From a virus, in the IMG/VR virus record IMGVR_UViG_3300002835_000027, positions 1-64,000 of that record: DNA of 64,000 nt; one strand, 5' to 3'. Below are positions 1 through 64,000 of this stretch, in pieces. The notes under the pieces were generated by a model. That model was not told the DNA's origin. It did no database searches and saw nothing but the letters and a program-made list of their open reading frames with translations. The translations under genes were made by a program, and so were the position numbers. Positions within the stretch are counted from its first letter, which is position 1, and each line of letters opens with the position of its first letter.

Positions 1-270
1 GTCGAAAGAACGGAGCAAGAATTAATTATGGATCGTATTTCTAGTAAATGGATATTACAATGGGCTTTAGGTGAAGCTTGTGTAATGTTAGCTAATATCA
101 GAGGTAAATATGGTTCAGTTCCTGGGGCTGGTGGATCAGTTAGTTTAAATTCTAGTGATTTACAAGCTAGAGCGGATGAGATGTTTGATAAATGCAGAAT
201 GGAAATCAATACTTACCTCGCTAGTGAACCAGAAAAATTTGGTATGGAAAGTACTATGGTATTGGGGTAA
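1..270 (+). CDS. 13: Neck protein, C-terminal part (T4 gp13-like), cut by window start
   Basis: The reading frame is already open at base 1, so this is the C-terminal end of a longer gene; the ATG at base 28 is internal or only an apparent start. The visible 89 residues contain a W-x-L-x-W-A-L-G-E-A helix, then I-R-G-K-Y and a glycine-rich V-P-G-A-G-G-S-V-S-L-N segment. That pattern resembles the C-terminus of T4-type gp13 neck proteins, which help close the portal after packaging and join head to tail. The assignment also rests on order: it lies 3 bases upstream of a gp14-like gene, which is followed by gp15, as in T4. The family call is from memory of the motif, so it is moderate. Confidence 0.55.
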   Translation, partial: VERTEQELIMDRISSKWILQWALGEACVMLANIRGKYGSVPGAGGSVSLNSSDLQARADEMFDKCRMEINTYLASEPEKFGMESTMVLG

Positions 271-273
271 TAT

Positions 274-1788
274 ATGGCTACTTATAATCCGAATAGAATC
301 ATCCCGCCAATGATTCAGCAGAATGGTTCATTTCAATTATTTAATGAACCATTATCCGATAAGTTAATGAATGAATATGTAACCGAAGGTCTTATGATCG
401 GTGGTACTAATGTCCTCATTTATAAATTATTAGGTATACATGAACAAAAAGATTTATTACCGTTAGATGGAACTGTAATTGCTAACGGTGAATACCCCGA
501 ATTTCCGGCTAGTAATGTTTTTCAAGATGATCCTTGCGAATGGCGTTCTATTAAAAAATGCGGTAAGCGAGATCCAAATACTTATATTGGTTATGATTTT
601 GGGCCGATAAAAATTAAAGATACAGATATTAATAAGTATGCGATTCATACTGAAGTAAAATATCATGTTACTTCAGTTTATATACAGCAAGGCGAATTAC
701 CTAAAAATCGTATAATTAAAGCTCGAGTTGAAAATTCAGAAAATGGTATTAATTGGAAAGGTATTGCTCTTTTAACTATACCAAATGATGCTGATGCTCA
801 TTGGTTAGATATTAAACAAAGTTATCCTGCTAGATTTTGGCGTATAGTTCCTATCCAATATGTGGGAACTGAAGATGATTTATGGATTATCAAAAAATTA
901 TCATTCTCCGAATATACGAAAACTCATATAAGCAATATCCAAGATGATATGGCTTTCTTAGAAAATAGAGATAGAAGTTATTCAATTGATCCTATAGTTA
1001 TCAAAGCATTTTATAATCAAGTTGATGTAATGACAGAATTTAGTGCGATGGGTTTAAATTTAAATAACCAATATAATTTTAAAATGGGTTTTAATATGGT
1101 CGTTCAGCGTTTAAAACGACCTATTGTTATTGGTGATATTATTGATGTTTTATGCGAAGTTCAATATGATACAAATTTAACTCCAGTTAAAAAATATTTA
1201 GAGGTTACTGATGTAACTTGGGATAGTGGTGGTTTTACTCCTGGGTGGCAACCAACCTTATATTCTATTACAGCTCAACCAATGATCGCAAGTCAAGAAA
1301 CTATGGACTTAATGGGTGATTTAAATAATGACTTCTTTGATAGTATCGGTGAGTCATTTAATACTACTGCATTAAAATCATCTAAAAAAATTAAAGCGGA
1401 AGCTAATACATTAGTTCCTGAAGTTGGTGGTAGCTTTAATGATGCTAAACAAATCGATGCTGAGACTATTCGCAAAGGTGCTAGATTCGGAGCCAATTAT
1501 AGTTCATCTAATCCATACGAATATTTTCAAGAAGATGCTATGCCACCAAATGGGTTGCCTTATACTGAAGGTGATGATTATCCTAAAAATCCGAAGAATA
1601 AAGATTATCATCGATTAACTTATTCGACTTTAGAAGATCCGATTCCACCTAGATTATATAGATATTCATCAGCAAAACAAAGATGGATCTTTATGGAAGA
1701 AGATAAACGTATGAGATCTAATTCAAAAAAACCAACGATATCAAATTATGAAGATAATGGTGTCGATATTACTAAAATAGGCCGTTAA
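274..1788 (+). CDS. 14: Probable neck protein (T4 gp14-like) with inserted discoidin-like domain
   Basis: This 504-residue protein sits between a gp13-like and a gp15 gene, the position of gp14 in T4. Its N-terminus (about 1-70) and the region about 230-350 follow the general plan of gp14: an N-terminal helix with N-E-Y-V-T-E-G-L and a later M-G-L-N-L-N-N domain ending in a W-x-P-x-L-Y-S-I-T strand. Between them (about 75-230) is extra sequence ending in A-R-F-W-R-I-V-P-I, typical of the last strands of F5/8 type C (discoidin, galactose-binding-like) folds. T4 gp14 is only about 256 residues, so the insertion roughly doubles it. The C-terminal 130 residues are polar and look unstructured. It is in one transcription unit with its neighbours. 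The discoidin call is inference from pattern. Confidence 0.55.
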   Translation: MATYNPNRIIPPMIQQNGSFQLFNEPLSDKLMNEYVTEGLMIGGTNVLIYKLLGIHEQKDLLPLDGTVIANGEYPEFPASNVFQDDPCEWRSIKKCGKRDPNTYIGYDFGPIKIKDTDINKYAIHTEVKYHVTSVYIQQGELPKNRIIKARVENSENGINWKGIALLTIPNDADAHWLDIKQSYPARFWRIVPIQYVGTEDDLWIIKKLSFSEYTKTHISNIQDDMAFLENRDRSYSIDPIVIKAFYNQVDVMTEFSAMGLNLNNQYNFKMGFNMVVQRLKRPIVIGDIIDVLCEVQYDTNLTPVKKYLEVTDVTWDSGGFTPGWQPTLYSITAQPMIASQETMDLMGDLNNDFFDSIGESFNTTALKSSKKIKAEANTLVPEVGGSFNDAKQIDAETIRKGARFGANYSSSNPYEYFQEDAMPPNGLPYTEGDDYPKNPKNKDYHRLTYSTLEDPIPPRLYRYSSAKQRWIFMEEDKRMRSNSKKPTISNYEDNGVDITKIGR

Positions 1789-1789
1789 A

Positions 1790-2536
1790 ATGAATTATTA
1801 TTATAATAATCAGATTAAAAAACATATAGTCCAATTTATGGAAATCTTTAGGGGGTTTGAAGTAAAGACTGGTCGAACTAAAGATGGAACTATCAAATCT
1901 ATCGATGTTCCTGTTATGTATGGTAGTATGGATAGAGTTTCTGCTGCTATTGCCTCAGGTAATACTCAAAATCAACCATTAAGATTACCCGTAGTATCAG
2001 CTTATCTTAGAGATATTACTATGGCATCAGATCGATTTAAAGGTGTCGATACTATAAAAACAATGTCGTATACTCCAGTTGGCGGTGTTTTTCCCGAAGA
2101 TACTAAAACGATTAGTCAAGTTATGCCTACTCCATTTAAATTATCAATGGAGTTAAAAATATATAGTAGTAATTTGGATTCCCAATTACAAATATTAGAG
2201 CAAGTTTTAATTTTATTTAATCCCAGTTTGCAAATTCAAACTTCAGATGCATTATTCGATGGCGGCAAAATTACCACAGTTGAATTAACTAGTATTAGCA
2301 ATGAAGAAAACTTCCCAGTAATGGGTGAACGCAGAACTATTATTCATACTTTAAATTTTGAATTTATAGTTTATTTGTCTGCGCCGGCTGAAATTAAAAA
2401 CGATAGAATTAGAACTATTAAGTTACGAATAGCTAGTGTAAATGATACTATGGATTTTGATAATATTGTTTTAGATGATAGGTTAGATCCGAATAAAAGT
2501 GCGTTTGATTTATCGGTTTTAGATACCTTGGCATAA
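1790..2536 (+). CDS. 15: Tail sheath stabilizer/completion protein (gp15-like)
   Basis: The 248-residue length matches T4 gp15 (272). The N-terminus starts M-N-Y-Y-Y-N-N-Q-I-K-K, like the M-F-G-Y-F-Y-N start of gp15, and is followed by the V-P-V-M-Y-G-S-M-D-R segment that corresponds to the gp15 V-P-I-T-Y-A-S motif. Later P-T-P-F-K-L-S-M-E-L-K-I-Y and Q-L-Q-I-L-E-Q-V-L-I-L-F-N-P match the central gp15 core. In T4, gp15 caps the finished tail as a hexamer and docks it to the neck. The gene starts 1 base after the gp14-like stop and is followed by a strong bidirectional terminator, so it ends the transcription unit. Confidence 0.85.
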   Translation: MNYYYNNQIKKHIVQFMEIFRGFEVKTGRTKDGTIKSIDVPVMYGSMDRVSAAIASGNTQNQPLRLPVVSAYLRDITMASDRFKGVDTIKTMSYTPVGGVFPEDTKTISQVMPTPFKLSMELKIYSSNLDSQLQILEQVLILFNPSLQIQTSDALFDGGKITTVELTSISNEENFPVMGERRTIIHTLNFEFIVYLSAPAEIKNDRIRTIKLRIASVNDTMDFDNIVLDDRLDPNKSAFDLSVLDTLA

Positions 2537-2613
2537 TTGGGGTATATGCCGATTTAAATTAAATCAATATCATTACATAAATTTATTATTTAAGCCGTTT
2601 TATACGGCAAAAG

Positions 2614-2645
2614 AAAAGCCGTAATCATAACAATTACGGCTTTTT
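2614..2645. terminator. Bidirectional intrinsic terminator
   Basis: A 12-bp perfect stem (left arm 2614-2625, right arm 2633-2644, loop CATAACA) contains the GC-rich core GCCG/CGGC, is flanked by an A-run on the left and a T-run on the right, and separates the converging gp15 and sheath genes. A smaller GCCGT...ACGGC hairpin precedes it at 2594-2608. The symmetric A and T runs would terminate transcription from both sides. Confidence 0.85.
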
Positions 2646-2655
2646 CTATGTAACT

Positions 2656-5571
2656 TTATGCGGTTACTGAATCGCCGGTTTTTACTAACGTAATTGGTAC
2701 GTAGATAAACTCGATCGCTTTTGTTGGTTTTAATGCAATATGAACATATAATTCATTACGATCAATCGTGTCTGCTGTATTATTGCTAGTATCGCATAAT
2801 ACCGCGAAGTCATACAAACCACGTTTGATTTTAATGTCATGTAAATACGAATTAACCAATGATGTTACGTTTTTACGTGTAATATCATCATTTGGTTCCA
2901 TTAAGAAGCGATATAATGCTTTTCTTACACCACGTCTAATAAACATTATCAAACGCGCAACGTTAATACGATCTAATGCCGAATTAAATCCTAAGTTAAC
3001 GCGAGTTTTTTGACCCCATACCATAACACCATGTTGCAATGAATCATGTATTGGGTTAATATTACATAATGAATATAAACTATCGCGTAAACCTTCATTT
3101 AAACGAACTCGTTTAAACATAGCATCTGGCGTACCTAATAAACCTTCAACGTAACCAACCGCATTTACACCAATTGTTCCTGATACTAAGCCTCTATTTG
3201 GACCAGCTGGTGCCATCCAAACATAACTTGTATTATCACTATTAGTTAATGCAGCTAACGCGATACCAGAGGCGGCACACATTACATCATATCCATCTAA
3301 GTTTGATGCATATCCATGTGGATAATAATAAGCAATCAAACCACGATTATCTGATCTAATATTATTAGATATTGATATAATAGTTGATTGATCAATTGAT
3401 TGGCCCCAACTAATAACATCACGAGGTGTCATATTCATTGGAGTATCAGCTAATACTAATGCTTCGTATTTTACTTGTTCAACTAAACTTAACATTTCGT
3501 CAGCTAATTCTGGGAAACCAGGACATAATACTAAGTTAAATTCATAACCCTCAGATGTAATATCACTACCCATCAAAGGTTCAACTTCCATATTAACACT
3601 TGAGTTATCGCGAATAACTTGAACAAATTTATTTACGACTGCTAATCGACGTGATGCATCATCACTACCAATTAAATTATCCGAACCATTATGAGCTGAT
3701 AATTCTTTTGAGAAGAACCAACTTTGAGTGCGTTCGTATTGTAAACAAACAGTTTTTACTAAATTTCCGAATTGTTCAACAGATATACCATTTACTTTAC
3801 GGTTATTTAATACCATACTAACATCGCCAGTAAATGTAGCTCCAGTTAATAAAGCAACAGTACCAGATGATGTTTTAGATAAAATAGTTAAAACAGTGCT
3901 TCTACCAACATTAGATGCAGTACCCGTATAGATTCCGTCAACTAATGAACCACCGGCATCAACAGTAAATCCATCTGATGCTAAAATATTAACTGATGGT
4001 CTGAAATCAATATCAACTAAACCATTAATCACGATTGGTCTAATAGTAATCGATTTTGAAGCCGAAGCCGAAGATGATGGTAATTCGTTTACTGTGTGAT
4101 TGTTTGGATAATTTTGAACTACAAATTGAGGAATCGAACCAGTTAATCTACCAACAGTATCAACGTAAAGTTCAATATCAACATTCGCTGGAACTTTATT
4201 AGTGATATTAATAATATCTAAATCTAATAATTTCGCTGCGTCTGATACTGCATCTGCACGAATAGCATTAATTTGTGTTGGTGTTAATGATGTAGTGGTT
4301 GAATTACCTATATTTAAAGTGTAACTACCATAAGAAGCAGTTAAATTACATTCACCAGTTGTTAAATTAACTGTTCCTGCAATTGTAGCTCCATGTAGAC
4401 GTAATTTACCTTTAATAACTGAACCAGAACCGTCAGTAAAGAATGTTTGTTGTGCACGACCTGTTATTGGTGGCGTTGCTGCTGGGTTAGCTGCAATAGC
4501 AGGAATAAACACTGAACCATTATTAAATGAATTACGCATTGAACCGATATCGGTTGGGCGAATCATTTCTCTAAGGCGACCAAGAATACCAGTAAAGTGA
4601 GTTGATGCTACTGGTGGTTGGCTAGTTACTGGATCATAAGGTGATGCGTAAACTAAACGAGCGGCGGCACTTAATAAATTTGTTTCTTTAGTAGATTCAG
4701 TGTATTGGTTTGTGCTTAAAATTAATCCGTTTGTGTTTTTATTAGTAGCTACTGGTAGATATTGGGAATAACTATACTGTAAATGTCCATTTGCATCTAA
4801 AGTTGTATTTTCTACGTTATAAAAATTACCACTTAAAATATTAGAAATGTTAAATCTTAGATATGCACTATCTCTATATTTGTCTGCAAAGGTGCTAGTT
4901 GTTTTAGCTAACTCGACCATCGCATTATTAATAATTTTTTCTAATTGTGCATTTTCAGCTTGCATTTCATTCAATTCTTTATAATAAGCGCTATACTTAT
5001 CAATTAAAGCTTGAGATGCATTTGTTGGAATCGGTAAAATATTACCAGCATCATCCAATAAATCAACTGGAATTTGAATAGATCCACCCAATAATTGAGT
5101 ATTTCTATTTGCTGTTCTATAATTTTGAACTGCATTTAAATAAATGGTAGCAGCTAATTTTGCATTAGAAACTACATTAGGTGTTGTTTTTGATTCCCAG
5201 ATATTAGATGCTGTTTCTGTATCATCATCTAAATCGATATCTGCGCGGATAACGTAAGCGCGATTTCCCAATTTTAAAAATTGGTTTAATGCGAACAACC
5301 CATATTCATTTCTGCAATCGCCGTGCAAAGGTTGATCGTAAACATCGCGTTTAAAAATCGGAAATCCGTATGCCTCAATACTTTCACGTAATGAAGTAAT
5401 TAACCGTGGGACGCCAGCTTCGATTGTTCCGTAGGCAACCGAGTTAGTGTTTGGTAAAAGTTTTCCGTATTTGGTGGCGATAAAAAAAAGTGGTACTGTA
5501 GATGCCGTTGATGGTAAGTAAATGGACTCATCACTAACAGTTACTTGTACCCCAGGGTTAAGTAATGCCAT
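2656..5571 (-). CDS. 18: Tail sheath protein (gp18-like), enlarged
   Basis: The protein is the contractile sheath that drives the tube through the cell envelope. The N-terminus M-A-L-L-N-P-G-V-Q-V and the C-terminal third (G-L-I-A-Y-Y-Y-P-H-G-Y, V-W-M-A-P-A-G-P-N-R-G, L-Q-H-G-V-M-V-W-G-Q-K-T, V-A-R-L-I-M-F-I-R-R-G) are classic phage sheath motifs. At 971 residues it is about 300 longer than T4 gp18 (659). The extra material is a beta-rich, Ser/Thr-rich stretch at roughly residues 375-600, between the conserved N- and C-terminal regions. The gene is on the strand opposite to its neighbours and is divergent from the tail tube gene, with its own late promoter element about 40 bases upstream. Confidence 0.93.
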   Translation of the reverse strand: MALLNPGVQVTVSDESIYLPSTASTVPLFFIATKYGKLLPNTNSVAYGTIEAGVPRLITSLRESIEAYGFPIFKRDVYDQPLHGDCRNEYGLFALNQFLKLGNRAYVIRADIDLDDDTETASNIWESKTTPNVVSNAKLAATIYLNAVQNYRTANRNTQLLGGSIQIPVDLLDDAGNILPIPTNASQALIDKYSAYYKELNEMQAENAQLEKIINNAMVELAKTTSTFADKYRDSAYLRFNISNILSGNFYNVENTTLDANGHLQYSYSQYLPVATNKNTNGLILSTNQYTESTKETNLLSAAARLVYASPYDPVTSQPPVASTHFTGILGRLREMIRPTDIGSMRNSFNNGSVFIPAIAANPAATPPITGRAQQTFFTDGSGSVIKGKLRLHGATIAGTVNLTTGECNLTASYGSYTLNIGNSTTTSLTPTQINAIRADAVSDAAKLLDLDIINITNKVPANVDIELYVDTVGRLTGSIPQFVVQNYPNNHTVNELPSSSASASKSITIRPIVINGLVDIDFRPSVNILASDGFTVDAGGSLVDGIYTGTASNVGRSTVLTILSKTSSGTVALLTGATFTGDVSMVLNNRKVNGISVEQFGNLVKTVCLQYERTQSWFFSKELSAHNGSDNLIGSDDASRRLAVVNKFVQVIRDNSSVNMEVEPLMGSDITSEGYEFNLVLCPGFPELADEMLSLVEQVKYEALVLADTPMNMTPRDVISWGQSIDQSTIISISNNIRSDNRGLIAYYYPHGYASNLDGYDVMCAASGIALAALTNSDNTSYVWMAPAGPNRGLVSGTIGVNAVGYVEGLLGTPDAMFKRVRLNEGLRDSLYSLCNINPIHDSLQHGVMVWGQKTRVNLGFNSALDRINVARLIMFIRRGVRKALYRFLMEPNDDITRKNVTSLVNSYLHDIKIKRGLYDFAVLCDTSNNTADTIDRNELYVHIALKPTKAIEFIYVPITLVKTGDSVTA

Positions 5572-5607
5572 GTTTTAACTCCCAAAATATGTAATTTAGT
5601 ATTTTGA

Positions 5608-5615
5608 TATTTATT
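5608..5615 (-). promoter_or_regulatory. T4-type late promoter for the sheath gene
   Basis: Read on the minus strand this is AATAAATATC, 37 bases upstream of the sheath start codon. It matches the gp55-dependent late consensus TATAAATA at 7 of 8 positions and lies back to back with the tube promoter. Confidence 0.75.
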
Positions 5616-5622
5616 AGTAGGA

Positions 5623-5630
5623 CATAAATA
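5623..5630 (+). promoter_or_regulatory. T4-type late promoter for the tail tube gene
   Basis: CATAAATATC lies about 35 bases upstream of the tail tube ATG; a TAGGAG ribosome-binding site follows at 5653-5658. Only 7 bases separate it from the divergent sheath promoter, so sheath and tube would be induced together. Confidence 0.75.
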
Positions 5631-5664
5631 TCAAATATGTATACAGCACACTTAGGAGTCATAA

Positions 5665-6342
5665 ATGGCAACAATTATGGATATCGGTATTGATCCTACC
5701 AATATTGGTATGTATCAGCCGAAGCTTAAAAATAGATGGAAAGCGGTGTTTTTAAATCTAGGTGGTCCTAGAAGCACTGCTATTGGGTATGAGTCGATTT
5801 TATCTAATGCATTAGAAATGTTATCGTCTGAACCCAATGCAATTACAATGCAATGTACTAATTTTCAAAGACCGTCATTGCAGTTCCAAGAAGTAGAATT
5901 ACACAGATATAACTCAGTTGCATATGTGGGTTCAAAACATTCATGGAATGAATGTACTATGACGTTAGAAGATGACGTTACCAGTAAAGCAGCTAGAAAA
6001 TTACGCGAACAATTAGAACGTCAACAATATTTAATTGGTGATTCAGGCCAAATGAATATTTTAGGTGCTGGTTTAGGAACTGCTAATTTATTAGGCACTG
6101 CAGCAACTGCATCTGAATATAAATTCGCATGTACTGTTGCGATGTTAGATGGTGGTGTTAATGAATTAGAAAGATGGCATTTGCAAGGTTGCTGGTTTAA
6201 ATCAGTTAACTGGGGTGATTTGGCTTATTCTGACGGTGAAAAAGTAACTATTGAAGTTACTATGCGTTTTGATCATGCAGTTCAAAGATTCCCAAATGTC
6301 GAATATGGTCATGCTTTGGGTGGTGCAGGAAATACCGAATAA
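5665..6342 (+). CDS. 19: Tail tube protein (gp19-like)
   Basis: This is the structural unit of the inner tail tube through which DNA passes. Motifs of the T4-type tube family are visible: an N-terminal N-R-W-K-A-V-F-L segment, the L-H-R-Y-N-S-V-A-Y-V-G turn with W-N-E-C-T-M-T-L-E-D-D, and the C-terminal W-H-L-Q-G-C-W-F-K-S-V-N-W-G-D-L plus V-T-I-E-V-T-M-R-F-D-H-A strands. At 225 residues it is longer than T4 gp19 (163), with a Gly/Ala-rich linker about residues 130-150. A clear TAGGAG ribosome-binding site and a late promoter precede it. It is followed 2 bases later by a larger protein that probably shares the same fold. Confidence 0.9.
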   Translation: MATIMDIGIDPTNIGMYQPKLKNRWKAVFLNLGGPRSTAIGYESILSNALEMLSSEPNAITMQCTNFQRPSLQFQEVELHRYNSVAYVGSKHSWNECTMTLEDDVTSKAARKLREQLERQQYLIGDSGQMNILGAGLGTANLLGTAATASEYKFACTVAMLDGGVNELERWHLQGCWFKSVNWGDLAYSDGEKVTIEVTMRFDHAVQRFPNVEYGHALGGAGNTE

Positions 6343-6344
6343 TT

Positions 6345-7892
6345 ATGAGCGCATATAACGTATTTAATTCTTTTATTCAAGGGGCTATCGTTGGTGTAAC
6401 TAATGCTGCGATTGGTAAAGTTATACATCGTAGTATACCCCGAGATGGTCAAAATTTATTAGCCGCTCTTGGTGTTAGACGTCCTTTATTAGGGGTTAAA
6501 GACCCAGTTGCTAATACTTTGATAACAGCAGGATTAAATTCGGCGATTCATATTATCGGTGCGATCAATTCAGGTTACCTTAATTCTAATAATTATGGTA
6601 ATTATAATAGTTATAGTAGTAACGGAATTATGGGGCGCAACTTATCGTCGCAAAGCGGGTTATTAGCGTCCCATATTAACGGTTTAACTGATATGCAGGC
6701 TGGATTATTGGATAGATGGGAATATTTAACTCCCGGTTTATTCGATAGTTCAATCTCGCAACTTATTTTAAATGAAAGAGCTACCGGGACTATCGCTAAT
6801 GCAGATGGTATTCCTAGTTTAACGAGAAGTCCATATGAAGAACATAATAATATCAGTACACTTACTGGTGATGATTATTATGCATTCGATATAGTTAATT
6901 TTTATCCTAAAGCGAAATATACTTACTTAGTTCATTTTACTTTTTATCAAGAATACCAACCATCATTAGAAGATTCGTTTACTTTTTTAATTAAAAAATT
7001 CGATAAACCAAAAATAACAATTAACCACGAAGAAGTTAATTTTTATAATTTTAAATCGCATATACCTAAAAATATTACATACTCTCCAGTATCTTTAGAT
7101 ATACATGATGATATTAGAAATGAATCATTAAACTTTTTGGTTTCTTACTTGCGAAGAGTAAGCCCAATATTTAATCATGAGAGTTCTAAATTATTTGAAA
7201 CTAATGGTTTAGATTTTTCAAAGTCAACAGCATCGTATTCATTAGTAACTCAACAAAATAATGTTAATATTATAGAAAGTATTAAAGTTTATCATCTATA
7301 TAATGCTAATAGAACTATGGATATCCACGTTTTCAATAATCCTAAAATTCAAGAAATTAATTTAGGTGATTTTGATATGGCTGATGGTACTAATGGTAGC
7401 AATATCGTATTAGAATTTGTTTATGATAATTATTTCTTAAATACGGGAATTGCACCAGAAGTACCAACTAATGTAATATCAGTTTCAGAATTAGCACCAA
7501 ATCCACGGACCGAAGTTCTAACATCGAAAGGTGCTGAATTAACTGATGATTTAACTAACTTATTGAATGATGCGGGAGATCCATCATCTAAAACTAATGA
7601 TGATCCGGCTACTTTATCTAAAGCTAAAAATGGTGATTCCATTATTAATCCTATACCGAGTAAATTACCTGAACAAATTAATTTAGGTTTAGAAAATCCT
7701 AAATTTGCTAATTCATTACAATTAAATCAAATAAGTCAAGATACAAAAACTCCTAAACTTAATGTAGCTAGTGCAATTAATTCATTAAATAAAGAACCAT
7801 TAAAAACTCCAAATTCAATTACTGGTTATGATCAAAATACTAGTGCTGGGGCTCAGCGAATAACACCAAACTTCCAATCATACTTAGTTTAA
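6345..7892 (+). CDS. Baseplate tail-tube junction protein (gp48/gp54-like)
   Basis: This 515-residue protein begins with an Ala/Gly/Ile-rich segment (about 1-75). A central domain at about residues 175-370 has alternating hydrophobic strands such as Y-T-Y-L-V-H-F-T-F-Y, F-T-F-L-I-K-K-F-D-K-P-K-I and I-V-L-E-F-V-Y-D-N-Y, the layout of tube-fold initiator and cap proteins in T4 (gp54, gp48) that start the tube on the baseplate. The remaining 145 residues are polar and Asn/Pro/Ser rich. The ATG follows the tube gene stop by 2 bases, so the two are co-translated. The tube-fold call is inference from pattern and position; which of gp48 or gp54 it replaces cannot be decided. Confidence 0.6.
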   Translation: MSAYNVFNSFIQGAIVGVTNAAIGKVIHRSIPRDGQNLLAALGVRRPLLGVKDPVANTLITAGLNSAIHIIGAINSGYLNSNNYGNYNSYSSNGIMGRNLSSQSGLLASHINGLTDMQAGLLDRWEYLTPGLFDSSISQLILNERATGTIANADGIPSLTRSPYEEHNNISTLTGDDYYAFDIVNFYPKAKYTYLVHFTFYQEYQPSLEDSFTFLIKKFDKPKITINHEEVNFYNFKSHIPKNITYSPVSLDIHDDIRNESLNFLVSYLRRVSPIFNHESSKLFETNGLDFSKSTASYSLVTQQNNVNIIESIKVYHLYNANRTMDIHVFNNPKIQEINLGDFDMADGTNGSNIVLEFVYDNYFLNTGIAPEVPTNVISVSELAPNPRTEVLTSKGAELTDDLTNLLNDAGDPSSKTNDDPATLSKAKNGDSIINPIPSKLPEQINLGLENPKFANSLQLNQISQDTKTPKLNVASAINSLNKEPLKTPNSITGYDQNTSAGAQRITPNFQSYLV

Positions 7893-7894
7893 TT

Positions 7895-8332
7895 ATGGCA
7901 AGGTTTACTCAGGGTTTATATACGCCGAATAATCCCGAAAAATATATAGGTGATATTGAAAAAATTAGATTTATGTCTTCTTGGGAATTATCTATGCATA
8001 AATTTTTAGATAATAATACCAAAATAGTAAGATGGAGTTCGGAAACTATCGCTATTAAATATATTAAACCAACCGATCAAAAAATTCATAGATATTTTCC
8101 AGATTATTACGTTGAATATATTAATACTCAAAATCAATTAAAAAGATGTATTATCGAAGTTAAACCCCACGCACAAACTAAAGTATCCAGAGCTAAAAAA
8201 CCAAAAAATAAGTTATACGAAGATATTCAATATGCCGTAAATCAAGCAAAATGGCATGCATGCAAACATTTTTGCGATATGAATAACATCGAATTTAAGA
8301 TTATTACCGAAAAACAAATGTTTCGAGTCTAA
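7895..8332 (+). CDS. 4: Head completion nuclease (gp4-like)
   Basis: This 145-residue protein matches the length and motif order of T4 gp4 (150 residues), a TnsA-N-like nuclease fold that finishes packaged heads before tail joining. The restriction-endonuclease-like core is visible: S-S-W-E (E31), F-P-D-Y-Y-V-E-Y (D70) and C-I-I-E-V-K-P (E88, K90), a D-x(n)-E-x-K arrangement. A basic stretch (K-V-S-R-A-K-K-P-K-N-K) follows the active site. The gene begins 2 bases after the preceding stop and closes the tail tube transcription unit; a 130-base gap with a new late promoter follows. Confidence 0.85.
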   Translation: MARFTQGLYTPNNPEKYIGDIEKIRFMSSWELSMHKFLDNNTKIVRWSSETIAIKYIKPTDQKIHRYFPDYYVEYINTQNQLKRCIIEVKPHAQTKVSRAKKPKNKLYEDIQYAVNQAKWHACKHFCDMNNIEFKIITEKQMFRV

Positions 8333-8439
8333 TCAACGAGTTATCCCAAAATAAAATCAAAATTATACAATAATATAATATATAACCCTTTAATTTTGAC
8401 GTATTTCATGTCCTTTTATATACGCCTAAAATATAGGTA

Positions 8440-8447
8440 TATAAATA
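8440..8447 (+). promoter_or_regulatory. T4-type late promoter for the terminase genes
   Basis: A perfect TATAAATA followed by TTTTTT lies 15 bases upstream of the small terminase ATG. If transcription starts where T4 late promoters do, the leader would be only a few bases, and no clear Shine-Dalgarno sequence is seen. The rest of the 130-base gap before it is plain AT-rich sequence. Confidence 0.75.
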
Positions 8448-8462
8448 TTTTTTATTTAAGAC

Positions 8463-8876
8463 ATGGACAATTTAATAGAACACCCATTTGAAGACTTATT
8501 CGATATAGAATCTGGAACTACTGTATTGCCTGAATTAGTAGAAGAAGAAGTAAAATTAACTAATTTTGATCTATTCGACGATAAAGATATTGAAATAGAG
8601 CAGCAATACGAAACAATTTACAATGCGGCTTTTGCTGCATTTACTAATCAATGTATGGCTGTAGAACGAGGCGCTGATCCAGGGCATACCCCTAGAAATA
8701 TGGAAGTTGCTAATCAATTTTTAACTACTGCATTAAATGCAGTTAAAGAAAAAGCTGACTTAAAACATAAGAAAGAAAAAAATAGAGTCGTTAGTTCTAA
8801 AAATATAACTAATAATAATTTAATCATGGATAGAAAGGATATCTTAGATATGATTCAAAATGGAACACTAAAATGA
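8463..8876 (+). CDS. terS: Terminase small subunit (gp16-like)
   Basis: The 137-residue protein lies directly upstream of, and overlaps by 4 bases (ATGA), the large terminase gene. It has the gp16 plan: an acidic N-terminus, a central pair of helices with the T-P-R-N-M-E-V-A-N-Q-F-L segment that matches the S-P-R-H-M-E-V-F-A-T-L-M region of T4 gp16, a Lys-rich helix, and an Asn-rich tail. Small terminase rings select viral DNA and stimulate the ATPase of the large subunit. Sequence similarity in this family is always low, so the call depends on the central motif and synteny together. Confidence 0.8.
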   Translation: MDNLIEHPFEDLFDIESGTTVLPELVEEEVKLTNFDLFDDKDIEIEQQYETIYNAAFAAFTNQCMAVERGADPGHTPRNMEVANQFLTTALNAVKEKADLKHKKEKNRVVSSKNITNNNLIMDRKDILDMIQNGTLK

Positions 8877-10438
8877 GAAGAACCCAGCTTAAAATGCCGG
8901 GTGAGTTAAGTGAATATTCTGCGGAATCGGTTCAAAATTTAATTCAATGCGCAACGGACCCAATATTTTTCATATTAAATTTTTGTAAAATTACCCACCC
9001 GGCAAGAGGTATCGTTCCTTTTGAATTATATGAGTTCCAGCGAGAGATGGTGGAGTCATTCGCTTTTAATCATAATACTATTGTTTGTGCTAGTCGACAA
9101 GTAGGTAAATCACAAACATCATGTGCGTTCCTTTTATGGTATGCTATCTTTCATAAAAACAAAGAAATATTAATTGTATCTAATAAAGCAAAGAATGCTA
9201 AAGATATGGTTAATCGTATTGTGTTTATGTATGAAAATTTACCCAATTGGATAAAACCAGCTATTAATCCAACAAATTGGAATAAATTAGAAATTTCATT
9301 TGAAAATGGTAGTAGAATAGTATCAGAAAGTACGACTACGAATAGTGGTCGTGGTATGTCTATATCATTATTATTTTGTGATGAATTTGCTTTCATAAAT
9401 CCAACTATAGCAGAAGAATTTTGGACTAGTATACGCCCCACATTATCAACTGGCGGTAAATCGATTATAGCTAGTACACCAAATGGCGATGATAATTTAT
9501 ATGCCGAATTATGGCGCGGTGCGTCAGCTGGAACTAACGCATTTAATGCATTATTTGTTCCTTGGGATTCAGTTCCCGGTAGAGATGACGAATTTAGAAA
9601 AAAAGAAATCGCGATTATCGGACCTGAAAAATTTGCCCAGGAATATGAATGTGAGTTTATTTCAAATGATCCATTACTATTTAGTTCTAGATACGTAATT
9701 ACATATAAAACCGATCCATTACCAGAACCTGATGCTAGAGGTGTTGTTTGGTTCGATACTATAGACAGTAATAAAACTTATTTAATCGCCGTAGATCCAG
9801 CAACCGGTAGCGGTAGTGATTATACAGTCATTGTTTTATATAACTTCCCAGATCTACAGCAAATTGCCGAGTTTAGAAGCAATGTAATGTCATCACCCCT
9901 TGCTTATAATATTATTAAGTATATGCTTAAATTATTACAATCAAAAGGAGTTGAAAATGTTTACTGGAGCTTAGAAAATAATGGCGTAGGTGAAGGGATG
10001 TTAAGTCTACAATCAATTGATGAAAATCCAGTCGAAATCGGCGAATTACTTTCAGATAAAGGAAAACGGAGATTAGGATTTAATACCGGTAAAAATAAAC
10101 TTACTTTATGTATCACTTTTAAACAGATGTTCGAATCCGGTCGCATTAAAATCAAATCTAAAAATACAATAAACGAGATGAAAAACTTTGTTCGTAAAAA
10201 TGGATCATATTCCGCTAGGTCTGGGTCTACTGATGATACAATATCAGCTCATCTTATATTAATGCGCATGTTAGATGAATTAGTTCGATATGAAGATGAT
10301 GCATATGCACTAATGTATGAATCCGACTTCATCAATGAATTTAATGATGATACAAATTATATCGAACCTACACCAATAGTAACTAGTTCCGGTGATAGTG
10401 AAATGGACGTTTGGAGTTGGTACGAAAATCATCGATAA
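8873..10438 (+). CDS. terL: Terminase large subunit, packaging ATPase/nuclease (gp17-like)
   Basis: This is the DNA-packaging motor. The ATPase domain has Walker A at about residues 73-80 (A-S-R-Q-V-G-K-S), Walker B at 166-171 (L-L-F-C-D-E) and coupling motif S-I-I-A-S-T-P-N-G near 197-205. The RNase H-like nuclease domain has D308 (I-A-V-D-P-A-T-G), E368 (S-L-E-N-N-G-V) and the D454/D455 pair (S-T-D-D-T-I-S-A-H). All catalytic residues are therefore present. At 521 residues it is somewhat shorter than T4 gp17 (610), mainly at the N-terminus. Translation is probably coupled to terS. A stable hairpin follows the stop codon. Confidence 0.97.
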   Translation: MRRTQLKMPGELSEYSAESVQNLIQCATDPIFFILNFCKITHPARGIVPFELYEFQREMVESFAFNHNTIVCASRQVGKSQTSCAFLLWYAIFHKNKEILIVSNKAKNAKDMVNRIVFMYENLPNWIKPAINPTNWNKLEISFENGSRIVSESTTTNSGRGMSISLLFCDEFAFINPTIAEEFWTSIRPTLSTGGKSIIASTPNGDDNLYAELWRGASAGTNAFNALFVPWDSVPGRDDEFRKKEIAIIGPEKFAQEYECEFISNDPLLFSSRYVITYKTDPLPEPDARGVVWFDTIDSNKTYLIAVDPATGSGSDYTVIVLYNFPDLQQIAEFRSNVMSSPLAYNIIKYMLKLLQSKGVENVYWSLENNGVGEGMLSLQSIDENPVEIGELLSDKGKRRLGFNTGKNKLTLCITFKQMFESGRIKIKSKNTINEMKNFVRKNGSYSARSGSTDDTISAHLILMRMLDELVRYEDDAYALMYESDFINEFNDDTNYIEPTPIVTSSGDSEMDVWSWYENHR

Positions 10439-10455
10439 TACTTTAGTATTATAGT

Positions 10456-10484
10456 ATAATACCCCATTTACTATGGGGTATTAT
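10456..10484 (+). other. 12-bp hairpin between terL and the next gene
   Basis: A perfect 12-bp inverted repeat (arms 10456-10467 and 10473-10484, loop TTACT, GC core CCCC/GGGG) ends 1 base before the ATG of the next gene. It lacks a T-run of more than two, so termination would be weak. The only purine-rich sequence in ribosome-binding position (GGGG) is inside the stem, so it could mask translation start of the following gene or act as a processing or attenuation site. Confidence 0.55.
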
Positions 10485-10485
10485 C

Positions 10486-12060
10486 ATGCAAATTAAAAAA
10501 TCAGCGGTAAATGCAAGTAGTGGAATTATTAATATAACTGAACTCTTTGATATTAGTAAAGATTCATCGAAATATATAGTTTTAAATTTATATAATGATA
10601 TGAATTATTTTAATACGGTTAAATCTGGGGCTGAAATTATAGCTGGTTCTTCTACTATAAAACCCTCGTATTTTTATCCCGGAACTGAAAGTACTAGTGT
10701 TATTTTTACGTATAAAAATGGAATTTATACTAATAGTAAATACGGGAAATTAACCGATATTAAAATAGCTAACACCACAACCAATAATAACGTCGCAGTC
10801 GTCTCATTAAGCGCAGTAAATTATATAGATCCGACATTTACTTCATTAGTCGATATGCCTAGTGTTTATTTAAATGATATACGAGGAACTGAAGTAACTG
10901 CTTCTATCATCAATCAATCGAATGTAACTAATGCTAGTTCATTAATCGATATCGCTAAATCATTCGTCGGTAAAGTCTGGAGTATGGGTGGTTATTGGAC
11001 TTTATTAAATACTATCGCATCATTATACGGATCATCATTACCAATTAGTAGTATTGGATATACTACAACGCCGGAAAGTAACGATAAATGGATTTTAAAA
11101 TATAATGGTATTAAACCGGTTGGTGATTGGAAATCATTAATTAGCCCAGGTGATATTATTTTTATGAGTAATACTAATGATTATGGGGGTGGGGCTATTT
11201 GCGTTTCCGGTAAAGGGCCTAATGCTATGGTAATCGATAACGTTATTACTAAAAATAACATTATCGATAGTAATTATATTAAAATAGCAGAACCTCATTT
11301 ATTTAGTTCTGAGGATATCTATAATTCACCTAGTAATCGAGTGTTTATATATTCATATAATGGCAGTTTAACTAAAACACCAGTTATAACAAAAACCGTA
11401 GTTCAACCTAAAGTTGTAATGACCGATACACCAAATATTAATTATACCATACCGGGAAAAAATGGGGATATAACTGTATCACCAGTCCCAGATAAAGTAT
11501 TCGGTCCAGGCCAACATATTACATCATTAGGTCAAATGACTTTATTTTATCCGAGTAAAAACGGAATTATTATTTCTGGATATAAAGAAGATCAAGTTAC
11601 GGTATCCATTTCGAATTTACCTGATTGGGCTAAAGGAATTGGGTTAACTCCAATGAAAGATGGTGTTTATAAAATTGCAGTAACTGGGACTTTAAAAGAT
11701 TTATCAGTAACTGATTATATAAATTTAATAGTGGATACTAAGTTATTAGTCGATATTAAAGATATGTCATGGAAAGCAGGTTATCAGAGTACTTTAAGTA
11801 TAAATAAAGGATCTACGGATAAGTATTATGTGGTTTGTAATAACAAAGAAGATATATCTTGGATGAAAATAGACCAAGTTAAAGGCGAAATTAGCGGAGT
11901 CCCACCTTTGAGTGAATGGGGGGCTGATTTAAATTTAACGGTATATCAACAAGCAAATTATTATGCTCCACGATATAATGTGGATGATTTTACAATACAT
12001 ATTACAAATCCGATAAATCTAATAGGAGCTCCGACGGGCGGTTCATATTTTTCTTTTTGA
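10486..12060 (+). CDS. Virion structural protein with degenerate NlpC/P60-like domain and Ig-like domains
   Basis: A 524-residue protein of unknown exact role. About residues 145-275 have the NlpC/P60 or CHAP layout: A-K-S-F-V-G-K-V-W-S-M-G-G near the start and S-P-G-D-I-I-F-M before G-G-A-I-C-V-S-G. The usual catalytic Cys (normally D-C-S-G) and His (normally G-H-x-G-I) are replaced, so it is probably inactive or carbohydrate-binding. The C-terminal 200 residues contain two beta-sandwich repeats of the He_PIG/Ig type, the second with W-M-K-I-D-Q-V-K-G-E-I-S-G-V-P. The gene starts immediately after a hairpin and leads into the fibre cluster, so it may be a tail or fibre-base component. Domain calls are by eye. 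Confidence 0.5.
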   Translation: MQIKKSAVNASSGIINITELFDISKDSSKYIVLNLYNDMNYFNTVKSGAEIIAGSSTIKPSYFYPGTESTSVIFTYKNGIYTNSKYGKLTDIKIANTTTNNNVAVVSLSAVNYIDPTFTSLVDMPSVYLNDIRGTEVTASIINQSNVTNASSLIDIAKSFVGKVWSMGGYWTLLNTIASLYGSSLPISSIGYTTTPESNDKWILKYNGIKPVGDWKSLISPGDIIFMSNTNDYGGGAICVSGKGPNAMVIDNVITKNNIIDSNYIKIAEPHLFSSEDIYNSPSNRVFIYSYNGSLTKTPVITKTVVQPKVVMTDTPNINYTIPGKNGDITVSPVPDKVFGPGQHITSLGQMTLFYPSKNGIIISGYKEDQVTVSISNLPDWAKGIGLTPMKDGVYKIAVTGTLKDLSVTDYINLIVDTKLLVDIKDMSWKAGYQSTLSINKGSTDKYYVVCNNKEDISWMKIDQVKGEISGVPPLSEWGADLNLTVYQQANYYAPRYNVDDFTIHITNPINLIGAPTGGSYFSF

Positions 12061-12069
12061 GATTTTTAA

Positions 12070-13554
12070 ATGACCAGTTCTACATTATACGTAAACTTTT
12101 CGAATAACGCATTAGATAGAAAAGCAACAATTCCATTAGCACCAAATTCGGTTGATACGACATCAACATCATTGCGGTTACATGGTAGAGGTTCGCCTAA
12201 TTACGGATCTGACTTATGGACTAATATGATCAAAATTATGGAAAACTTCTGTTCTCCTGATGATCCAATTTATCCAACTGAAGGTCAATTATGGTATAAT
12301 GCCGGCACTAAACAATTAAGCATTTATACTCGCAATTCAGATAATGCTTATTTTTGGGATGCATTAGCGTACGATAATAAACCTATAACAATCCCACCGG
12401 ATTTAATAAAAGGGTTTATTAAAGATAATGGAACTATTCCGATGGTCGCCCCATTAATCTTAGAATTAGAAACTTACGATAAGAATGATTTACCGTTAAT
12501 TACGACGCAGACTCAATTAACGCATGCAACCTCTAGAAAATACGTCGATCGCAAAATTTCAAAATTAGAATCATCGATAATAACATTAGATAATTTAAAA
12601 GATAAATTATTGTTATTAACTGACCTCCCATTCTTATATAAAACATCCGGTAGTGCTGATGATCAGCGTACTATGAGTAATGTTCTGATATTGGTTGATG
12701 AATTTAATAGTAGTGGTAATTTATTAACGCCGACTAGTAGAGCTAATCGATTAAATGCATCATCTAGAGCTTATGTTGATTATCAAGTTAGTGAATTAAA
12801 AAATTATGTCGATAAAAAACCGGCCGCTGCAACGCCGAATAATACGGGTTTATCTGAAGCTGATTTAGCTGCAGCTTTAGCAAAATTAACTGGAGCTAAT
12901 AATCCATTTATTAAGAAACGAAGCTCTGCCGTAGTTGATCGAACAATGATCGACCAATTAATTTTACCGACATATAGTTTACCGTTAAGTAGTAAAGATA
13001 ATGAATTAGAAGCAGCATCTCGCAAATACGTAGACGATTCAATTGCTTCAAAAACTACAGCTGCTACGAAAGCACCAAATGTTAGTCAGTGGTATATAGA
13101 ATATCCAAATGGAATGGTTACTATCTACGGAGAATTAACCGAAGCTGATTCTACCACATTTATAGAAAATTCATGGGGAGCAAAATCCGGTCTTCCTGCA
13201 TTGGGTATGAAACGATATTTTAGAAAATGGAATATATCATTACCATTCGATCTACACCCGAATTATATTATTAAATCCGATGTAATTACTAATACCTCCC
13301 CCGAAATTAACAAGTATGCAAAACAAACTTATGACCCATTACAAGGCGATTGGGGTAGTGGGTATAAAGTTACCAATCACGGCGTAGGGGATCAGTGGCA
13401 AGTGGATGGTGTAGTTCAACCAACTAATATGACAAAAAATTCATTATCACTTCGATTCGTTTATAAAACGTATGTTAAAATAGTCGACGCGGTTACGACA
13501 GAAACAATTATTCAATACCCAGTTACTTACACAATCACCGGAATTAAAGCATAA
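12070..13554 (+). CDS. Fibre-type structural protein, paralogue 1 of 6
   Basis: This 494-residue protein opens with the module shared by the next five genes: a beta strand, then L-H-G-R-G-S-P-N-Y-G, W-T-N-M-I-K-I-M-E-N-F-C and P-T-E-G-Q-L-W-Y-N (about residues 1-85). The middle carries tail-fibre trimerisation repeats: A-T-S-R-K-Y-V-D-R-K-I, A-S-S-R-A-Y-V-D-Y-Q-V and A-A-S-R-K-Y-V-D-D-S-I, the A-x-x-K-Y-V-D pattern well known in phage fibres, spaced by P-F-(I/L)-x-K motifs. The C-terminal 150 residues are unique and begin with Q-W-Y-I-E-Y-P-N-G-M-V-T-I-Y-G, probably the receptor- or partner-binding tip. It starts 9 bases after the previous stop. Confidence 0.7.
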   Translation: MTSSTLYVNFSNNALDRKATIPLAPNSVDTTSTSLRLHGRGSPNYGSDLWTNMIKIMENFCSPDDPIYPTEGQLWYNAGTKQLSIYTRNSDNAYFWDALAYDNKPITIPPDLIKGFIKDNGTIPMVAPLILELETYDKNDLPLITTQTQLTHATSRKYVDRKISKLESSIITLDNLKDKLLLLTDLPFLYKTSGSADDQRTMSNVLILVDEFNSSGNLLTPTSRANRLNASSRAYVDYQVSELKNYVDKKPAAATPNNTGLSEADLAAALAKLTGANNPFIKKRSSAVVDRTMIDQLILPTYSLPLSSKDNELEAASRKYVDDSIASKTTAATKAPNVSQWYIEYPNGMVTIYGELTEADSTTFIENSWGAKSGLPALGMKRYFRKWNISLPFDLHPNYIIKSDVITNTSPEINKYAKQTYDPLQGDWGSGYKVTNHGVGDQWQVDGVVQPTNMTKNSLSLRFVYKTYVKIVDAVTTETIIQYPVTYTITGIKA

Positions 13555-13567
13555 AGGATATTAACGA

Positions 13568-15235
13568 ATGGCAACAGATCATTTATATACCGTTACTTAT
13601 AGTGACACAAATACAGGTAAATCGCCGTTTACTATACGCTACGGTGAGTTTAATAACGAAAATACATCTCTTACTCTATATGGATATGGTGCTAAAGATT
13701 ATGGTTTGGGTTTAACTGAAAACTTTGTTAAATTATTAGAAAATTTTTGTTCTTATCAAGATCCATCGCATGCAACTGAAGGCCAGTTGTGGTATAACCC
13801 GAGAAATAAACAATTATCATTATACGTTAAAAAAACAAAACCAGATGGTTCGGCTAATGGTTATAAATGGACTGCTATAACACCAGTTATTGGATTTGAT
13901 GGTAATATACAAGCAGTTGATCCAAACGATGCTGCTGCTAATGTTACTAATGCAGTTTTTACTAATACATTAAAAGATTATTTGCATAAATCGGGTAGGT
14001 TTAACGATTCGGCTGGTAATTCACAGCCATTCACTATGACCGGTAATCTTATATTATTAGATGATTCAACTTGGTATAATCAAGATGGTTCTATATCAAC
14101 AACCAATACTGATCCAAATCTTGGTTTATATGCCACTCCAAAAAAATACGTCGATCTTAAAGTAAAAACTGAAATTGATAATCAATTAAAACTTGTTGAT
14201 TTATCACAAACTCAATCTGCAATATTAGCGGCGTTGAAAAATATGACGGAGTTACCTTTTATCTTTAATGATAATAAAGATCCGTCAAAAAGAACAATGA
14301 AAAAAGGTAATGAATTGTTTTTAAGAGACCAATCGGATCTTAAATCAGTTTCGGATAATGAAGCAGTCTCGAAATCATACGTCGTTGCAGCTATATCATC
14401 TGCAAATTCAAATCCATTAGATAAATTATCATCGACTCAAAAAACACTAGATGCATTAATCGAATTAGCTAAAGGTGATACCGCTCCATTTATTAAAAAA
14501 TCGGGCGATAAAATGAATACCGATGCGGTTTTGCAACTGAGAGATCAGAAAGGTAAAACTTTAGTCGCAAATGAAGCTATTACTCATGAATATCTAGAAG
14601 AGCGTTTAGCTGGAGCTATCGCACCACCAACGGTTTCAGGAACTGGACTTAGTAGTGTTTCTTATACGAAAATGGAAGACGGAACGTTAATGGTTTACGG
14701 AACCGTTCGAAATTTTGATTATGGTAGTTATGACGATAAAATTACTGAAATTATGACTTGTGAGCCTGTTTCTTGGGCTAATATATCAGGATGTCCCCCA
14801 TTTATCAATAACGATTTCGCGGTTCAATTAACAGATAATAATCAAGATTTTTCAGTTGCTGGAGTTTTATATAAATCGGCATTTTGGCGTTTCCGTGGTG
14901 GTTGTTGGGGCGGAAATACGAAATATTTAGGTTACCCGAATTGGAATGGTGCTTGGTATAATTCGAGAACAACCTCCGGATCTAAAGATCTTAGTAATGT
15001 TTGGTCCTCAGCACAAAGAGCGGCAGTATCAAAACATGCTCACGATGCAACTAACGGTAATGGTAACGGCAAAACAATGAATCCATCATTCTACGTATTC
15101 CCAATAGTTTATCAATCCCACGCTAAAACAACAACTAGTTTCCATATCGGTGGATGGAGTTATCGCCCATTAGCGTGGGATTATGTTCGCAATATGGTTT
15201 CTTGTAATTTTACCGCGATTGGGCGCTGGAAATAA
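13568..15235 (+). CDS. Fibre-type structural protein, paralogue 2 of 6
   Basis: The largest of the six paralogues (555 residues). The N-terminal module is clear (L-Y-G-Y-G-A-K-D-Y-G, N-F-V-K-L-L-E-N-F-C, A-T-E-G-Q-L-W-Y-N). Fibre repeats include T-P-K-K-Y-V-D-L-K-V and A-V-S-K-S-Y-V-V-A-A-I, with two P-F-I-x-K/N spacer motifs. The C-terminal domain (about 390-555) is Trp/Gly/Asn rich with G-G-C-W-G-G-N and S-K-H-A-H-D-A-T-N-G, unlike the other copies, and shares the M-E-D-G-T-L-M-V-Y-G entry strand with paralogue 1. Its last base overlaps the ATG of the next gene (TAATG), so the cluster is one translationally coupled operon. Confidence 0.7.
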   Translation: MATDHLYTVTYSDTNTGKSPFTIRYGEFNNENTSLTLYGYGAKDYGLGLTENFVKLLENFCSYQDPSHATEGQLWYNPRNKQLSLYVKKTKPDGSANGYKWTAITPVIGFDGNIQAVDPNDAAANVTNAVFTNTLKDYLHKSGRFNDSAGNSQPFTMTGNLILLDDSTWYNQDGSISTTNTDPNLGLYATPKKYVDLKVKTEIDNQLKLVDLSQTQSAILAALKNMTELPFIFNDNKDPSKRTMKKGNELFLRDQSDLKSVSDNEAVSKSYVVAAISSANSNPLDKLSSTQKTLDALIELAKGDTAPFIKKSGDKMNTDAVLQLRDQKGKTLVANEAITHEYLEERLAGAIAPPTVSGTGLSSVSYTKMEDGTLMVYGTVRNFDYGSYDDKITEIMTCEPVSWANISGCPPFINNDFAVQLTDNNQDFSVAGVLYKSAFWRFRGGCWGGNTKYLGYPNWNGAWYNSRTTSGSKDLSNVWSSAQRAAVSKHAHDATNGNGNGKTMNPSFYVFPIVYQSHAKTTTSFHIGGWSYRPLAWDYVRNMVSCNFTAIGRWK

Positions 15236-15930
15236 TGAATTATACAATTAATTTTTCAGATCCAAGTAAAGCAGATAGTATTACTGTAAGTAGTAATACT
15301 ATCGATACATCAACCCCTCTGCAATTAATTGGATACGAAACTACTGAGTATGGCGACGAATATTGGACTAATATTTTACGCATAATGGAACATTTTAGTT
15401 CCAAAACAGCACCTAGTAATGCATTGATAGGACAGATGTGGTATCGATCATCTGATAGTTCCGTTTTAATTTACCAAGCACCAAATGAATGGATTGATTT
15501 ATCGAATGATAATATTATAGATACCACAAATTATATTTCTACCTATACATCAAATACAGTAACTAATTTAAAATTAGCTGATGATGAATCGGGTGATACT
15601 GTTTATTCCGGCGAAACTAAAAATAGTAATCATGCGGCAACGAAACAATTTGCAGATAATTATAAATCATGTGGTATTAAAAACGTTACATTTAGTGATT
15701 CCGATATAACTTACTCTTATACACTATATCCAAATAAGTTCGTTGTTATGAATGGAGTTAATACTAGTTCAGGTTATAAAGTAATGTTACCATTTACTAT
15801 GAAAGATAATGATTATGCAGTAGTCTGTACCAATACTGATAAAACTATGCATTATTCAATTACTAATAAAGCGCCCGATACCTTCACCCCAAATGGAAAT
15901 AATTGGTTATTAGTAGGATATACATTATGA
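15235..15930 (+). CDS. Fibre-type structural protein, paralogue 3 of 6 (short)
   Basis: A short copy (231 residues). It has the shared N-terminal module (L-I-G-Y-E-T-T-E-Y-G, W-T-N-I-L-R-I-M-E-H-F, A-L-I-G-Q-M-W-Y) and one fibre repeat (H-A-A-T-K-Q-F-A-D-N-Y). The C-terminal domain of about 90 residues has the strand pattern Y-K-V-M-L-P-F-T-M-K-D-N-D-Y-A-V, also found in paralogues 4 and 5. This makes 3, 4 and 5 a closer subgroup. The start codon overlaps the previous stop (TAATG) and its stop overlaps the next start (ATGA). Confidence 0.65.
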   Translation: MNYTINFSDPSKADSITVSSNTIDTSTPLQLIGYETTEYGDEYWTNILRIMEHFSSKTAPSNALIGQMWYRSSDSSVLIYQAPNEWIDLSNDNIIDTTNYISTYTSNTVTNLKLADDESGDTVYSGETKNSNHAATKQFADNYKSCGIKNVTFSDSDITYSYTLYPNKFVVMNGVNTSSGYKVMLPFTMKDNDYAVVCTNTDKTMHYSITNKAPDTFTPNGNNWLLVGYTL

Positions 15931-16574
15931 ATTATACAGTAACTCATGCAAATGGCGATAATTTAATAGTCTACGCCAATTCATTAAATGATGCAACTTC
16001 GATTACCATGATCGGTCAAGGTTATACCGATTATGGTCAAATATTTTGGGGTAATTTCGTTCATATTTTAGAAAATTTTAGTAGTCCGCATGCACCACCT
16101 AGACCAATAACTGGCCAAATATGGTATGATAATTATAATAAATTAGTTAAAGTTTATAATGGAACTAATTGGGATGCAATTAACGGCCCAGCTACGGATA
16201 TGTCTAGTTATTCGACTATTAATAACTCGCAAATGACTGGTCCATTAGAGTTAACCGTAATACCGACAACTGATAATTCGGTCGTAACTAGAGAATATAT
16301 TGAATTAAAAAAATTCACGTTTAAAGAAGAAACTAATGATTATGTTTTATTCGATAATAATTATGTGATTATAAACTTAATGATTTATCCGAATAATCGA
16401 GTCGTTACATTACCTAAAGTTATGGCAGATACTAATTATTCAGTATTGGTTACTTTACACGGCGAAGGTGGTATTCATACAAATACTCATAGTAAAACAA
16501 CGACTGGTTTTACAGTAGCTAGTAATTCGACTACTGGTACTATATCTTGCATAGTAATGGGATTCGCAAAATGA
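15927..16574 (+). CDS. Fibre-type structural protein, paralogue 4 of 6 (short)
   Basis: A 215-residue copy. The ATG at 15927 is chosen because it forms an ATGA overlap with the previous stop and begins M-N-Y-T-V like paralogue 3; an in-frame start 24 bases upstream lies inside the previous gene. The N-terminal module reads M-I-G-Q-G-Y-T-D-Y-G, G-N-F-V-H-I-L-E-N-F and P-I-T-G-Q-I-W-Y-D. The only repeat-like element is V-V-T-R-E-Y-I-E-L-K. The C-terminal domain has V-V-T-L-P-K-V-M-A-D-T-N-Y-S-V, parallel to the V-M-L-P-F-T-M-K-D-N-D-Y-A-V of paralogue 3. The role is inferred to be a short fibre or fibre-base protein. Confidence 0.65.
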   Translation: MNYTVTHANGDNLIVYANSLNDATSITMIGQGYTDYGQIFWGNFVHILENFSSPHAPPRPITGQIWYDNYNKLVKVYNGTNWDAINGPATDMSSYSTINNSQMTGPLELTVIPTTDNSVVTREYIELKKFTFKEETNDYVLFDNNYVIINLMIYPNNRVVTLPKVMADTNYSVLVTLHGEGGIHTNTHSKTTTGFTVASNSTTGTISCIVMGFAK

Positions 16575-17311
16575 CATTAAAAATTGAATTTGCTAACAGA
16601 TCAAAAGCACCAATTTACGTAAAAGATTATGAATATAATAATTTAACATCAATCAATTTAGTTGGAAGATACGTAGAAAATTACGGTGAAATAGTTTGGA
16701 CTGACGTCTTACGCATATTAGAAAATTGGGCTAATGAAGTTCCGCCATTAAGACCAACCGAAGGTCAATTTTGGTATGATACTTCAAATAAACAATTAAA
16801 AGTAAATATCTCTAGACAATTAGGTCAGGGTGATTGGGTTAATGTCGGAACTAAAGAACAAACGGTACCAACCGGAGTTTTAAAATTAAGTGGCGGCCTA
16901 TTAAATAATGAATTGTTTATTACTAATGATATAGTAGCAGAAAATGACCCGGCTACGAAATCGTATGTAGATGCGAACTGTGTAGTTAAATTAAAATCAG
17001 ATAATTCAAAATATCAATATAATATATTAAGTTTTTGTAATTATGCAACCATTAATGGTAATATACCACAAAGTAAGTTATCAACTGGTGCATACAAAGT
17101 TACATTACCTATTGTTATGAAAGATGATAATTATTCGGTAATATTATCTCCATCGACAACAACACCAAATGGTTTAATTCCAACTAATGCACCATTAGGT
17201 CATCATTTTTTTATAAGTAATAAAACAATTAATGAATTTACTATTGGTGTAGATACTTCTTTACCAGTAAATTGCGAAATTGATTTTACAGTTATTGGTT
17301 ATGCGGCTTAG
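16571..17311 (+). CDS. Fibre-type structural protein, paralogue 5 of 6 (short)
   Basis: A 246-residue copy starting at the ATG that overlaps the previous stop (ATGA). The shared module reads L-V-G-R-Y-V-E-N-Y-G, W-T-D-V-L-R-I-L-E-N-W and P-T-E-G-Q-F-W-Y-D, with N-W replacing the usual N-F. One fibre repeat, D-P-A-T-K-S-Y-V-D-A-N, links it to a C-terminal domain with Y-K-V-T-L-P-I-V-M-K-D-D-N-Y-S-V, as in paralogues 3 and 4. After its stop there is a 61-base gap with a late promoter element, so this gene ends the first fibre transcription unit or is read through. Confidence 0.65.
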   Translation: MTLKIEFANRSKAPIYVKDYEYNNLTSINLVGRYVENYGEIVWTDVLRILENWANEVPPLRPTEGQFWYDTSNKQLKVNISRQLGQGDWVNVGTKEQTVPTGVLKLSGGLLNNELFITNDIVAENDPATKSYVDANCVVKLKSDNSKYQYNILSFCNYATINGNIPQSKLSTGAYKVTLPIVMKDDNYSVILSPSTTTPNGLIPTNAPLGHHFFISNKTINEFTIGVDTSLPVNCEIDFTVIGYAA

Positions 17312-17332
17312 GATTTGGATTATCTAGACCAT

Positions 17333-17340
17333 GATAAATA
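17333..17340 (+). promoter_or_regulatory. T4-type late promoter for fibre paralogue 6
   Basis: GATAAATATTTG lies 32 bases upstream of the ATG of the last fibre paralogue, in the only real gap of the fibre cluster. One mismatch to TATAAATA at the first base. Confidence 0.65.
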
Positions 17341-17372
17341 TTTGATATTTTATTTTTAAGTGAATTCGACAT

Positions 17373-18854
17373 ATGGCATATACAATAAAATTTACTGATC
17401 ACGCATCTGACGTAGGTAAAACTTCATTTACTATCGATCCTAATACTACGGATGGTCCTGGCGGCGATACTACCCATACCTCATTAACACTGTATGGAAG
17501 AGGTTATTCTAATTACGGTGAAGGATTATGGACTAATTTGGTTCATATGCTCGAACATTTCTGCGGTCCAGATAAACCACCCCAACCGACCGTCGGTCAA
17601 ATATGGTATGATAGTGCAGCAGACGTATTACATGTTTATAAAAATTTTATCGATGATACTTCGCACAATGAGACTAAAGATTGGGTTGCATTATGTGATA
17701 CTAAAAGTATTAAAAATAGTTTATCACTTTATTTAAAAACTGGCGATTTATTAACTGAATTAGGCAATATCAGCACCCCAGATAAATTATTCGGCGTTAA
17801 TGATTTTACCCGCGGATTACATTTATTTTTAGATGGTGGATATTTACCAATAACGGGCGGCACATTAACCGGTAACTTAATTTTACCAGTAGATGAAACC
17901 TTAGATGATTATCAAGCGATTTATTATAAATTCTTAAAAGATAATTATTTAACTAAAGCTGATTTTGATGATGCATTATCTCGTTTATTGATGCCACCAG
18001 CTACTGCATTAAATATTGGGTTTGAAGGTAGTTTATTCGGTACTGGTTTAGACGTAGTTAAAAACACTGAATTGCTTGGTTATGATGTCGAGGAATGGGG
18101 TATCGGTATTGATATGACGAACCCAGCTGCACCTCCTGCATCGACGGGTGGTGGTTTAGGTAGTAATATTAATAACAACAGTACGGATCCAGCTAGTTCA
18201 ATTTATTTGCAATTGAAAGTTCCGTCCGATGCTAAACGATCTACATTAACTGGTGGATTAAAATTAGATGGTTCACTTACATTATTGAATAATAGTACTA
18301 TTCAATTAGTAGAAGATGGTTCGAATATTGATGATCCATTAACTAGTTTAGTTAATGGTGCTAATACCATCGACCCAGCTAAAGCATATCAAGCAGCTAC
18401 TAAAAAATATGTTTATGATAGAACGACCCCAAATTACGTAGCTGGAAAACTTAAAGGTAATGTATTCTTCGTAGATGCAGTTCAAACCGCTATAGCAAGT
18501 TCATTACAAACCATAACTGATTCGATAGCTACATTGAGAAATTCATTAGCTGGTATGATTGGTGTAGGTCAAACTTGGCAAGATATGAAGGCATCGAGAG
18601 TATCAGGAACTACATATACTAATAATACTGGAAAACCGATACAAATAATAGTTACTCTTGCTGATACTATGGGTAGGTCGACTGTTGAAGTAATAGTTGG
18701 TGGTCTTGTTATTATCCCGGCAGTAGATTATGATATCGCTTCTGGATCAGCAACTTTTTGCGTCCAGATTATAATTCCAAATAATACGGATTATAAAATA
18801 ACTCATACTGGCTCTAGTGCCGGTTCAATCCATTCGTGGTTCGAATTAAGATAA
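17373..18854 (+). CDS. Fibre-type structural protein, paralogue 6 of 6
   Basis: A 493-residue copy with its own late promoter. The N-terminal module is the fullest of the set (L-Y-G-R-G-Y-S-N-Y-G-E-G-L-W-T-N-L, H-M-L-E-H-F-C-G-P, P-Q-P-T-V-G-Q-I-W-Y-D). The middle has L-P-I-T-G-G-T-L-T-G-N-L, the beta-repeat motif common in phage fibres, and Q-A-A-T-K-K-Y-V-Y-D-R. Residues about 245-270 are a Pro/Ala/Gly/Asn-rich linker. The C-terminal 100 residues, starting near G-V-G-Q-T-W-Q-D-M, resemble tip domains of other phage fibres. A perfect palindromic terminator follows. Confidence 0.7.
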   Translation: MAYTIKFTDHASDVGKTSFTIDPNTTDGPGGDTTHTSLTLYGRGYSNYGEGLWTNLVHMLEHFCGPDKPPQPTVGQIWYDSAADVLHVYKNFIDDTSHNETKDWVALCDTKSIKNSLSLYLKTGDLLTELGNISTPDKLFGVNDFTRGLHLFLDGGYLPITGGTLTGNLILPVDETLDDYQAIYYKFLKDNYLTKADFDDALSRLLMPPATALNIGFEGSLFGTGLDVVKNTELLGYDVEEWGIGIDMTNPAAPPASTGGGLGSNINNNSTDPASSIYLQLKVPSDAKRSTLTGGLKLDGSLTLLNNSTIQLVEDGSNIDDPLTSLVNGANTIDPAKAYQAATKKYVYDRTTPNYVAGKLKGNVFFVDAVQTAIASSLQTITDSIATLRNSLAGMIGVGQTWQDMKASRVSGTTYTNNTGKPIQIIVTLADTMGRSTVEVIVGGLVIIPAVDYDIASGSATFCVQIIIPNNTDYKITHTGSSAGSIHSWFELR

Positions 18855-18864
18855 TATAAAATTA

Positions 18865-18900
18865 TATAATACATCATTATAATTATAATGATGTATTATA
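18865..18900. terminator. Perfect 36-base palindrome, bidirectional terminator
   Basis: An exact 18-bp inverted repeat with no spacer lies between two converging genes (fibre paralogue 6 and the zinc-ribbon protein). It is AT-rich with a CATCAT/ATGATG core. The position, 10 bases after one stop and 8 before the other, fits a shared terminator; an alternative is a protein-binding palindrome. Confidence 0.65.
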
Positions 18901-18908
18901 ATTACATT

Positions 18909-19373
18909 TTAAACGTATCGAACTGTTTTATATCGTTTTATAATATCTTTAACTAATTCAGCAAATTCCGGATATACTGGATGTATTTGTCTAATACTTT
19001 CGTATGTAGTCCAAGCATTATATAACGCATTACCATCTATCGGCGATATACGGACGCTTAATTTGCGCATAATCGAATCCGCCGCTTGAAATTCGGATTT
19101 TAATACAAGTTCATAAAACTGATCAACCATATCGCCTAAATAAACGACTGGCGGTAATGATTGTTCGACTTCTGCTTCTGCATAATTAATAATCGGAAAA
19201 GTTCCATCAACTGTACCACACCATATACAATACGATATACTAAAAATAGAACCATCGTATTTAAATCCTAATATATCAGCTGGTGCTTTAGGCCAAGCTC
19301 CCCGAACTTCAATATTATCATCACATTTTGTAAAAACAGTAATTAATTGATTTTGACATTTTTTACAAGTCAT
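18909..19373 (-). CDS. Zinc-ribbon protein of unknown function
   Basis: A 154-residue protein not recognised beyond its metal site. C-K-K-C at residues 3-6 and C-I-W-C near residue 50 form a probable C4 zinc ribbon. The rest is predominantly helical with W-T-T-Y-E-S-I-R-Q-I-H-P-V-Y-P-E-F. GGAG in front of the ATG supports the start. It is the last gene of the minus-strand metabolic unit, but a terminator hairpin sits in front of it, so it may be expressed at a lower level. A nucleic-acid-binding or host-takeover role is possible but not shown. Confidence 0.6.
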   Translation of the reverse strand: MTCKKCQNQLITVFTKCDDNIEVRGAWPKAPADILGFKYDGSIFSISYCIWCGTVDGTFPIINYAEAEVEQSLPPVVYLGDMVDQFYELVLKSEFQAADSIMRKLSVRISPIDGNALYNAWTTYESIRQIHPVYPEFAELVKDIIKRYKTVRYV

Positions 19374-19380
19374 ATAATCT

Positions 19381-19410
19381 CCATAAAAATGCCCTCATAT
19401 GAGGGCATTT
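19381..19410 (-). terminator. Intrinsic terminator on the minus strand
   Basis: A perfect 12-bp inverted repeat (19387-19398 with 19399-19410) with GCCCTC/GAGGGC core is followed on the minus strand by a T5 run. It lies just after the DksA/TraR-like gene and overlaps the leader of the zinc-ribbon gene, so it would partly end the queC unit here. On the plus strand it is followed by ATTTTAT, giving weaker activity that way. Confidence 0.8.
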
Positions 19411-19413
19411 ATT

Positions 19414-19677
19414 TTATAAGTAAATCCGTTCTTGCCAATCATGATCGGATTGGCAATCAACACATAAATCACAATTTTTATGTATCGATAGAACTATTCG
19501 CTGTCTCGCTAGTGGAATTATATCACCACAGCTGTCACATTCTTTATTTGGGTCTAATCGTAATTCGATATTACCTTTCGGTGATCGATTACCTAATATT
19601 TTTTGAATCGCAAAATTACGTTCGGCTTCTTCCACTGCCGATGCAATATCGCATTCATCCATTACCTCATTATTCAT
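19414..19677 (-). CDS. DksA/TraR-family C4 zinc-finger protein
   Basis: An 87-residue protein with the DksA/TraR signature in its C-terminal half: C-D-S-C-G-D-I-I-P-L-A-R-Q-R followed by D-L-C-V-D-C, a C-x2-C-x(n)-C-x2-C site. The N-terminal helix has the D-x-A-x-x-x-E-x-A-E-R-N layout typical of short TraR-type proteins. Family members bind the RNA polymerase secondary channel and change promoter choice without ppGpp. In a phage this could help redirect host polymerase early. AAGGA precedes the ATG. It is encoded 11 bases after the amidotransferase gene and before a terminator. Confidence 0.8.
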   Translation of the reverse strand: MNNEVMDECDIASAVEEAERNFAIQKILGNRSPKGNIELRLDPNKECDSCGDIIPLARQRIVLSIHKNCDLCVDCQSDHDWQERIYL

Positions 19678-19688
19678 ATTAATTCCTT

Positions 19689-20303
19689 TTAAAAATAATA
19701 TGGGTTATGCGTATTATTAAATGAATCCACTCTAAAATAATGTATCTCCCTTAATTGATATATTACGTTATTATCTATCATCTCCGAATCATCGAATTTA
19801 GTAGAGCTGATATTGCAGTATATATCCTGATATAATGGAGATATTGCATTTCTAAACATATACAATTTATTATTTTTAATGCATACGCAAGCAAATGATC
19901 CTTCGATATCGGATAATTTATTAAAATCTTCTGATATGTATTCGCCTAATAATTGCGTATCCCATTGATGTTTACTATTTATAATCTCATTTATTCGTTG
20001 TACTTCTTGTGTTTTAATAATACCATTATGCAGTAATTTAATGGTATTATTTACATATGGATGTATGCGATCGAATGATTTTACTAACCCACCAGTAGGT
20101 GCTTGACAATGTCCTAAGATATAATCATCAGTTTGAACATTATCTAATAATTTAAGATTAAAATCCCCGAATCCCTTAAAAGTTAAAGTAGTTCCTTCTG
20201 GCCGATATAAAGTTAACGAATGACTAAAAGCTCCCCGATATCGATTTAACTCTAATAACTCAATGAATTTATCTTTATTGTAACTACCGATAATACTACA
20301 CAT
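19689..20303 (-). CDS. Class II glutamine amidotransferase, stand-alone (Gat of a 7-deazaguanine pathway?)
   Basis: A 204-residue Ntn-type glutaminase domain. After Met removal Cys2 becomes the N-terminal nucleophile (M-C-S-I-I-G-S-Y). Supporting motifs are R-Y-R-G (residues 22-25), G-H-C-Q-A-P-T-G-G and L-L-H-N-G-I-I, as in asparagine synthase and GlmS glutaminase domains. The gene lies 28 bases downstream of queC in one minus-strand unit. In archaea and in some phages (for example Enterobacteria phage 9g) a Gat-QueC fusion is linked to archaeosine-type G+ formation; here the two activities are separate but adjacent genes. That role is inference from synteny. A synthetase domain is absent, so it must hand ammonia to a partner. 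Confidence 0.8.
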   Translation of the reverse strand: MCSIIGSYNKDKFIELLELNRYRGAFSHSLTLYRPEGTTLTFKGFGDFNLKLLDNVQTDDYILGHCQAPTGGLVKSFDRIHPYVNNTIKLLHNGIIKTQEVQRINEIINSKHQWDTQLLGEYISEDFNKLSDIEGSFACVCIKNNKLYMFRNAISPLYQDIYCNISSTKFDDSEMIDNNVIYQLREIHYFRVDSFNNTHNPYYF

Positions 20304-20331
20304 AATTATACCTTAGGCTGAATTAATTAAA

Positions 20332-21057
20332 TTACCACGAAATTTCTTTTGAATAAGGAACCGGGTCAACTAAATTTAAATTTTTAAATGCCATAATCCT
20401 TTCAGCACAAGATGCACAAATACCACACGATACACCATTTTCATCAGCATCATAACAAGTTAATGATAAACTATAATCACAATCTAATGCTAACCCAATT
20501 TTTAATTCCTCGGTCTTATTTAACGAAACAAGCGGAGTAAAAATTTCAATTTTATTCAATCTATTTAAATTCGCTACATTTTGCAATGATTCTACAAATT
20601 CAGGAGTAGTATCCCAATAGTTATATTGATCATTAGAATTTAATCCTAATGCAATCGCCCCACAATTATTTGCTTCAGCAAATGATAATAACATAGATGA
20701 AAATAATAAATTACGAAATGGAATATAAGAAACCACTTGCGGATTACCTAATGCTTCGATAATAGTAGGAACTTTAATATCAGATCCTTGAATATTAGAA
20801 GAAACTCCTTTACTAATATCACCTAAGAATGAAACATCAACTAATTGATGATTAACTCCTAATTTATCGCAAGATTTTTTAGCTACTTCTAATTCGTAAC
20901 TTTGCTTTTGTTGATAATAAAAACTAATAGCATGAACATTTTCAGCTCCGTACTTATGTTTTAACATATAAAGTAAAGTCGTACTATCCAACCCGCCAGA
21001 TAATGATAAAGCTACTTTTTTAGTATCTGGGAAATAAACATTTTCTAATTCAGTCAT
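20332..21057 (-). CDS. queC: 7-cyano-7-deazaguanine synthase QueC
   Basis: QueC makes preQ0 from 7-carboxy-7-deazaguanine with ATP and ammonia. The PP-loop S-G-G-L-D-S is at residues 20-25. The C-terminal zinc site is complete with C201, C211, C214 and C217 (T-C-Y-D, S-C-G-I-C-A-S-C). S-Y-I-P-F-R-N-L-L-F-S-S and A-L-G-L-N-S-N-D are the usual QueC motifs. At 241 residues the length is normal for the family. It is the first gene of the minus-strand unit that continues to the amidotransferase and the DksA-like gene, under a near-consensus sigma70 promoter, so expression is probably early. Confidence 0.95.
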   Translation of the reverse strand: MTELENVYFPDTKKVALSLSGGLDSTTLLYMLKHKYGAENVHAISFYYQQKQSYELEVAKKSCDKLGVNHQLVDVSFLGDISKGVSSNIQGSDIKVPTIIEALGNPQVVSYIPFRNLLFSSMLLSFAEANNCGAIALGLNSNDQYNYWDTTPEFVESLQNVANLNRLNKIEIFTPLVSLNKTEELKIGLALDCDYSLSLTCYDADENGVSCGICASCAERIMAFKNLNLVDPVPYSKEISW

Positions 21058-21086
21058 ATCAATCTCAATATTAATTAAAAAATAAT

Positions 21087-21115
21087 ATTATACTACTTTT
21101 TAAATAAAATATCAA
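21087..21115 (-). promoter_or_regulatory. Early sigma70-type promoter for queC
   Basis: On the minus strand: TTGATA, 17-base spacer, TATAAT. The -10 ends 30 bases upstream of the queC ATG. Five of six and six of six positions match consensus. Confidence 0.85.
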
Positions 21116-21243
21116 TACATTTAAATAGACATCAAAATCCGGGCATAATAGGCCTATATTTCCAAGATAAATTAAAATCAATGGTAATATATAAGATTAA
21201 TTAAAATTGGCTATAAAGCCAAAATTAAACAGGGATTTAACAT

Positions 21244-21251
21244 AATAAATA
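21244..21251 (+). promoter_or_regulatory. T4-type late promoter element
   Basis: AATAAATATC is 19 bases upstream of a plus-strand gene start, followed by GGAG as ribosome-binding site. The remaining 120 bases between it and the queC promoter hold only AT-rich sequence and a 5-bp TTGGC/GCCAA hairpin. Confidence 0.65.
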
Positions 21252-21270
21252 TCAATTTTAGGAGTGTTAC

Positions 21271-21579
21271 ATGTTATTACAAGAATTAATGGGGAATCCT
21301 AGCCATTACGAACACGATCAATTAATTAAAAAAGCTATTAAAAAATATGCAAAAGATCCATATATGATTATTGATAGTGCGGTTGGTTTAGTTCATAAAG
21401 TTTATAATGAATTGGGTTTACCCATCCCGACATTATTAAGTGATCCAGAATACGATAATTTTAATGCGAACAATATATTCGCAGTTAAACAATTACAAAA
21501 AGCAACGATGGATGGCGTCAGAGACGATAGATGGAAAATAACTAAAGATTCTAGTCCGTTTTTAAAAACAACCAAATAA
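21271..21579 (+). CDS. Hypothetical protein, 102 residues
   Basis: Not recognised. The protein is helical, with a mixed-charge N-terminal part (I-K-K-A-I-K-K-Y-A-K-D-P) and a conserved-looking middle L-V-H-K-V-Y-N-E-L-G-L-P-I-P. No signal peptide, membrane helix or cysteine is present. It has a good GGAG ribosome-binding site and an apparent late promoter, so it may be made late and could be a minor virion or assembly protein. The next gene (queE) has its own early promoter and is therefore not dependent on it. Confidence 0.6.
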   Translation: MLLQELMGNPSHYEHDQLIKKAIKKYAKDPYMIIDSAVGLVHKVYNELGLPIPTLLSDPEYDNFNANNIFAVKQLQKATMDGVRDDRWKITKDSSPFLKTTK

Positions 21580-21588
21580 TACGAAGTA

Positions 21589-21617
21589 TTGAATATTTAA
21601 GTAGTATGAGTTATAAT
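21589..21617 (+). promoter_or_regulatory. Early sigma70-type promoter for queE
   Basis: TTGAAT, 17-base spacer, TATAAT; the -10 ends 29 bases upstream of the queE ATG. The same architecture as the divergent queC promoter about 500 bases away suggests co-regulation of the pathway. Confidence 0.8.
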
Positions 21618-21646
21618 ATACTTTTTTAATATAAAGAGTATATAAT

Positions 21647-22462
21647 ATGGCAAATCAATATAGATTATCTGAGCAGTTCTTTTCAATACAGGGCGAAGGT
21701 CAATATGCGGGCTCGCCATCATTATGGGCTCGTGTATTTGGTTGTAATCTTAAATGTCCTAAATTTCCATGCGATACTGAATATAGTTGGAATGGTGATT
21801 ATAAAGATGATGCGTCATTAGTTACTGCATCACAAATAGTCGATAATTGGGTTGAAATGCTTAAAACCAAAGAAAATCCAGCTGGTGATTTAATACATCC
21901 GATCACTCGAAATATTATGCATATGGTAATTACTGGAGGTGAACCATTATTACCTAAATATCAACGCATGTTTGTTGAAGTTTATCGTGAATTAGCAGAT
22001 CGTTATAATAAAGAGCAACCATTTTATGCGACGATCGAATCTAACGGAACTCAATCATTATCTACTGAGTTCGAAGAATTTATGAATCAACCATACGGTA
22101 TAAATGATCCGTATTTTGATGTTTTATTTTCATTTAGTCCGAAATTAGAAACAGTTAGCGGCGAAAAAAATGCAATTAATTATGAAAATATTATTCATAT
22201 AATGTCTGAATATTCAGTTCAATTGAAATTTGTTTGTGATGCTACAGCTGAGTGCGAAGAAGAATTGGATTACGTAGTTAATAAATTATCATCGATGTGT
22301 ACAAAATCATTATTAACGGATAAATTATGGGTAATGCCGCTAGGAACTACACGTGACGATCAATTACAGATTGCACCTATTGTAGAAAAATATCAAGCAA
22401 AAGGATATAAAATTGCGACAAGAAATCATACGTATATTTGGTCGGACGATAAGGGTAGATAA
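21647..22462 (+). CDS. queE: 7-carboxy-7-deazaguanine synthase QueE (radical SAM)
   Basis: QueE rearranges 6-carboxy-tetrahydropterin to 7-carboxy-7-deazaguanine, the step before QueC. The family start Y-R-L-S-E-Q-F-F-S-I-Q-G-E-G is present, followed by W-A-R-V-F-G-C-N-L-K-C, the cluster cysteines and C-D-T-E-Y-S-W. The SAM motif M-V-I-T-G-G-E-P-L-L is intact. The cluster-binding motif is C-x3-C-x4-C rather than C-x3-C-x2-C; QueE is known to tolerate altered loops here, so activity is still likely. At 271 residues it is slightly longer than many QueEs. Its own early promoter lies upstream. Confidence 0.92.
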   Translation: MANQYRLSEQFFSIQGEGQYAGSPSLWARVFGCNLKCPKFPCDTEYSWNGDYKDDASLVTASQIVDNWVEMLKTKENPAGDLIHPITRNIMHMVITGGEPLLPKYQRMFVEVYRELADRYNKEQPFYATIESNGTQSLSTEFEEFMNQPYGINDPYFDVLFSFSPKLETVSGEKNAINYENIIHIMSEYSVQLKFVCDATAECEEELDYVVNKLSSMCTKSLLTDKLWVMPLGTTRDDQLQIAPIVEKYQAKGYKIATRNHTYIWSDDKGR

Positions 22463-22710
22463 TAACCGGTGAATTTATCTGGAATAAATATTAGTGAAGA
22501 AGTAAAAAGATATTGTTTGATAGATTTGTAAAACAGAAGTAAGGAAAACGATTCAATCGCGATATAAGTCGTTATTTTATATCGCATTTACGTTAAATGA
22601 ATAGTGTTTTATAAGCGGTGAAATTCCGAAATATACCAAAAAACGCTATCCACCTCATGTTAGTTACTCAGTTGTATTTTAGGTAACTAATAGAAAGGAG
22701 ATATTAAGAT
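22463..22710 (+). promoter_or_regulatory. 248-base leader with late promoter and two hairpins
   Basis: This gap has no open frame of note. A late element AATAAATATT is at 22483-22490, so transcription of the wall hydrolase would carry a leader of about 210 bases. The leader holds a 9-bp hairpin (22559-22567 with 22577-22585, GCGATATAA arm) and an 8-bp hairpin (22660-22667 with 22683-22690, TTAGTTAC arm) just before the strong AAAGGAG ribosome-binding site. A long structured leader is exceptional in this compact genome. A regulatory RNA element is possible; no known riboswitch class was recognised. Confidence 0.5.
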
Positions 22711-23169
22711 ATGGTAAAAAAAATAGGTTTAATATGGTTGGGTTATATGTTATTTACGCCGGTAGGATTTGCAAAAACCTCGGTAAGTAAAGTTGACTCA
22801 GATATTCAATGTATGGTACGTACAGCTCAAGCTGAAGCAGAAAATCAATCGAAACCTGCTAAAATTGGAGTTTTGTATGTGATTCATAATCGAGTCAAAC
22901 AAAGACATAAATCGTACTGTACTATAGTTAATGAAAAATCACAGTTTAGCCATCGACGGATTAAATTGGCTAAAAAGTGTAAACGACAATACATGGAGTT
23001 GTATAATTTAGCAAAAGCAGTCATGGATGAAAGTGTTGAAGATGTAACAGACGGAGCTACATTTTTTCACGACGACTCATTAACAAAGAACCCGTTTAGA
23101 CGAACTAAACGCACAATTAAATTAGACAATATGGTCTTTTATAGATCTACTAAAACTTCTAGCGCATGA
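22711..23169 (+). CDS. Secreted SleB-type cell-wall hydrolase (probable endolysin)
   Basis: A 152-residue protein with an N-terminal signal sequence or signal-anchor (residues 1-21, K-K-I-G-L-I-W-L-G-Y-M-L-F, probable cleavage at G-F-A). The mature part follows the Hydrolase_2/SleB pattern: R-T-A-Q-A-E-A-E near the start with the probable catalytic Glu, V-L-Y-V-I-H-N-R-V, then T-I-V-N-E-K-S-Q-F-S-H and D-G-A-T-F-F-H. This family cleaves glycan strands of peptidoglycan. As the only small dedicated wall hydrolase seen in the window it is a good endolysin candidate exported by the host Sec system. A strong ribosome-binding site precedes it and an intrinsic terminator follows. Confidence 0.8.
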   Translation: MVKKIGLIWLGYMLFTPVGFAKTSVSKVDSDIQCMVRTAQAEAENQSKPAKIGVLYVIHNRVKQRHKSYCTIVNEKSQFSHRRIKLAKKCKRQYMELYNLAKAVMDESVEDVTDGATFFHDDSLTKNPFRRTKRTIKLDNMVFYRSTKTSSA

Positions 23170-23225
23170 CGATCTAGAATATTATTACAAATAAACAATA
23201 TCTTGCAGTTCCCGTTTTCCGAGGA

Positions 23226-23254
23226 GAGTTGGTTTTATTAACCAACTCTTTTTT
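23226..23254 (+). terminator. Intrinsic terminator after the wall hydrolase
   Basis: A 9-bp perfect stem (GAGTTGGTT / AACCAACTC), loop TTATT, then T6. Classic rho-independent form on the plus strand. Confidence 0.92.
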
Positions 23255-23261
23255 AATGTCC

Positions 23262-23269
23262 AATAAATA
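23262..23269 (+). promoter_or_regulatory. T4-type late promoter element
   Basis: AATAAATATA lies 8 bases after the terminator and 32 bases before the ATG of a small basic protein. It would drive the three-gene plus-strand unit that follows. Confidence 0.6.
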
Positions 23270-23301
23270 TATATTTTTAAATACTATTCCGGGGATTTAA
23301 T

Positions 23302-23454
23302 ATGGAATTATTGCTAGAATTATATGAAAAATACAACGGTTCGACAAAAGCCGCAGTTAGTAAACAGACGAAAGCTACAGTTTATCACGATGATTATATA
23401 AAATCAAAAAGTGGTAAAAAAGCTAAAAAACGTTATAGTAAAAAAAATAAATAA
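23302..23454 (+). CDS. Small very basic protein, 50 residues
   Basis: A short open frame missed by length filters. It starts M-E-L-L-L-E-L-Y-E-K-Y and ends in a Lys-rich tail (S-K-S-G-K-K-A-K-K-R-Y-S-K-K-N-K) with 15 Lys and 1 Arg in 50 residues. CCGGGGAT lies near ribosome-binding distance. The composition suggests DNA or RNA binding or a packaged internal peptide. It is supported by the late promoter just upstream and by spacing (11 bases to the next ATG). Function unknown. Confidence 0.6.
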   Translation: MELLLELYEKYNGSTKAAVSKQTKATVYHDDYIKSKSGKKAKKRYSKKNK

Positions 23455-23465
23455 TCGGATTTAAA

Positions 23466-24260
23466 ATGACACCTCAAGATATTTTAAGATTGGCTGGCGT
23501 AGCGCAGACTGATCAACCAGAACCTCATTGTTCGATGAGCCCTGAATATACCGCCGACCAAAAAGAAGATTCTTGCTGTGATGGTGTAAAATATGCATTA
23601 TTAGATTTTATCGAGCGATATAATCACGAAAGTGAAAATCAGCAAACCCCAAATGCGAAACGATTATATTTAGATATAGTAACTAAATTAGATAATATTA
23701 TCGGCCGCTTAAACTCAAATGATATTGATAATGCGAAACAATTATTTAATCAATTAGATAATCGTATTAAACAAAATATAATATCATCAGATGATGTATT
23801 ATCATCATTTTTCAACTGTGATACTAATAATCAAATAACGGTGACTATAATGGCAAATGAAGCAGATGACGATTGCTGCCCAGTAGATGTACCGAGTGAA
23901 ATTATTGCTGATATTAAAACCGCAATTAAAGAATTAGATGATGGTAATAATTATGAATATATTTCTCATCTATCTGGAGCGGCGGATGAATTTCAGCGTC
24001 ATCAATACACTCGCGAAATATTAAATACATTATTAAACTACTTAACTAAAGCAAATGAAAACTCAGTAACAAATGCATCTATCTATTTAACTTCAGTTAG
24101 TAATGTTTATAAATGTTGCATACCTCAATCAGTTTGGAAGTTCCTAGCTGTAGATTACCATAAAGGTAATTCAATTAAAGATAAATTAAATATGGTTAAA
24201 AATAAATTGGTAGTGAAACCAATTACAATCAACAGTATGGATACTAACAATAAAGGGTAA
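23466..24260 (+). CDS. Hypothetical helical protein with internal duplication
   Basis: A 264-residue protein, not recognised. It begins M-T-P-Q-D-I-L-R-L-A-G-V. Two halves look related: each starts with an acidic C-C pair (D-S-C-C-D near 36-39 and D-D-C-C-P near 137-140), then helices with L-x(n)-L-x-N-I/Y-x(n)-A-x(n)-L-x-x-V/L, and ends with an I-S-S-D-D-V-L or I-P-Q-S-V-W segment. Such cysteine pairs could bind metal or form disulfides. It lies between two other unknown genes in a late-promoter unit, so a minor structural or scaffold role is possible but unproven. Confidence 0.55.
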   Translation: MTPQDILRLAGVAQTDQPEPHCSMSPEYTADQKEDSCCDGVKYALLDFIERYNHESENQQTPNAKRLYLDIVTKLDNIIGRLNSNDIDNAKQLFNQLDNRIKQNIISSDDVLSSFFNCDTNNQITVTIMANEADDDCCPVDVPSEIIADIKTAIKELDDGNNYEYISHLSGAADEFQRHQYTREILNTLLNYLTKANENSVTNASIYLTSVSNVYKCCIPQSVWKFLAVDYHKGNSIKDKLNMVKNKLVVKPITINSMDTNNKG

Positions 24261-24266
24261 AAACCA

Positions 24267-24761
24267 ATGGATCTTATTCGCGAATTAAATGATGAAGTAG
24301 AACAATCAGTTCTAGAATTAAACGAAGCAGTTATTGCTTTTAATGAAAATTGTTTGTTTTTAAATTATGATGGTGCAGATCTCTGCGAAACTGCAATTAA
24401 TTTTTTAACTAAATTATCTAACGATATAGGCGAACAAAAATTAACTGAATCTGAAATTGCAAGTAAAATGAGTGCACTTTCAGTATTATCGTTATTTAAA
24501 AAGCCGCAAGATTATTCAAATATTGTTACTGAATCTTCTTCTATTAGAAGTTATATGAAATTAGATGAATCAACTGATGGTTTAGATGAAAGTCAAGCTA
24601 TTTGGTTAGAAGCATTGGGTAAATTAAAATCAGAACATAATGAAAATGGATTATCACTAAAAAAACATTATATTGAATTATTAGAAAACAATCCATCAAC
24701 ATTAAGTTCAGTTATAGCCGAATTAAAAAGCGACTATAAAAATATTAGAAATAAAATTTAA
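24267..24761 (+). CDS. Hypothetical helical protein, 164 residues
   Basis: Not recognised. The protein is acidic and almost entirely helical, with an N-terminal coiled-coil-like segment (L-I-R-E-L-N-D-E-V-E-Q-S-V-L-E-L-N-E-A-V). It has no signal peptide or membrane segment. It follows the duplicated-domain protein by 6 bases and is the last gene of the unit; its 3' end overlaps the convergent folE gene by 4 bases, leaving no room for a terminator. Confidence 0.55.
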   Translation: MDLIRELNDEVEQSVLELNEAVIAFNENCLFLNYDGADLCETAINFLTKLSNDIGEQKLTESEIASKMSALSVLSLFKKPQDYSNIVTESSSIRSYMKLDESTDGLDESQAIWLEALGKLKSEHNENGLSLKKHYIELLENNPSTLSSVIAELKSDYKNIRNKI

Positions 24762-25426
24762 CTAATAGATCTAAAAAATTCACTTCTTATCTGAGCATCA
24801 CTTTTAAACAGTCCAGACATTGCGGCTGTTGAAGTGATGCTACTGGTATCTCGAACACCACGAGTCATAACACACATATGATTTGCATTAATAACTACGC
24901 CGACATCATCAGTTTCTAAAATACATTTTAATGCTTCCATAATTTGATGAGTTAATCTTTCTTGAACTTGCGGTCTTTTCGCAAAAAATTCAACGATTCG
25001 ATTAATTTTACTTAATCCAATAACTGTTTTGTTCGGAATATATGCAACATGACATCCACCGCCAGTTAATGACATAATCGGTAATAAATGATGTTCGCAA
25101 GATGAATGCAATGTAATATCTTTTACTAATACAAATTCTTCAGGACAACTCATTTTATTTTCAATAACAGTACATTTTGGGAAATTATCATAATTTAACC
25201 CAGAAAAAATTTCCTTAACGTACATCTTAGCTACACGATGAGGTGTTTCTTGTAAACTATCATCGGTTAAATCGACATGTAATGCTTTTAAAATTTTAGC
25301 AACATAACCTTCAATTTGCTCTAATTGCTCATTTTCAGTTAATATACGTTCGGTAGTAGGTGTTTCAATACCTAATGATAATAAATGCTGATGTACTTTT
25401 TGACCTAAGGCTTCATCTTTTTTCAT
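24758..25426 (-). CDS. folE: GTP cyclohydrolase I FolE
   Basis: FolE converts GTP to dihydroneopterin triphosphate, the entry step of both folate and 7-deazaguanine synthesis. Zinc ligands and active-site residues are present: S-S-C-E-H-H (C115, H117, H118 counted from an upstream ATG) and N-H-M-C-V-M-T-R-G-V (C190). G-L-S-K-I-N-R-I-V-E-F-F, R-P-Q-V-Q-E-R-L-T and the C-terminal R-S-E-F-F are standard. An ATG 15 bases further upstream is in frame, but GGAG sits inside that extension at the right distance from the ATG chosen here, giving 222 residues. With queE and queC nearby a deazaguanine role is likely. Confidence 0.95.
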   Translation of the reverse strand: MKKDEALGQKVHQHLLSLGIETPTTERILTENEQLEQIEGYVAKILKALHVDLTDDSLQETPHRVAKMYVKEIFSGLNYDNFPKCTVIENKMSCPEEFVLVKDITLHSSCEHHLLPIMSLTGGGCHVAYIPNKTVIGLSKINRIVEFFAKRPQVQERLTHQIMEALKCILETDDVGVVINANHMCVMTRGVRDTSSITSTAAMSGLFKSDAQIRSEFFRSIS

Positions 25427-25452
25427 GTAAAAATTCTCCATTTAAAAGTAAA

Positions 25453-25481
25453 ATTATAACCGATATTTACATAAAATACAA
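25453..25481 (-). promoter_or_regulatory. Early sigma70-type promoter for folE
   Basis: On the minus strand: TTGTAT, 17-base spacer, TATAAT, ending 26 bases before the chosen folE ATG. Same spacing as the queC and queE promoters. Confidence 0.8.
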
Positions 25482-25489
25482 GCAGATAT

Positions 25490-25966
25490 TTAATTTGGTA
25501 AACCAGAAATTTGCATCATTTGTCTAGTATTACTAGTCCATAATGTATATTGTTGTTTATTATCCGGGCTTGTACTCGTTTTATGATCAATATCAGTTCC
25601 ATTTAAAATAGCCGATCTAATTCGAAATTCGTCTTTTGTGCCTTTTGAAATATCATATTCCCATAATTCAGTAAAGGTACCGTCGCCATCTTTTCTTTTG
25701 TATATTAAATGAGCATCTTTAATTGTTCTAATGACTCCCTGTCTATCAGGATCTCCCTCATCTTCTTCATCGTCATTATCTTCTGATTGATTCTGATCAT
25801 CTGAATCATTATATGAATCATCTGATTGTTTATTTAGGTCATTGTTAATATTTTGAGATTTATCTTCGTCTGAATCATCCGATTGATCTTCGTCATTATT
25901 TTGTTTACTAAAATCAATCAACTTGAATTTTGCTTCAGATAAATATTGTTCGAATCTTAATTTCAT
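25490..25966 (-). CDS. Hypothetical protein with acidic low-complexity segment
   Basis: A 158-residue protein. Residues about 23-73 are almost only Asp, Glu, Ser, Asn and Gln (for example Q-S-E-D-N-D-D-E-E-D-E-G-D), a disordered acidic stretch. It is followed by a globular part with V-I-R-T-I-K-D-A-H-L-I-Y-K-R-K-D-G and L-W-E-Y-D-I, which I recall only as a conserved phage protein of unknown role. Acidic stretches of this kind occur in scaffold proteins and DNA mimics, but nothing here decides between them. It is divergent from the next gene with a gap of only 34 bases. Confidence 0.55.
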   Translation of the reverse strand: MKLRFEQYLSEAKFKLIDFSKQNNDEDQSDDSDEDKSQNINNDLNKQSDDSYNDSDDQNQSEDNDDEEDEGDPDRQGVIRTIKDAHLIYKRKDGDGTFTELWEYDISKGTKDEFRIRSAILNGTDIDHKTSTSPDNKQQYTLWTSNTRQMMQISGLPN

Positions 25967-26000
25967 GGCGCCGCATCTTTGGAAAAGGAAAAAATAAAAT

Positions 26001-26402
26001 ATGACTCATACAATAGATGATATCATTATTGATGAAAAACCCATTTCGGATCATTATCCATATTTATCACGCATTATTTTTAATAACGGATTAAATTATA
26101 CATGCCTTATAGATAATGTTTACCCAAAATGGATTGCTGCATACAACTTATCGCAATTAAGTACCTATCATATAGATGAAAAAAATCTATGTTCAATAAT
26201 CGATAAATGGCATACCGACGGATCAATTATACCAGTCTCTATATTCTTCGAACAGCAGGGTATGAAACCTTATATTTCAAATATTTTAAATCATTTTAAT
26301 ATGAAAAATATTAAATCAATTACCGGCCCAGTTTATTCATTTAATCAGAAACCAAAATCAGTTAAGAAGATTAGAATTGCCTCTAATATAATCCATAAAT
26401 GA
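26001..26402 (+). CDS. Hypothetical protein, 133 residues
   Basis: Not recognised. It is mainly helical with scattered aromatics (Y-P-Y-L-S-R-I-I-F-N-N-G-L-N-Y, W-I-A-A-Y-N-L-S-Q-L) and a basic C-terminus (K-P-K-S-V-K-K-I-R-I-A-S). AAGGA precedes the ATG. It is a lone plus-strand gene among minus-strand genes, and its last 45 bases overlap the 3' end of the convergent gene in another frame. Confidence 0.5.
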   Translation: MTHTIDDIIIDEKPISDHYPYLSRIIFNNGLNYTCLIDNVYPKWIAAYNLSQLSTYHIDEKNLCSIIDKWHTDGSIIPVSIFFEQQGMKPYISNILNHFNMKNIKSITGPVYSFNQKPKSVKKIRIASNIIHK

Positions 26403-26738
26403 TTGATGTTCAAATGCATTACTATTTCTATCGGAATTTGGATCAATTAATGCTTTTGCATCTTGAGTTAATTCACCAGTTTCGGTAGTAACGCCGTGCG
26501 ACTGTAATAATTCTTCGCCTTTATCTGTTATATGAATAGTATTATCTTTATGTGAATATTCGATAATTTCTAATTCATCTAATAAATCTCTTGCCGCAAT
26601 TAATTTCTCGTCAGTTAATGATACGTGACTCGGTTCATTAACTGCGCCGGCTTCTACTGACAAAGCCAATAATTTTTTTTGATATTCAGTTAATTCAATA
26701 TCGTGCAATTCTTGGTGTATCGTTTCGAAAATATTCAT
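26358..26738 (-). CDS. Hypothetical protein, winged-helix-like
   Basis: A 126-residue protein. The segment L-I-A-A-R-D-L-L-D-E-L-E-I-I-E-Y-S followed by N-T-I-H-I-T-D-K-G-E-E-L-L is the helix-helix-strand-turn-strand pattern of winged-helix DNA-binding domains. The C-terminus (Q-S-F-M-D-Y-I-R-G-N-S) looks like a short docking peptide. It follows the DnaE-like gene by 8 bases in the same unit, so it may act in replication or its regulation. The fold call is by eye. Confidence 0.5.
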   Translation of the reverse strand: MNIFETIHQELHDIELTEYQKKLLALSVEAGAVNEPSHVSLTDEKLIAARDLLDELEIIEYSHKDNTIHITDKGEELLQSHGVTTETGELTQDAKALIDPNSDRNSNAFEHQSFMDYIRGNSNLLN

Positions 26739-26746
26739 TATAATCC

Positions 26747-27319
26747 TTATAAGATTTGTGCACTTATTAAATGCATTTGTAATACTACTATATGAGCATA
26801 AGCTACCGCATGCGATTTTTTATAATCAGATGCATTTGCTTTTTTATATATTTCAGCCCGAGTATTAATTTTATCCGCTATGTATTTATTTAATAAAATC
26901 CGCTTTCCTGGTCTAATTAATGCGATACAATCAGCAATTTCCATTATTGATCTTGGTTTTATTTTATAAACGATATCGAAACTATTACCCAATTGAAATA
27001 ATTTAGAGACGTTTTCTTTTACTAATAATATATTCCAATCCGGCTCCTTTTTAATTAAAGCTTTAATTTGAGTTTTATCTTCGAAAATATCAAGGGCTGA
27101 TAAATGCAACATATCAATTTTAAAATAATTAAAATCAGATGCTACATTAAATGGTATTGCTGCTAATTTCGTAATTGGATCGGTTGGTATATTTTGGAAA
27201 TAAACTCCTACTGGATGTTTTAATAATTCATTATTTTGAATTCTTGATGCGTAAGCGACATCAAATAATGATTTCGGATCGAATGAACTTACTACATCAA
27301 TATCAATATCGGCGGACAT
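26747..27319 (-). CDS. Miniature DnaE-like protein (palm and finger remnants of bacterial replicative polymerase)
   Basis: At 190 residues it aligns by eye, in order, with widely spaced motifs of bacterial DNA polymerase III alpha (about 1,160 residues). D-I-D-I-D-V (4-9) matches P-D-F-D-V-D-F, K-H-P-V-G-V-Y (34-40) matches K-H-P-V-T-Q-F, F-K-I-D-M-L-H-L-S-A-L (66-76) matches V-K-F-D-F-L-G-L-R-T-L, K-P-R-S-I-M-E-I-A-D-C-I-A-L-I-R-P-G (121-138) matches the Q-P-D-C-F-E-D-M-I-A-L-V-A-L-F-R-P-G helix, and Y-K-K-S-H-A-V-A-Y-A (166-175) matches F-N-K-S-H-S-A-A-Y-A. Positions equivalent to the catalytic aspartates are kept (D6/D8, D69). PHP, thumb, OB and tau-binding parts are absent. It has an early promoter. 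Whether it polymerises, binds clamp or primer, or is a decoy cannot be told. Confidence 0.7.
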   Translation of the reverse strand: MSADIDIDVVSSFDPKSLFDVAYASRIQNNELLKHPVGVYFQNIPTDPITKLAAIPFNVASDFNYFKIDMLHLSALDIFEDKTQIKALIKKEPDWNILLVKENVSKLFQLGNSFDIVYKIKPRSIMEIADCIALIRPGKRILLNKYIADKINTRAEIYKKANASDYKKSHAVAYAHIVVLQMHLISAQIL

Positions 27320-27348
27320 ATTTTCCTCAATTTCTATAGTACGATAGT

Positions 27349-27377
27349 ATTATAACATAATTATAGCAAATAGTCAA
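27349..27377 (-). promoter_or_regulatory. Early sigma70-type promoter for the DnaE-like gene
   Basis: On the minus strand: TTGACT, 17-base spacer, TATAAT, ending 29 bases before the ATG. Just downstream of the -10 is CGTACTATAG, which shares GTACTATAG with the palindrome at the promoter near 55.1 kb. Confidence 0.85.
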
Positions 27378-27451
27378 TATATCGGCTGGAACTATATAAT
27401 AAAATAATATATAATTCATATTACATACGTTAATTATATTGAGGAAAACTG

Positions 27452-28168
27452 ATGTTATTTAACCCCGAAGAAATAGTCCAGCGCGGTATTATCTCTGGCT
27501 CATTCAAAATACAAACTAATGCTATAGATTTTACATTAGATTCATTATTTGGTATAGACAATCAAATTAGTTACATTTCTAATGATAAAACTCAAATCGA
27601 ACATCAAGGCAGAGTTAAACTCCCATTATTAAATGCAAATTCTGTTCGCAAAAATTATTTTTTATCATCAACCGAAGATGAAAATATAAGTGGTTGGTTA
27701 TTAAGTCCTAATACGTCGTACGATGGAACCAGTGAAGTTTACGTCGAAGTTCCTGAAGGTATGGCTGCATTCTTAATTGTTAGATCTACGTTAAATAGAA
27801 ATGCGATTAGATTAACCTCAGGATTATACGATTCCGGATATAAAGGACATATTGGTTTCGCTTTACATAATGGTGTAGGTGAAACCTTTATAGAACAAGG
27901 AACATGCGTCGGTCAAATTTGTTTTATTGAATCTAAAAATGCGGCGCTGTATGCTGGCGGATATAATAATGAGAAAGGTCAACATTGGACAGATTCGACT
28001 CAAGGTAAAGTTAAACCCAAAACCAAAGAATCTGTAGATCCAGTAGTTGATTTATCAATTGAACCGAAAGTTGAAAATACATCTGCGGTCGAAGTAGTAG
28101 TTGCTACTGAATCAATTGAAGTAGTTACTGAATCAAAACCAACAACTACAACTCGTAGACGTAGATAA
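27452..28168 (+). CDS. dCTP deaminase/dUTPase-family protein
   Basis: A 238-residue trimeric nucleotide-hydrolase fold. Motif R-S-T-L-N-R-N-A-I-R-L (about 110-120), S-G-L-Y-D-S-G-Y-K-G-H-I-G-F-A-L-H-N (about 122-139) and G-T-C-V-G-Q-I-C-F-I match motifs 2, 3 and 4 of the dCTP deaminase/dUTPase superfamily. The deaminase Glu in the F/L-E-L-x-N strand is not seen (F-A-L-H-N), while the motif 3 Asp is, so dUTP hydrolysis is the more likely activity. The Gly-rich motif 5 of dUTPase is missing; instead there is a roughly 50-residue Val/Glu/Thr-rich tail ending in four arginines. GAGG precedes the ATG. It would control dUTP during phage DNA synthesis. Confidence 0.8.
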   Translation: MLFNPEEIVQRGIISGSFKIQTNAIDFTLDSLFGIDNQISYISNDKTQIEHQGRVKLPLLNANSVRKNYFLSSTEDENISGWLLSPNTSYDGTSEVYVEVPEGMAAFLIVRSTLNRNAIRLTSGLYDSGYKGHIGFALHNGVGETFIEQGTCVGQICFIESKNAALYAGGYNNEKGQHWTDSTQGKVKPKTKESVDPVVDLSIEPKVENTSAVEVVVATESIEVVTESKPTTTTRRRR

Positions 28169-28176
28169 TAGTTTAT

Positions 28177-28210
28177 AACCCACTATATTAATTAATATAG
28201 TGGGTTTTTT
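28177..28210 (+). terminator. Intrinsic terminator after the dUTPase-family gene
   Basis: A 30-base perfect palindrome (arms AACCCACTATATTAA and its complement) is followed directly by further T residues, a strong rho-independent form, 8 bases after the stop codon. Confidence 0.92.
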
Positions 28211-28215
28211 ATTGG

Positions 28216-28223
28216 TATAAATA
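28216..28223 (+). promoter_or_regulatory. T4-type late promoter
   Basis: A perfect TATAAATATC, 20 bases upstream of the next ATG, with GAGG as ribosome-binding site between them. It follows the terminator by 5 bases, marking the switch from early to late genes. Confidence 0.85.
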
Positions 28224-28243
28224 TCCGTTTTTATGAGGTAATT

Positions 28244-29839
28244 ATGGGATTTGTATCATATTCGATAGCAAAAGAATTCGTATCAAAATTAGAATTAACT
28301 AATATAGATGATTGGAATCGATACATATCATCTACTAATTTTATTAATTCTAAGCAAATATCATACCCACCTATTCCTAAAAATATACCAAAAGACCCAC
28401 TAAAATATTATACATTAACTAATGAATGGATTGATTGGAATGATTTTTTAACTAATAGATTATCAAGTCAATATATTTCAATTGATGATTTTAAATTATA
28501 CTTAAAAGAAATTGATTTATTAGGATATGACGAATATAAATTTATGATTCATGTTTTATTAAATGGATCTTATTATATTACCTTTAAAGGTAAGCATATT
28601 GCAGCGAAATCAAACGATATACCAAATTTACCATTATTAGAATATAAATCACATATTAAAGAATCAGATTTTGGGAAAAATAAATTAGATTCCATTAAAT
28701 ATTGGCCGTTTGATCAATCAAGACAATTTGCTAGATCATTAAATTTATCATCGTATACTGATTGGTTAATGTTTATTATGGATGCTAGATTATCTAACAT
28801 TAAACCCATATTATTACCGGAAAGACCAGAGTTATATTATAAATTAACTAATGATTGGACATCATGGGGTGATTTTTTAAATATACCGAATAGTTCTATA
28901 ATAATAATAGAACCAAATCCCCAAGCTAGATATTACTTATCTTATGATGATGCAAAAGCTTTTACTAGAACATTAGGATTAAAACATCAATATGAATGGA
29001 AGTTATATACAGATTGTCCAAAATCAAAATTTTATTATAATTATACTGGAGACTTATGTATTCGAAAACCGATTACTATTCCGGTTAATGTCCAAAAACA
29101 TTATAGTGAATCGAATGAATGGGTTTCATGGCATGATTTTTTAGGAACTGAAGAAAAGAAAAATTATCTATTATCTGAATTATCCGATATTGCAAAACAA
29201 AATAAAATTAAATATGCAACCGAATGGCGATCATTTGCGAAAACAAATAACCTACCGATATATGTGGATGTTATATCACCATCTAGTTCTAATTGGGTAA
29301 CTGGAGAGTGGGTAGATTGGAAATATTTTTTAGGTTTGCATCATACCAAAACTAAAATTTTATCGTATGATGAAGCAAAACAATTTATTAAATCATTAAA
29401 ATTTAATACATTAGCTGAATTTCAGTTATGGTGGGATAAAGAAAAACCGACCTATATTCCAAAAAATTTATATAGATATAAAAAACAAGAACATTTCGAT
29501 ATAAATGATTTTTTTGGCAAATCAACTATTACTAAATTAACTAATAGTGATGATAGTGTTTGTTACGTCTCTAGATATAATAATGAAATACATAGAAATA
29601 TAATTTGTATATCAGTCGATAAAAACGGGATGTATAATGCATTAAATGTAATTCAAAAAAAAGATCAGTATCTATATTCTATGTATAAATTAAATAGTGA
29701 TACACATACTCTTAAACGAATAGTAGACAAATATTGTTCGAAATATGATCGAGGTGATTCGAACCAATATGTCGTAACTGATTTATATGATTTACTAGAC
29801 GAGTTAGCTGATCATTTTGATATTATCAATACGTATTAG
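28244..29839 (+). CDS. Protein of tandem integrase-repeat-type modules
   Basis: A 531-residue protein made of about six diverged modules of roughly 60-75 residues. Each has a first helix S-Y-D-D-A-K-x-F-x-x-x-L-x-L followed by E/D-W-x-x-Y, then a Lys/Pro-x-x-I-P segment and an ending N-E-W-V-S-W-H-D-F-L-G. The best copies start near residues 3, 155, 230 and 375; those near 75 and 305 are degenerate. This is the pattern of the integrase repeat unit found in some viral and algal proteins. No tyrosine or serine recombinase catalytic domain is present, so it is not an integrase. Its late promoter and position before the giant structural gene suggest a virion or DNA-associated late protein. Confidence 0.6.
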   Translation: MGFVSYSIAKEFVSKLELTNIDDWNRYISSTNFINSKQISYPPIPKNIPKDPLKYYTLTNEWIDWNDFLTNRLSSQYISIDDFKLYLKEIDLLGYDEYKFMIHVLLNGSYYITFKGKHIAAKSNDIPNLPLLEYKSHIKESDFGKNKLDSIKYWPFDQSRQFARSLNLSSYTDWLMFIMDARLSNIKPILLPERPELYYKLTNDWTSWGDFLNIPNSSIIIIEPNPQARYYLSYDDAKAFTRTLGLKHQYEWKLYTDCPKSKFYYNYTGDLCIRKPITIPVNVQKHYSESNEWVSWHDFLGTEEKKNYLLSELSDIAKQNKIKYATEWRSFAKTNNLPIYVDVISPSSSNWVTGEWVDWKYFLGLHHTKTKILSYDEAKQFIKSLKFNTLAEFQLWWDKEKPTYIPKNLYRYKKQEHFDINDFFGKSTITKLTNSDDSVCYVSRYNNEIHRNIICISVDKNGMYNALNVIQKKDQYLYSMYKLNSDTHTLKRIVDKYCSKYDRGDSNQYVVTDLYDLLDELADHFDIINTY

Positions 29840-29844
29840 GGGGT

Positions 29845-29852
29845 GATAAATA
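29845..29852 (+). promoter_or_regulatory. T4-type late promoter for the giant structural gene
   Basis: GATAAATATC begins 5 bases after the previous stop and 38 bases before the chosen ATG. A transcript start near 29859 would exclude the in-frame TTG at that position as start codon. Confidence 0.7.
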
Positions 29853-29882
29853 TCTTATTTGTATTCATTTGGGTTTCTGTTA

Positions 29883-32800
29883 ATGTCTGAGAATTTCGAT
29901 TATAGAATTGATTATTTAAAAGTTGATGAGCTGTTACCAATTAATGTCCAAACGGATATTATTACTTCGAGTTTTAATAATGGTATCAATAGATTTTTAA
30001 CAAAAGAAGACGGGAAAACCGTTTCTGGAATTATCGGACGTAAATATGGTACGCAATATCATATTATAGGAAATACAATTAATCAAATTTTTATATCCTT
30101 AGATTACACTGATATTTTTATTACAGGCTTTAATTTTAATATCTATAATTCTATCAATAGTGGTAATTATACTGTAGTATCTAGTTCTTATATAAAAGAA
30201 ACTGACCGTACCGTTATTACGATTGCTAATGATTTACAGTTAACTGCAGATAATACATTATTTGGTTTTATTGGACTACCGAATAAAACCGAACAGAATA
30301 AAATTACAGAAACTGATACGTTTAGAGATGCATTTCAATTGCAGCCATTATTATATTCAGAATCGGCTACTGAAAATCATATTACGTCGATTGAAGATAT
30401 TTGGCGCAAACTAGATATACTAGGTATTGATATTGATCGTTTTGATAAATGGGGTAAATGCGAACAATTTACTTTCGCACCACCAATTGATATTGATAAA
30501 TTTGTTAATTTTGCTGATTATTACTGGACTGGGGATACTGATACTGAACCAAATTATATTACCATTAATAATAAATTAACTAGAATTCAATCGAAAATTA
30601 ATAAAATCTATCTATTTAAATCTAAGAACCCGTCTGATACATCATTAGATGCAGAAGCTGATTTGTTAATAACTGCTAGAAATAAAATAATAACTGAAAT
30701 TGAGTCTATTGTTAGGCCAGCATCATGGGATAGTAAAATTATTATTCCTAAATATCAATGGATTGATGAAAATAAATGGAAGCATAAATCTGATTTGGAA
30801 GGCGAGATATATGCATACAAAGCAAAATTACCAATTATTGAATATTTTGATGATTTGGAAATTAATGAATGGACTTATACCAAACATAATTGGATGTATC
30901 GCTCGGATTCAACTGCGCCCTGGATCACCGTAGATCAAGGCCCGACTGATAATGAATTATCTATTAGATTTCCTATTATAGGAAATGATAATACTACTTT
31001 TACTGTAGAGGGTAATCATACTAATGTTTTTGTAGCTGGTTATCAATTTACGGTTTCTGAGTCGGTTAATTCTGGTGTTTTTAAAGTAATTAGTAGTTCA
31101 TTTACTGCCAATACAACTATCATTACCGTAGAAGCTTATTTAAATATTAGTTTACCGTCGTTATTAGATTTTTATAGTAAAACCGAATTTTTTGGAGTAG
31201 TTGGTCAATATTACGGTATTATATCACCGGCCACAACTAGTTTAGGTGATAAATGGGAAGGATTATATACTCATTGGATGTGGGTTTCTAAAGAATTACC
31301 AGTCCCGATCAATCACCAAGAACCAATTACCCAATTATCTTACAAATACGTAATTCCTGATTTCGGATACGGTATAGTTTATGATAATGAAGATGGTATG
31401 GATTATGGATATGATGGCGTTGCTAGATTTACTGCACCAATTAATTATATTTTAGATACTGATGACATTCAAGTCTATATCAATGGTATTCGACAATATG
31501 GAACTTACATAGAATCGGTTTCGACCAATACTAGTCATTTTGATATACCTAAATTAGACGTAGATCATTTTGATGCGCCGGATGAACCATTTTCGATATT
31601 AACTAATTGTATTGATATTATTATACCGCTATATAAAGATGATACTATATTAGTTAAAGTCGGTCCTGCAGTTAATAGTGATATTAATCGCCATGGTAAT
31701 TATGTTCGAGTTTATAATGAAAAAGCATTAGGCGATACTCCTGTTATTAGATTACGTAATTTAATTGAATATCGAATCCACGAACAAGTTAAAATAAAGC
31801 CGAATCAATATTTAAATTTTGACATTTATAAACCAGATGGTACGACGGATAAATCTGCAAATAATATCTTTAAATACAAAGAAGATTTAATATCGAAGAT
31901 CAATGAGACATTGGAAGTTCGAACCGAAATTCATAGTAATAATTATGCATTCGAAAATTTATTAGCTAAAGATAATGCATTATATTGTTATAATAATAAT
32001 GGGGTATTAAATACGGTTTGGCAAAAATGCTTAACTGATTATATTCCAAAAAAAGTAAACGCATATAGACAAGCTGACTTTAATGGAGTTTGGGAATTAC
32101 CCGAACCAATGCGTTTGAATATTTACAATGAATGTCGCAACGATATATCTTATCAAAATTTAAGACCGCACTTTAATAATATTTTATCATTACAAACCGG
32201 TTCCGATAATAATTTAAAAAATATTTCGACCGCATCTAATATTATTACATTACCTAATAAGTATTTGTATGATGGTGGTAATATAAAAATATTTAATAAT
32301 CAATATGCAGTTTTATTATCAATGATGCATACCGATATTATTAGCTTTAAAACGGTTTTAACTAGAGTTAAAACACAATATGCTAATAATTTAAAAAATA
32401 TAAAACTTACGACATTAAAAAATCACCCAGCTGAAGATATGTGGTCAATATTGGCCAAAAACCGGCCTTTAAATAATAGTGAGGTTTATGATCTTATCAT
32501 TTCGATGATTATTAAATACTCGACGTTTAATGCCGATTTAACTAAGATATTTGGTGATTCTACTTCATATAAAGAAATATTAGAAAATGGAATTACCGTC
32601 GGTAAGGGTGTTAAATCATGGGTCGCAACTCTACCAGTTCTTGGGTTTAAAAAACCAACCACTCCTATATTATTAGTCGACCCAATATTAAATATTAATA
32701 AAATACGTCATCATGATGGTCATTATTCAACAACTATATTAACATCTGATGATTTAACGACGATTAGATATAATATACAAACAAATAGTTCATTGGATAA

Positions 32801-35800
32801 TTTAATTACCGTTAGTGATACTGAACCACTTAAATCACCAGGAACCTTATGGTTAACTTCAGATAATATTTTAAAACGTTGTGTGGAAAATGTTTGGGAA
32901 GTTTTTGATATTCTACATATTATTAATCAAGTTACTTTAACCATAGAAAATCAATTATATGAAGTTTCGTTGATTACTAATACAAAACTTGATATTTCTA
33001 CTATTTTTGGTAGTGATGATTATACTTTATTTTTCCCGCAATTAAAAATTAAATATTTAGAGTATGTTAAAACATTACAGAATTTAACTACCGTTTATGA
33101 TTATGTCGCAAGCGATGCATTTACTTGGAATTATCATTATACTGATACTCAGACGATTAGATATCAAACTCAACCGCAGAGTTGGGCTGCTAGATGGTAT
33201 GAAATATATGAATTGCAATACGGAACTGCATATCCTCATTTAGAGCCCTGGAAATTACAATCTTTTGACCGGAAACCTAGTAATTGGGATTCAGTTTATA
33301 AAGTAAATGGTCAATGGACTACTACTATGTGGGCTGATATTAAAAGTGGTAATATTAATGCTAGTATCATTAAACCAGCAAATATTACATATAAAACATA
33401 TTCAGTTATCAGTGTAAATGATACTGGGCGTACTATTGGTCAGTATCCGATAAATGCTTTATTACCACCTTATATTACAACACTAGGTTTATCACATAAT
33501 TCATTAATATCCGGTAATACGCCTCCAATTAAACGCGAGTCATTATTTGTATTCGGCCAACAACCATTACAAGAAAGAATTTGGCGCGAATCAATAGATT
33601 ACAATTACGATTTATTATATACCTTATTCCAATTACAACCATTAAAAATATTAAATAGATTTTTCAATGATAAAACGATTAATGTAAATGGTTTAAATAT
33701 CGATACTAGAACTAATAAAGTTTTATCGCATAAAGATGTTTTATTTCATGGTACGGTATTAAACGGAGTTAAATATATTAGTAATAATGTGAATCAATGG
33801 TTTATTCATGCATTAAGAATGGATTCTAATACTAATATTATCCCTCAATTTATTGATACTTGGACTAATTGGGAAGCTAAATTAACTTACCAAACTGATT
33901 CAGTAATTAATGTTAATTCACTATCAACCGATAACGAATATTTTTATATTACGAAACCGGATTATAATATCCATTTAAAAAAATCACCAAATGCTATAAA
34001 TCATTGGTTACATTCATTGGTTTTTTCATTAAATAAACCGGGCGAATATAATATAAATGCATATAATAAATTAAAATCGCCAGTAGCGGATGGTGCTGAT
34101 TGGGAATTCCGATTAGATACGTTAGTTATGGATAGTGGGCCTATAGCCTATTATGATGTTCGCAAATATTATATGATCGATATAATTACATATAATAATC
34201 CACAAGATACTAACCCTAGATCGACATTTAAAATTGCGAAATATAATGATGATGGTATTTTAACGCCAGTTCCAGAAATAAATTTACCTTGGATTAATAC
34301 GGATACGGTAAATATTAATTATGATTCTGCTTCTATTAAATCAGATCAAGCATATCATGTATTTAAGTATAATAATACGGATAGATATTACTTATCGGAA
34401 TTAAATACAGAGTTAAATACTTACGGACCAGTTAATTTATTTGATCAGTTAGTTTGTTATACTGAAGCTCAATTAAATACTGGAACTATACAACCAAACG
34501 ATTATGATTTAAAATATAATGCCGCGACTGGTAAAATAATGCAGTATAGATTAATGTCTGATGTTTGGGTTTCTTACTCATCGACTACTAATCAATTTAT
34601 TATACCAGCAACAAATGTTAATATTATTTTAATTAATAATAATCAATTAGTTAATCCATCATTATATACCGTCGATACTAATAAAATTACATTATCACCG
34701 AATTTAATTATTAATAATTTAGTTATTAGATTAGAAGTACCTAATGGTTCTACAATAGAAGAACGCCGTGATGAATTTTATGCATTAAATTCAGTTCATA
34801 GTCCGTTATTATGGAAACATATATCAATCGATAAGAAAACGATTAAACATATCATTGCACCAATTACTATTACTGGCGTCCAAAACGTCATTAATTTTAT
34901 TGATGGGTATGCTGCGATGTTAAATGATTATGGTTTTATATTTAATGATTATGAACGGCCAAGATTTGATCCGACCTATACCGATCGAGTAATTGGTTGG
35001 CAGTTAGAAATTGAAAAGTTTATAGATAAAGTATGGATTGGATTTAATACTGATTACAATACTACCGCTTCTAAAATTAATAATATATTCGAATTTAATG
35101 AAATATACGATTATATCGATGTTAATCCATTTAAATATGGTTTTTGGGTTAATACACCAAAAGGTATTATTTCAAATATTTTAACTGGCTCGTATAAAGA
35201 TATTCATCTTACCCCATTAATTTATGATAATCATGGTAATGCTATAGCAACGTCAGATAATTTAAGTATTTTACGAACTGATAAATTAACTGCAATTACT
35301 CACCCAGTAATAGAAACTAATTATATTGGTGGGGCTAAAATATTCATAGATTATTACGAACATATTATTACCTTTAATGATTATACTACTAATTTAAATT
35401 TACTGTATGATTCATTTTTGGGATTAAATACCGAGCGAATTAATATATCGTTATTTAAACATTACGAAACAACTAAAAGACCGAATTTGGGTGGGTGTTT
35501 TTTAAGTAATGATATTATGGTAGATAATTTAGAATCTAGTATAACTAACGTAGCCTCATTTTACGATTCGTATGCAAATACAGAAACTAAAAAGCATATT
35601 AAAGATGCTCGGGCGGTGTTAGGATATAATAATATAGATTATCTAAATAAATTGGATTCTAAATCTAAATTTTTATTCTGGAAAGGCCTAATACACAATA
35701 AGGGATCTAATAGTAGTGTTTATACATATGCTCAAATGAGTAATATGAATCGAGTAGATATTGATGAAATTTGGTCGTATAAAACCAGCAATTACGGTAG

Positions 35801-38024
35801 TAAACAACCAATCGAACAATATATTAATATTTTCGAATCCGATGTTTATAAAAATAAAATTAGATATCTATTTGATGATTCATATACTAGCTCTACTGAT
35901 AATTTTACTCAGATAAAAACAACAGATATAACTAGATGGAACGAAGTTACTACGAATAGTAATGGTATTATGGATTGTGTTTTAACTAATGCGACTAGAT
36001 ACCTATTTAATCCTAGAGCTAAGCAATCAGAACCGGTTAGTATTTCTAAATATGACGATTTAACCAATAATGTTTATTACTTACCACTAAAAAATCATTG
36101 TGAGTATTGTGAATTATACGTAGAATTAAATTACGATAATTTAACGACCTTAAATTATTCATCGGGTGAAATAATTATTCCAGATTATGTTTATGGTACT
36201 AATATGATAACAGTATTAGTCGACGGTATAAAGCAACAAGTAACAGAAATATTAAATAACGGAACATTTATTTCTAATAAAATTATTATTCCTACTATTA
36301 CTGATGCTAAAAAAATATCGATTATTTACGGTCGAGGAAAATTAGTAAAAGATTTACATTATACTCAACTACGAACAAATTTAATTAGATTTTTATCATT
36401 TACTAATACAAGTAACATGTATAGTATGCCGGCGGCGTTAAATAATCATTGTGATTTATTAGATGTTCATTTATATAATATTAATCATTTAAATTATAGT
36501 GCGAATATAGTAGATACTAAACAAAATATTATAGTTACATCATTACCTTATTTTAATCCAGTATTAGGTGTTTATAATCAAAAAATATCGTCGGTAGATT
36601 ATATTGCAAATACGGATCCTGCAAATTATACTGATTCATTTTGGAATAAACCAGAAGTTGGAATGAAATGGGTTGATACATCTGACGTGGGATATTATTG
36701 TTATAATGATCCTGCAGTTTATCCAAATATTAACGATCGGATTGCATTATGGGGTTTGACGACTGAATGGAGTCATATAACTTGTTATGAATGGGTTGAA
36801 TCACCAATTATACCATCGGAGTGGGATACGTATGTTCAATTAGGAACTAGTATTAATACTGAAAATGATTTAAAATTTGTAGGCAAACCATTAACTGTAT
36901 TATATAAAAGAACTAGAGCTTCGGAAATTGATAGTTGGAGTGATTGGTATATAGAAAGAAATACTTATCAGATAATCAATGCTTACGATTATTGGTCTAC
37001 TATTACTTCTAATAATGGTTCACTTACATTCAAAGTAACCTTAGATATTAATTCAGCGATTGATAATTATTATGTTTATGTTAATGAAATTAAATATGAT
37101 AAGTATGAAGTATTCGCAATTGATAATAAATTAACATCTATTACAGTTCATGGTTTAAGTGATAAGGATACCGTCAAATTAATTAGATTTGCTGATACGC
37201 CGACTGCTGATGAAATTAATCAGGCTAATCCGACTGGATTATTTGATTATATTCACGGATATAAATTTAATGTCGTTAAATCGTATGATGATGTTGGAGA
37301 AAATGCAACTTATAAGTATTATTTTTGGGTAACTAATCAAATTAGTAGATTATCTAATGATATATCAACAACGGATATTGAAAAATTATTCCTACACAAT
37401 AATAACGCGTATAGATTTTATGTAGATACTAATAAATGGGTATTAGCCGGATTAAATAACATAATTAAATATGATAATTTTTCATTACAGATTATAAAAA
37501 ATTATGCATTAAATTCATTAAATCCATACATTGAAAATACTCATAATAATTATAGTGAATGGCAATTACTTAGAACTTATAGTATAGAAAAAATTCCAAA
37601 AACATTATGGGTAAAATTAATTGAATCTATGATTGAACGCAAATTAAATAGCACAGCAACCGTTCCATTATATAGTAAAATTATATTCGATAATACGAAC
37701 GGAACAAATACTAGATTTGGATTAAATGACGGTCAAACTTTAGGTAATTCAAAATTACTAATTAAATCGATAACTGATTTATTATATGACGCTAATTTTG
37801 ATATTGCAAATCGAGATTCATTTTTTGAAAATTATAATTTTAATAATCAATTGAATATTATTACTACTATGAATCACATTTATGATAATTTCGATGCAAA
37901 ATTAGTAAATGAAATATTCTTTCATTTAATTAAAGATACTTTAACTTGTTCTAATAATTTAAATGGTTTATTAAAAACATCAATGATTGTATTAGATTGC
38001 GAAATGACAATGGGGTTTGTATAA
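29883..38024 (+). CDS. Giant virion structural protein (baseplate/tail-associated), 2,713 residues
   Basis: The largest gene of the window, about one eighth of it. The N-terminal 220 residues contain motifs I recall from very large structural proteins of T4-like marine phages: I-N-R-F-L-T-K-E-D-G-K-T-V, then F-R-D-A-F-Q-L-Q-P-L-L-Y and I-D-I-D-K-F-V-N-F-A-D-Y-Y-W. The rest is a long series of beta-rich Asn/Tyr/Ile/Thr-rich segments without an enzyme motif that I can see. Several copies of a motif like Y-V-Y-V-N-E-I-K-Y-D-K-Y or V-Q-V-Y-I-N-G-I-R-Q-Y suggest repeated beta-hairpin modules. The ATG is preferred over an upstream TTG that would lie at the transcript start. The stop overlaps the next start (TAATG). 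A baseplate-rim or fibre-network role is inference. Confidence 0.65.
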   Translation: MSENFDYRIDYLKVDELLPINVQTDIITSSFNNGINRFLTKEDGKTVSGIIGRKYGTQYHIIGNTINQIFISLDYTDIFITGFNFNIYNSINSGNYTVVSSSYIKETDRTVITIANDLQLTADNTLFGFIGLPNKTEQNKITETDTFRDAFQLQPLLYSESATENHITSIEDIWRKLDILGIDIDRFDKWGKCEQFTFAPPIDIDKFVNFADYYWTGDTDTEPNYITINNKLTRIQSKINKIYLFKSKNPSDTSLDAEADLLITARNKIITEIESIVRPASWDSKIIIPKYQWIDENKWKHKSDLEGEIYAYKAKLPIIEYFDDLEINEWTYTKHNWMYRSDSTAPWITVDQGPTDNELSIRFPIIGNDNTTFTVEGNHTNVFVAGYQFTVSESVNSGVFKVISSSFTANTTIITVEAYLNISLPSLLDFYSKTEFFGVVGQYYGIISPATTSLGDKWEGLYTHWMWVSKELPVPINHQEPITQLSYKYVIPDFGYGIVYDNEDGMDYGYDGVARFTAPINYILDTDDIQVYINGIRQYGTYIESVSTNTSHFDIPKLDVDHFDAPDEPFSILTNCIDIIIPLYKDDTILVKVGPAVNSDINRHGNYVRVYNEKALGDTPVIRLRNLIEYRIHEQVKIKPNQYLNFDIYKPDGTTDKSANNIFKYKEDLISKINETLEVRTEIHSNNYAFENLLAKDNALYCYNNNGVLNTVWQKCLTDYIPKKVNAYRQADFNGVWELPEPMRLNIYNECRNDISYQNLRPHFNNILSLQTGSDNNLKNISTASNIITLPNKYLYDGGNIKIFNNQYAVLLSMMHTDIISFKTVLTRVKTQYANNLKNIKLTTLKNHPAEDMWSILAKNRPLNNSEVYDLIISMIIKYSTFNADLTKIFGDSTSYKEILENGITVGKGVKSWVATLPVLGFKKPTTPILLVDPILNINKIRHHDGHYSTTILTSDDLTTIRYNIQTNSSLDNLITVSDTEPLKSPGTLWLTSDNILKRCVENVWEVFDILHIINQVTLTIENQLYEVSLITNTKLDISTIFGSDDYTLFFPQLKIKYLEYVKTLQNLTTVYDYVASDAFTWNYHYTDTQTIRYQTQPQSWAARWYEIYELQYGTAYPHLEPWKLQSFDRKPSNWDSVYKVNGQWTTTMWADIKSGNINASIIKPANITYKTYSVISVNDTGRTIGQYPINALLPPYITTLGLSHNSLISGNTPPIKRESLFVFGQQPLQERIWRESIDYNYDLLYTLFQLQPLKILNRFFNDKTINVNGLNIDTRTNKVLSHKDVLFHGTVLNGVKYISNNVNQWFIHALRMDSNTNIIPQFIDTWTNWEAKLTYQTDSVINVNSLSTDNEYFYITKPDYNIHLKKSPNAINHWLHSLVFSLNKPGEYNINAYNKLKSPVADGADWEFRLDTLVMDSGPIAYYDVRKYYMIDIITYNNPQDTNPRSTFKIAKYNDDGILTPVPEINLPWINTDTVNINYDSASIKSDQAYHVFKYNNTDRYYLSELNTELNTYGPVNLFDQLVCYTEAQLNTGTIQPNDYDLKYNAATGKIMQYRLMSDVWVSYSSTTNQFIIPATNVNIILINNNQLVNPSLYTVDTNKITLSPNLIINNLVIRLEVPNGSTIEERRDEFYALNSVHSPLLWKHISIDKKTIKHIIAPITITGVQNVINFIDGYAAMLNDYGFIFNDYERPRFDPTYTDRVIGWQLEIEKFIDKVWIGFNTDYNTTASKINNIFEFNEIYDYIDVNPFKYGFWVNTPKGIISNILTGSYKDIHLTPLIYDNHGNAIATSDNLSILRTDKLTAITHPVIETNYIGGAKIFIDYYEHIITFNDYTTNLNLLYDSFLGLNTERINISLFKHYETTKRPNLGGCFLSNDIMVDNLESSITNVASFYDSYANTETKKHIKDARAVLGYNNIDYLNKLDSKSKFLFWKGLIHNKGSNSSVYTYAQMSNMNRVDIDEIWSYKTSNYGSKQPIEQYINIFESDVYKNKIRYLFDDSYTSSTDNFTQIKTTDITRWNEVTTNSNGIMDCVLTNATRYLFNPRAKQSEPVSISKYDDLTNNVYYLPLKNHCEYCELYVELNYDNLTTLNYSSGEIIIPDYVYGTNMITVLVDGIKQQVTEILNNGTFISNKIIIPTITDAKKISIIYGRGKLVKDLHYTQLRTNLIRFLSFTNTSNMYSMPAALNNHCDLLDVHLYNINHLNYSANIVDTKQNIIVTSLPYFNPVLGVYNQKISSVDYIANTDPANYTDSFWNKPEVGMKWVDTSDVGYYCYNDPAVYPNINDRIALWGLTTEWSHITCYEWVESPIIPSEWDTYVQLGTSINTENDLKFVGKPLTVLYKRTRASEIDSWSDWYIERNTYQIINAYDYWSTITSNNGSLTFKVTLDINSAIDNYYVYVNEIKYDKYEVFAIDNKLTSITVHGLSDKDTVKLIRFADTPTADEINQANPTGLFDYIHGYKFNVVKSYDDVGENATYKYYFWVTNQISRLSNDISTTDIEKLFLHNNNAYRFYVDTNKWVLAGLNNIIKYDNFSLQIIKNYALNSLNPYIENTHNNYSEWQLLRTYSIEKIPKTLWVKLIESMIERKLNSTATVPLYSKIIFDNTNGTNTRFGLNDGQTLGNSKLLIKSITDLLYDANFDIANRDSFFENYNFNNQLNIITTMNHIYDNFDAKLVNEIFFHLIKDTLTCSNNLNGLLKTSMIVLDCEMTMGFV

Positions 38025-38860
38025 TGATATCAAAAATGAATCCGAAGTATAAAATACCGACTGATGAATTAGATCATTTAGTAGATTATATTAACGATAT
38101 TAAACCATTTAGAACTAAATTAGCTGATATTGTATGTACATTTACGTTCGTAGAACATGCATATGCATATGCATCAGAGACTTGTAATTCAGTCGTTGAT
38201 TTTATTATGGATTATCATTTAGATCCCGAAGCTGGGTATGCTGAAGAACGATTCGTTTACGTAGATTATGATGATAATACCTCTGCAAAAATACCAAATG
38301 TTGCTTCTGGTTATGAGGAATGGGGTTTTAGTGCGGATCATTTCGATGGATTGGTTCGAGTTGAAGATTATGTTCCTAGTTCACCAACTACTATTAAAAC
38401 AAGCTTTAAAGAGCAATTGATTATCGATACTTCTAGAACAATACAAGATGGTTTTGATATTGAAGCTTCGGATACTGATCTATTTGATTCGATTAATTTA
38501 GGAACATTACCGGCAGTCAAACCAACTCCGGTATTAATATTACCAGATGAATCGGATCCTTTTGCGGATATGTTCGAACCATTAGTAATTCCGACTCCTG
38601 TAGTAGCTGCATTCTCAGCATTCGCATTTAATGAATTTGATTCAGCAATGGAACCAGTATTATTAACAGCGAGTGATACTTTAATTTTAAGTGAGTTATT
38701 CGATGATGGTGAGTTTGGAAATATAGTTTCTACTTATACTGGATTGATTGATCAAGTAGCATTTGATGATGGTGATTTTGATCGAGTAATAACGGACGTA
38801 CTAACATTAAATGATAGTACGTTCGATACTGATTTTATTAGAGTATTGTTTAACGAATAA
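38024..38860 (+). CDS. Acidic structural protein, partner of the giant gene
   Basis: A 278-residue protein starting at the ATG that overlaps the preceding stop; a TTG 27 bases upstream is in frame but lies inside the giant gene. The N-terminal segment L-D-H-L-V-D-Y-I-N-D-I-K-P-F-R-T-K-L resembles a short domain seen in other phage structural proteins. The rest is strongly acidic (F-D-D-G-E-F-G, F-D-D-G-D-F-D-R) with no basic patch, and rich in D-x-F-D repeats. Translational coupling suggests it is made in proportion to the giant protein, perhaps as its chaperone or partner. Its stop directly abuts the stop of the convergent gene. Confidence 0.6.
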   Translation: MISKMNPKYKIPTDELDHLVDYINDIKPFRTKLADIVCTFTFVEHAYAYASETCNSVVDFIMDYHLDPEAGYAEERFVYVDYDDNTSAKIPNVASGYEEWGFSADHFDGLVRVEDYVPSSPTTIKTSFKEQLIIDTSRTIQDGFDIEASDTDLFDSINLGTLPAVKPTPVLILPDESDPFADMFEPLVIPTPVVAAFSAFAFNEFDSAMEPVLLTASDTLILSELFDDGEFGNIVSTYTGLIDQVAFDDGDFDRVITDVLTLNDSTFDTDFIRVLFNE

Positions 38861-39259
38861 TTATTTGCGATTTTGACTAGATGCCATTTTAATTTGAATA
38901 GAATTAATCATTTCACTATAAATGGCATCTTGCGATTTTAAACGCTCAATATCATGTTGGATTTCAGTTAATTGGGTAATTTTATCATCACTTGATTTTA
39001 ATTGACTTTCTAATGCAATTATTCTATTTTCTAGCATATTATATTGAGTTATTATAGCAACGACTACACTAACAATCTGAAATAGTAATGCTGGGCTAAT
39101 ATGCAATGATTCAAGCGACCACGATTTATTTGTTTTTTGTTTTTCGTTATGTTTTTCAATAATTTCTTCGACTAAATCTTCTGTATCTTCATACTGCTGT
39201 TTAGTCAAACTAACTTCGTTAGAATTATTGATTTTTCGTCTATCGATTCCATCGAACAT
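38861..39259 (-). CDS. Single-pass membrane protein with coiled coil
   Basis: A 132-residue protein with a polar N-terminal part of about 50 residues, one membrane segment (I-S-P-A-L-L-F-Q-I-V-S-V-V-V-A-I-I) at about 54-75 and a C-terminal coiled coil (L-E-N-R-I-I-A-L-E-S-Q-L-K-S-S then I-Q-H-D-I-E-R-L-K-S). AGGAGG is 8 bases before the ATG chosen; an in-frame GTG directly upstream is the alternative. It is 13 bases downstream of the beta-barrel gene and in the same minus-strand unit. It could be an inner-membrane anchor of an envelope-spanning assembly or a spanin-like protein, but no lipobox partner is visible. Confidence 0.6.
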   Translation of the reverse strand: MFDGIDRRKINNSNEVSLTKQQYEDTEDLVEEIIEKHNEKQKTNKSWSLESLHISPALLFQIVSVVVAIITQYNMLENRIIALESQLKSSDDKITQLTEIQHDIERLKSQDAIYSEMINSIQIKMASSQNRK

Positions 39260-39272
39260 CACATCATCCTCC

Positions 39273-40316
39273 TTAAAACATATATGTAATTGATGTAAGT
39301 ATAGTATTTATATCTCGATGTATAGGATCGGTATAATTAAAATTCCAATTGTTAGTTATCGTTCGATGATATTCTATTGCTACAGTTATATTATTAAAAG
39401 TATCAGCTACACCCACAAATGCATCGAATAATTTAGTAGTATCGTTTTCTCGATATCCATATGATTCACCAATATAAGTTTTCCATTTATCTATAAAATT
39501 ATAAGATACGGTCGAATATTGGCCTACTACATTAGTTGATGCATTTAGTTGTCTATACGTAACTTCACTCTGAATTTTAAAATCGTCAATTATTTGCTGA
39601 ATACCAAAAAAATGCATATGTTGATAGGTATTTAAATCAATAATTTGTTTAAAAAATGGAGGGTTGATATTATTTACTGTACCTTCCGAATCGGTATATG
39701 AATATCGTATAACAGTATCATCGTAACATATTTTAGCATTAAATCCGAATGCTATATTACCTTTTACTATAAATGAAAAACCGGGATCATAAACATCAAT
39801 TAATGGGTTATCTATTACTGGTTTACCGACGTACGCTTTTAATTTTAAATGCAATCTATCATTAACCTGAATATTATCATTTATTGCTAACCCGTCTACT
39901 ATATCTGGTAAATTTAAATATCGTCTAGGATCGTAAGTGCTTAATGGTAATAAAATAGAGCCATTTATAAATGAATTAGTTGTCGAAGTATTAATAAATC
40001 CGACTGGAATAGTCATGCGTCCAAAATTTAATTCGAATTGATTGGTATCGGTCGTATATATCGCCGTCGATATCATTAATCGTCGCAACGGATTATATGG
40101 ATTATTAGAAACTTGGGATGATAAAATCCACGAATTATTTGAAATATCTCCGTTTATTACTACACTAAAATCATTATTGCTAGGATTGATATCGCTAGTA
40201 GCATAGCCGTAATTAACAAAACCGGACATATTAATAAGATAATCTTTATAGTTATAGGTTATACCATAACTATTAACTGATAAACTAATCAGTAATATTA
40301 ATAATTTGTACTTCAT
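39273..40316 (-). CDS. Predicted outer-membrane beta-barrel (porin-like) with signal peptide
   Basis: A 347-residue protein with a clear signal peptide (residues 1-18, K-Y-K-L-L-I-L-L-I-S-L-S, cleavage near S-Y-G). The mature part is a series of amphipathic beta strands ending in T-S-I-T-Y-M-F; a C-terminal Phe is the BAM recognition feature of outer-membrane barrels. Motifs such as F-G-R-M-T-I-P-V-G-F and G-F-N-A-K-I-C-Y are porin-like. The start lies inside the 3' end of the upstream phosphate-binding-like gene (32-base overlap), so the two are coupled. Phage-encoded outer-membrane barrels are rare; it may change host permeability or block superinfection. Barrel topology is by eye. Confidence 0.7.
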   Translation of the reverse strand: MKYKLLILLISLSVNSYGITYNYKDYLINMSGFVNYGYATSDINPSNNDFSVVINGDISNNSWILSSQVSNNPYNPLRRLMISTAIYTTDTNQFELNFGRMTIPVGFINTSTTNSFINGSILLPLSTYDPRRYLNLPDIVDGLAINDNIQVNDRLHLKLKAYVGKPVIDNPLIDVYDPGFSFIVKGNIAFGFNAKICYDDTVIRYSYTDSEGTVNNINPPFFKQIIDLNTYQHMHFFGIQQIIDDFKIQSEVTYRQLNASTNVVGQYSTVSYNFIDKWKTYIGESYGYRENDTTKLFDAFVGVADTFNNITVAIEYHRTITNNWNFNYTDPIHRDINTILTSITYMF

Positions 40317-40704
40317 TGCTATTCTTCATCGTATCGGTTGAAAGTATGTACGTGATCGCACCACTAATATGTTTAACAATATCTATGGCTTCAGCCATAG
40401 ATTTTACTACTATAACATGTTTAGCGTCACCTTGTAATATTTTATCATTAACAACCACATTAAAATTATATGGCGTTATTCTCAATATCGAAGATACAAA
40501 TAATAAATGTAACGGATCTTCGAATGATATAAATACGGGAGTAATAGGAATACCATTATTCCAGTACTGTGTTTTCAACATAAATATAGATTGAACTTCG
40601 TACCGGTATAATTTTTTTTGTGGAATGGCTGGATTATTGATAATAATAACATCACCCCATACATTGAGAGACATTACCAACAATAATATGGCAATCACTT
40701 TCAT
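40285..40704 (-). CDS. Periplasmic phosphate-binding-like protein (small PstS-type)
   Basis: A 139-residue exported protein with a signal peptide (M-K-V-I-A-I-L-L-L-V-M-S-L-N-V-W-G). The mature sequence follows the short PstS-like periplasmic family: V-I-I-I-N-N-P after the cleavage site, V-Q-S-I-F-M-L-K-T-Q-Y-W-N-N-G-I-P-I-T-P-V (matching the usual I-F-L-G-K-x-x-x-W-x-D-G-x-P-I-x-x-V), then an A-I-D-I-V-K-H-I-S-G-A-I-T-Y-I end corresponding to V-x-x-x-P-G-A-I-G-Y-V. Such proteins occur next to barrel genes in marine bacteria. Ligand residues cannot be checked. The ATG is preferred to the GTG immediately before it. It is the first gene of the envelope cassette. Confidence 0.65.
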   Translation of the reverse strand: MKVIAILLLVMSLNVWGDVIIINNPAIPQKKLYRYEVQSIFMLKTQYWNNGIPITPVFISFEDPLHLLFVSSILRITPYNFNVVVNDKILQGDAKHVIVVKSMAEAIDIVKHISGAITYILSTDTMKNSNEVQIINITD

Positions 40705-40775
40705 CACCTAATATCCTTTTATGTGAAAAAATTAATTTAAAGTGTATATCGTTATGATATCGCAATTGATGTATG

Positions 40776-40783
40776 TATAAATA
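40776..40783 (+). promoter_or_regulatory. T4-type late promoter
   Basis: A perfect TATAAATATA lies 74 bases upstream of the plus-strand tail protein gene. No obvious promoter for the divergent minus-strand envelope cassette was found in the same 150-base gap. Confidence 0.7.
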
Positions 40784-40857
40784 TAATAATACATTAGATA
40801 TATTACATATTTATCAAAACACTAGATAAATCCCGAATTAAATTTGCGAGTATACAA

Positions 40858-42228
40858 ATGAAGCTACCATTTAGACAAGGTATCGTTAAATATACGGTGG
40901 ATAATAATAAAACACCGACCTTCCTTTATACAGATAACCGCAGTAATTATATTTCATTAACTGCAAAAATTAACAATGTTTTAATTGCATTTGCACATAA
41001 TGATGTTAATTACTTATATGAGGAAACAACCAATATTGCGAATGCATGGGGTCCGTTTGCTAACAATATAAAATATTGGATGTATTGGGATATCGATGTA
41101 AAAACTGGATTTCGCTCATTTGGTAGTACCGCTATTGAACCAGTAATTGGTTCAACTCCGCCGGCTGTTAAAAAAATATCAGAATATGGTAATGCCGCAT
41201 TAATTGATATTGATACTCATTGGTTCGATTTAACTAGAACTGGCATGTATGTTTGGGATGGCGAACATTGGATTAATAAAATTCGATTATTTGCCGGAAC
41301 TTATCATAATATGGCTATCACGACATATGCCTTATCATCACAAGTTGGTATATTTAATGATTGTGATGCGGGTTTTATTATTTTTAATGATAATAATACA
41401 CCTAGACATAGAGCTAGAGATGATGGGACTTATAAGTTTTTAACATCGGATACTCCATTCTACGAATCAGGTTTGATGACTGATTCAGTAAGTTTGCAAC
41501 CAATTATAAAATTTAATAAAGCAACCGAAATTATACCGAGATATAGTTTAGTCGCACTAACAACAAATAGTAATATTAAATTAGCGTCGTGGGATGATAC
41601 TGAATATAATGCAGCTATTGGTATTACTCAGCTTAATTTGGGCGTAAATGAAACTGGATTGGTTTATAATCATATTTACGTAAAAAATCCGGCTTGGAAT
41701 TGGGTTGGTTTATTAAACGAACCGATTTATTTGGGGTTAGATGGTCAAATTTCGACCACTCCGCCAGTAACTGGTTTTACTCAACGAGTCGGCACCATAG
41801 TTTCGTTAGATACTGTTTATATTGATACTACATTTCAAGTAGTTTATAATGATGTTGCGTTAGGTAGCAGCGTCGTACCATTAAGTTTTGATACGATAAA
41901 TGGTAAATTATATACTTCGTTTATAAATGATACTCATCAATCTAGTTTCATTTCATATTTAGTTTACGGAAATTCTTATAGACAACGAAAACCAAATAAT
42001 GTATGGATTTTAGTTCATGATTCGAAATTACCTAACTTTTTAGTTCAAGTTTATGATGATATGGGGGCAGTAATTTTACCCGAAAATATTCAGCATACAA
42101 CTAAAATTATTTCTATTACTGATAATAATACGATTCCAAAAATTAATCGTGACGTTCCGGCTAGTCATACCATCGTCATTACGTTCAGCAAAAAAGTCTC
42201 TGGTATCGCCCAGTTATTTTTATTTTAA
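40858..42228 (+). CDS. Tail fibre/structural protein, copy A of a paralogous pair
   Basis: A 456-residue protein closely related to the next gene. Shared N-terminal motifs are F-R-Q-G-I-V-K, V-L-I-A-F-A-H-N-D-V-N-Y-L-Y-E-E, A-W-G-P-F and Y-W-M-Y-W-D-I, followed by H-W-F-D and M-Y-V-W-D-G-E-H-W. The middle contains a beta-rich region (R-Y-S-L-V-A-L-T-T, V-G-T-I-V-S-L-D-T-V). The C-terminus ends with a roughly 70-residue module (W-I-L-V-H-D-S, V-Q-V-Y-D-D-M-G-A-V-I-L-P-E-N-I, I-V-I-T-F-S-K-K-V-S-G-I-A-Q) that recurs in several genes downstream. A fibre or adhesin role is inferred. Confidence 0.6.
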   Translation: MKLPFRQGIVKYTVDNNKTPTFLYTDNRSNYISLTAKINNVLIAFAHNDVNYLYEETTNIANAWGPFANNIKYWMYWDIDVKTGFRSFGSTAIEPVIGSTPPAVKKISEYGNAALIDIDTHWFDLTRTGMYVWDGEHWINKIRLFAGTYHNMAITTYALSSQVGIFNDCDAGFIIFNDNNTPRHRARDDGTYKFLTSDTPFYESGLMTDSVSLQPIIKFNKATEIIPRYSLVALTTNSNIKLASWDDTEYNAAIGITQLNLGVNETGLVYNHIYVKNPAWNWVGLLNEPIYLGLDGQISTTPPVTGFTQRVGTIVSLDTVYIDTTFQVVYNDVALGSSVVPLSFDTINGKLYTSFINDTHQSSFISYLVYGNSYRQRKPNNVWILVHDSKLPNFLVQVYDDMGAVILPENIQHTTKIISITDNNTIPKINRDVPASHTIVITFSKKVSGIAQLFLF

Positions 42229-42254
42229 TAAATTTGTAAAATAAGGTCTACCAC

Positions 42255-43859
42255 ATGAAAATATCTTATAGACAAGGTATCATTAAAAGTCAATTAACTG
42301 CAGTTAATGGCGAACAAATACCAGCGTTTTTAATAAAAGATGATTTAACTAATTATATTAAATTATACGTTAATGCATCATCTACTATTGTTACTTTTGC
42401 TCACGGTAATGCGAATTACTTATTTGAAGAATCTAATACAATTGAACATGCTTGGGGTCCATTTACACCTCCATTAAAAGCATCATATTGGTTATATTGG
42501 GATTTAAATATTGAAACTGGTATTCGTACTTTTGGCCATACAACATTAGTTCCTATTATTTCAAACGTAGCTCCAGTTTATCCAGAAACCGACCAACATT
42601 GGTTTAATAAAGCTGATAATATTATGTATGTTTGGAATGGGTTAGGTTGGACTGAAACTATTCGTTTATTTGCCGGTATATACAGCGGAAATAAAATTAC
42701 GCCTTATAAATTAGAATCACAAGTTAATTTAACTGGAAATATTTACGCCGGCTTTATTTTATTCGACGATGAAAATTTACCAATCAAAAAAACAAATTCT
42801 AATCATTTTTTAACAACTGAAACTCAATTTTATACGACTAAATCAAATACAAGTCCAGTAAAATTTGATACGACTACAGTTTATGTAAAGGCTGCTGAAA
42901 ATATTCCAGAATATAAAGCAGTTGCTTATTATGATGATGATTCTATTATGTTAGCTAGTTATACGGATCAATATCATAGACCAGCCGCTGGTTTAATTAA
43001 AAATGAAACTTTTAAAGATCAAACAACTGCGATTGTTTCTGATGGCTATATTACTAACGTAGCTTGGGATTGGAGTGGAGTTCCTGTATCGACGCCATTA
43101 TATTTAGGCCAACACGGTACATTACAATTATTACCTCCGAAATCAGGTTTTGTTCAAAAAATCGGAACCGTCGTTTCTGCAGATACTATTTTATTAAATA
43201 TTGAATCTCAGATTATCTACAATACAGCAGATCATATTAATTTTTCAATACCGGTCGCAATCGATACGGTATCTGGTAAATTATATACATCGTATCCAAA
43301 TAACCAAACATTACCGACAGTCACTGCCGAACCAAATATTATGGTTAATGGAGTTAATGCTCCGGTTCCGGCTCCTGATAGCACTGCAAATACGATGCAA
43401 TTTGCAGGTTATACCTATATTCAAAAAACAGCTTTAGATGTTTGGACGTTAGGTCATAATTTAGCGACAACTAAAGTATTTGTTCAAGTTTACGATACTG
43501 ATGGTTCATATATTGTTCCAGAACATATTATCGTCGCCGATGCAAATAATATTAAAGTAATATTTAATGAACCGACTAGTGGTACAGCTCAAGTTGTGTT
43601 ATTCTTAAAACCTGGGGCGGTTGATGTTATTAGTGTTGATACTCCGGTTTATGAATATTCGCAACAAACACCGTCGAATAATTGGATTATTAATCATGGT
43701 ATTAGTGAAATTCCTATTACTAGAGTGTTTATTGAGGATTTAGCGAATTTAGGAACTTATATTGTGATTCATCCATTGCGAATCATACATAATAAGTCGT
43801 CTAAACAGACTATTATTAAATTTAATAAACCGACGGTCGGTAAAGTTCGATTTATATAA
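42255..43859 (+). CDS. Tail fibre/structural protein, copy B of a paralogous pair
   Basis: A 534-residue paralogue of the preceding gene with the same N-terminal plan (Y-R-Q-G-I-I-K, V-T-F-A-H-G-N-A-N-Y-L-F-E-E, A-W-G-P-F, Y-W-L-Y-W-D-L, H-W-F-N). It is longer because it ends with two copies of the C-terminal module instead of one: W-T-L-G-H-N-L ... V-F-N-E-P-T-S-G-T-A-Q-V-V and W-I-I-N-H-G-I ... I-I-K-F-N-K-P-T-V-G-K-V-R. The 26-base gap from copy A contains AAGG near the ATG. A late promoter for the next gene overlaps its stop codon. Confidence 0.6.
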   Translation: MKISYRQGIIKSQLTAVNGEQIPAFLIKDDLTNYIKLYVNASSTIVTFAHGNANYLFEESNTIEHAWGPFTPPLKASYWLYWDLNIETGIRTFGHTTLVPIISNVAPVYPETDQHWFNKADNIMYVWNGLGWTETIRLFAGIYSGNKITPYKLESQVNLTGNIYAGFILFDDENLPIKKTNSNHFLTTETQFYTTKSNTSPVKFDTTTVYVKAAENIPEYKAVAYYDDDSIMLASYTDQYHRPAAGLIKNETFKDQTTAIVSDGYITNVAWDWSGVPVSTPLYLGQHGTLQLLPPKSGFVQKIGTVVSADTILLNIESQIIYNTADHINFSIPVAIDTVSGKLYTSYPNNQTLPTVTAEPNIMVNGVNAPVPAPDSTANTMQFAGYTYIQKTALDVWTLGHNLATTKVFVQVYDTDGSYIVPEHIIVADANNIKVIFNEPTSGTAQVVLFLKPGAVDVISVDTPVYEYSQQTPSNNWIINHGISEIPITRVFIEDLANLGTYIVIHPLRIIHNKSSKQTIIKFNKPTVGKVRFI

Positions 43860-43862
43860 ATA
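43855..43862 (+). promoter_or_regulatory. T4-type late promoter overlapping a stop codon
   Basis: A perfect TATAAATATT covers the stop codon of the preceding gene and lies 38 bases upstream of the next ATG, which has AGGAGA as ribosome-binding site. Confidence 0.7.
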
Positions 43863-43900
43863 TTAGCACGCAAGCATCCATTTAATTTTTAGGAGATAAT

Positions 43901-44131
43901 ATGGCTTGGAATCCAATAAGTAAACAATACAATCCAGATATTCCAGAAGCAGTTTGGATTATAGATCATGGTTTAGATACCTCAGTTCCAGCAATAGATT
44001 GCTGGGTTAAATTGAACCCGGCGGTGGAAGAATATACTGCGATAATTCCGTTAGAAACTCGAGTGGTAGATAACAATACAGTACATATTTCCTTTTCGAG
44101 TCCTTTATTAGGCACCGCAAAAATATATTAA
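43901..44131 (+). CDS. Stand-alone fibre C-terminal module, 76 residues
   Basis: The whole protein is one copy of the module found at the C-termini of the neighbouring fibre proteins: W-I-I-D-H-G-L, D-C-W-V-K-L, I-I-P-L-E-T-R-V-V-D-N-N-T-V-H-I-S-F and P-L-L-G-T-A-K-I-Y. AGGAGA gives it a strong ribosome-binding site and a late promoter lies just upstream. It may add to a fibre in trans or cap one. It is a real gene by codon pattern and context, but its function is unknown. Confidence 0.65.
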   Translation: MAWNPISKQYNPDIPEAVWIIDHGLDTSVPAIDCWVKLNPAVEEYTAIIPLETRVVDNNTVHISFSSPLLGTAKIY

Positions 44132-44143
44132 TAGGGATTTAAA

Positions 44144-44356
44144 ATGGCCGTACAATCTTTTTTCTTTGATACTCCAGCTACTGAATGGCAAGTTCAACAT
44201 AACTTTAACAGTCATTTTGTTAATATTGATGTTGTTGTTTTTTATAATAGTGCTTGGGAAACCATATTACCAACTGATATTAAATCACTTAATGCGAATA
44301 CAACATTGGTTACCTTTACTACGCCAATGACTGGTTTAGCTCGCGTAGCGTATTAA
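44144..44356 (+). CDS. Stand-alone fibre C-terminal module, 70 residues
   Basis: A second single-module protein, 12 bases after the first. It has W-Q-V-Q-H-N-F-N-S, V-N-I-D-V-V-V-F, I-L-P-T-D-I-K-S-L-N-A-N-T-T-L-V-T-F and P-M-T-G-L-A-R-V-A-Y. It is as different from the first as either is from the modules inside the larger proteins, so it is not a recent tandem copy. GGGATT precedes the ATG. Confidence 0.65.
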   Translation: MAVQSFFFDTPATEWQVQHNFNSHFVNIDVVVFYNSAWETILPTDIKSLNANTTLVTFTTPMTGLARVAY

Positions 44357-44378
44357 TTACAGAACTATTAATGATTAT

Positions 44379-45464
44379 ATGCAACCAAATAATATAACAG
44401 TAGATATTGAAGGTAGATGTATTATTTCCGACGATTTAGGGATTATACATCTAAATAAAACAAATTCATTACATTGCCAAAATTTATCTAGAGCTTTGAC
44501 TCGAGGATTGGCTTATGAAAATAATGCTCATATTCATAGAATAGCGTTTGGAAATGGCGGAACTTATTTAGACGCCGCATATAATACTATTAAAAATAAA
44601 CCAAATAATGGTCTATCGCCTGATTTGGCTGGATATAAATCTAGATTATATAATGAAATATATTCGGAAATTATATCAGCCAATGAAGATTTGGGTGCTG
44701 GGTTAGGTACTTACGCAGCTAGTGATCCGACTAATGGTTCTGGTGTTATAAGTAATGAATTATATGATGAGGAACCGCCATATTCTCAAGTAATATTAAC
44801 TTGCGTTATTAATAAAAATGAGCCTAGTGGTCAATATCTAACCCAGATTTCAAATGATTCGTCTAATACTACGTTTGAATTTGATGAAATTGCATTATTT
44901 GTTGGTGGTGCCGATTCTGAAATGGCGACTAGTGGATATCAATCAATCACTATAAGCACTCCTAATTTATTTGTAAATTCCGGATTAAAACGCAATAAAA
45001 GTTATGATTTATCTTTAAATATCAATGGGGCGATAAAGCAATATAGCATTTATACTGGCCCATTAAAAGCTGATAATAATATTAATTTTGCTGAAATGGT
45101 TGTTATATTAAGACAATACATAAAAGGTATTTCGATTGATATGAGTGATACTGCAGCTACTGCACTATTCGGTTATTTGGTATTTAAAGGTAAAACGGTA
45201 AGTACTAATTCATTATTATCAACCATATCTATAGTCGAAGATCATGATAATCTTAATTGGTTATTTAATAATATCCCGTTAATGACTAGTATAAATGAGC
45301 CGGTTGCTGGTACGGTTGCTAGCGTAGCGAATAATAGAAATAATCCATCTCAAGAATTATCTAGAATGCTAACTCATTTAATTTTAGATAGACCAATTAA
45401 AAAATCAGCAGATCGTATTTTTATAATTAAGTATATACTAAATATTAGAATTCGAGGTAAATAA
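44379..45464 (+). CDS. Virion structural protein, member 1 of a tandem trio
   Basis: A 361-residue protein of a family common in T4-like phages. It opens with V-D-I-E-G-R-C-I-I-S-D-D, then H-L-N-K-T-N-S-L-H, then R-A-L-T-R-G-L-A and I-A-F-G-N-G-G-T-Y. F-E-F-D-E-I-A-L-F-V-G-G closes the conserved half and S-R-M-L-T-H-L-I-L-D-R-P-I-K-K the C-terminus. The family is virion-associated, probably baseplate or fibre attachment, from recollection of similar proteins. No clear ribosome-binding site is seen, so it may depend on coupling with the small module gene before it. Confidence 0.6.
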   Translation: MQPNNITVDIEGRCIISDDLGIIHLNKTNSLHCQNLSRALTRGLAYENNAHIHRIAFGNGGTYLDAAYNTIKNKPNNGLSPDLAGYKSRLYNEIYSEIISANEDLGAGLGTYAASDPTNGSGVISNELYDEEPPYSQVILTCVINKNEPSGQYLTQISNDSSNTTFEFDEIALFVGGADSEMATSGYQSITISTPNLFVNSGLKRNKSYDLSLNINGAIKQYSIYTGPLKADNNINFAEMVVILRQYIKGISIDMSDTAATALFGYLVFKGKTVSTNSLLSTISIVEDHDNLNWLFNNIPLMTSINEPVAGTVASVANNRNNPSQELSRMLTHLILDRPIKKSADRIFIIKYILNIRIRGK

Positions 45465-45465
45465 T

Positions 45466-46500
45466 ATGAAAAATAATTTACCCGTTACTATTACTGGACA
45501 TTGCTTAATTACTGATGATTTAGATAATGTCCATTTAAACCAATCTAATGCTATTCATTCTCCTAATATGTCGCAAATTATTGCAAGAATATTATCGAGG
45601 GAAGGTAATAGTTCTGTTGCTCGAATTGGTTTAGGTAACGGGGGAACTTATTATGATACGATATCGAAATCAACGACATTAAAATATAAACACGTTCGAG
45701 ATGGATTACCACCGGCTGATATGGGGTGGAATTCAACCTTATATAATGAAACATTATCTATTACTAATTTTAATATGTATAGTGTGGATAATGATAGATT
45801 ATCTCAAGTTATAATTGAATTTAAATTAGATAACTTTAATTTACCGACTCAATTGATTAGAAATATTAATGATTATATTCCATTAAAATTAAATGAACCT
45901 TTTGTTTTTAATGAAATTGGTTTATTTAGTGGGGGTTTACCATTAAAACCTACTCATGGATATCAGACCGTTCGATTATCGACTGATAGTTTAGATAATA
46001 TATGTATTGATGCCGGTAATTATGAATATATTATCGTAATAGATGATGGAGAACCGCGGTTAATATCATTAAATATTTTAAAATCAATAACTTATTTAGA
46101 ATTAATTGATTTGCTGAATATTGATTTAGCTAAATATAATGCAACTGCCTCGATAATCTGCTATAACGATGGTAGTATTATAAACAGTTATATTAAAATT
46201 CAGAGTAATAATGTTAGTAAATATTCAAAAGTAAATATTAAAAAAATACATCCGGTTAATAATTGGTTATTTGGCTCATTAAAACATTATTCCGAATTAA
46301 ATAAACCAATAAATGGTAAATCGGCGGGGATGAGAAACCATCCATTAGATCCAGCAAAAGAAAGTGAACGATTATTAACTCATATTATCTTTTCACCAGT
46401 CTTAAAATCAAACAGTCGAACTTTTAATATACGATATACTTTAACTATACATACTAAAAAATCAGAAAATAAAGATAAACAAGTATTGGTGATAATATGA
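45466..46500 (+). CDS. Virion structural protein, member 2 of a tandem trio
   Basis: A 344-residue paralogue of its neighbours: I-T-G-H-C-L-I-T-D-D, H-L-N-Q-S-N-A-I-H, I-G-L-G-N-G-G-T-Y, F-V-F-N-E-I-G-L-F-S-G-G and R-L-L-T-H-I-I-F-S-P-V-L-K. The order and spacing of motifs equal member 1. The last 20 residues are Lys-rich. The start is 1 base after the preceding stop and its end overlaps the next ATG (ATGA), so the trio is one coupled unit. Confidence 0.6.
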   Translation: MKNNLPVTITGHCLITDDLDNVHLNQSNAIHSPNMSQIIARILSREGNSSVARIGLGNGGTYYDTISKSTTLKYKHVRDGLPPADMGWNSTLYNETLSITNFNMYSVDNDRLSQVIIEFKLDNFNLPTQLIRNINDYIPLKLNEPFVFNEIGLFSGGLPLKPTHGYQTVRLSTDSLDNICIDAGNYEYIIVIDDGEPRLISLNILKSITYLELIDLLNIDLAKYNATASIICYNDGSIINSYIKIQSNNVSKYSKVNIKKIHPVNNWLFGSLKHYSELNKPINGKSAGMRNHPLDPAKESERLLTHIIFSPVLKSNSRTFNIRYTLTIHTKKSENKDKQVLVII

Positions 46501-47771
46501 GTTATAATGTTAATATACTGGGTCATTGTAAAATATTAGACGACAATAACAATGTAATATTAGACCAAAAAAACGATATACATCCAGCTAATATGGCTAG
46601 AATAATATCTCGCGGTCTCGCCGGCGAACAAAATCACTGGATTAGTAGCTTAAAACTGGGCGATATGGGTTCTTATCCAACTAACGATGGTATTATACAC
46701 CGAAGCGCTAATGATGGGTTAGAGCCGGATTATAATGGTTGGAGATCCTCATTATATAATCAAACTTATACTAAATATATCGATAATACTAATTTAACTA
46801 TTAGAAGTATAGAATCGGCTAATTCAAATTTCGGATTACCACTTACAGATCCATTATTTAATGCTGGTAGTATCAATGCTAATAATTCGAGTTTAGAAAT
46901 TAACCTATTATTAGATTCGGATGAACCATTTCATCAGCAAGATGGTGGGGTTTATGTATTTGATGAATTAGCTTTATATTCCGGATTATCGAATTATAAA
47001 AATTCTAGTTCTCATATAATATTATTAAATTTAACTGAGGATTCGGAACATCCGAATCTAATTAATAATCATGATTATATATTAGATATCAAAATAAATG
47101 GTGTTATTCGCCAATATACGATAACAACACTAAAATACGGGACTGGCATCAATTATAGATGCACATATTTAGATTTAATTGAATCATTAACTAATGCAGT
47201 TTATGATCCGACTTTTTTAATTCAAGTATCTTTTAATAAATTAGCTGGTTCTATTACTTTTTATAGTCCGAGTAGTATAATAGAAATAGTTCAATCTAAT
47301 GATAAAAACTGGTTATTTAATATATCTAGTTTTAATGGATTTGGTTTAAAATCAGTTACTAATAATAATATTGCGGAATTAGAACTCGAACAAACCGATA
47401 AAAATAATATAAGCAATCCATTAAAAGAAGCACCTCGTTTATTAACTCATATGACGTTTAATCCAGTTAGAAAACCAGCATTAAGTAATTATTATCTTAC
47501 TTATTGTATTGATATTCTAGTTGATAGAACAGATCCGGTTTCAGATGATTATACGATACCAGATGATTATCGAGTCACCAGTCCGTTTATATTTCATGCA
47601 GTAACTAGTTCTAATAGATGGACTATAAATCATAATTTAGGATATTATCCAAAAATTAATGTTTTTATTAATGATATTTTATATACGACATATCAAACAT
47701 CATATCCATCTGTTGATTCTATCGTATTAATTTTTGCTACGCCACAAATAGGCGTAGCAAAATTAGTTTAA
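46497..47771 (+). CDS. Virion structural protein, member 3 of a tandem trio, with fibre module
   Basis: A 424-residue paralogue (I-L-G-H-C-K-I-L-D-D, L-D-Q-K-N-D-I-H, S-L-K-L-G-D-M-G-S-Y, Y-V-F-D-E-L-A-L-Y-S-G, R-L-L-T-H-M-T-F-N-P-V-R-K). Unlike the other two it carries at its C-terminus the roughly 70-residue module of the fibre genes (W-T-I-N-H-N-L-G-Y-Y, I-N-V-F-I-N-D, V-L-I-F-A-T-P-Q-I-G-V-A-K). This links the two families and suggests the module is a portable connector. It ends 3 bases from the stop of a convergent gene. Confidence 0.6.
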   Translation: MSYNVNILGHCKILDDNNNVILDQKNDIHPANMARIISRGLAGEQNHWISSLKLGDMGSYPTNDGIIHRSANDGLEPDYNGWRSSLYNQTYTKYIDNTNLTIRSIESANSNFGLPLTDPLFNAGSINANNSSLEINLLLDSDEPFHQQDGGVYVFDELALYSGLSNYKNSSSHIILLNLTEDSEHPNLINNHDYILDIKINGVIRQYTITTLKYGTGINYRCTYLDLIESLTNAVYDPTFLIQVSFNKLAGSITFYSPSSIIEIVQSNDKNWLFNISSFNGFGLKSVTNNNIAELELEQTDKNNISNPLKEAPRLLTHMTFNPVRKPALSNYYLTYCIDILVDRTDPVSDDYTIPDDYRVTSPFIFHAVTSSNRWTINHNLGYYPKINVFINDILYTTYQTSYPSVDSIVLIFATPQIGVAKLV

Positions 47772-47774
47772 CAA

Positions 47775-48206
47775 TTATTTAGTTTTTGTTGGTTTTGCTA
47801 CTGCATCGAAACTAGGGGCGACTTCGGGCGCAACTTCTGGTGCTTGAAATGGTGCTTGTGTTGATGCTTGTTGGGGTGTATATGCGGCCTGCTGATTACT
47901 ACCGAATGGTAAAATATGACCATTTGTAGTTTTATGTTTTACTAATTGATTAAAAAATTCTAGAGCATTAGCACCATTACCTAAAGTATGCTGTTCTAAA
48001 ACTTTCCATAATTGATCATGCAATTGCGTATTTCTATTTTTTAAAATTTTGCGCAATCTTGATTTATCAATACGATCTAATGCATTTAATGGGAAATAAT
48101 AAACGTCGCCCGATGGTGCGCGGTTCATAATTGCACATTCAGTTAACATACCGTTTGCGTCTAGATCTAACCATTCAACGAATGGATATGGTGATTGAGG
48201 ATTCAT
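47775..48206 (-). CDS. Conserved phage protein with Pro/Ala/Gln-rich tail
   Basis: A 143-residue protein. The ATG is chosen because it has GGAG at 8 bases; upstream in-frame codons would extend into the late promoter. The globular part has F-V-E-W-L-D-L-D-A-N-G, C-A-I-M-N-R-A-P-S-G-D-V-Y-Y-F-P-L-N-A-L-D-R-I-D. The last 45 residues are Pro, Ala, Gln and Thr rich (A-P-F-Q-A-P-E-V-A-P-E-V-A-P), a flexible tail. I recall this family only as a conserved phage protein of unknown role; the late promoter suggests a virion or assembly function. Confidence 0.6.
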   Translation of the reverse strand: MNPQSPYPFVEWLDLDANGMLTECAIMNRAPSGDVYYFPLNALDRIDKSRLRKILKNRNTQLHDQLWKVLEQHTLGNGANALEFFNQLVKHKTTNGHILPFGSNQQAAYTPQQASTQAPFQAPEVAPEVAPSFDAVAKPTKTK

Positions 48207-48236
48207 GTAAAACTCCATATAAAATAATAATGTCAT

Positions 48237-48244
48237 TATTTATA
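48237..48244 (-). promoter_or_regulatory. T4-type late promoter, minus strand
   Basis: Read on the minus strand this is a perfect TATAAATAATG, 30 bases upstream of the chosen ATG. It is divergent from a plus-strand late element 20 bases away. Confidence 0.75.
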
Positions 48245-48264
48245 ACGGTATTTTTTGGGTGAAA

Positions 48265-48272
48265 AATAAATA
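48265..48272 (+). promoter_or_regulatory. T4-type late promoter, plus strand
   Basis: AATAAATAG lies 27 bases upstream of the holin-like gene. With the minus-strand element it forms a back-to-back late pair like that between sheath and tube. Confidence 0.6.
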
Positions 48273-48299
48273 GAATATTACAATTAACGGTGAACTTAT

Positions 48300-48614
48300 A
48301 TGGATGAAATAAATTTATTAATACTAAAAATATTAGTTTCGTACCAAGCTATTTTTTCGTATGGTGTTATTATAGGTATGATTGGGCATTACGCTAAAAA
48401 GAAAATTAAAGAAGAAACTGAGGTTAAACTTTCTGAGTGGTTCGGTAGTGTCGGTTTATATGGAACTATTAGTTCAATTAGTGCCGCATTTATGGCTATA
48501 TTAGGGGCGTTATCAAATGGTTTGATAACGCCTGATATGAGTATCTACTCGTTGCTTTATATCGGATTAACTACTGGATATACGGTAGATTCATCTTTAA
48601 ATAACGACAAATAG
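48300..48614 (+). CDS. Small membrane protein, holin candidate
   Basis: A 104-residue protein with three hydrophobic segments: about 6-30 (I-L-K-I-L-V-S-Y-Q-A-I-F-S-Y-G-V-I-I-G-M), about 53-72 (G-T-I-S-S-I-S-A-A-F-M-A-I-L-G-A-L) and about 80-97 (S-I-Y-S-L-L-Y-I-G-L-T-T-G-Y). A charged loop (A-K-K-K-I-K-E-E-T-E) separates the first two. Length and topology fit phage holins, and the T-T-G-Y-T-V-D-S-S-L-N end resembles small phage membrane proteins. It has a late promoter element. It is not next to the wall hydrolase, which weakens the holin call. Confidence 0.5.
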   Translation: MDEINLLILKILVSYQAIFSYGVIIGMIGHYAKKKIKEETEVKLSEWFGSVGLYGTISSISAAFMAILGALSNGLITPDMSIYSLLYIGLTTGYTVDSSLNNDK

Positions 48615-48615
48615 C

Positions 48616-49599
48616 TTATTTCAACGATAACATCGGTATATACGAATCAATAGCTTTACTAATATTTTTTAATTCGTATTTACCCAATACTTTTAAAAAT
48701 TTAAAATGATCGTACTTACCGATGTTATTAAATCCAGCTTCGATAGTATCCCACATAATTTGTTGGATATCTTCCGGCTGATGAGTTAAATTAGTTAATA
48801 ATTTATTTTCATTAACTGCAGTTCCAACCGTAATAGTTCTACCATCAGCATCAGTCCATTCAGAATTCATCAAATTCGTATGCAAATATGGATCGTAAAA
48901 TGCTTCTTTGATCTTCTTTTTTCTATATCTAGGATAAGCCGACGGAACATTATCTCCAGAATCTCCAGTCATAGCTTTTTCATATAAGTAATAATCAACT
49001 GAATCAAAACCACAATCTTCAACGTATCTATTATTCCCAGTAGCTGGATCGATTAATTGAACGTTTTTATATCTTAGTAATTGTAACATATCTTTATCGG
49101 TACTAATTACGGTAACACAATGATTATCATATAATGTAGTTTCAGTGCTTCTATTATCACTCGCGGTATCATCACCGCCATATTTTCTACAAATGCCGGC
49201 AATAAGATCATCAGCTTCTAAACCATCCGCGGCTAAACAAACAATAGATGTACAATCTTGAATTATCTGTTCAAATGTAGTAATAAATGATTTATACATT
49301 TGATATAATTCGATTTGAGTAGGTGTCATTGATTGTCTGCGATGACCTTTATATAGTTTTTTCATATACGCATCTTCAGATTGAGTATATTCTTTACGCC
49401 AAGGAGTTCTATCGAAAACGAATATCATCTTATGTGGTTTATATGTTCGATAATACTTATTAGTCATACCGAAACCGGTATTGAACGCTAATTTCATTAA
49501 TAAATCTTTATCCAATTCTCTACTATTTACATAAAACGCCTTATATAAAATAGTTGACATATCAAAAACTAATAAATGCTGTTTATCTATCGTATTCAT
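48616..49599 (-). CDS. rnh: RNase H / 5'-3' exonuclease (T4 Rnh, FEN family)
   Basis: This flap-nuclease-family enzyme removes RNA primers from lagging-strand DNA. Metal ligands of the family are visible: L-L-V-F-D-M-S (D13), M-I-F-V-F-D-R-T-P-W-R-K-E-Y, L-E-A-D-D-L-I-A-G-I, V-I-S-T-D-K-D-M-L-Q-L-L and M-T-G-D-S-G-D-N-V-P. At 327 residues it matches T4 Rnh (305). It is the last gene of the minus-strand replication unit, overlaps the preceding small gene by 4 bases and ends 1 base from the stop of the holin-like gene. Confidence 0.92.
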   Translation of the reverse strand: MNTIDKQHLLVFDMSTILYKAFYVNSRELDKDLLMKLAFNTGFGMTNKYYRTYKPHKMIFVFDRTPWRKEYTQSEDAYMKKLYKGHRRQSMTPTQIELYQMYKSFITTFEQIIQDCTSIVCLAADGLEADDLIAGICRKYGGDDTASDNRSTETTLYDNHCVTVISTDKDMLQLLRYKNVQLIDPATGNNRYVEDCGFDSVDYYLYEKAMTGDSGDNVPSAYPRYRKKKIKEAFYDPYLHTNLMNSEWTDADGRTITVGTAVNENKLLTNLTHQPEDIQQIMWDTIEAGFNNIGKYDHFKFLKVLGKYELKNISKAIDSYIPMLSLK

Positions 49600-49883
49600 T
49601 CAAAATCACTCGTAAAATCAGATTCTAATTTAAGTCGCTCTTCTAGCGACAAACTAGTCGCATGCAACCATTTTTGAACAACTATTTCATCACTCGCGCC
49701 ATGATATCCATTTGCTCTTAGATACCGAATAAAATCATCGTCCCAATCTAATTTTAATTCAATTCCTCTAACTGGATCAATTTTATCACTAACTATGCTA
49801 AAATGATTTTCTTTTTTCTGTTTTATCGATTCATTAACTTCAGATTCAGCCTTATTTTTAAATAATCTTTTAAATATATTCAT
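49596..49883 (-). CDS. Hypothetical small protein in the replication unit
   Basis: A 95-residue protein with a basic N-terminus (M-N-I-F-K-R-L-F-K-N-K) and a conserved-looking middle G-I-E-L-K-L-D-W-D-D-D-F-I-R-Y-L-R-A-N-G followed by I-V-Q-K-W-L. I recall a similar protein near clamp genes of T4-like phages but know no function. It lies 12 bases after the clamp gene and overlaps rnh by 4 bases, so co-expression with replication genes is certain in practice. Confidence 0.6.
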   Translation of the reverse strand: MNIFKRLFKNKAESEVNESIKQKKENHFSIVSDKIDPVRGIELKLDWDDDFIRYLRANGYHGASDEIVVQKWLHATSLSLEERLKLESDFTSDFE

Positions 49884-49895
49884 TGAAATACCCTA

Positions 49896-50588
49896 TTATG
49901 ATTTTTGAGGGATATAAAGATCGATACCTTTAGTATTAATTTTAATCATCCCTCGTTCGGTAATATAAAATTTCTTAGCATCGCAATCGGTAAATGCTGA
50001 TAATATAGATTTAATTGGGTACTTATAAACAAAATTAATATCTGAATTATCAACTAAATTATATGCGAAGCCTTCATTATACAGTAATTTATCATTATTT
50101 TCGTCCTGTAATTTATATTGAACCGAATTATTATCACACATAATCATAATAACGTCAGTTTTCATTGCATTTCGTCCTTTTTTAAGGATATTTACTAAAC
50201 TTTCTTCTATAGAAACTTCAAATAAATCATTTACTTTTGCACTAGTCGGTGCTTTAATTGCTAATGTATTAGCGCAACTATATTCTAAATTTAATCTATC
50301 AGTCGTGATAGATATCTTATCTGCATCCATATCCTCTGATTTAGTATGACATTCAATAATAGCATCATTCGAAACTAAATTTAATCTACTTAATAAAACA
50401 TCCATTCTATTAATACCAATCGATTTACATCCGATATTAATATCGCATTCTGTTAATATAGCGGCAGTGCGATCTTCATTGATCCCTCTAATAATATTAG
50501 GCTCTATAATAAATGATTCGATACTAAATAATTTAGCGACATGAACTGCATTTAATATTATATTTACTGTATTTTCGTCTAGTACCAT
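49896..50588 (-). CDS. 45: DNA polymerase sliding clamp (gp45-like)
   Basis: A 230-residue protein, nearly the length of T4 gp45 (228), located 9 bases after the polymerase gene. Two similar halves with alternating strands fit the clamp fold. S-I-G-I-N-R-M-D-V-L-L-S-R-L-N-L-V corresponds to the A-I-Y-D-L-N-G-F-L-G-I-L-S-L-V region of T4 gp45, and I-E-E-S-L-V-N-I-L-K-K-G-R to its second-half helix. The clamp tethers the polymerase and in T4 also activates gp55-dependent late transcription, and gp55 is encoded in this window. Sequence similarity is low, as is normal for clamps. Confidence 0.8.
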   Translation of the reverse strand: MVLDENTVNIILNAVHVAKLFSIESFIIEPNIIRGINEDRTAAILTECDINIGCKSIGINRMDVLLSRLNLVSNDAIIECHTKSEDMDADKISITTDRLNLEYSCANTLAIKAPTSAKVNDLFEVSIEESLVNILKKGRNAMKTDVIMIMCDNNSVQYKLQDENNDKLLYNEGFAYNLVDNSDINFVYKYPIKSILSAFTDCDAKKFYITERGMIKINTKGIDLYIPQKS

Positions 50589-50597
50589 CTCAATTCC

Positions 50598-53195
50598 TTA
50601 AAAATTAAATAAATCTTCTGCTTGTAATATCTGCATAGTCGGTGTTTTTAAATTGATTGCTTTTAAAATATTATCTAATGGTTTATCTACTAATCTATTA
50701 ATTTGCTGATCTTTATCTATTTTAGGAATAAAATCATCAATAAACCATTGTGGTAAATGTTCTAAATCAGTCGGTATCGCAATCGATTTAAATTTACCTA
50801 TTGCTCGTTTTAAATAATAAACTTTAATTTTAGATCCAGAACCAATCGGTTGATTTTCCGTATCCCCATACTGAACTAAATTAATATTAAAAAATATACT
50901 TGCTGCTGCGCCACCAGGAATATTAGCCTTACTACCTAAGTTTTCGTATAATTCAGTATACTCCTCTACTTTATTAACGCCTTTTGGTAATCCCATTTCT
51001 AATAAATTTTTAAAATCATTTAACTCTTCTTTGTATGCGACAATATCTTTTGCAATATCATTCCAATCTTCACCCAACAATAAACGTTTAATAAAACTAG
51101 TTAATTTTGCAGCTACTGGTTTAGGTAACGTAGTTTTTTTAATATCTAAACCCATCGTTTTCATTTTATCGCTAGCTTTACCTTCATTATCAACTACATG
51201 TATAGTATAACGTTTTTTCTCAACAAATATACTACTATCGCCGACAATTTCACGCCCGCATTTAATCATTTCATCAAATACTGGTTGACATAAAAAAGCT
51301 TGTTTCATAAATGGTTGATATGATTTATTAACTTGGTCTGCTACTGCATCAGCTATTTGAATCGCTTCGTCTTTATCGTTAGTAGGAACTACGAAATATG
51401 TACTATCAGTATCGCCGTAAATAACCGTTTCTGATTGGAATTTACCATTAAATATAGGACCAGTTAATGAAATATCATAAGTTAATGTATTCGGGTGATA
51501 ATATTCTTTACGTTCTGCAGTTAATAAATCTAATACACTTGATCTATCATTATGAGTAGAATTCGCCATATATTCTTCATCAAATGGATTATTAGCTAAG
51601 TATTTTTTACTATGTTCCTTATTTAATTCATCGATAACTTTGTTATTTTCATATAATGGAAAATCAATATTATAATTACCTTCGATTAATTCATTTACTT
51701 TACGACATTGATGTCTTAAAATCATTCGACCAGTACCAGTTACGGATTCGCCAGATTCTAACCTAAAGAACCTAAAGTTATAATTACTTAGACATCCATA
51801 AGTTGAATTTAATTTAATTTTAAAGATAAATTGAAATCGATCATAATGTTTAGCTTCTTCTAAGTATTTTGTATATAACGCCTGATCCTTACCTTTATAT
51901 TGTTCTGCTAATTTTTCACACTCTTTCTTTTTAGCTTGATATATTTTTCGCTGCGTATACCAAGTACCTAATAATGACGGGATAACACCCTCAAATTCTT
52001 GAGTATAAACCGTTCCGTATCCACTAACCGACCATTTCTTTTCTATAAAGAAATCAATCCACTCCGTAGTTAATCTAGTTTCATACGAACCATCTTCATA
52101 TCTTAATGTTAATTCGCATTCTTTATATTCAGCAATACAAGCCCAATCTTTAATATTATTAACGAATTGCCCGCGAATAGTTTCCGGGCTAATATTGATA
52201 GCTCGAATAGCCGATGGATATAATGAATTAATATCAATTGATGCAATCCATCTATGTAGTCCTCGTTGCGGAAATAAAACGTAAGCTCCTTGAATCGAGC
52301 CATCCGCAGTATCCCATCTATCAGGAACTCGCTTGTTTAATTCGTAATGACAATAGTTGATAATAGCATTATCAACCATTCGAACAGTTCCGAAAATATG
52401 AGTAAATTGATTAGTACTAGTATGAATCATATCATTAGCTAATCGGATATATTTTAATTTAGATTCGAATCCGGCTAGAATTTCGGTATCGCGAACGTTA
52501 TATCTTAAAAAATGATTAAAATCATTTACGTATAATTGTTCTAATGTTCCAGGATATGATAATTTCGCTAAATGCGGTAAAACATCTTCAGATATAACTT
52601 CTAATTTATAACTTTGCCTTTCAACAACTTCGAATTTTTTAAATAATTCGAGATAATCTAATGATACCCTACCGCTTAATTCTACTTGTAAATTTTCTTT
52701 ACCTTTAACGAAAACCGATCTATATATTGGAATATTCGCTTGAGGAAAACTCATTCTTTTTAAATGATGTTCACCTAAAACCATTTCAATTCGGCGGCAA
52801 ATATACGGATCATCGAAGCCCGAACTATTCCATCCGGATAATAAACTAACGTCTTCTATTTCATCTAAAAATGACAATAACATATCGGATTCATTTTTAA
52901 AAAAAATAATCTCAGTTAATTCAGATAACGAATTATCAAAATTATTTAAATCAAAACCTGGGGGTGGGACGGCAAATACTTTTGATTTAGTAAGCCATTC
53001 TTTATGCATCGATATTGCATTAATTGGGGCGTATGGATTTAATGGACTTGAAAAACCCGTCGGACCACTATATTCATATTTTGAATTAGTATACGAAATC
53101 CATTTTTTAGTTTGTTCGTCGTATATTTCAATTTGTTCTTGTTGTTTTTTAGGTAATTGTCGAATTTCACCCAAAGTGACTTCTAAGTTATCCAT
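50598..53195 (-). CDS. 43: DNA polymerase, family B (gp43), large C-terminal piece of a split gene
   Basis: An 865-residue protein carrying exonuclease motif II (G-W-N-S-S-G-F-D-D-P, 121-130), motif III (Y-N-V-R-D-T-E, 232-238) and the polymerase motifs A (D-I-N-S-L-Y-P-S, 321-328), B (K-L-N-S-T-Y-G, 461-467) and C (Y-G-D-T-D-S, 593-598). It ends in D-L-F-N-F, a clamp-binding-type tail. The N-terminal domain and exonuclease motif I (D-I-E) are missing; conserved sequence begins only at about residue 46 (T-G-F-S-S-P-L-N-P-Y-A-P-I-N). The missing part is encoded about 1 kb upstream as a separate 139-residue gene. The first 45 residues (V-T-L-G-E-I-R-Q-L-P-K-K-Q-Q-E-Q) have no counterpart in T4. 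A perfect-spaced early promoter lies just upstream. Confidence 0.95.
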   Translation of the reverse strand: MDNLEVTLGEIRQLPKKQQEQIEIYDEQTKKWISYTNSKYEYSGPTGFSSPLNPYAPINAISMHKEWLTKSKVFAVPPPGFDLNNFDNSLSELTEIIFFKNESDMLLSFLDEIEDVSLLSGWNSSGFDDPYICRRIEMVLGEHHLKRMSFPQANIPIYRSVFVKGKENLQVELSGRVSLDYLELFKKFEVVERQSYKLEVISEDVLPHLAKLSYPGTLEQLYVNDFNHFLRYNVRDTEILAGFESKLKYIRLANDMIHTSTNQFTHIFGTVRMVDNAIINYCHYELNKRVPDRWDTADGSIQGAYVLFPQRGLHRWIASIDINSLYPSAIRAINISPETIRGQFVNNIKDWACIAEYKECELTLRYEDGSYETRLTTEWIDFFIEKKWSVSGYGTVYTQEFEGVIPSLLGTWYTQRKIYQAKKKECEKLAEQYKGKDQALYTKYLEEAKHYDRFQFIFKIKLNSTYGCLSNYNFRFFRLESGESVTGTGRMILRHQCRKVNELIEGNYNIDFPLYENNKVIDELNKEHSKKYLANNPFDEEYMANSTHNDRSSVLDLLTAERKEYYHPNTLTYDISLTGPIFNGKFQSETVIYGDTDSTYFVVPTNDKDEAIQIADAVADQVNKSYQPFMKQAFLCQPVFDEMIKCGREIVGDSSIFVEKKRYTIHVVDNEGKASDKMKTMGLDIKKTTLPKPVAAKLTSFIKRLLLGEDWNDIAKDIVAYKEELNDFKNLLEMGLPKGVNKVEEYTELYENLGSKANIPGGAAASIFFNINLVQYGDTENQPIGSGSKIKVYYLKRAIGKFKSIAIPTDLEHLPQWFIDDFIPKIDKDQQINRLVDKPLDNILKAINLKTPTMQILQAEDLFNF

Positions 53196-53230
53196 AATAT
53201 ATTTTTAATTAGGTAAATTTAATTTATTAT

Positions 53231-53259
53231 ATTATACTTGAAATATTGATTAAAATCAA
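53231..53259 (-). promoter_or_regulatory. Early sigma70-type promoter for the large polymerase piece
   Basis: On the minus strand: TTGATT, 17-base spacer, TATAAT, 35 bases upstream of the ATG. It gives the polymerase piece its own early transcription independent of the N-terminal piece and of the late gene between them. Confidence 0.88.
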
Positions 53260-53265
53260 TTATTT

Positions 53266-53862
53266 TTAAACTGATGCTAATATTCTAGTTGCGTATGCAT
53301 TGCCGAATTTACAGGTCGTAGTTAACCAGGGGAATGAATAAAAATTAAATACTTCTTGTGTCGCTGTTGTTCTGATAGTAAGATACGGTCTATTCGGTGC
53401 ATTAGTTGGCGTATCTGGAGAGAACATTGTAGTATTAGTTCTAGTAAAAGATGCTGGATTAGGAACCGAAACATTAGATTTATATCCTTCACTATCCGGA
53501 GTAACTAACATTGGAGATAAACCAATACCACTTATCGGAACATCATAAGTAACATTTAATTTTAGATCTTTGTATATTTTAATATTATTAATGAAGTTTG
53601 CAACTTCATTCGCAGATTGTTGATTTTCAAAAACGGCGTATCGCCATATTTGATTATTAATATAACTATTAACACTACTATCAGAATATTCCGCCCATAC
53701 TACATATAAAACTGAATTTCGAACTATAGTGCCTTCATACGTCATATTATAATTATTACCAGTATAATCAATTACCATTGATGATAAAGTATTAGTATAC
53801 GTATAACCGGGCGGAGTATACACTAGATTTTGTGATATATTAGCCCTCAAATAAGTCGCCAT
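53266..53862 (-). CDS. Hypothetical beta-rich late protein between the two polymerase pieces
   Basis: A 198-residue protein, not recognised. It is rich in Thr, Asn, Tyr and Pro and in beta-strand patterns (V-L-Y-V-V-W-A-E-Y-S, L-N-V-T-Y-D-V-P-I-S-G), like phage structural proteins, and has no nuclease motif. It has its own late promoter element, while the genes on both sides have early ones. It is thus a late gene placed inside the split polymerase region, and may be part of the DNA whose arrival separated the pieces. Confidence 0.6.
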   Translation of the reverse strand: MATYLRANISQNLVYTPPGYTYTNTLSSMVIDYTGNNYNMTYEGTIVRNSVLYVVWAEYSDSSVNSYINNQIWRYAVFENQQSANEVANFINNIKIYKDLKLNVTYDVPISGIGLSPMLVTPDSEGYKSNVSVPNPASFTRTNTTMFSPDTPTNAPNRPYLTIRTTATQEVFNFYSFPWLTTTCKFGNAYATRILASV

Positions 53863-53892
53863 ACTACTCCGCCGATTGATTTAAATAAAAAT

Positions 53893-53900
53893 TATTTATC
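53893..53900 (-). promoter_or_regulatory. T4-type late promoter inside the split polymerase region
   Basis: Read on the minus strand this is GATAAATAATT, 30 bases upstream of the beta-rich protein ATG and overlapping the stop codon of the preceding gene. Confidence 0.6.
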
Positions 53901-54177
53901 GTTTCACTGGTTGGGATAATGCGTAAGCTTTAATATAATCCATAGGGTCATGATATGCATCATTAGTCCACCCCAATGCGGCGTATGCTTCGAATCTAAT
54001 AGCGTGGTGTTCATCTGCTAGTGCATCTTTAGTAAAACCTAATTTGCGATATGCATTCAATCGAACTACTGGATCAGAATCTTGTAATGATTTCGTTGGG
54101 TATCCATTTCTATTATAATGTTTTAATTTATTTTGACGGCCTGGAAATGTATCATATTCTTTCGGATCTAAAATCAT
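53896..54177 (-). CDS. Small HEAT-like repeat protein
   Basis: A 93-residue protein with two to three 22-residue repeats: D-P-V-V-R-L-N-A-Y-R-K-L-G-F-T-K-D-A, then H-H-A-I-R-F-E-A-Y-A-A-L-G-W-T-N-D-A, then D-Y-I-K-A-Y-A-L. This resembles short HEAT/VAR-like helical repeats used for protein binding. It starts 12 bases after the N-terminal polymerase piece in the same early unit. It could bridge or stabilise the split polymerase, but that is speculation. Confidence 0.6.
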   Translation of the reverse strand: MILDPKEYDTFPGRQNKLKHYNRNGYPTKSLQDSDPVVRLNAYRKLGFTKDALADEHHAIRFEAYAALGWTNDAYHDPMDYIKAYALSQPVKR

Positions 54178-54189
54178 TTTATTTTCCTA

Positions 54190-54609
54190 TTATTTTGGTT
54201 TCATTCTTATTTTAACAACAGTTTCATCGGGGAACGTCTGCGATTTATAATCAACCTCAATATCATATAACATAATATTAAGATCGGGCGCTGGTTGATT
54301 ATAATAATACTTTGATAATACTTTAGTATCTACGCCTATATCCGATTCGTATAATTTTTCACCTCGTTCTTCGATAAGCATTTTTTTAGCTGCTCGAAAA
54401 TCTCGAAGATTATCGAATTCGTATTTCTTTAATTTATCATTAAAAATACTGGTATGTTCACCTTCTTCATCATTCTTCATAAAAAATTCGAATATACCCG
54501 GATATTTTTTTAGTACGTGTTTATGATCGATACATTCCCAAACATAAACTTCATCACCTTCAACGAAACCTTTATCATTTCGTTTCATCGTTGCTGATAT
54601 ATAGCCCAT
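54190..54609 (-). CDS. 43: DNA polymerase, family B (gp43), small N-terminal piece of a split gene
   Basis: A 139-residue protein that corresponds to the N-terminal domain of gp43-type polymerases plus the first strand of the 3'-5' exonuclease. It starts G-Y-I-S-A-T-M-K-R-N, passes through Y-P-G-I-F-E-F-F-M-K-N, T-S-I-F-N-D-K-L and R-G-E-K-L-Y-E-S-D-I, and reaches A-P-D-L-N-I-M-L-Y-D-I-E-V-D-Y. D116 and E118 are the exonuclease motif I metal ligands, absent from the large piece. After Y-D-I-E-V-D-Y-K-S the sequence leaves the conserved path for 16 residues and stops. The two pieces must associate for proofreading. It is third in an early unit after the DsbA-like gene. Confidence 0.85.
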   Translation of the reverse strand: MGYISATMKRNDKGFVEGDEVYVWECIDHKHVLKKYPGIFEFFMKNDEEGEHTSIFNDKLKKYEFDNLRDFRAAKKMLIEERGEKLYESDIGVDTKVLSKYYYNQPAPDLNIMLYDIEVDYKSQTFPDETVVKIRMKPK

Positions 54610-54611
54610 AC

Positions 54612-54806
54612 TTAATCCTCTATTTCGTTATCTACTTTTGGTATTTTTTTAATACTGGATAATGGGCGACTAATACATAATCGATAATCCCCATTATCCA
54701 ATATTGCTTGTATTATACCATTATTTCGATAAGTAGATGAAATAACTTTAAACCTGCCGGATATACCAGTAACTATAACATTAACGCCAGCTTTTAAATA
54801 TTCCAT
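54612..54806 (-). CDS. Hypothetical small protein, 64 residues
   Basis: A short beta-rich protein: V-N-V-I-V-T-G-I-S-G-R-F-K-V-I-S-S-T-Y-R and G-D-Y-R-L-C-I-S-R-P-L. The strand spacing is like a small SH3-type barrel. It lies 12 bases after the DsbA-like gene and 2 bases before the N-terminal polymerase piece, so it belongs to the same early unit. Function unknown. Confidence 0.55.
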   Translation of the reverse strand: MEYLKAGVNVIVTGISGRFKVISSTYRNNGIIQAILDNGDYRLCISRPLSSIKKIPKVDNEIED

Positions 54807-54818
54807 CGCAATACCTAC

Positions 54819-55097
54819 TTAATCATCAATTCCCATAACACTTTCATATAATGCTTCGAATTCACTATATTCAGCTTGGGTTTCACTAAAATTATTTTTA
54901 TGATATGTTTTTGTCATCTTTCTAGCATGTTTCGGAGCAATTTGTAATTGATCTTTAATTGCATCAAAAATTGATTTCATTTGATCTTTTTGATCGTCGA
55001 TTCGTTGCATACATAAAGCCGCTTCCTCGATCATACCTTTTAATTTTTTAATATCGGCTGGGCTAGTTGGTAAAATTAATTCAGATGTATTAGTCAT
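54819..55097 (-). CDS. dsbA: DsbA-like double-strand DNA-binding protein
   Basis: A 92-residue protein that aligns along its length with T4 DsbA (89 residues), which binds DNA near late promoters. L-K-G-M-I-E-E-A-A-L matches L-A-K-F-I-K-E-A-S-D, I-F-D-A-I-K-D-Q-L-Q-I-A-P-K matches I-R-I-R-A-K-D-E-L-G-V-D-G-K, and T-Y-H-K-N-N-F-S-E-T-Q-A-E matches L-Y-H-K-D-N-R-D-V-F-E-A-E. It is the first gene of the early unit that leads to the N-terminal polymerase piece. The similarity is judged by eye. Confidence 0.7.
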   Translation of the reverse strand: MTNTSELILPTSPADIKKLKGMIEEAALCMQRIDDQKDQMKSIFDAIKDQLQIAPKHARKMTKTYHKNNFSETQAEYSEFEALYESVMGIDD

Positions 55098-55123
55098 TTT
55101 TAAATATTCCTATATAAAAGTTA

Positions 55124-55172
55124 AAGTACTATAGTACTAAAAATATTATAATACATTTATAATTAAAGATCA
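55124..55172 (-). promoter_or_regulatory. Early sigma70-type promoter with palindromic operator candidate
   Basis: On the minus strand: TTGATC (55167-55172), 17-base spacer, TATAAT (55144-55149). Immediately downstream, at about +1 to +14, is the perfect palindrome AGTACTATAGTACT (55124-55137). A related GTACTATAG occurs at the same distance from the -10 of the DnaE-like gene promoter, so it may be a binding site for a phage regulator. Confidence 0.75.
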
Positions 55173-55175
55173 ATC

Positions 55176-58100
55176 TTACGGTCTACCAAAACCAGTAGCA
55201 TCTCGCTTACTATGAGTTCTAGTAGCTACTCCACCACCCGTTGTATTCCCCTCTACTGAATTAAAGGTACCGTCTCCATTATCTTTAACTACTATACCAC
55301 AATGTCCGATATTACCATCATTGTGGGTATAGAAAACAATATCGCCTGGTTGTAATTGGGTACTATTATTAATCCATTTACCTTGAGATTTAAATTGTGA
55401 GGCCATAGCCGAAGTTAGAGGAGTCATTGGAACTGCAGCACCGGCTCGTTTAGCACACCACATAACAAACGCAGCGCACCATGCTTTATGATTGGTACCT
55501 GCTTCAGCTCCGTATTTCGTATCATTATTTGGACCTTCTTTAAATCCAACTTCACCTAAAGCGATTTGAACTAATTTACTATTACCGCCCCCAGATGTCG
55601 GTTGTACTACGTCTGGATTAGGTCCGTCGGTTACGGTACCACCATATTGATGATACAATTTAATTATAGTTGATATTTTTGAACTCGGCATCGATGACCA
55701 TTGATTACCTAATGCATTTGATTTATGTGCAACTGCAGTGTTTATCTTACCGGCAATAACCAAATCAAGAATACCGATACTTTTTAATATTAATTTACAT
55801 ACCTTATCTTGACTAGCTTTACTAAAATCAGATTGCTTATGATCATTAAATGTAGTCCATACTATTTGATATCTACCTGAAGCTGTTGATTTTCTACCAT
55901 CTTTATAAACGAATGGTTGATATTTTAATGGATAACTTGGATCAAACGGATGATGGCTATAATCATCGAATGTTCTACGTCCACTTATCATAACTAATTG
56001 ATTATATCCATCATCGCCAGCTAAATCAGTTTCTAATTTACCTATAGTTTTCATAAATGCGGTTAAATTATCATTACTTTCTGGTGTACTATTTGGATCT
56101 CCGTTACTACCATTACCCAAGCCGCCATTACCACCACCGCCACCCCCACCAGCTCCTCCTTTTTTAGCCGGTTGATTACTATCTTGCATACCGTCTGAAG
56201 CTGGAACTGGACATAATGTTAATATTTGAGTAAATTCACCTTTACTAAATTTACTATCAACTTGATAAACATAATATGAATCTTGATACCATCCCGGCGT
56301 ACTATAATAATTTTCGGCAGATGCATCAGAACCGCCTTGCATATATGACGGTTTTGGAACTCGAACGTTCACTTTACAAGTCGGCATGGATTCCGAAGTT
56401 CCGTATTTGTTATTATGATCTTCGGTTACTTTTTTTGATTCTTCTGCTGATTTACTAGTTCCGTCGGCATTAACGTACGTATCATTAGGTGGCGTATAAC
56501 CAGCTAATAATAATGGATTACCGATTATTTTTAATGAATGTTTTTCTGCGGTTTGACCAATAATATCAGAAATTACTTTTCTAGATTGAAACAATGTTTG
56601 TGGATCCATTGATCCAGATCCAGCTCTAGTTGGATCCATTACTGGAGGTGATATCGGCGTATTAGCTAATCTATTAGATGGAACCGTACCTATCGTCGGA
56701 TTTATTGCTCCGGTTTGTTTTTTATCACCGTCCGTTTCTGCCGGATCAGTTATATCTTTTACATTATCATTTAATTGCTTATTAGTTATAACAGATTGTG
56801 GATGATAATATTTAAAAGCGTGACCTGAACTCCAAGAACCATTATAACTCATATCAAATTGCAATATATCTAAATTTTTACCAGTATAGATATAATCATA
56901 TTCTAAAACTGATGGTAATTTAGTATCATCAGTTGATACTTGATTATTATTTTGAGTATTGCTTACAGCTGGGTCTTCTTTACTTTGAGCTGCTACTTTA
57001 TCGTCGATTGATGCTTCGGTTTCCATAACCGTTTTTTCAATAGAATAAATTAACGTTCTAGCTTGTTTATCTTTATTAAAATACGTATATGATTTAATAA
57101 CTGGTTTATAAAAAACTTTATCGCCCGATATATTATATTCTTCTCGGATTTTTGGACATAAACTAATAATTTTTTGTATTGAATCTAATATATGTTCTCC
57201 GATCGAAGTATTTAATATTATATAATCGACTTCTTCATTTGCAACGTCGGTTTTATTATTTTTATTATTAGCTGGCGTTACTTTACCGCTATGTTTACCA
57301 CCACCTTGTTCCATTCTGGCGACGGCGTTAGTCATAGCCTCGTTAATTTTTGGATCTGTAAAGTCTACATTCTTATCATCTAATGAAACGCCAGTTTGTT
57401 TCGATAGAAATTGAGCATAAGCTTCTGGATTATTTTTACCGTCACCTTTTGGTGCATATCTATTAGTAAACGCCCTTAAACTATGAATACCATGTTTAGA
57501 TGAATATAAACCAATTTGTCTACTTAATGCCTTTCTTCCTTCTTCTGGGGTTGCATAAGATTGAAATCCTTTACCGTTAGTATTTCTTATATTACCGATA
57601 TTATTATTCGATGGGATATTATATCCGGCCATATCAGTTAATGATGGGCTTTTTGCAGTGGAATTCGCGGCATTAGGAACTTTATCCGGCGGTGTTGTAT
57701 TATTAGTTTTTGGTGATGTTTTTGGAGGAGCTACTCGCTGATCATCACTAACTTCTAAAACATATTCATTTGATTTATAAGCTTCGTCTAATTTAATTTC
57801 GCATAATTGATTTGGTTGGACCAATGAAGCTGATTTATTTTCTTCTGATCGTTTATTAACCGACTCTTGTAATTTTTGTAATGCGTCGGATAATAATGCG
57901 GTTGATTTATATGAAACCCCACCAGTATTCATCGATGCGGAACTATTAGCTGCGTCGTTAAATAAACTAGCGCATTTTAATGAATAACTAGTTCCCTTAT
58001 TTGATAAGGTCATCGACATAGTAGTTATTTCAAATGGGATTACATTTATACTATCAATTACGTGGGGTTGATTATTATTATAATCATCTAAATAACCGAC

Positions 58101-58562
58101 AAAAATAATTTTTAATCCGAAAGTTAAACTTTCAATTGCCATTGATATATCAGCGCCGTCACTAAGTCCGGCAGATGATTGTGCAGCTATTAATAATATA
58201 GCTGGGAAATCCATAGTAAACGGTTCTAAAATGGACATATTTAGAAGCGTCATAACTTCTAAACTAAAACCTAAGCTTTTCTCGGGTGTATTTTGAAATA
58301 CGTGAGAAATCTCCAAATCCACAATACTAAAATCGGCATCTTGCATTGAATTGTAAATAACCGAATATTTGTTCCCGGCTGATGTTGTTTTTGCAGTATA
58401 TCTATCTGCTGCATTATCTGGGTGTGAATATCTACTTAAATCAGATTTATCTTCTGTATTATCGATATCAGCGAATGTGGTTTCAACTGATGGGCCGGCT
58501 AATAAAATAAAATGATATGAGTAGCTTCTATATTTGTGGAGTGGATTTGGTGTAGCTGACAT
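55176..58562 (-). CDS. Baseplate hub protein with three peptidoglycan-hydrolase domains
   Basis: An 1,128-residue multidomain protein. Residues 1-200 (Y-S-Y-H-F-I-L-L-A-G-P-S-V) resemble hub proteins of T4-like phages. Domain 1 (about 318-421) has N-I-G-N-I-R-N, A-T-P-E-E-G-R-K-A-L and R-Y-A-P-K-G-D-G-K-N, a lytic-transglycosylase-type module. Domain 2 (about 832-978) matches the lambda R/GH104 family: E844, F-D-D-Y-S-H-H-P, S-T-A-S-G-R-Y-Q-I and A-G-K-I-N-T-A-V. Domain 3 (about 995-1128) is a CHAP amidase with C1029 (W-C-A-A-F), H1087 (I-G-H-C-G) and E1104. A Gly-rich linker precedes domain 2. It would open the wall during DNA entry. It is the last gene of a late baseplate unit. Confidence 0.85.
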   Translation of the reverse strand: MSATPNPLHKYRSYSYHFILLAGPSVETTFADIDNTEDKSDLSRYSHPDNAADRYTAKTTSAGNKYSVIYNSMQDADFSIVDLEISHVFQNTPEKSLGFSLEVMTLLNMSILEPFTMDFPAILLIAAQSSAGLSDGADISMAIESLTFGLKIIFVGYLDDYNNNQPHVIDSINVIPFEITTMSMTLSNKGTSYSLKCASLFNDAANSSASMNTGGVSYKSTALLSDALQKLQESVNKRSEENKSASLVQPNQLCEIKLDEAYKSNEYVLEVSDDQRVAPPKTSPKTNNTTPPDKVPNAANSTAKSPSLTDMAGYNIPSNNNIGNIRNTNGKGFQSYATPEEGRKALSRQIGLYSSKHGIHSLRAFTNRYAPKGDGKNNPEAYAQFLSKQTGVSLDDKNVDFTDPKINEAMTNAVARMEQGGGKHSGKVTPANNKNNKTDVANEEVDYIILNTSIGEHILDSIQKIISLCPKIREEYNISGDKVFYKPVIKSYTYFNKDKQARTLIYSIEKTVMETEASIDDKVAAQSKEDPAVSNTQNNNQVSTDDTKLPSVLEYDYIYTGKNLDILQFDMSYNGSWSSGHAFKYYHPQSVITNKQLNDNVKDITDPAETDGDKKQTGAINPTIGTVPSNRLANTPISPPVMDPTRAGSGSMDPQTLFQSRKVISDIIGQTAEKHSLKIIGNPLLLAGYTPPNDTYVNADGTSKSAEESKKVTEDHNNKYGTSESMPTCKVNVRVPKPSYMQGGSDASAENYYSTPGWYQDSYYVYQVDSKFSKGEFTQILTLCPVPASDGMQDSNQPAKKGGAGGGGGGGNGGLGNGSNGDPNSTPESNDNLTAFMKTIGKLETDLAGDDGYNQLVMISGRRTFDDYSHHPFDPSYPLKYQPFVYKDGRKSTASGRYQIVWTTFNDHKQSDFSKASQDKVCKLILKSIGILDLVIAGKINTAVAHKSNALGNQWSSMPSSKISTIIKLYHQYGGTVTDGPNPDVVQPTSGGGNSKLVQIALGEVGFKEGPNNDTKYGAEAGTNHKAWCAAFVMWCAKRAGAAVPMTPLTSAMASQFKSQGKWINNSTQLQPGDIVFYTHNDGNIGHCGIVVKDNGDGTFNSVEGNTTGGGVATRTHSKRDATGFGRP

Positions 58563-58846
58563 TAAATTAATCCCATATGAAATCGTTTGATTGTTGGTAA
58601 TTGAATTTGCAATCCTTCTACTAATTCATTAACCTCTAATATATTATTATATTGCATAACGAACCAAGCGACGTCACTTCTACCGAAATAATCGAAAGCG
58701 ATCATATGGGGTTTTTTACTGTATTTTTTATCAATAGTAATAGTTATGTCATCATATGACTTAGTAAAGATTTGTCTATTCCACCAACCGGGTTTTTTTA
58801 GATCGTCTACCGACCCACCTATTTTATATCTACTATATTGATTCAT
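58562..58846 (-). CDS. Baseplate protein, gp53-like
   Basis: A 94-residue protein. D-Y-F-G-R-S-D-V-A-W-F-V-M-Q-Y-N-N-I followed by V-E-G-L-Q-I-Q-L-P-T is the LysM-like signature of the gp53 baseplate family, in which F-G-x-x-x-x-W-x-I-x-x-x-N and a G-x-x-I-x-x-P strand are conserved. T4 gp53 is 196 residues, so this is a short form. Its stop overlaps the hub gene start by 1 base, giving tight coupling of hub and wedge parts. Confidence 0.65.
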   Translation of the reverse strand: MNQYSRYKIGGSVDDLKKPGWWNRQIFTKSYDDITITIDKKYSKKPHMIAFDYFGRSDVAWFVMQYNNILEVNELVEGLQIQLPTIKRFHMGLI

Positions 58847-58848
58847 AA

Positions 58849-59460
58849 TTAAAATGATGGTAAAATGCCTTGTTTAAAAGAATATAAGTTAAACTTTTCA
58901 AATTCAACTGCGGAATGTTGTTCTAATAATGAAACTGTAACTGTTGTTATTATAGGAAATGGAACGCCACCTAATTGATCATCATTCGATTCGGCTAATG
59001 TTGGGATATAATCGACGTCATTAGGATATGACATACTAAAGTTTTCTAAGACTACCGGTATTTTTACCATATGGCCTCTATTTGTTTCTGAAGCATATGC
59101 GGAAAATAATAAAACTTCTGGTGGTGCACCTAACCAATTTTTTAACTGGTCGCCCATTGGGCCGCTAGTATCACCAAAATAAGCTTTAGTCCAAGCTCTT
59201 AGTGTTAATACTTTTTTTAAATTACGTCTAGCTTCTAATGCATTTCTAGATACTAATTTAATATCACCAAGATCGAATTTCCGACTAGGTGAATTTTCGT
59301 ACGGATGATAATTACCAATTAAATGAGTTGGATTTAATGTTCCGTAAATTGCTGAATTTTGCTCTGATATTGTAGGCATGGTATTAAAAACGACCAAGTC
59401 TTTACTAATAGTTCCTTCTAATCTTATTTTAAATTTATTATCTAATTCATCCGGGGTCAT
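58849..59460 (-). CDS. Conserved baseplate protein
   Basis: A 203-residue protein, first of the baseplate unit. T-M-P-T-I-S-E-Q-N-S-A-I-Y, S-R-K-F-D-L-G-D-I-K-L-V-S-R, L-R-A-W-T-K-A-Y-F-G, L-G-A-P-P-E-V-L-L-F-S-A-Y and I-P-V-V-L-E-N-F-S-M-S-Y-P-N-D-V-D-Y-I are motifs I recall from baseplate proteins of T4-like phages, where they link hub and tube. The A-P-P-x-V-L-x-F region and closing beta strands suggest a LysM- or tube-related fold. The precise T4 counterpart is not clear. Confidence 0.6.
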   Translation of the reverse strand: MTPDELDNKFKIRLEGTISKDLVVFNTMPTISEQNSAIYGTLNPTHLIGNYHPYENSPSRKFDLGDIKLVSRNALEARRNLKKVLTLRAWTKAYFGDTSGPMGDQLKNWLGAPPEVLLFSAYASETNRGHMVKIPVVLENFSMSYPNDVDYIPTLAESNDDQLGGVPFPIITTVTVSLLEQHSAVEFEKFNLYSFKQGILPSF

Positions 59461-59490
59461 TGATTTGCCTAAATTAATACATATAAAGTA

Positions 59491-59519
59491 TTGATTATTT
59501 ATGTTAAATCCGGTATAAT
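59491..59519 (+). promoter_or_regulatory. Early sigma70-type promoter for the gp55 gene
   Basis: TTGATT, 17-base spacer, TATAAT, 33 bases before the ATG of the late sigma gene. Its -35 hexamer overlaps the opposing late promoter of the baseplate unit by one base, and its spacer by seven. Confidence 0.85.
59496..59503 (-). promoter_or_regulatory. T4-type late promoter for the baseplate unit
   Basis: Read on the minus strand this is CATAAATAATC, 35 bases upstream of the first baseplate gene. It lies inside the early promoter of gp55 on the other strand. Confidence 0.7.
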
Positions 59520-59552
59520 CATTAAAATTTACGTTAATTCACGGAGTGAAAG

Positions 59553-60032
59553 ATGTCGAAAAAAAGAATACCAAGAAACTACTTAAGTAACGCCAATTTA
59601 TTGGAGCAGTTGGCTTTAAGTAGACAAAAGGGTGAAATGACCCACGAATTTTCAAAAATGATTATGTTATTATGTGAGCGGTATTCTAAAAAAAGCAACT
59701 TCGCACGGTACACATTTATTGCTGATATGCAAAGTTATGCTATATTAAATATTGTAAAAAATTGGAGATCATTTGATGAAGCTAGATTTGATAACCCATT
59801 TGCGTATTATACTCAAAATATACACTACTCATTTGTTCAATACCTTAATATGGAGAAGAAACATAGAAATATACGAGATAAACTTTTAGTGAATAATGGA
59901 TTAGATCCATCACATTCATTTTCTGCTGAATATGCTGAAAACGAAAACGTAGCATCAAACCCAGCATTATTATTTAATCCAGCCGAAATTATGTTCCAAG
60001 AACCCACTCCAGAAACCGACGATGACGAGTAA
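59553..60032 (+). CDS. 55: Late-transcription sigma factor (gp55-like)
   Basis: A 159-residue minimal sigma70-family factor that directs RNA polymerase to TATAAATA late promoters. It aligns with T4 gp55 (185 residues): S-N-A-N-L-L-E-Q-L matches N-N-K-E-L-L-Q-A-I, R-Y-S-K-K-S-N-F-A-R-Y-T matches R-F-N-F-S-G-Y-T, and N-P-F-A-Y-Y-T-Q-N-I-H-Y-S-F-V-Q matches N-P-H-A-Y-I-T-Q-A-C-F-N-A-F-V-Q, the region-2 helix. The acidic C-terminus (P-E-T-D-D-D-E) resembles the clamp-binding tail. The many matching late motifs in the window support the assignment. It leads the gp47/gp46 unit under an early promoter. Confidence 0.9.
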   Translation: MSKKRIPRNYLSNANLLEQLALSRQKGEMTHEFSKMIMLLCERYSKKSNFARYTFIADMQSYAILNIVKNWRSFDEARFDNPFAYYTQNIHYSFVQYLNMEKKHRNIRDKLLVNNGLDPSHSFSAEYAENENVASNPALLFNPAEIMFQEPTPETDDDE

Positions 60033-60044
60033 GTCAAAAACGAC

Positions 60045-61076
60045 ATGAAAACATTAAACAAATCATTAATGTTTACCGATATTCATTTTGGTAAAAAAAA
60101 TAACTCAGATCAACATAATTTACATTGTATTCAATTTATTGAATTTGTTTGTAATCATATTAAACAAAATCAAGATATTGATCATGTTATATTTTTAGGA
60201 GATTGGCATGAAAATAGATCGGCTATTAATGTATCTACTTTATATTATAGTTATAACGGCGCTAGTTTATTAAACGATTTAAATATTCCAATTTATTTTA
60301 TTATTGGAAATCATGACCTTTATACTAAACATAGTAGAGAAGTTCATTCATGCCATTGGTTTGATGAATTAACTAATTTTATAGTAATCGATCATCCTAC
60401 TGTAGTTGAAAATATAGGTAATGGGGCTTTATTAAGTCCGTTCTTATTTCATTATGAATATCCAACATTAAATGATTATAATGTTAAAAATGTCTATGGG
60501 CATTTTGAATTTTCCGGCTTTGTTGTAACTGGGGCGAGTACTAAATTCCAAGGCGGACCTGATCATACGGATTATAGTAAATTTAAACGCGTATTTTCAG
60601 GTCACTTTCATAAAAGACAAATAACTGATAATGTCATTTATATCGGAAATACATTTCCGATGGATTTTAGTGACGCTAATGATTTTGATCGAGGATTTGC
60701 AATTCACGATCATATTAATGATGATGTTAGTTTTATTAATTGGCCTGATTGTCCGAAATATATTAGTACCAATCTATCTACTATTATTGATAATCAAATA
60801 GAAATACCGGATGGTGCAAATATTAAATGTATAGCTGATATTACTATGGATTATAGTAAAATGATAGAATTTAAACGAACTATCATGGAAGTTTATAATT
60901 TAGCTGATATTGCTATAGAAGAACCACCAACTCAATTTTTTGCGGACGGAATTGAAGAAATTGAAGATACAAAAGTTATTTCAATAAATGATGCTATTGT
61001 TGATATGTTAAGTAAAAACATCGAATCGAACGGCATCGATAATAATCAATTAATCCAAATTTATATACAATTATGA
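60045..61076 (+). CDS. 47: Recombination nuclease subunit gp47 (SbcD/Mre11 type)
   Basis: A 343-residue calcineurin-like phosphoesterase. Metal-binding motifs are in order: T-D-I-H (D12, H14), L-G-D-W-H-E (51-56), I-G-N-H-D (87-91), Y-G-H-F (151-154) and S-G-H-F-H (185-189). This is the Mre11-type nuclease that with gp46 resects DNA ends for recombination-dependent replication. Length equals T4 gp47 (339). It is 12 bases after gp55 and overlaps gp46 by 4 bases (ATGA), as expected for a complex made in fixed ratio. Confidence 0.95.
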   Translation: MKTLNKSLMFTDIHFGKKNNSDQHNLHCIQFIEFVCNHIKQNQDIDHVIFLGDWHENRSAINVSTLYYSYNGASLLNDLNIPIYFIIGNHDLYTKHSREVHSCHWFDELTNFIVIDHPTVVENIGNGALLSPFLFHYEYPTLNDYNVKNVYGHFEFSGFVVTGASTKFQGGPDHTDYSKFKRVFSGHFHKRQITDNVIYIGNTFPMDFSDANDFDRGFAIHDHINDDVSFINWPDCPKYISTNLSTIIDNQIEIPDGANIKCIADITMDYSKMIEFKRTIMEVYNLADIAIEEPPTQFFADGIEEIEDTKVISINDAIVDMLSKNIESNGIDNNQLIQIYIQL

Positions 61077-62842
61077 TTACCTTTTTCGAATTAAATATTA
61101 GAAATTTTTTATCCTATGGAAATGTTCCCACTTCAGTTAATTTAAATCAAGGTGGTGTTGTTTTAATATCGGGAACAAACGGAGTAGGTAAAAGCTCCAT
61201 TATCGAAGCGTTAATATTTGCATTATATAATACAACTATGGCTGAAGGTAATGTTGATGATTTAGTAAATGATATTAATGGCCGAGATATGGAAGTCTCG
61301 GTTACTTTTCATAAACCAACTCAAGGTTATTATAAAGTAACACGAGCAAGAAAAGTTGGTAAATCAGCAAATGGAAATTTCGTTAAACTATATCATAATA
61401 AAACCGAATTAGTATTTGAAGATGATCATGAAATTTCATTAGATGGTACTAGAACGACTGATCAATTAATAATTACTGTATTAGGTATGACGTACGAAAT
61501 GTTTTCACGTATGATTGTAGTATCTGCTACTAATTCACCATTCCTTGATTTGCCCGTAACTGCGACCGGTAAATCATCACAAACTGGATTTATGGAACGG
61601 TTATTTGATTTACATATATTAGCAGAAAAAGCTCAAGTGTTAAAAGATCAAATTAAATTAAATGAAGTTGCAGTTAAACAACATATATCGAAAATTGATC
61701 AAATTAGACAAGAACAAAGTAGATTAAATCAGCAAATCGAAAATGCAAGAAATAAAGCAGAAAATCATGATTCTACAGTTAAACAAAATATATTTCATTA
61801 TAATGAACGTTTAGAAAAAATTAGCTGCATTAATATAGATCAGGAACGGGCATATTATGATCAAGTAAAAACTGCGAAGCTTGAAATTAATGAATTTAAA
61901 CAACAGCAAATTACATTATCTAATAGTTATACTAAACAAAATGCGATTAAAGATCAAAAAGAATCAGAATTAGTGAGCTTAAAAAATAGTAAATGCCCGT
62001 ATTGCGAACAACATTATCATAACGAAGAAAAAATTAATGAATGTACTATTAAGATAGATGAATGCAATCAGAATATTTTAGAAATGGTTGATTTTTTAGA
62101 TGAATTAGATAAATCAATCGAAGAGAAAATGTTGGAACATGATGATATATTATCTAAAATGTCGGTGAAAGAATTAGAAGCAATTTTAAATATTAAGCAC
62201 GAAATTGATACTATTAAAACTAAGATATCTGATTTAAAAGATAGTAAAAATGTTTATTTAGAACAGTTAACTGAATTAGAGCAAATCGAATTAGATCCGA
62301 TAGATACTGAAGGTTTAGATAAATTAAAGAATCTATCAGCGCATCAAGATTTTCTTTTAAAATTATTAACTAAAAAAGATAGTTTCGTAAGAAAGACTCT
62401 ATTAAATTCGAATTTAAAATATTTAAATAGTAGAGTTCAAAAATATCTACAAGATATGGGATTACCATTCTTAGTTGAATTTAATTCTGCTATGGCTGCA
62501 GAAATTAAAAAATTAGGTAGAAAAAGACCATTTGGTAAATTATCCAACGGTCAAAAATCTCGAGTTAATATAGCATTAACTTTAGCATTTAGAGATGTAC
62601 GACAAAAGATGAGTGCTCCAGTTAATGTGTTTATGTGCGATGAATGTTTAGATGTCGGTTTAGATGAAAGTGGTATTTCTGCAGCTATTTCGATTTTAAA
62701 GAAAAAAGCATACGAAGATAAAATTACAATCTATATTATTACTCATAGAGCGGAAACTAGTAATTTATTTGATCAAGTAATGCATATTACTATGGATAAT
62801 GATTTTAGTAAAATCGAGTATAAAAGCAATTTAATTGGCTAA
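61073..62842 (+). CDS. 46: Recombination ATPase subunit gp46 (SbcC/Rad50 type)
   Basis: A 589-residue SMC-like ATPase (T4 gp46 is 560). Walker A G-T-N-G-V-G-K-S-S is at 34-42; a long coiled coil spans about 185-435 with a zinc hook C-P-Y-C at 308-311; the ABC signature L-S-N-G-Q-K-S-R is near 490-497; Walker B V-F-M-C-D-E ends at E524; the H-loop I-I-T-H-R follows. All elements for ATP-driven DNA-end processing with gp47 are present. It is the last gene of the gp55-47-46 unit. Confidence 0.95.
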   Translation: MITFFELNIRNFLSYGNVPTSVNLNQGGVVLISGTNGVGKSSIIEALIFALYNTTMAEGNVDDLVNDINGRDMEVSVTFHKPTQGYYKVTRARKVGKSANGNFVKLYHNKTELVFEDDHEISLDGTRTTDQLIITVLGMTYEMFSRMIVVSATNSPFLDLPVTATGKSSQTGFMERLFDLHILAEKAQVLKDQIKLNEVAVKQHISKIDQIRQEQSRLNQQIENARNKAENHDSTVKQNIFHYNERLEKISCINIDQERAYYDQVKTAKLEINEFKQQQITLSNSYTKQNAIKDQKESELVSLKNSKCPYCEQHYHNEEKINECTIKIDECNQNILEMVDFLDELDKSIEEKMLEHDDILSKMSVKELEAILNIKHEIDTIKTKISDLKDSKNVYLEQLTELEQIELDPIDTEGLDKLKNLSAHQDFLLKLLTKKDSFVRKTLLNSNLKYLNSRVQKYLQDMGLPFLVEFNSAMAAEIKKLGRKRPFGKLSNGQKSRVNIALTLAFRDVRQKMSAPVNVFMCDECLDVGLDESGISAAISILKKKAYEDKITIYIITHRAETSNLFDQVMHITMDNDFSKIEYKSNLIG

Positions 62843-62863
62843 TATCCACCGGTCATATATTAT
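62835..62863 (+). promoter_or_regulatory. Possible early promoter for the RuvC-like gene
   Basis: TTGGCT, 17-base spacer, TATTAT, ending 30 bases before the ATG. Weaker than the others but with the same geometry; the -35 lies in the end of the gp46 gene. Confidence 0.4.
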
Positions 62864-62893
62864 ATTCTAAATATTAACATTTAGGATATAAGT

Positions 62894-63397
62894 ATGACCG
62901 TTTTTATAGGGATAGATCAATCATATACTAGTACTGGGTATTGCGTAATAAAAGATAATGATGTTTTAGATTTTGGTGTTTTTAAAACGTCGATCCATGA
63001 TGGTGATATTCACGATCGTGCAAATAATGTAGTAAATAGTATTACGTCATTATGTAATAATTATAATGATTTTAAATTTTCAATGGAGGGTTTATCCTTC
63101 GGTCAACGCGGTAGTGCGACTAGAGATTTAGCTGGTTTGCAATTTATTATTATCAATCATATACGGTTTCAGTTAAAAGTATTAGACATAAATATAATAT
63201 CTCCGAAATCGATCAAGAAATTTGCTACTGGTTCTGGTGGGAGTTCAAAAGTAAAAGTAACTAAAACGATGATGGTGCATTCGTTACCAGAAGAAATAAA
63301 AGCATTATTTAAAACGAAATATAAAACATCTACTGGATTATATGATGTAACTGATGCTTATTATCTGGCGAAGTATAATCAATCGATTTCAAAATAA
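62894..63397 (+). CDS. RuvC-like Holliday junction resolvase
   Basis: A 167-residue RNase H-fold nuclease. The acidic residues of the RuvC site are visible: F-I-G-I-D-Q-S (D8), F-S-M-E-G-L-S-F-G (E65) and L-Y-D-V-T-D-A-Y-Y-L-A (D151, D154). The G-S-G-G-S-S-K-V-K-V loop before the last motif is typical. It may replace the T4 gp49 (endonuclease VII) function of debranching DNA before packaging. Length equals that of bacterial RuvC (173). AGGAT precedes the ATG. Confidence 0.9.
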   Translation: MTVFIGIDQSYTSTGYCVIKDNDVLDFGVFKTSIHDGDIHDRANNVVNSITSLCNNYNDFKFSMEGLSFGQRGSATRDLAGLQFIIINHIRFQLKVLDINIISPKSIKKFATGSGGSSKVKVTKTMMVHSLPEEIKALFKTKYKTSTGLYDVTDAYYLAKYNQSISK

Positions 63398-63414
63398 AAC
63401 TAACAGGTATACCT

Positions 63415-63744
63415 ATGAATTTACATGAATTATTAAACGGCGGTACTATTAATCATACAACTGCAATGTATAATGATAAACCTAGAAATATGCATCCAGC
63501 TTATCCACAATCACAGACTGCAGAACCAAATCATCAAACTCAAAATACCAATCATCCGACTGAACAAGAAGATAAAGTAACAATGGATATTCCATTATTC
63601 ATTCGATTATTGGAATGGGCTAAAGAAGATTCGGAAACTGATATGGATTTGCATGAAGTAGCTGAGCGTATTACTAAACGTCAATCCGAATGTTTAACTA
63701 TGGATGATTACGATTCAATTATTATTCCGAAATCAAAAGACTAA
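63415..63744 (+). CDS. Conserved small phage protein, 109 residues
   Basis: The first half is disordered, rich in His, Asn, Gln and Pro (N-H-Q-T-Q-N-T-N-H-P-T). The second half has M-D-I-P-L-F-I-R-L-L-E-W-A-K-E-D and D-M-D-L-H-E-V-A-E-R-I-T, a pattern I recall from other phages as a conserved protein without assigned role. It lies 17 bases after the resolvase gene and overlaps the next gene start (TAATG), so it is co-translated with it. Confidence 0.6.
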   Translation: MNLHELLNGGTINHTTAMYNDKPRNMHPAYPQSQTAEPNHQTQNTNHPTEQEDKVTMDIPLFIRLLEWAKEDSETDMDLHEVAERITKRQSECLTMDDYDSIIIPKSKD

Positions 63745-64000
63745 TGACTATTTTATATCAATGCAATAAATGCAATAGACAAATCGATTTAATAACTACA
63801 GTTCCGGCTATGTATCGATGTGTTATTTCTGCTGATTGCAATGGTGAAATGTTCTTTATTAAGTATAATAAAAATATTAGTAGAGGGCAGGAGCCGCCGG
63901 CGACTGATTATATTGATTGGATTAAACAGGATCATATTTTTACCTTTAATCAAGTGAAACCAGTTAAAAATTGGCGAATAAAACATCAGTTAAATAATCA
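63744..64000 (+). CDS. Zinc-ribbon-like protein, cut by window end
   Basis: The frame starts at the ATG overlapping the previous stop and is open to the last base, giving 85 complete codons. Cysteines C-N-K-C at residues 7-10 and C-V-I-S-A-D-C at 26-32 form a probable zinc ribbon. The downstream part has D-W-I-K-Q-D-H-I-F-T-F and K-N-W-R-I-K. It is probably the start of a longer virion or nucleic-acid-binding protein; the rest lies outside the window. Confidence 0.55.
   Translation, partial: MTILYQCNKCNRQIDLITTVPAMYRCVISADCNGEMFFIKYNKNISRGQEPPATDYIDWIKQDHIFTFNQVKPVKNWRIKHQLNN

Follow-up and report, generated by a model that had tools for sequence, protein, structure and literature searches.

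A gp43-type DNA polymerase encoded by two genes in a large T4-like phage, with its exonuclease catalytic residues shared out between the two products

Two polymerase genes and the sequence between them

The window, the 64,000-nucleotide stretch of DNA analysed here (positions 1 to 64,000 of IMG/VR record IMGVR_UViG_3300002835_000027), comes from a large T4-like virus of bacteria. Four ORFs, all on the minus strand, make up the locus, and the ORF listing returned exactly the coordinates that an earlier note, made from the sequence alone, had given for them (Table 1). The central observation of that note, a family-B DNA polymerase split in two, is confirmed by our analysis. The small ORF had been read as the gp43 N-terminal domain with exonuclease motif I, and by tblastn its matches to intact jumbo-phage gp43s are indeed confined to their first ~125 residues (XacN1, 40.5%, E 2e-15; RAS14, 37.7%); D116 and E118 lie within YDIEVDY, and the 139-aa product stops just beyond motif I. 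The large ORF, to which exonuclease motifs II/III and polymerase motifs A, B and C had been assigned, matches XacN1 over residues 33–865 (43.7%), and Pfam places it in the DNA_pol_B family (PF00136, 1.9e-33), with a second match to the motif II/III part of DNA_pol_B_exo1 (6.7e-12). The exonuclease II (D128 in GWNSSGFDD) and exonuclease III (D236 in YNVRDTE) aspartates are intact on this piece, as are polymerase motifs A (DINSLYPS, D321-P327), B (KLNSTYG) and C (YGDTDS). A complete motif I at the start of the large piece would have spoken against a divided active site, but the head holds no DxE motif. Each exonuclease and polymerase catalytic residue is present once, shared out between the two pieces, and the proposal of a split gp43-type polymerase with a divided set of exonuclease residues is thus supported.

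Gp43-type polymerases are expected as single polypeptides, and in the Xanthomonas phage XacN1 and the Stenotrophomonas phage RAS14 both parts form one 882-aa gene; here they are two ORFs ~1 kb apart. Because two further IMG/VR assemblies show the identical arrangement at 100% identity, a misassembly is argued against. The gene order hub-g92-pol-clamp-g95-RNaseH is kept in most close relatives. No second family-B (PF00136) polymerase was found in the 133-kb record. The record is a fragment, and a second polymerase could lie elsewhere in the genome.

Two ORFs unrelated to the polymerase sit between the pieces, as previously described (93 and 198 aa), and the relatives of both were found in the same phage only. 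The gap contains no homing-endonuclease gene or remnant, with no credible HNH similarity at E<=10. A 17-spaced TATAAT had been reported upstream of each polymerase piece: this holds for the large ORF but not for the small one, whose nearest site on the same strand (55173-55145) precedes other genes. Promoter-like sites are not enriched (35 found vs 37.7 +/- 5.8 expected in shuffles). The "late promoter" before the 198-aa gene is not supported: it reads GATAAATA, one mismatch from TATAAATA, and is absent from the nine exact TATAAATA sites. Inspection of the sequence before the large ORF revealed no obvious Shine-Dalgarno sequence, a point against the two-subunit reading given below.

Table 1. 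Features of the split polymerase locus, in window coordinates
Feature	Position	Strand	Evidence and remarks
Sliding clamp (gp45-like), conserved neighbour	49896..50588	-	PHROG 223, 7e-5; same gene order in relatives
Large piece, 865 aa: exonuclease motifs II/III and polymerase motifs A, B, C	50598..53195	-	Pfam, PHROGs, tblastn; model pLDDT 82
Exonuclease III aspartate D236	52488..52490	-	Invariant column, YNVRD
Exonuclease II aspartate D128	52812..52814	-	Invariant column
Large-piece N-terminal head (residues 1-46; MDNLEVTLGEIRQLPKKQQEQIEIYDEQTKKWISYTNSKYEYSGPT), second part of insertion module	53058..53195	-	Aligns to module of unsplit relatives and to heads of split L126, L014/L155; low confidence modelled alone
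Gap between pieces	53196..54189	-	No trace of intron, intein or homing endonuclease; Rfam negative; no credible HNH similarity at E<=10
Promoter-like TTGATT-17-TATAAT, 36 nt before large ORF	53231..53259	-	Consensus match; frequency no higher than in shuffles
198-aa ORF in gap, orphan	53266..53862	-	No credible family; relatives only in same phage; single copy
93-aa ORF in gap, orphan, weak HEAT-repeat similarity	53896..54177	-	Pfam HEAT_2 5e-5, below cut-off; relatives only in same phage; single copy
Small piece, 139 aa: gp43 N-terminal domain and exonuclease motif I	54190..54609	-	tblastn to intact gp43s, residues 1-~126; alignments
Small-piece C-terminal tail QTFPDETVVKIRMKPK, first part of insertion module	54193..54240	-	Aligns to contiguous module of L151, L207, L212, L214; strand 129-134 in L212 model
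Exonuclease motif I codons D116-I117-E118	54256..54264	-	Aligned to invariant DIE of intact relatives

The insertion module and the position of the break

Relatives of the window polymerase were located by a GFSSPxNPYA pattern search in IMG/VR plus follow-up. Seven unsplit lineages (L151, L207 (=L128), L212 (=L119), L132/L174, L168, L214 and the divergent L254) encode, in one chain, a contiguous insertion of ~55-60 aa between DIEVDY and GFSSP, hereafter the module. In the alignment, the tail of the small window piece and the head of the large one are the two halves of this module, with essentially no residues missing. One suspicion about the extra ends had been that they belong to an exonuclease insertion specific to this lineage and severed by the split, and the whole insertion in seven unsplit relatives bears this out. 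The stretch ISYTNSKYEY of the head was considered as a degenerate second copy of motif I and rejected, as it corresponds to the module end in unsplit relatives. Short kelch-like matches (EVYD..KKW), the sole output of Pfam, NCBIfam and PDB searches with the module, were treated as chance.

Among 145 distinct loci (<=95% identity), the module is intact in 7 and split in 3, and 135 have neither module nor split. All three splits fall in module-bearing polymerases (Fisher p about 3e-4, uncorrected for kinship and search bias); the Fisher test used script counts of 128 short and 14 long inserts, half of the latter (7/14) being visibly without the module.

The N-terminal and exonuclease domains of the unsplit sister L212 (440 aa, 38 sequences) were modelled by AlphaFold2 with a pLDDT of 93.1, the module region reaching 85-95. 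This model matches RB69 gp43 (E 4e-26, TM 0.73), a test of the gp43 fold that applies to the sister and not to the complex. The module is predicted to form two strands (129-134 and 140-144), two short helices and two further strands (159-163 and 168-171), and the window break maps to the beta-hairpin turn at 135-139, which would leave strand 129-134 on the small piece and strand 140-144 on the large one. When the large piece was modelled alone, most of the polymerase domain was good, the head had a pLDDT of 47-71, and the motif I strand, the first of the exonuclease sheet, was missing. The confidence gap between the two models may partly reflect their different alignments. The models are compatible with the two pieces joining at the hairpin and along the exonuclease sheet. 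With the break lying in the turn of a beta hairpin of the insertion, an association interface, the other suggestion made in the earlier note for the extra ends, would be the natural consequence.

Recurrence of the split and its possible origins

Two other distant lineages in IMG/VR, L126/L142 and L014/L155, share this break position in the hairpin. A single ORF of 332 aa occupies the L126 gap; it carries an HNH motif that narrowly misses the Pfam threshold (HNH, E 0.0012), begins 22 nt past the stop of the small gene and overlaps the start of the large one by 17 nt. The gap of L014 holds a frameshifted homologue of it. The endonucleases of the two lineages are homologous (E 7e-15), whereas the rest of their polymerases is just 43% identical. 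Relatives of this HNH gene are common in T4-like phages, many of them annotated as homing endonucleases. Homing genes thus fill two of the three split gaps, the window gap being the exception. Of the two marks of a homing-endonuclease split, the window shows an unsplit allele in close relatives (L212, L207, L151, L214) but not the gene between the pieces.

In a maximum-likelihood tree of 45 polymerases, built without the module, each split form groups with an unsplit one: the window with L212 (98.8/100), L208 with L207 (96.1/99) and L215 with L214 (100/100). Because each split form has such a sister, three independent splits are the simplest history of these sequences. The split L208 and the unsplit L207 were both recovered from one metagenome; they share 91% identity outside the module but 38% within it, and at the nucleotide level only the regions on either side of the endonuclease drop to 50-55% identity. 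Such a drop is what co-conversion during homing would be expected to leave, although a relaxation of constraint following the split may add to it. There is no clear donor of the replaced L208 tract, its best match being the window (43%), barely above L151 (42%).

The reading we favour, to which we give a probability of about 0.78, is that of a two-subunit gp43-type polymerase with its proofreading site across the interface, split by recurrent insertion of a homing endonuclease that has apparently been lost here. Both genes would encode parts of a single replicative polymerase of the T4 gp43 type: the N-terminal domain and the strand with exonuclease motif I (D116/E118) would come from the small subunit, and palm, fingers, thumb and exonuclease motifs II/III from the large one. 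Contact at the hairpin and the exonuclease sheet would hold the subunits together and so rebuild the proofreading site across their interface. The split itself would have arisen when a free-standing HNH homing endonuclease gene entered the module, as is still visible in the two related lineages; in the window phage the endonuclease would since have been lost, or the two orphan ORFs would have taken its place. We infer subunit assembly and polymerase and proofreading activity for the window pair from the features described above. As the window gap holds neither a homing endonuclease nor a recognisable remnant, the origin of the split from a homing gene in this particular phage is probable by analogy with the other two lineages.

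Several other explanations were weighed (ALTERNATIVES: intron, split intein, remnant gene, other insertion, ancient split with re-fusions), and none fits the data as well. The pieces could be joined at the RNA or protein level, the gap being a self-splicing intron or the ends a split intein, and related polymerases do carry such elements (a group I intron at motif B in L155, inteins at exonuclease II and motif C). L251 and L252, with a 1,050-nt gap, at one point counted as split polymerases and proved to have an intein at exonuclease II instead. We consider joining of this kind very improbable in the window: no intron was found in the gap by Rfam even at E<=5, and hence no ribozyme core of an interrupted gene, and the compact packing of the L126 genes leaves little room for a ribozyme outside the endonuclease ORF. 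As for an intein, tail and head together equal the module that unsplit proteins retain, so nothing is left to excise, and both Hint blocks and the C-terminal HN-C/S/T are absent. The module looks intein-like to the eye ('VRIRYNGKEKDISVGELRAI...EVFDEYTEKW'), but a profile comparison with the inteins of these same phages gave a probability of 0.2%, and an intein origin of the module was likewise rejected. It is also improbable, if slightly less so, that the small gene is a relic in decay, with the large piece acting by itself as a polymerase that does not proofread. All polymerase motifs are kept on the large piece, and exonuclease-deficient family-B polymerases can still synthesise DNA. Yet the small gene still has motif I and an uninterrupted reading frame, and the large piece retains exonuclease II/III catalytic residues that would be useless alone, while having lost the first strand of the exonuclease sheet. 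Moreover, the small window protein is 59% identical to L151 vs 49% for the unsplit L212; being closer to L151 than an unsplit form is, the window small gene is not decaying. Between the small gene of L208 and the corresponding part of L207, dN is 0.086 and dS is saturated, which makes dN/dS indicative only.

The remaining alternatives concern how the split arose. Insertion of the orphan 93- and 198-aa genes or of another element, with no homing endonuclease involved, would lead to the same subunit assembly. Both ORFs are unique to this phage and the gap bears no endonuclease trace, which favours direct insertion, the most serious of the alternatives, although the point of insertion matches that of the HNH gene in two other lineages within a few codons, and an independent coincidence is unlikely; we regard it as possible, with the odds against it. 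A single ancient split, undone several times by re-fusion among the unsplit relatives, would account for the homologous tails and heads of all three split forms. This seems unlikely to us, because with an unsplit sister for each split form it calls for several exact re-fusions as against three splits, and the L208 tract looks recently replaced relative to L207.

Known split polymerases and implications of the break

Split gp43s are already known. In the Aeromonas T4-like phages 25 and 44RR gp43 is encoded as genes 43A and 43B (PMC2988022), and in phage 25 these are associated with a seg homing endonuclease and their products were reported to co-purify with polymerase activity (PMC2988022). Like the window, these phages build a gp43-type polymerase from two genes. 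Taking PHROG profiles 2062 and 1918 as 43A/43B, the Aeromonas break falls within the polymerase domain, at around residue 430 on the window large piece, whereas the window break lies inside the exonuclease domain, between motifs I and II, and divides the proofreading site. The Agrobacterium jumbo phage Atu_ph07 also encodes a related gp43-type polymerase in two adjacent genes, but there the first gene (565 aa) already covers motif A as well as motifs I-III, and the break falls in the polymerase domain. In the closest annotated relative, XacN1 (BBA65491), which is about 40-44% identical to both window pieces, the polymerase is a single chain without the module. The family-A polymerase MEP401/MEP402 is likewise a replicative enzyme of phages, encoded by two ORFs that flank a small one, but its exonuclease domain is whole in the first ORF (PMC10580990). 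Another parallel comes from Aeromonas phage Aeh1, in which NrdA is split into NrdA-a and NrdA-b by mobE (PMC2988022, PMC3653736). There, too, an essential replication gene was cut by a free-standing homing endonuclease, with no intron and with a functional product. The tails derived from that insertion reportedly drive assembly. Aeh1 NrdA is a ribonucleotide reductase, while the window tails come from a module that pre-existed in unsplit relatives.

Neither the module nor a break at this position occurs among the matches listed from 50,697 annotated phage records, and the break position is absent from the open literature searched, a search that most subscription papers fall outside. These results are consistent with the expectation, voiced in the earlier note, that a break exactly here had not been described. 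It is this break position and its recurrence, rather than a split gp43 as such, that appear new.

The finding matters because it would represent a natural replicative polymerase in which the active site for proofreading should form only on contact between two gene products. The window polymerase could offer a direct way to study how proofreading is assembled, and whether it can be uncoupled from synthesis in a living phage. Three apparently independent splits at one hairpin, together with 91%-identical homing-bearing and intact alleles from the same metagenome, would make a clean case of the path from a homing endonuclease to a heterodimer. More speculatively, and with considerable doubt, the module might be a recurrent tolerated splitting point at which the proofreading domain has become separable, so that these phages could in principle vary proofreading through the dose or binding of the small subunit. 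A pre-existing insertion is suggested to make such splits tolerable, and such split points could guide the design of two-part polymerases.

Inteins and intron-like sequence in related polymerases

Several of the related gp43-type polymerase loci carry an intein at exonuclease motif II (GWN|C), namely L207, L251 and L259, and motif C is the insertion point of other inteins (L003, L126, L212, L214, L014 and L195). At motif B, L155 contains group I intron-like sequence with an endonuclease ORF, and the ORFs of L200, L214, L217 and L231 break close to the same polymerase position.

Features of the window and of related polymerase loci
Feature	Location	Remark
Intein, exonuclease motif II	L207, about 6790-8140	
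Intein, exonuclease motif II	L251, 6570-7600	
Intein, exonuclease motif II	L259	
Group I intron-like sequence, motif B	L155, 9154-9358	31 bits, under Rfam cut-off; with endonuclease ORF
TATAAATA sites	window 8440, 28216, 40776, 48237	4 of 9
1128-aa protein, similarity to endolysin and baseplate-hub	window 55176-58562	just upstream of polymerase genes

Variation around motif I and coexisting alleles

In the recently split L126 (3521-3949), motif I reads DIEVFY rather than DIEVDY, near the endonuclease insertion. The unsplit L254 has, at the same exonuclease position as the module, a divergent insertion (6261-6475) of similar length, whose homology to the module is uncertain. One metagenome holds a split (L208, IMG/VR 3300042292_000665) and an unsplit (L207, IMG/VR 3300042292_001106) allele of a single polymerase; with the module set aside, the two share 91% identity.

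Large piece, neighbouring gene and probable late promoters of the window

Ahead of motif C, the large piece carries an insertion of about 60 aa (window 51440-51650, residues ~516-585), low-confidence in the model, which is also found in L126 and is absent from XacN1, the Xanthomonas phage with an unsplit polymerase. Several relatives keep the gene for the 1128-aa protein beside the polymerase. The window has far fewer copies of the T4 late promoter core TATAAATA than expected (9 sites versus 36.6), and several of them immediately precede gene starts, which suggests genuine T4-type late promoters.
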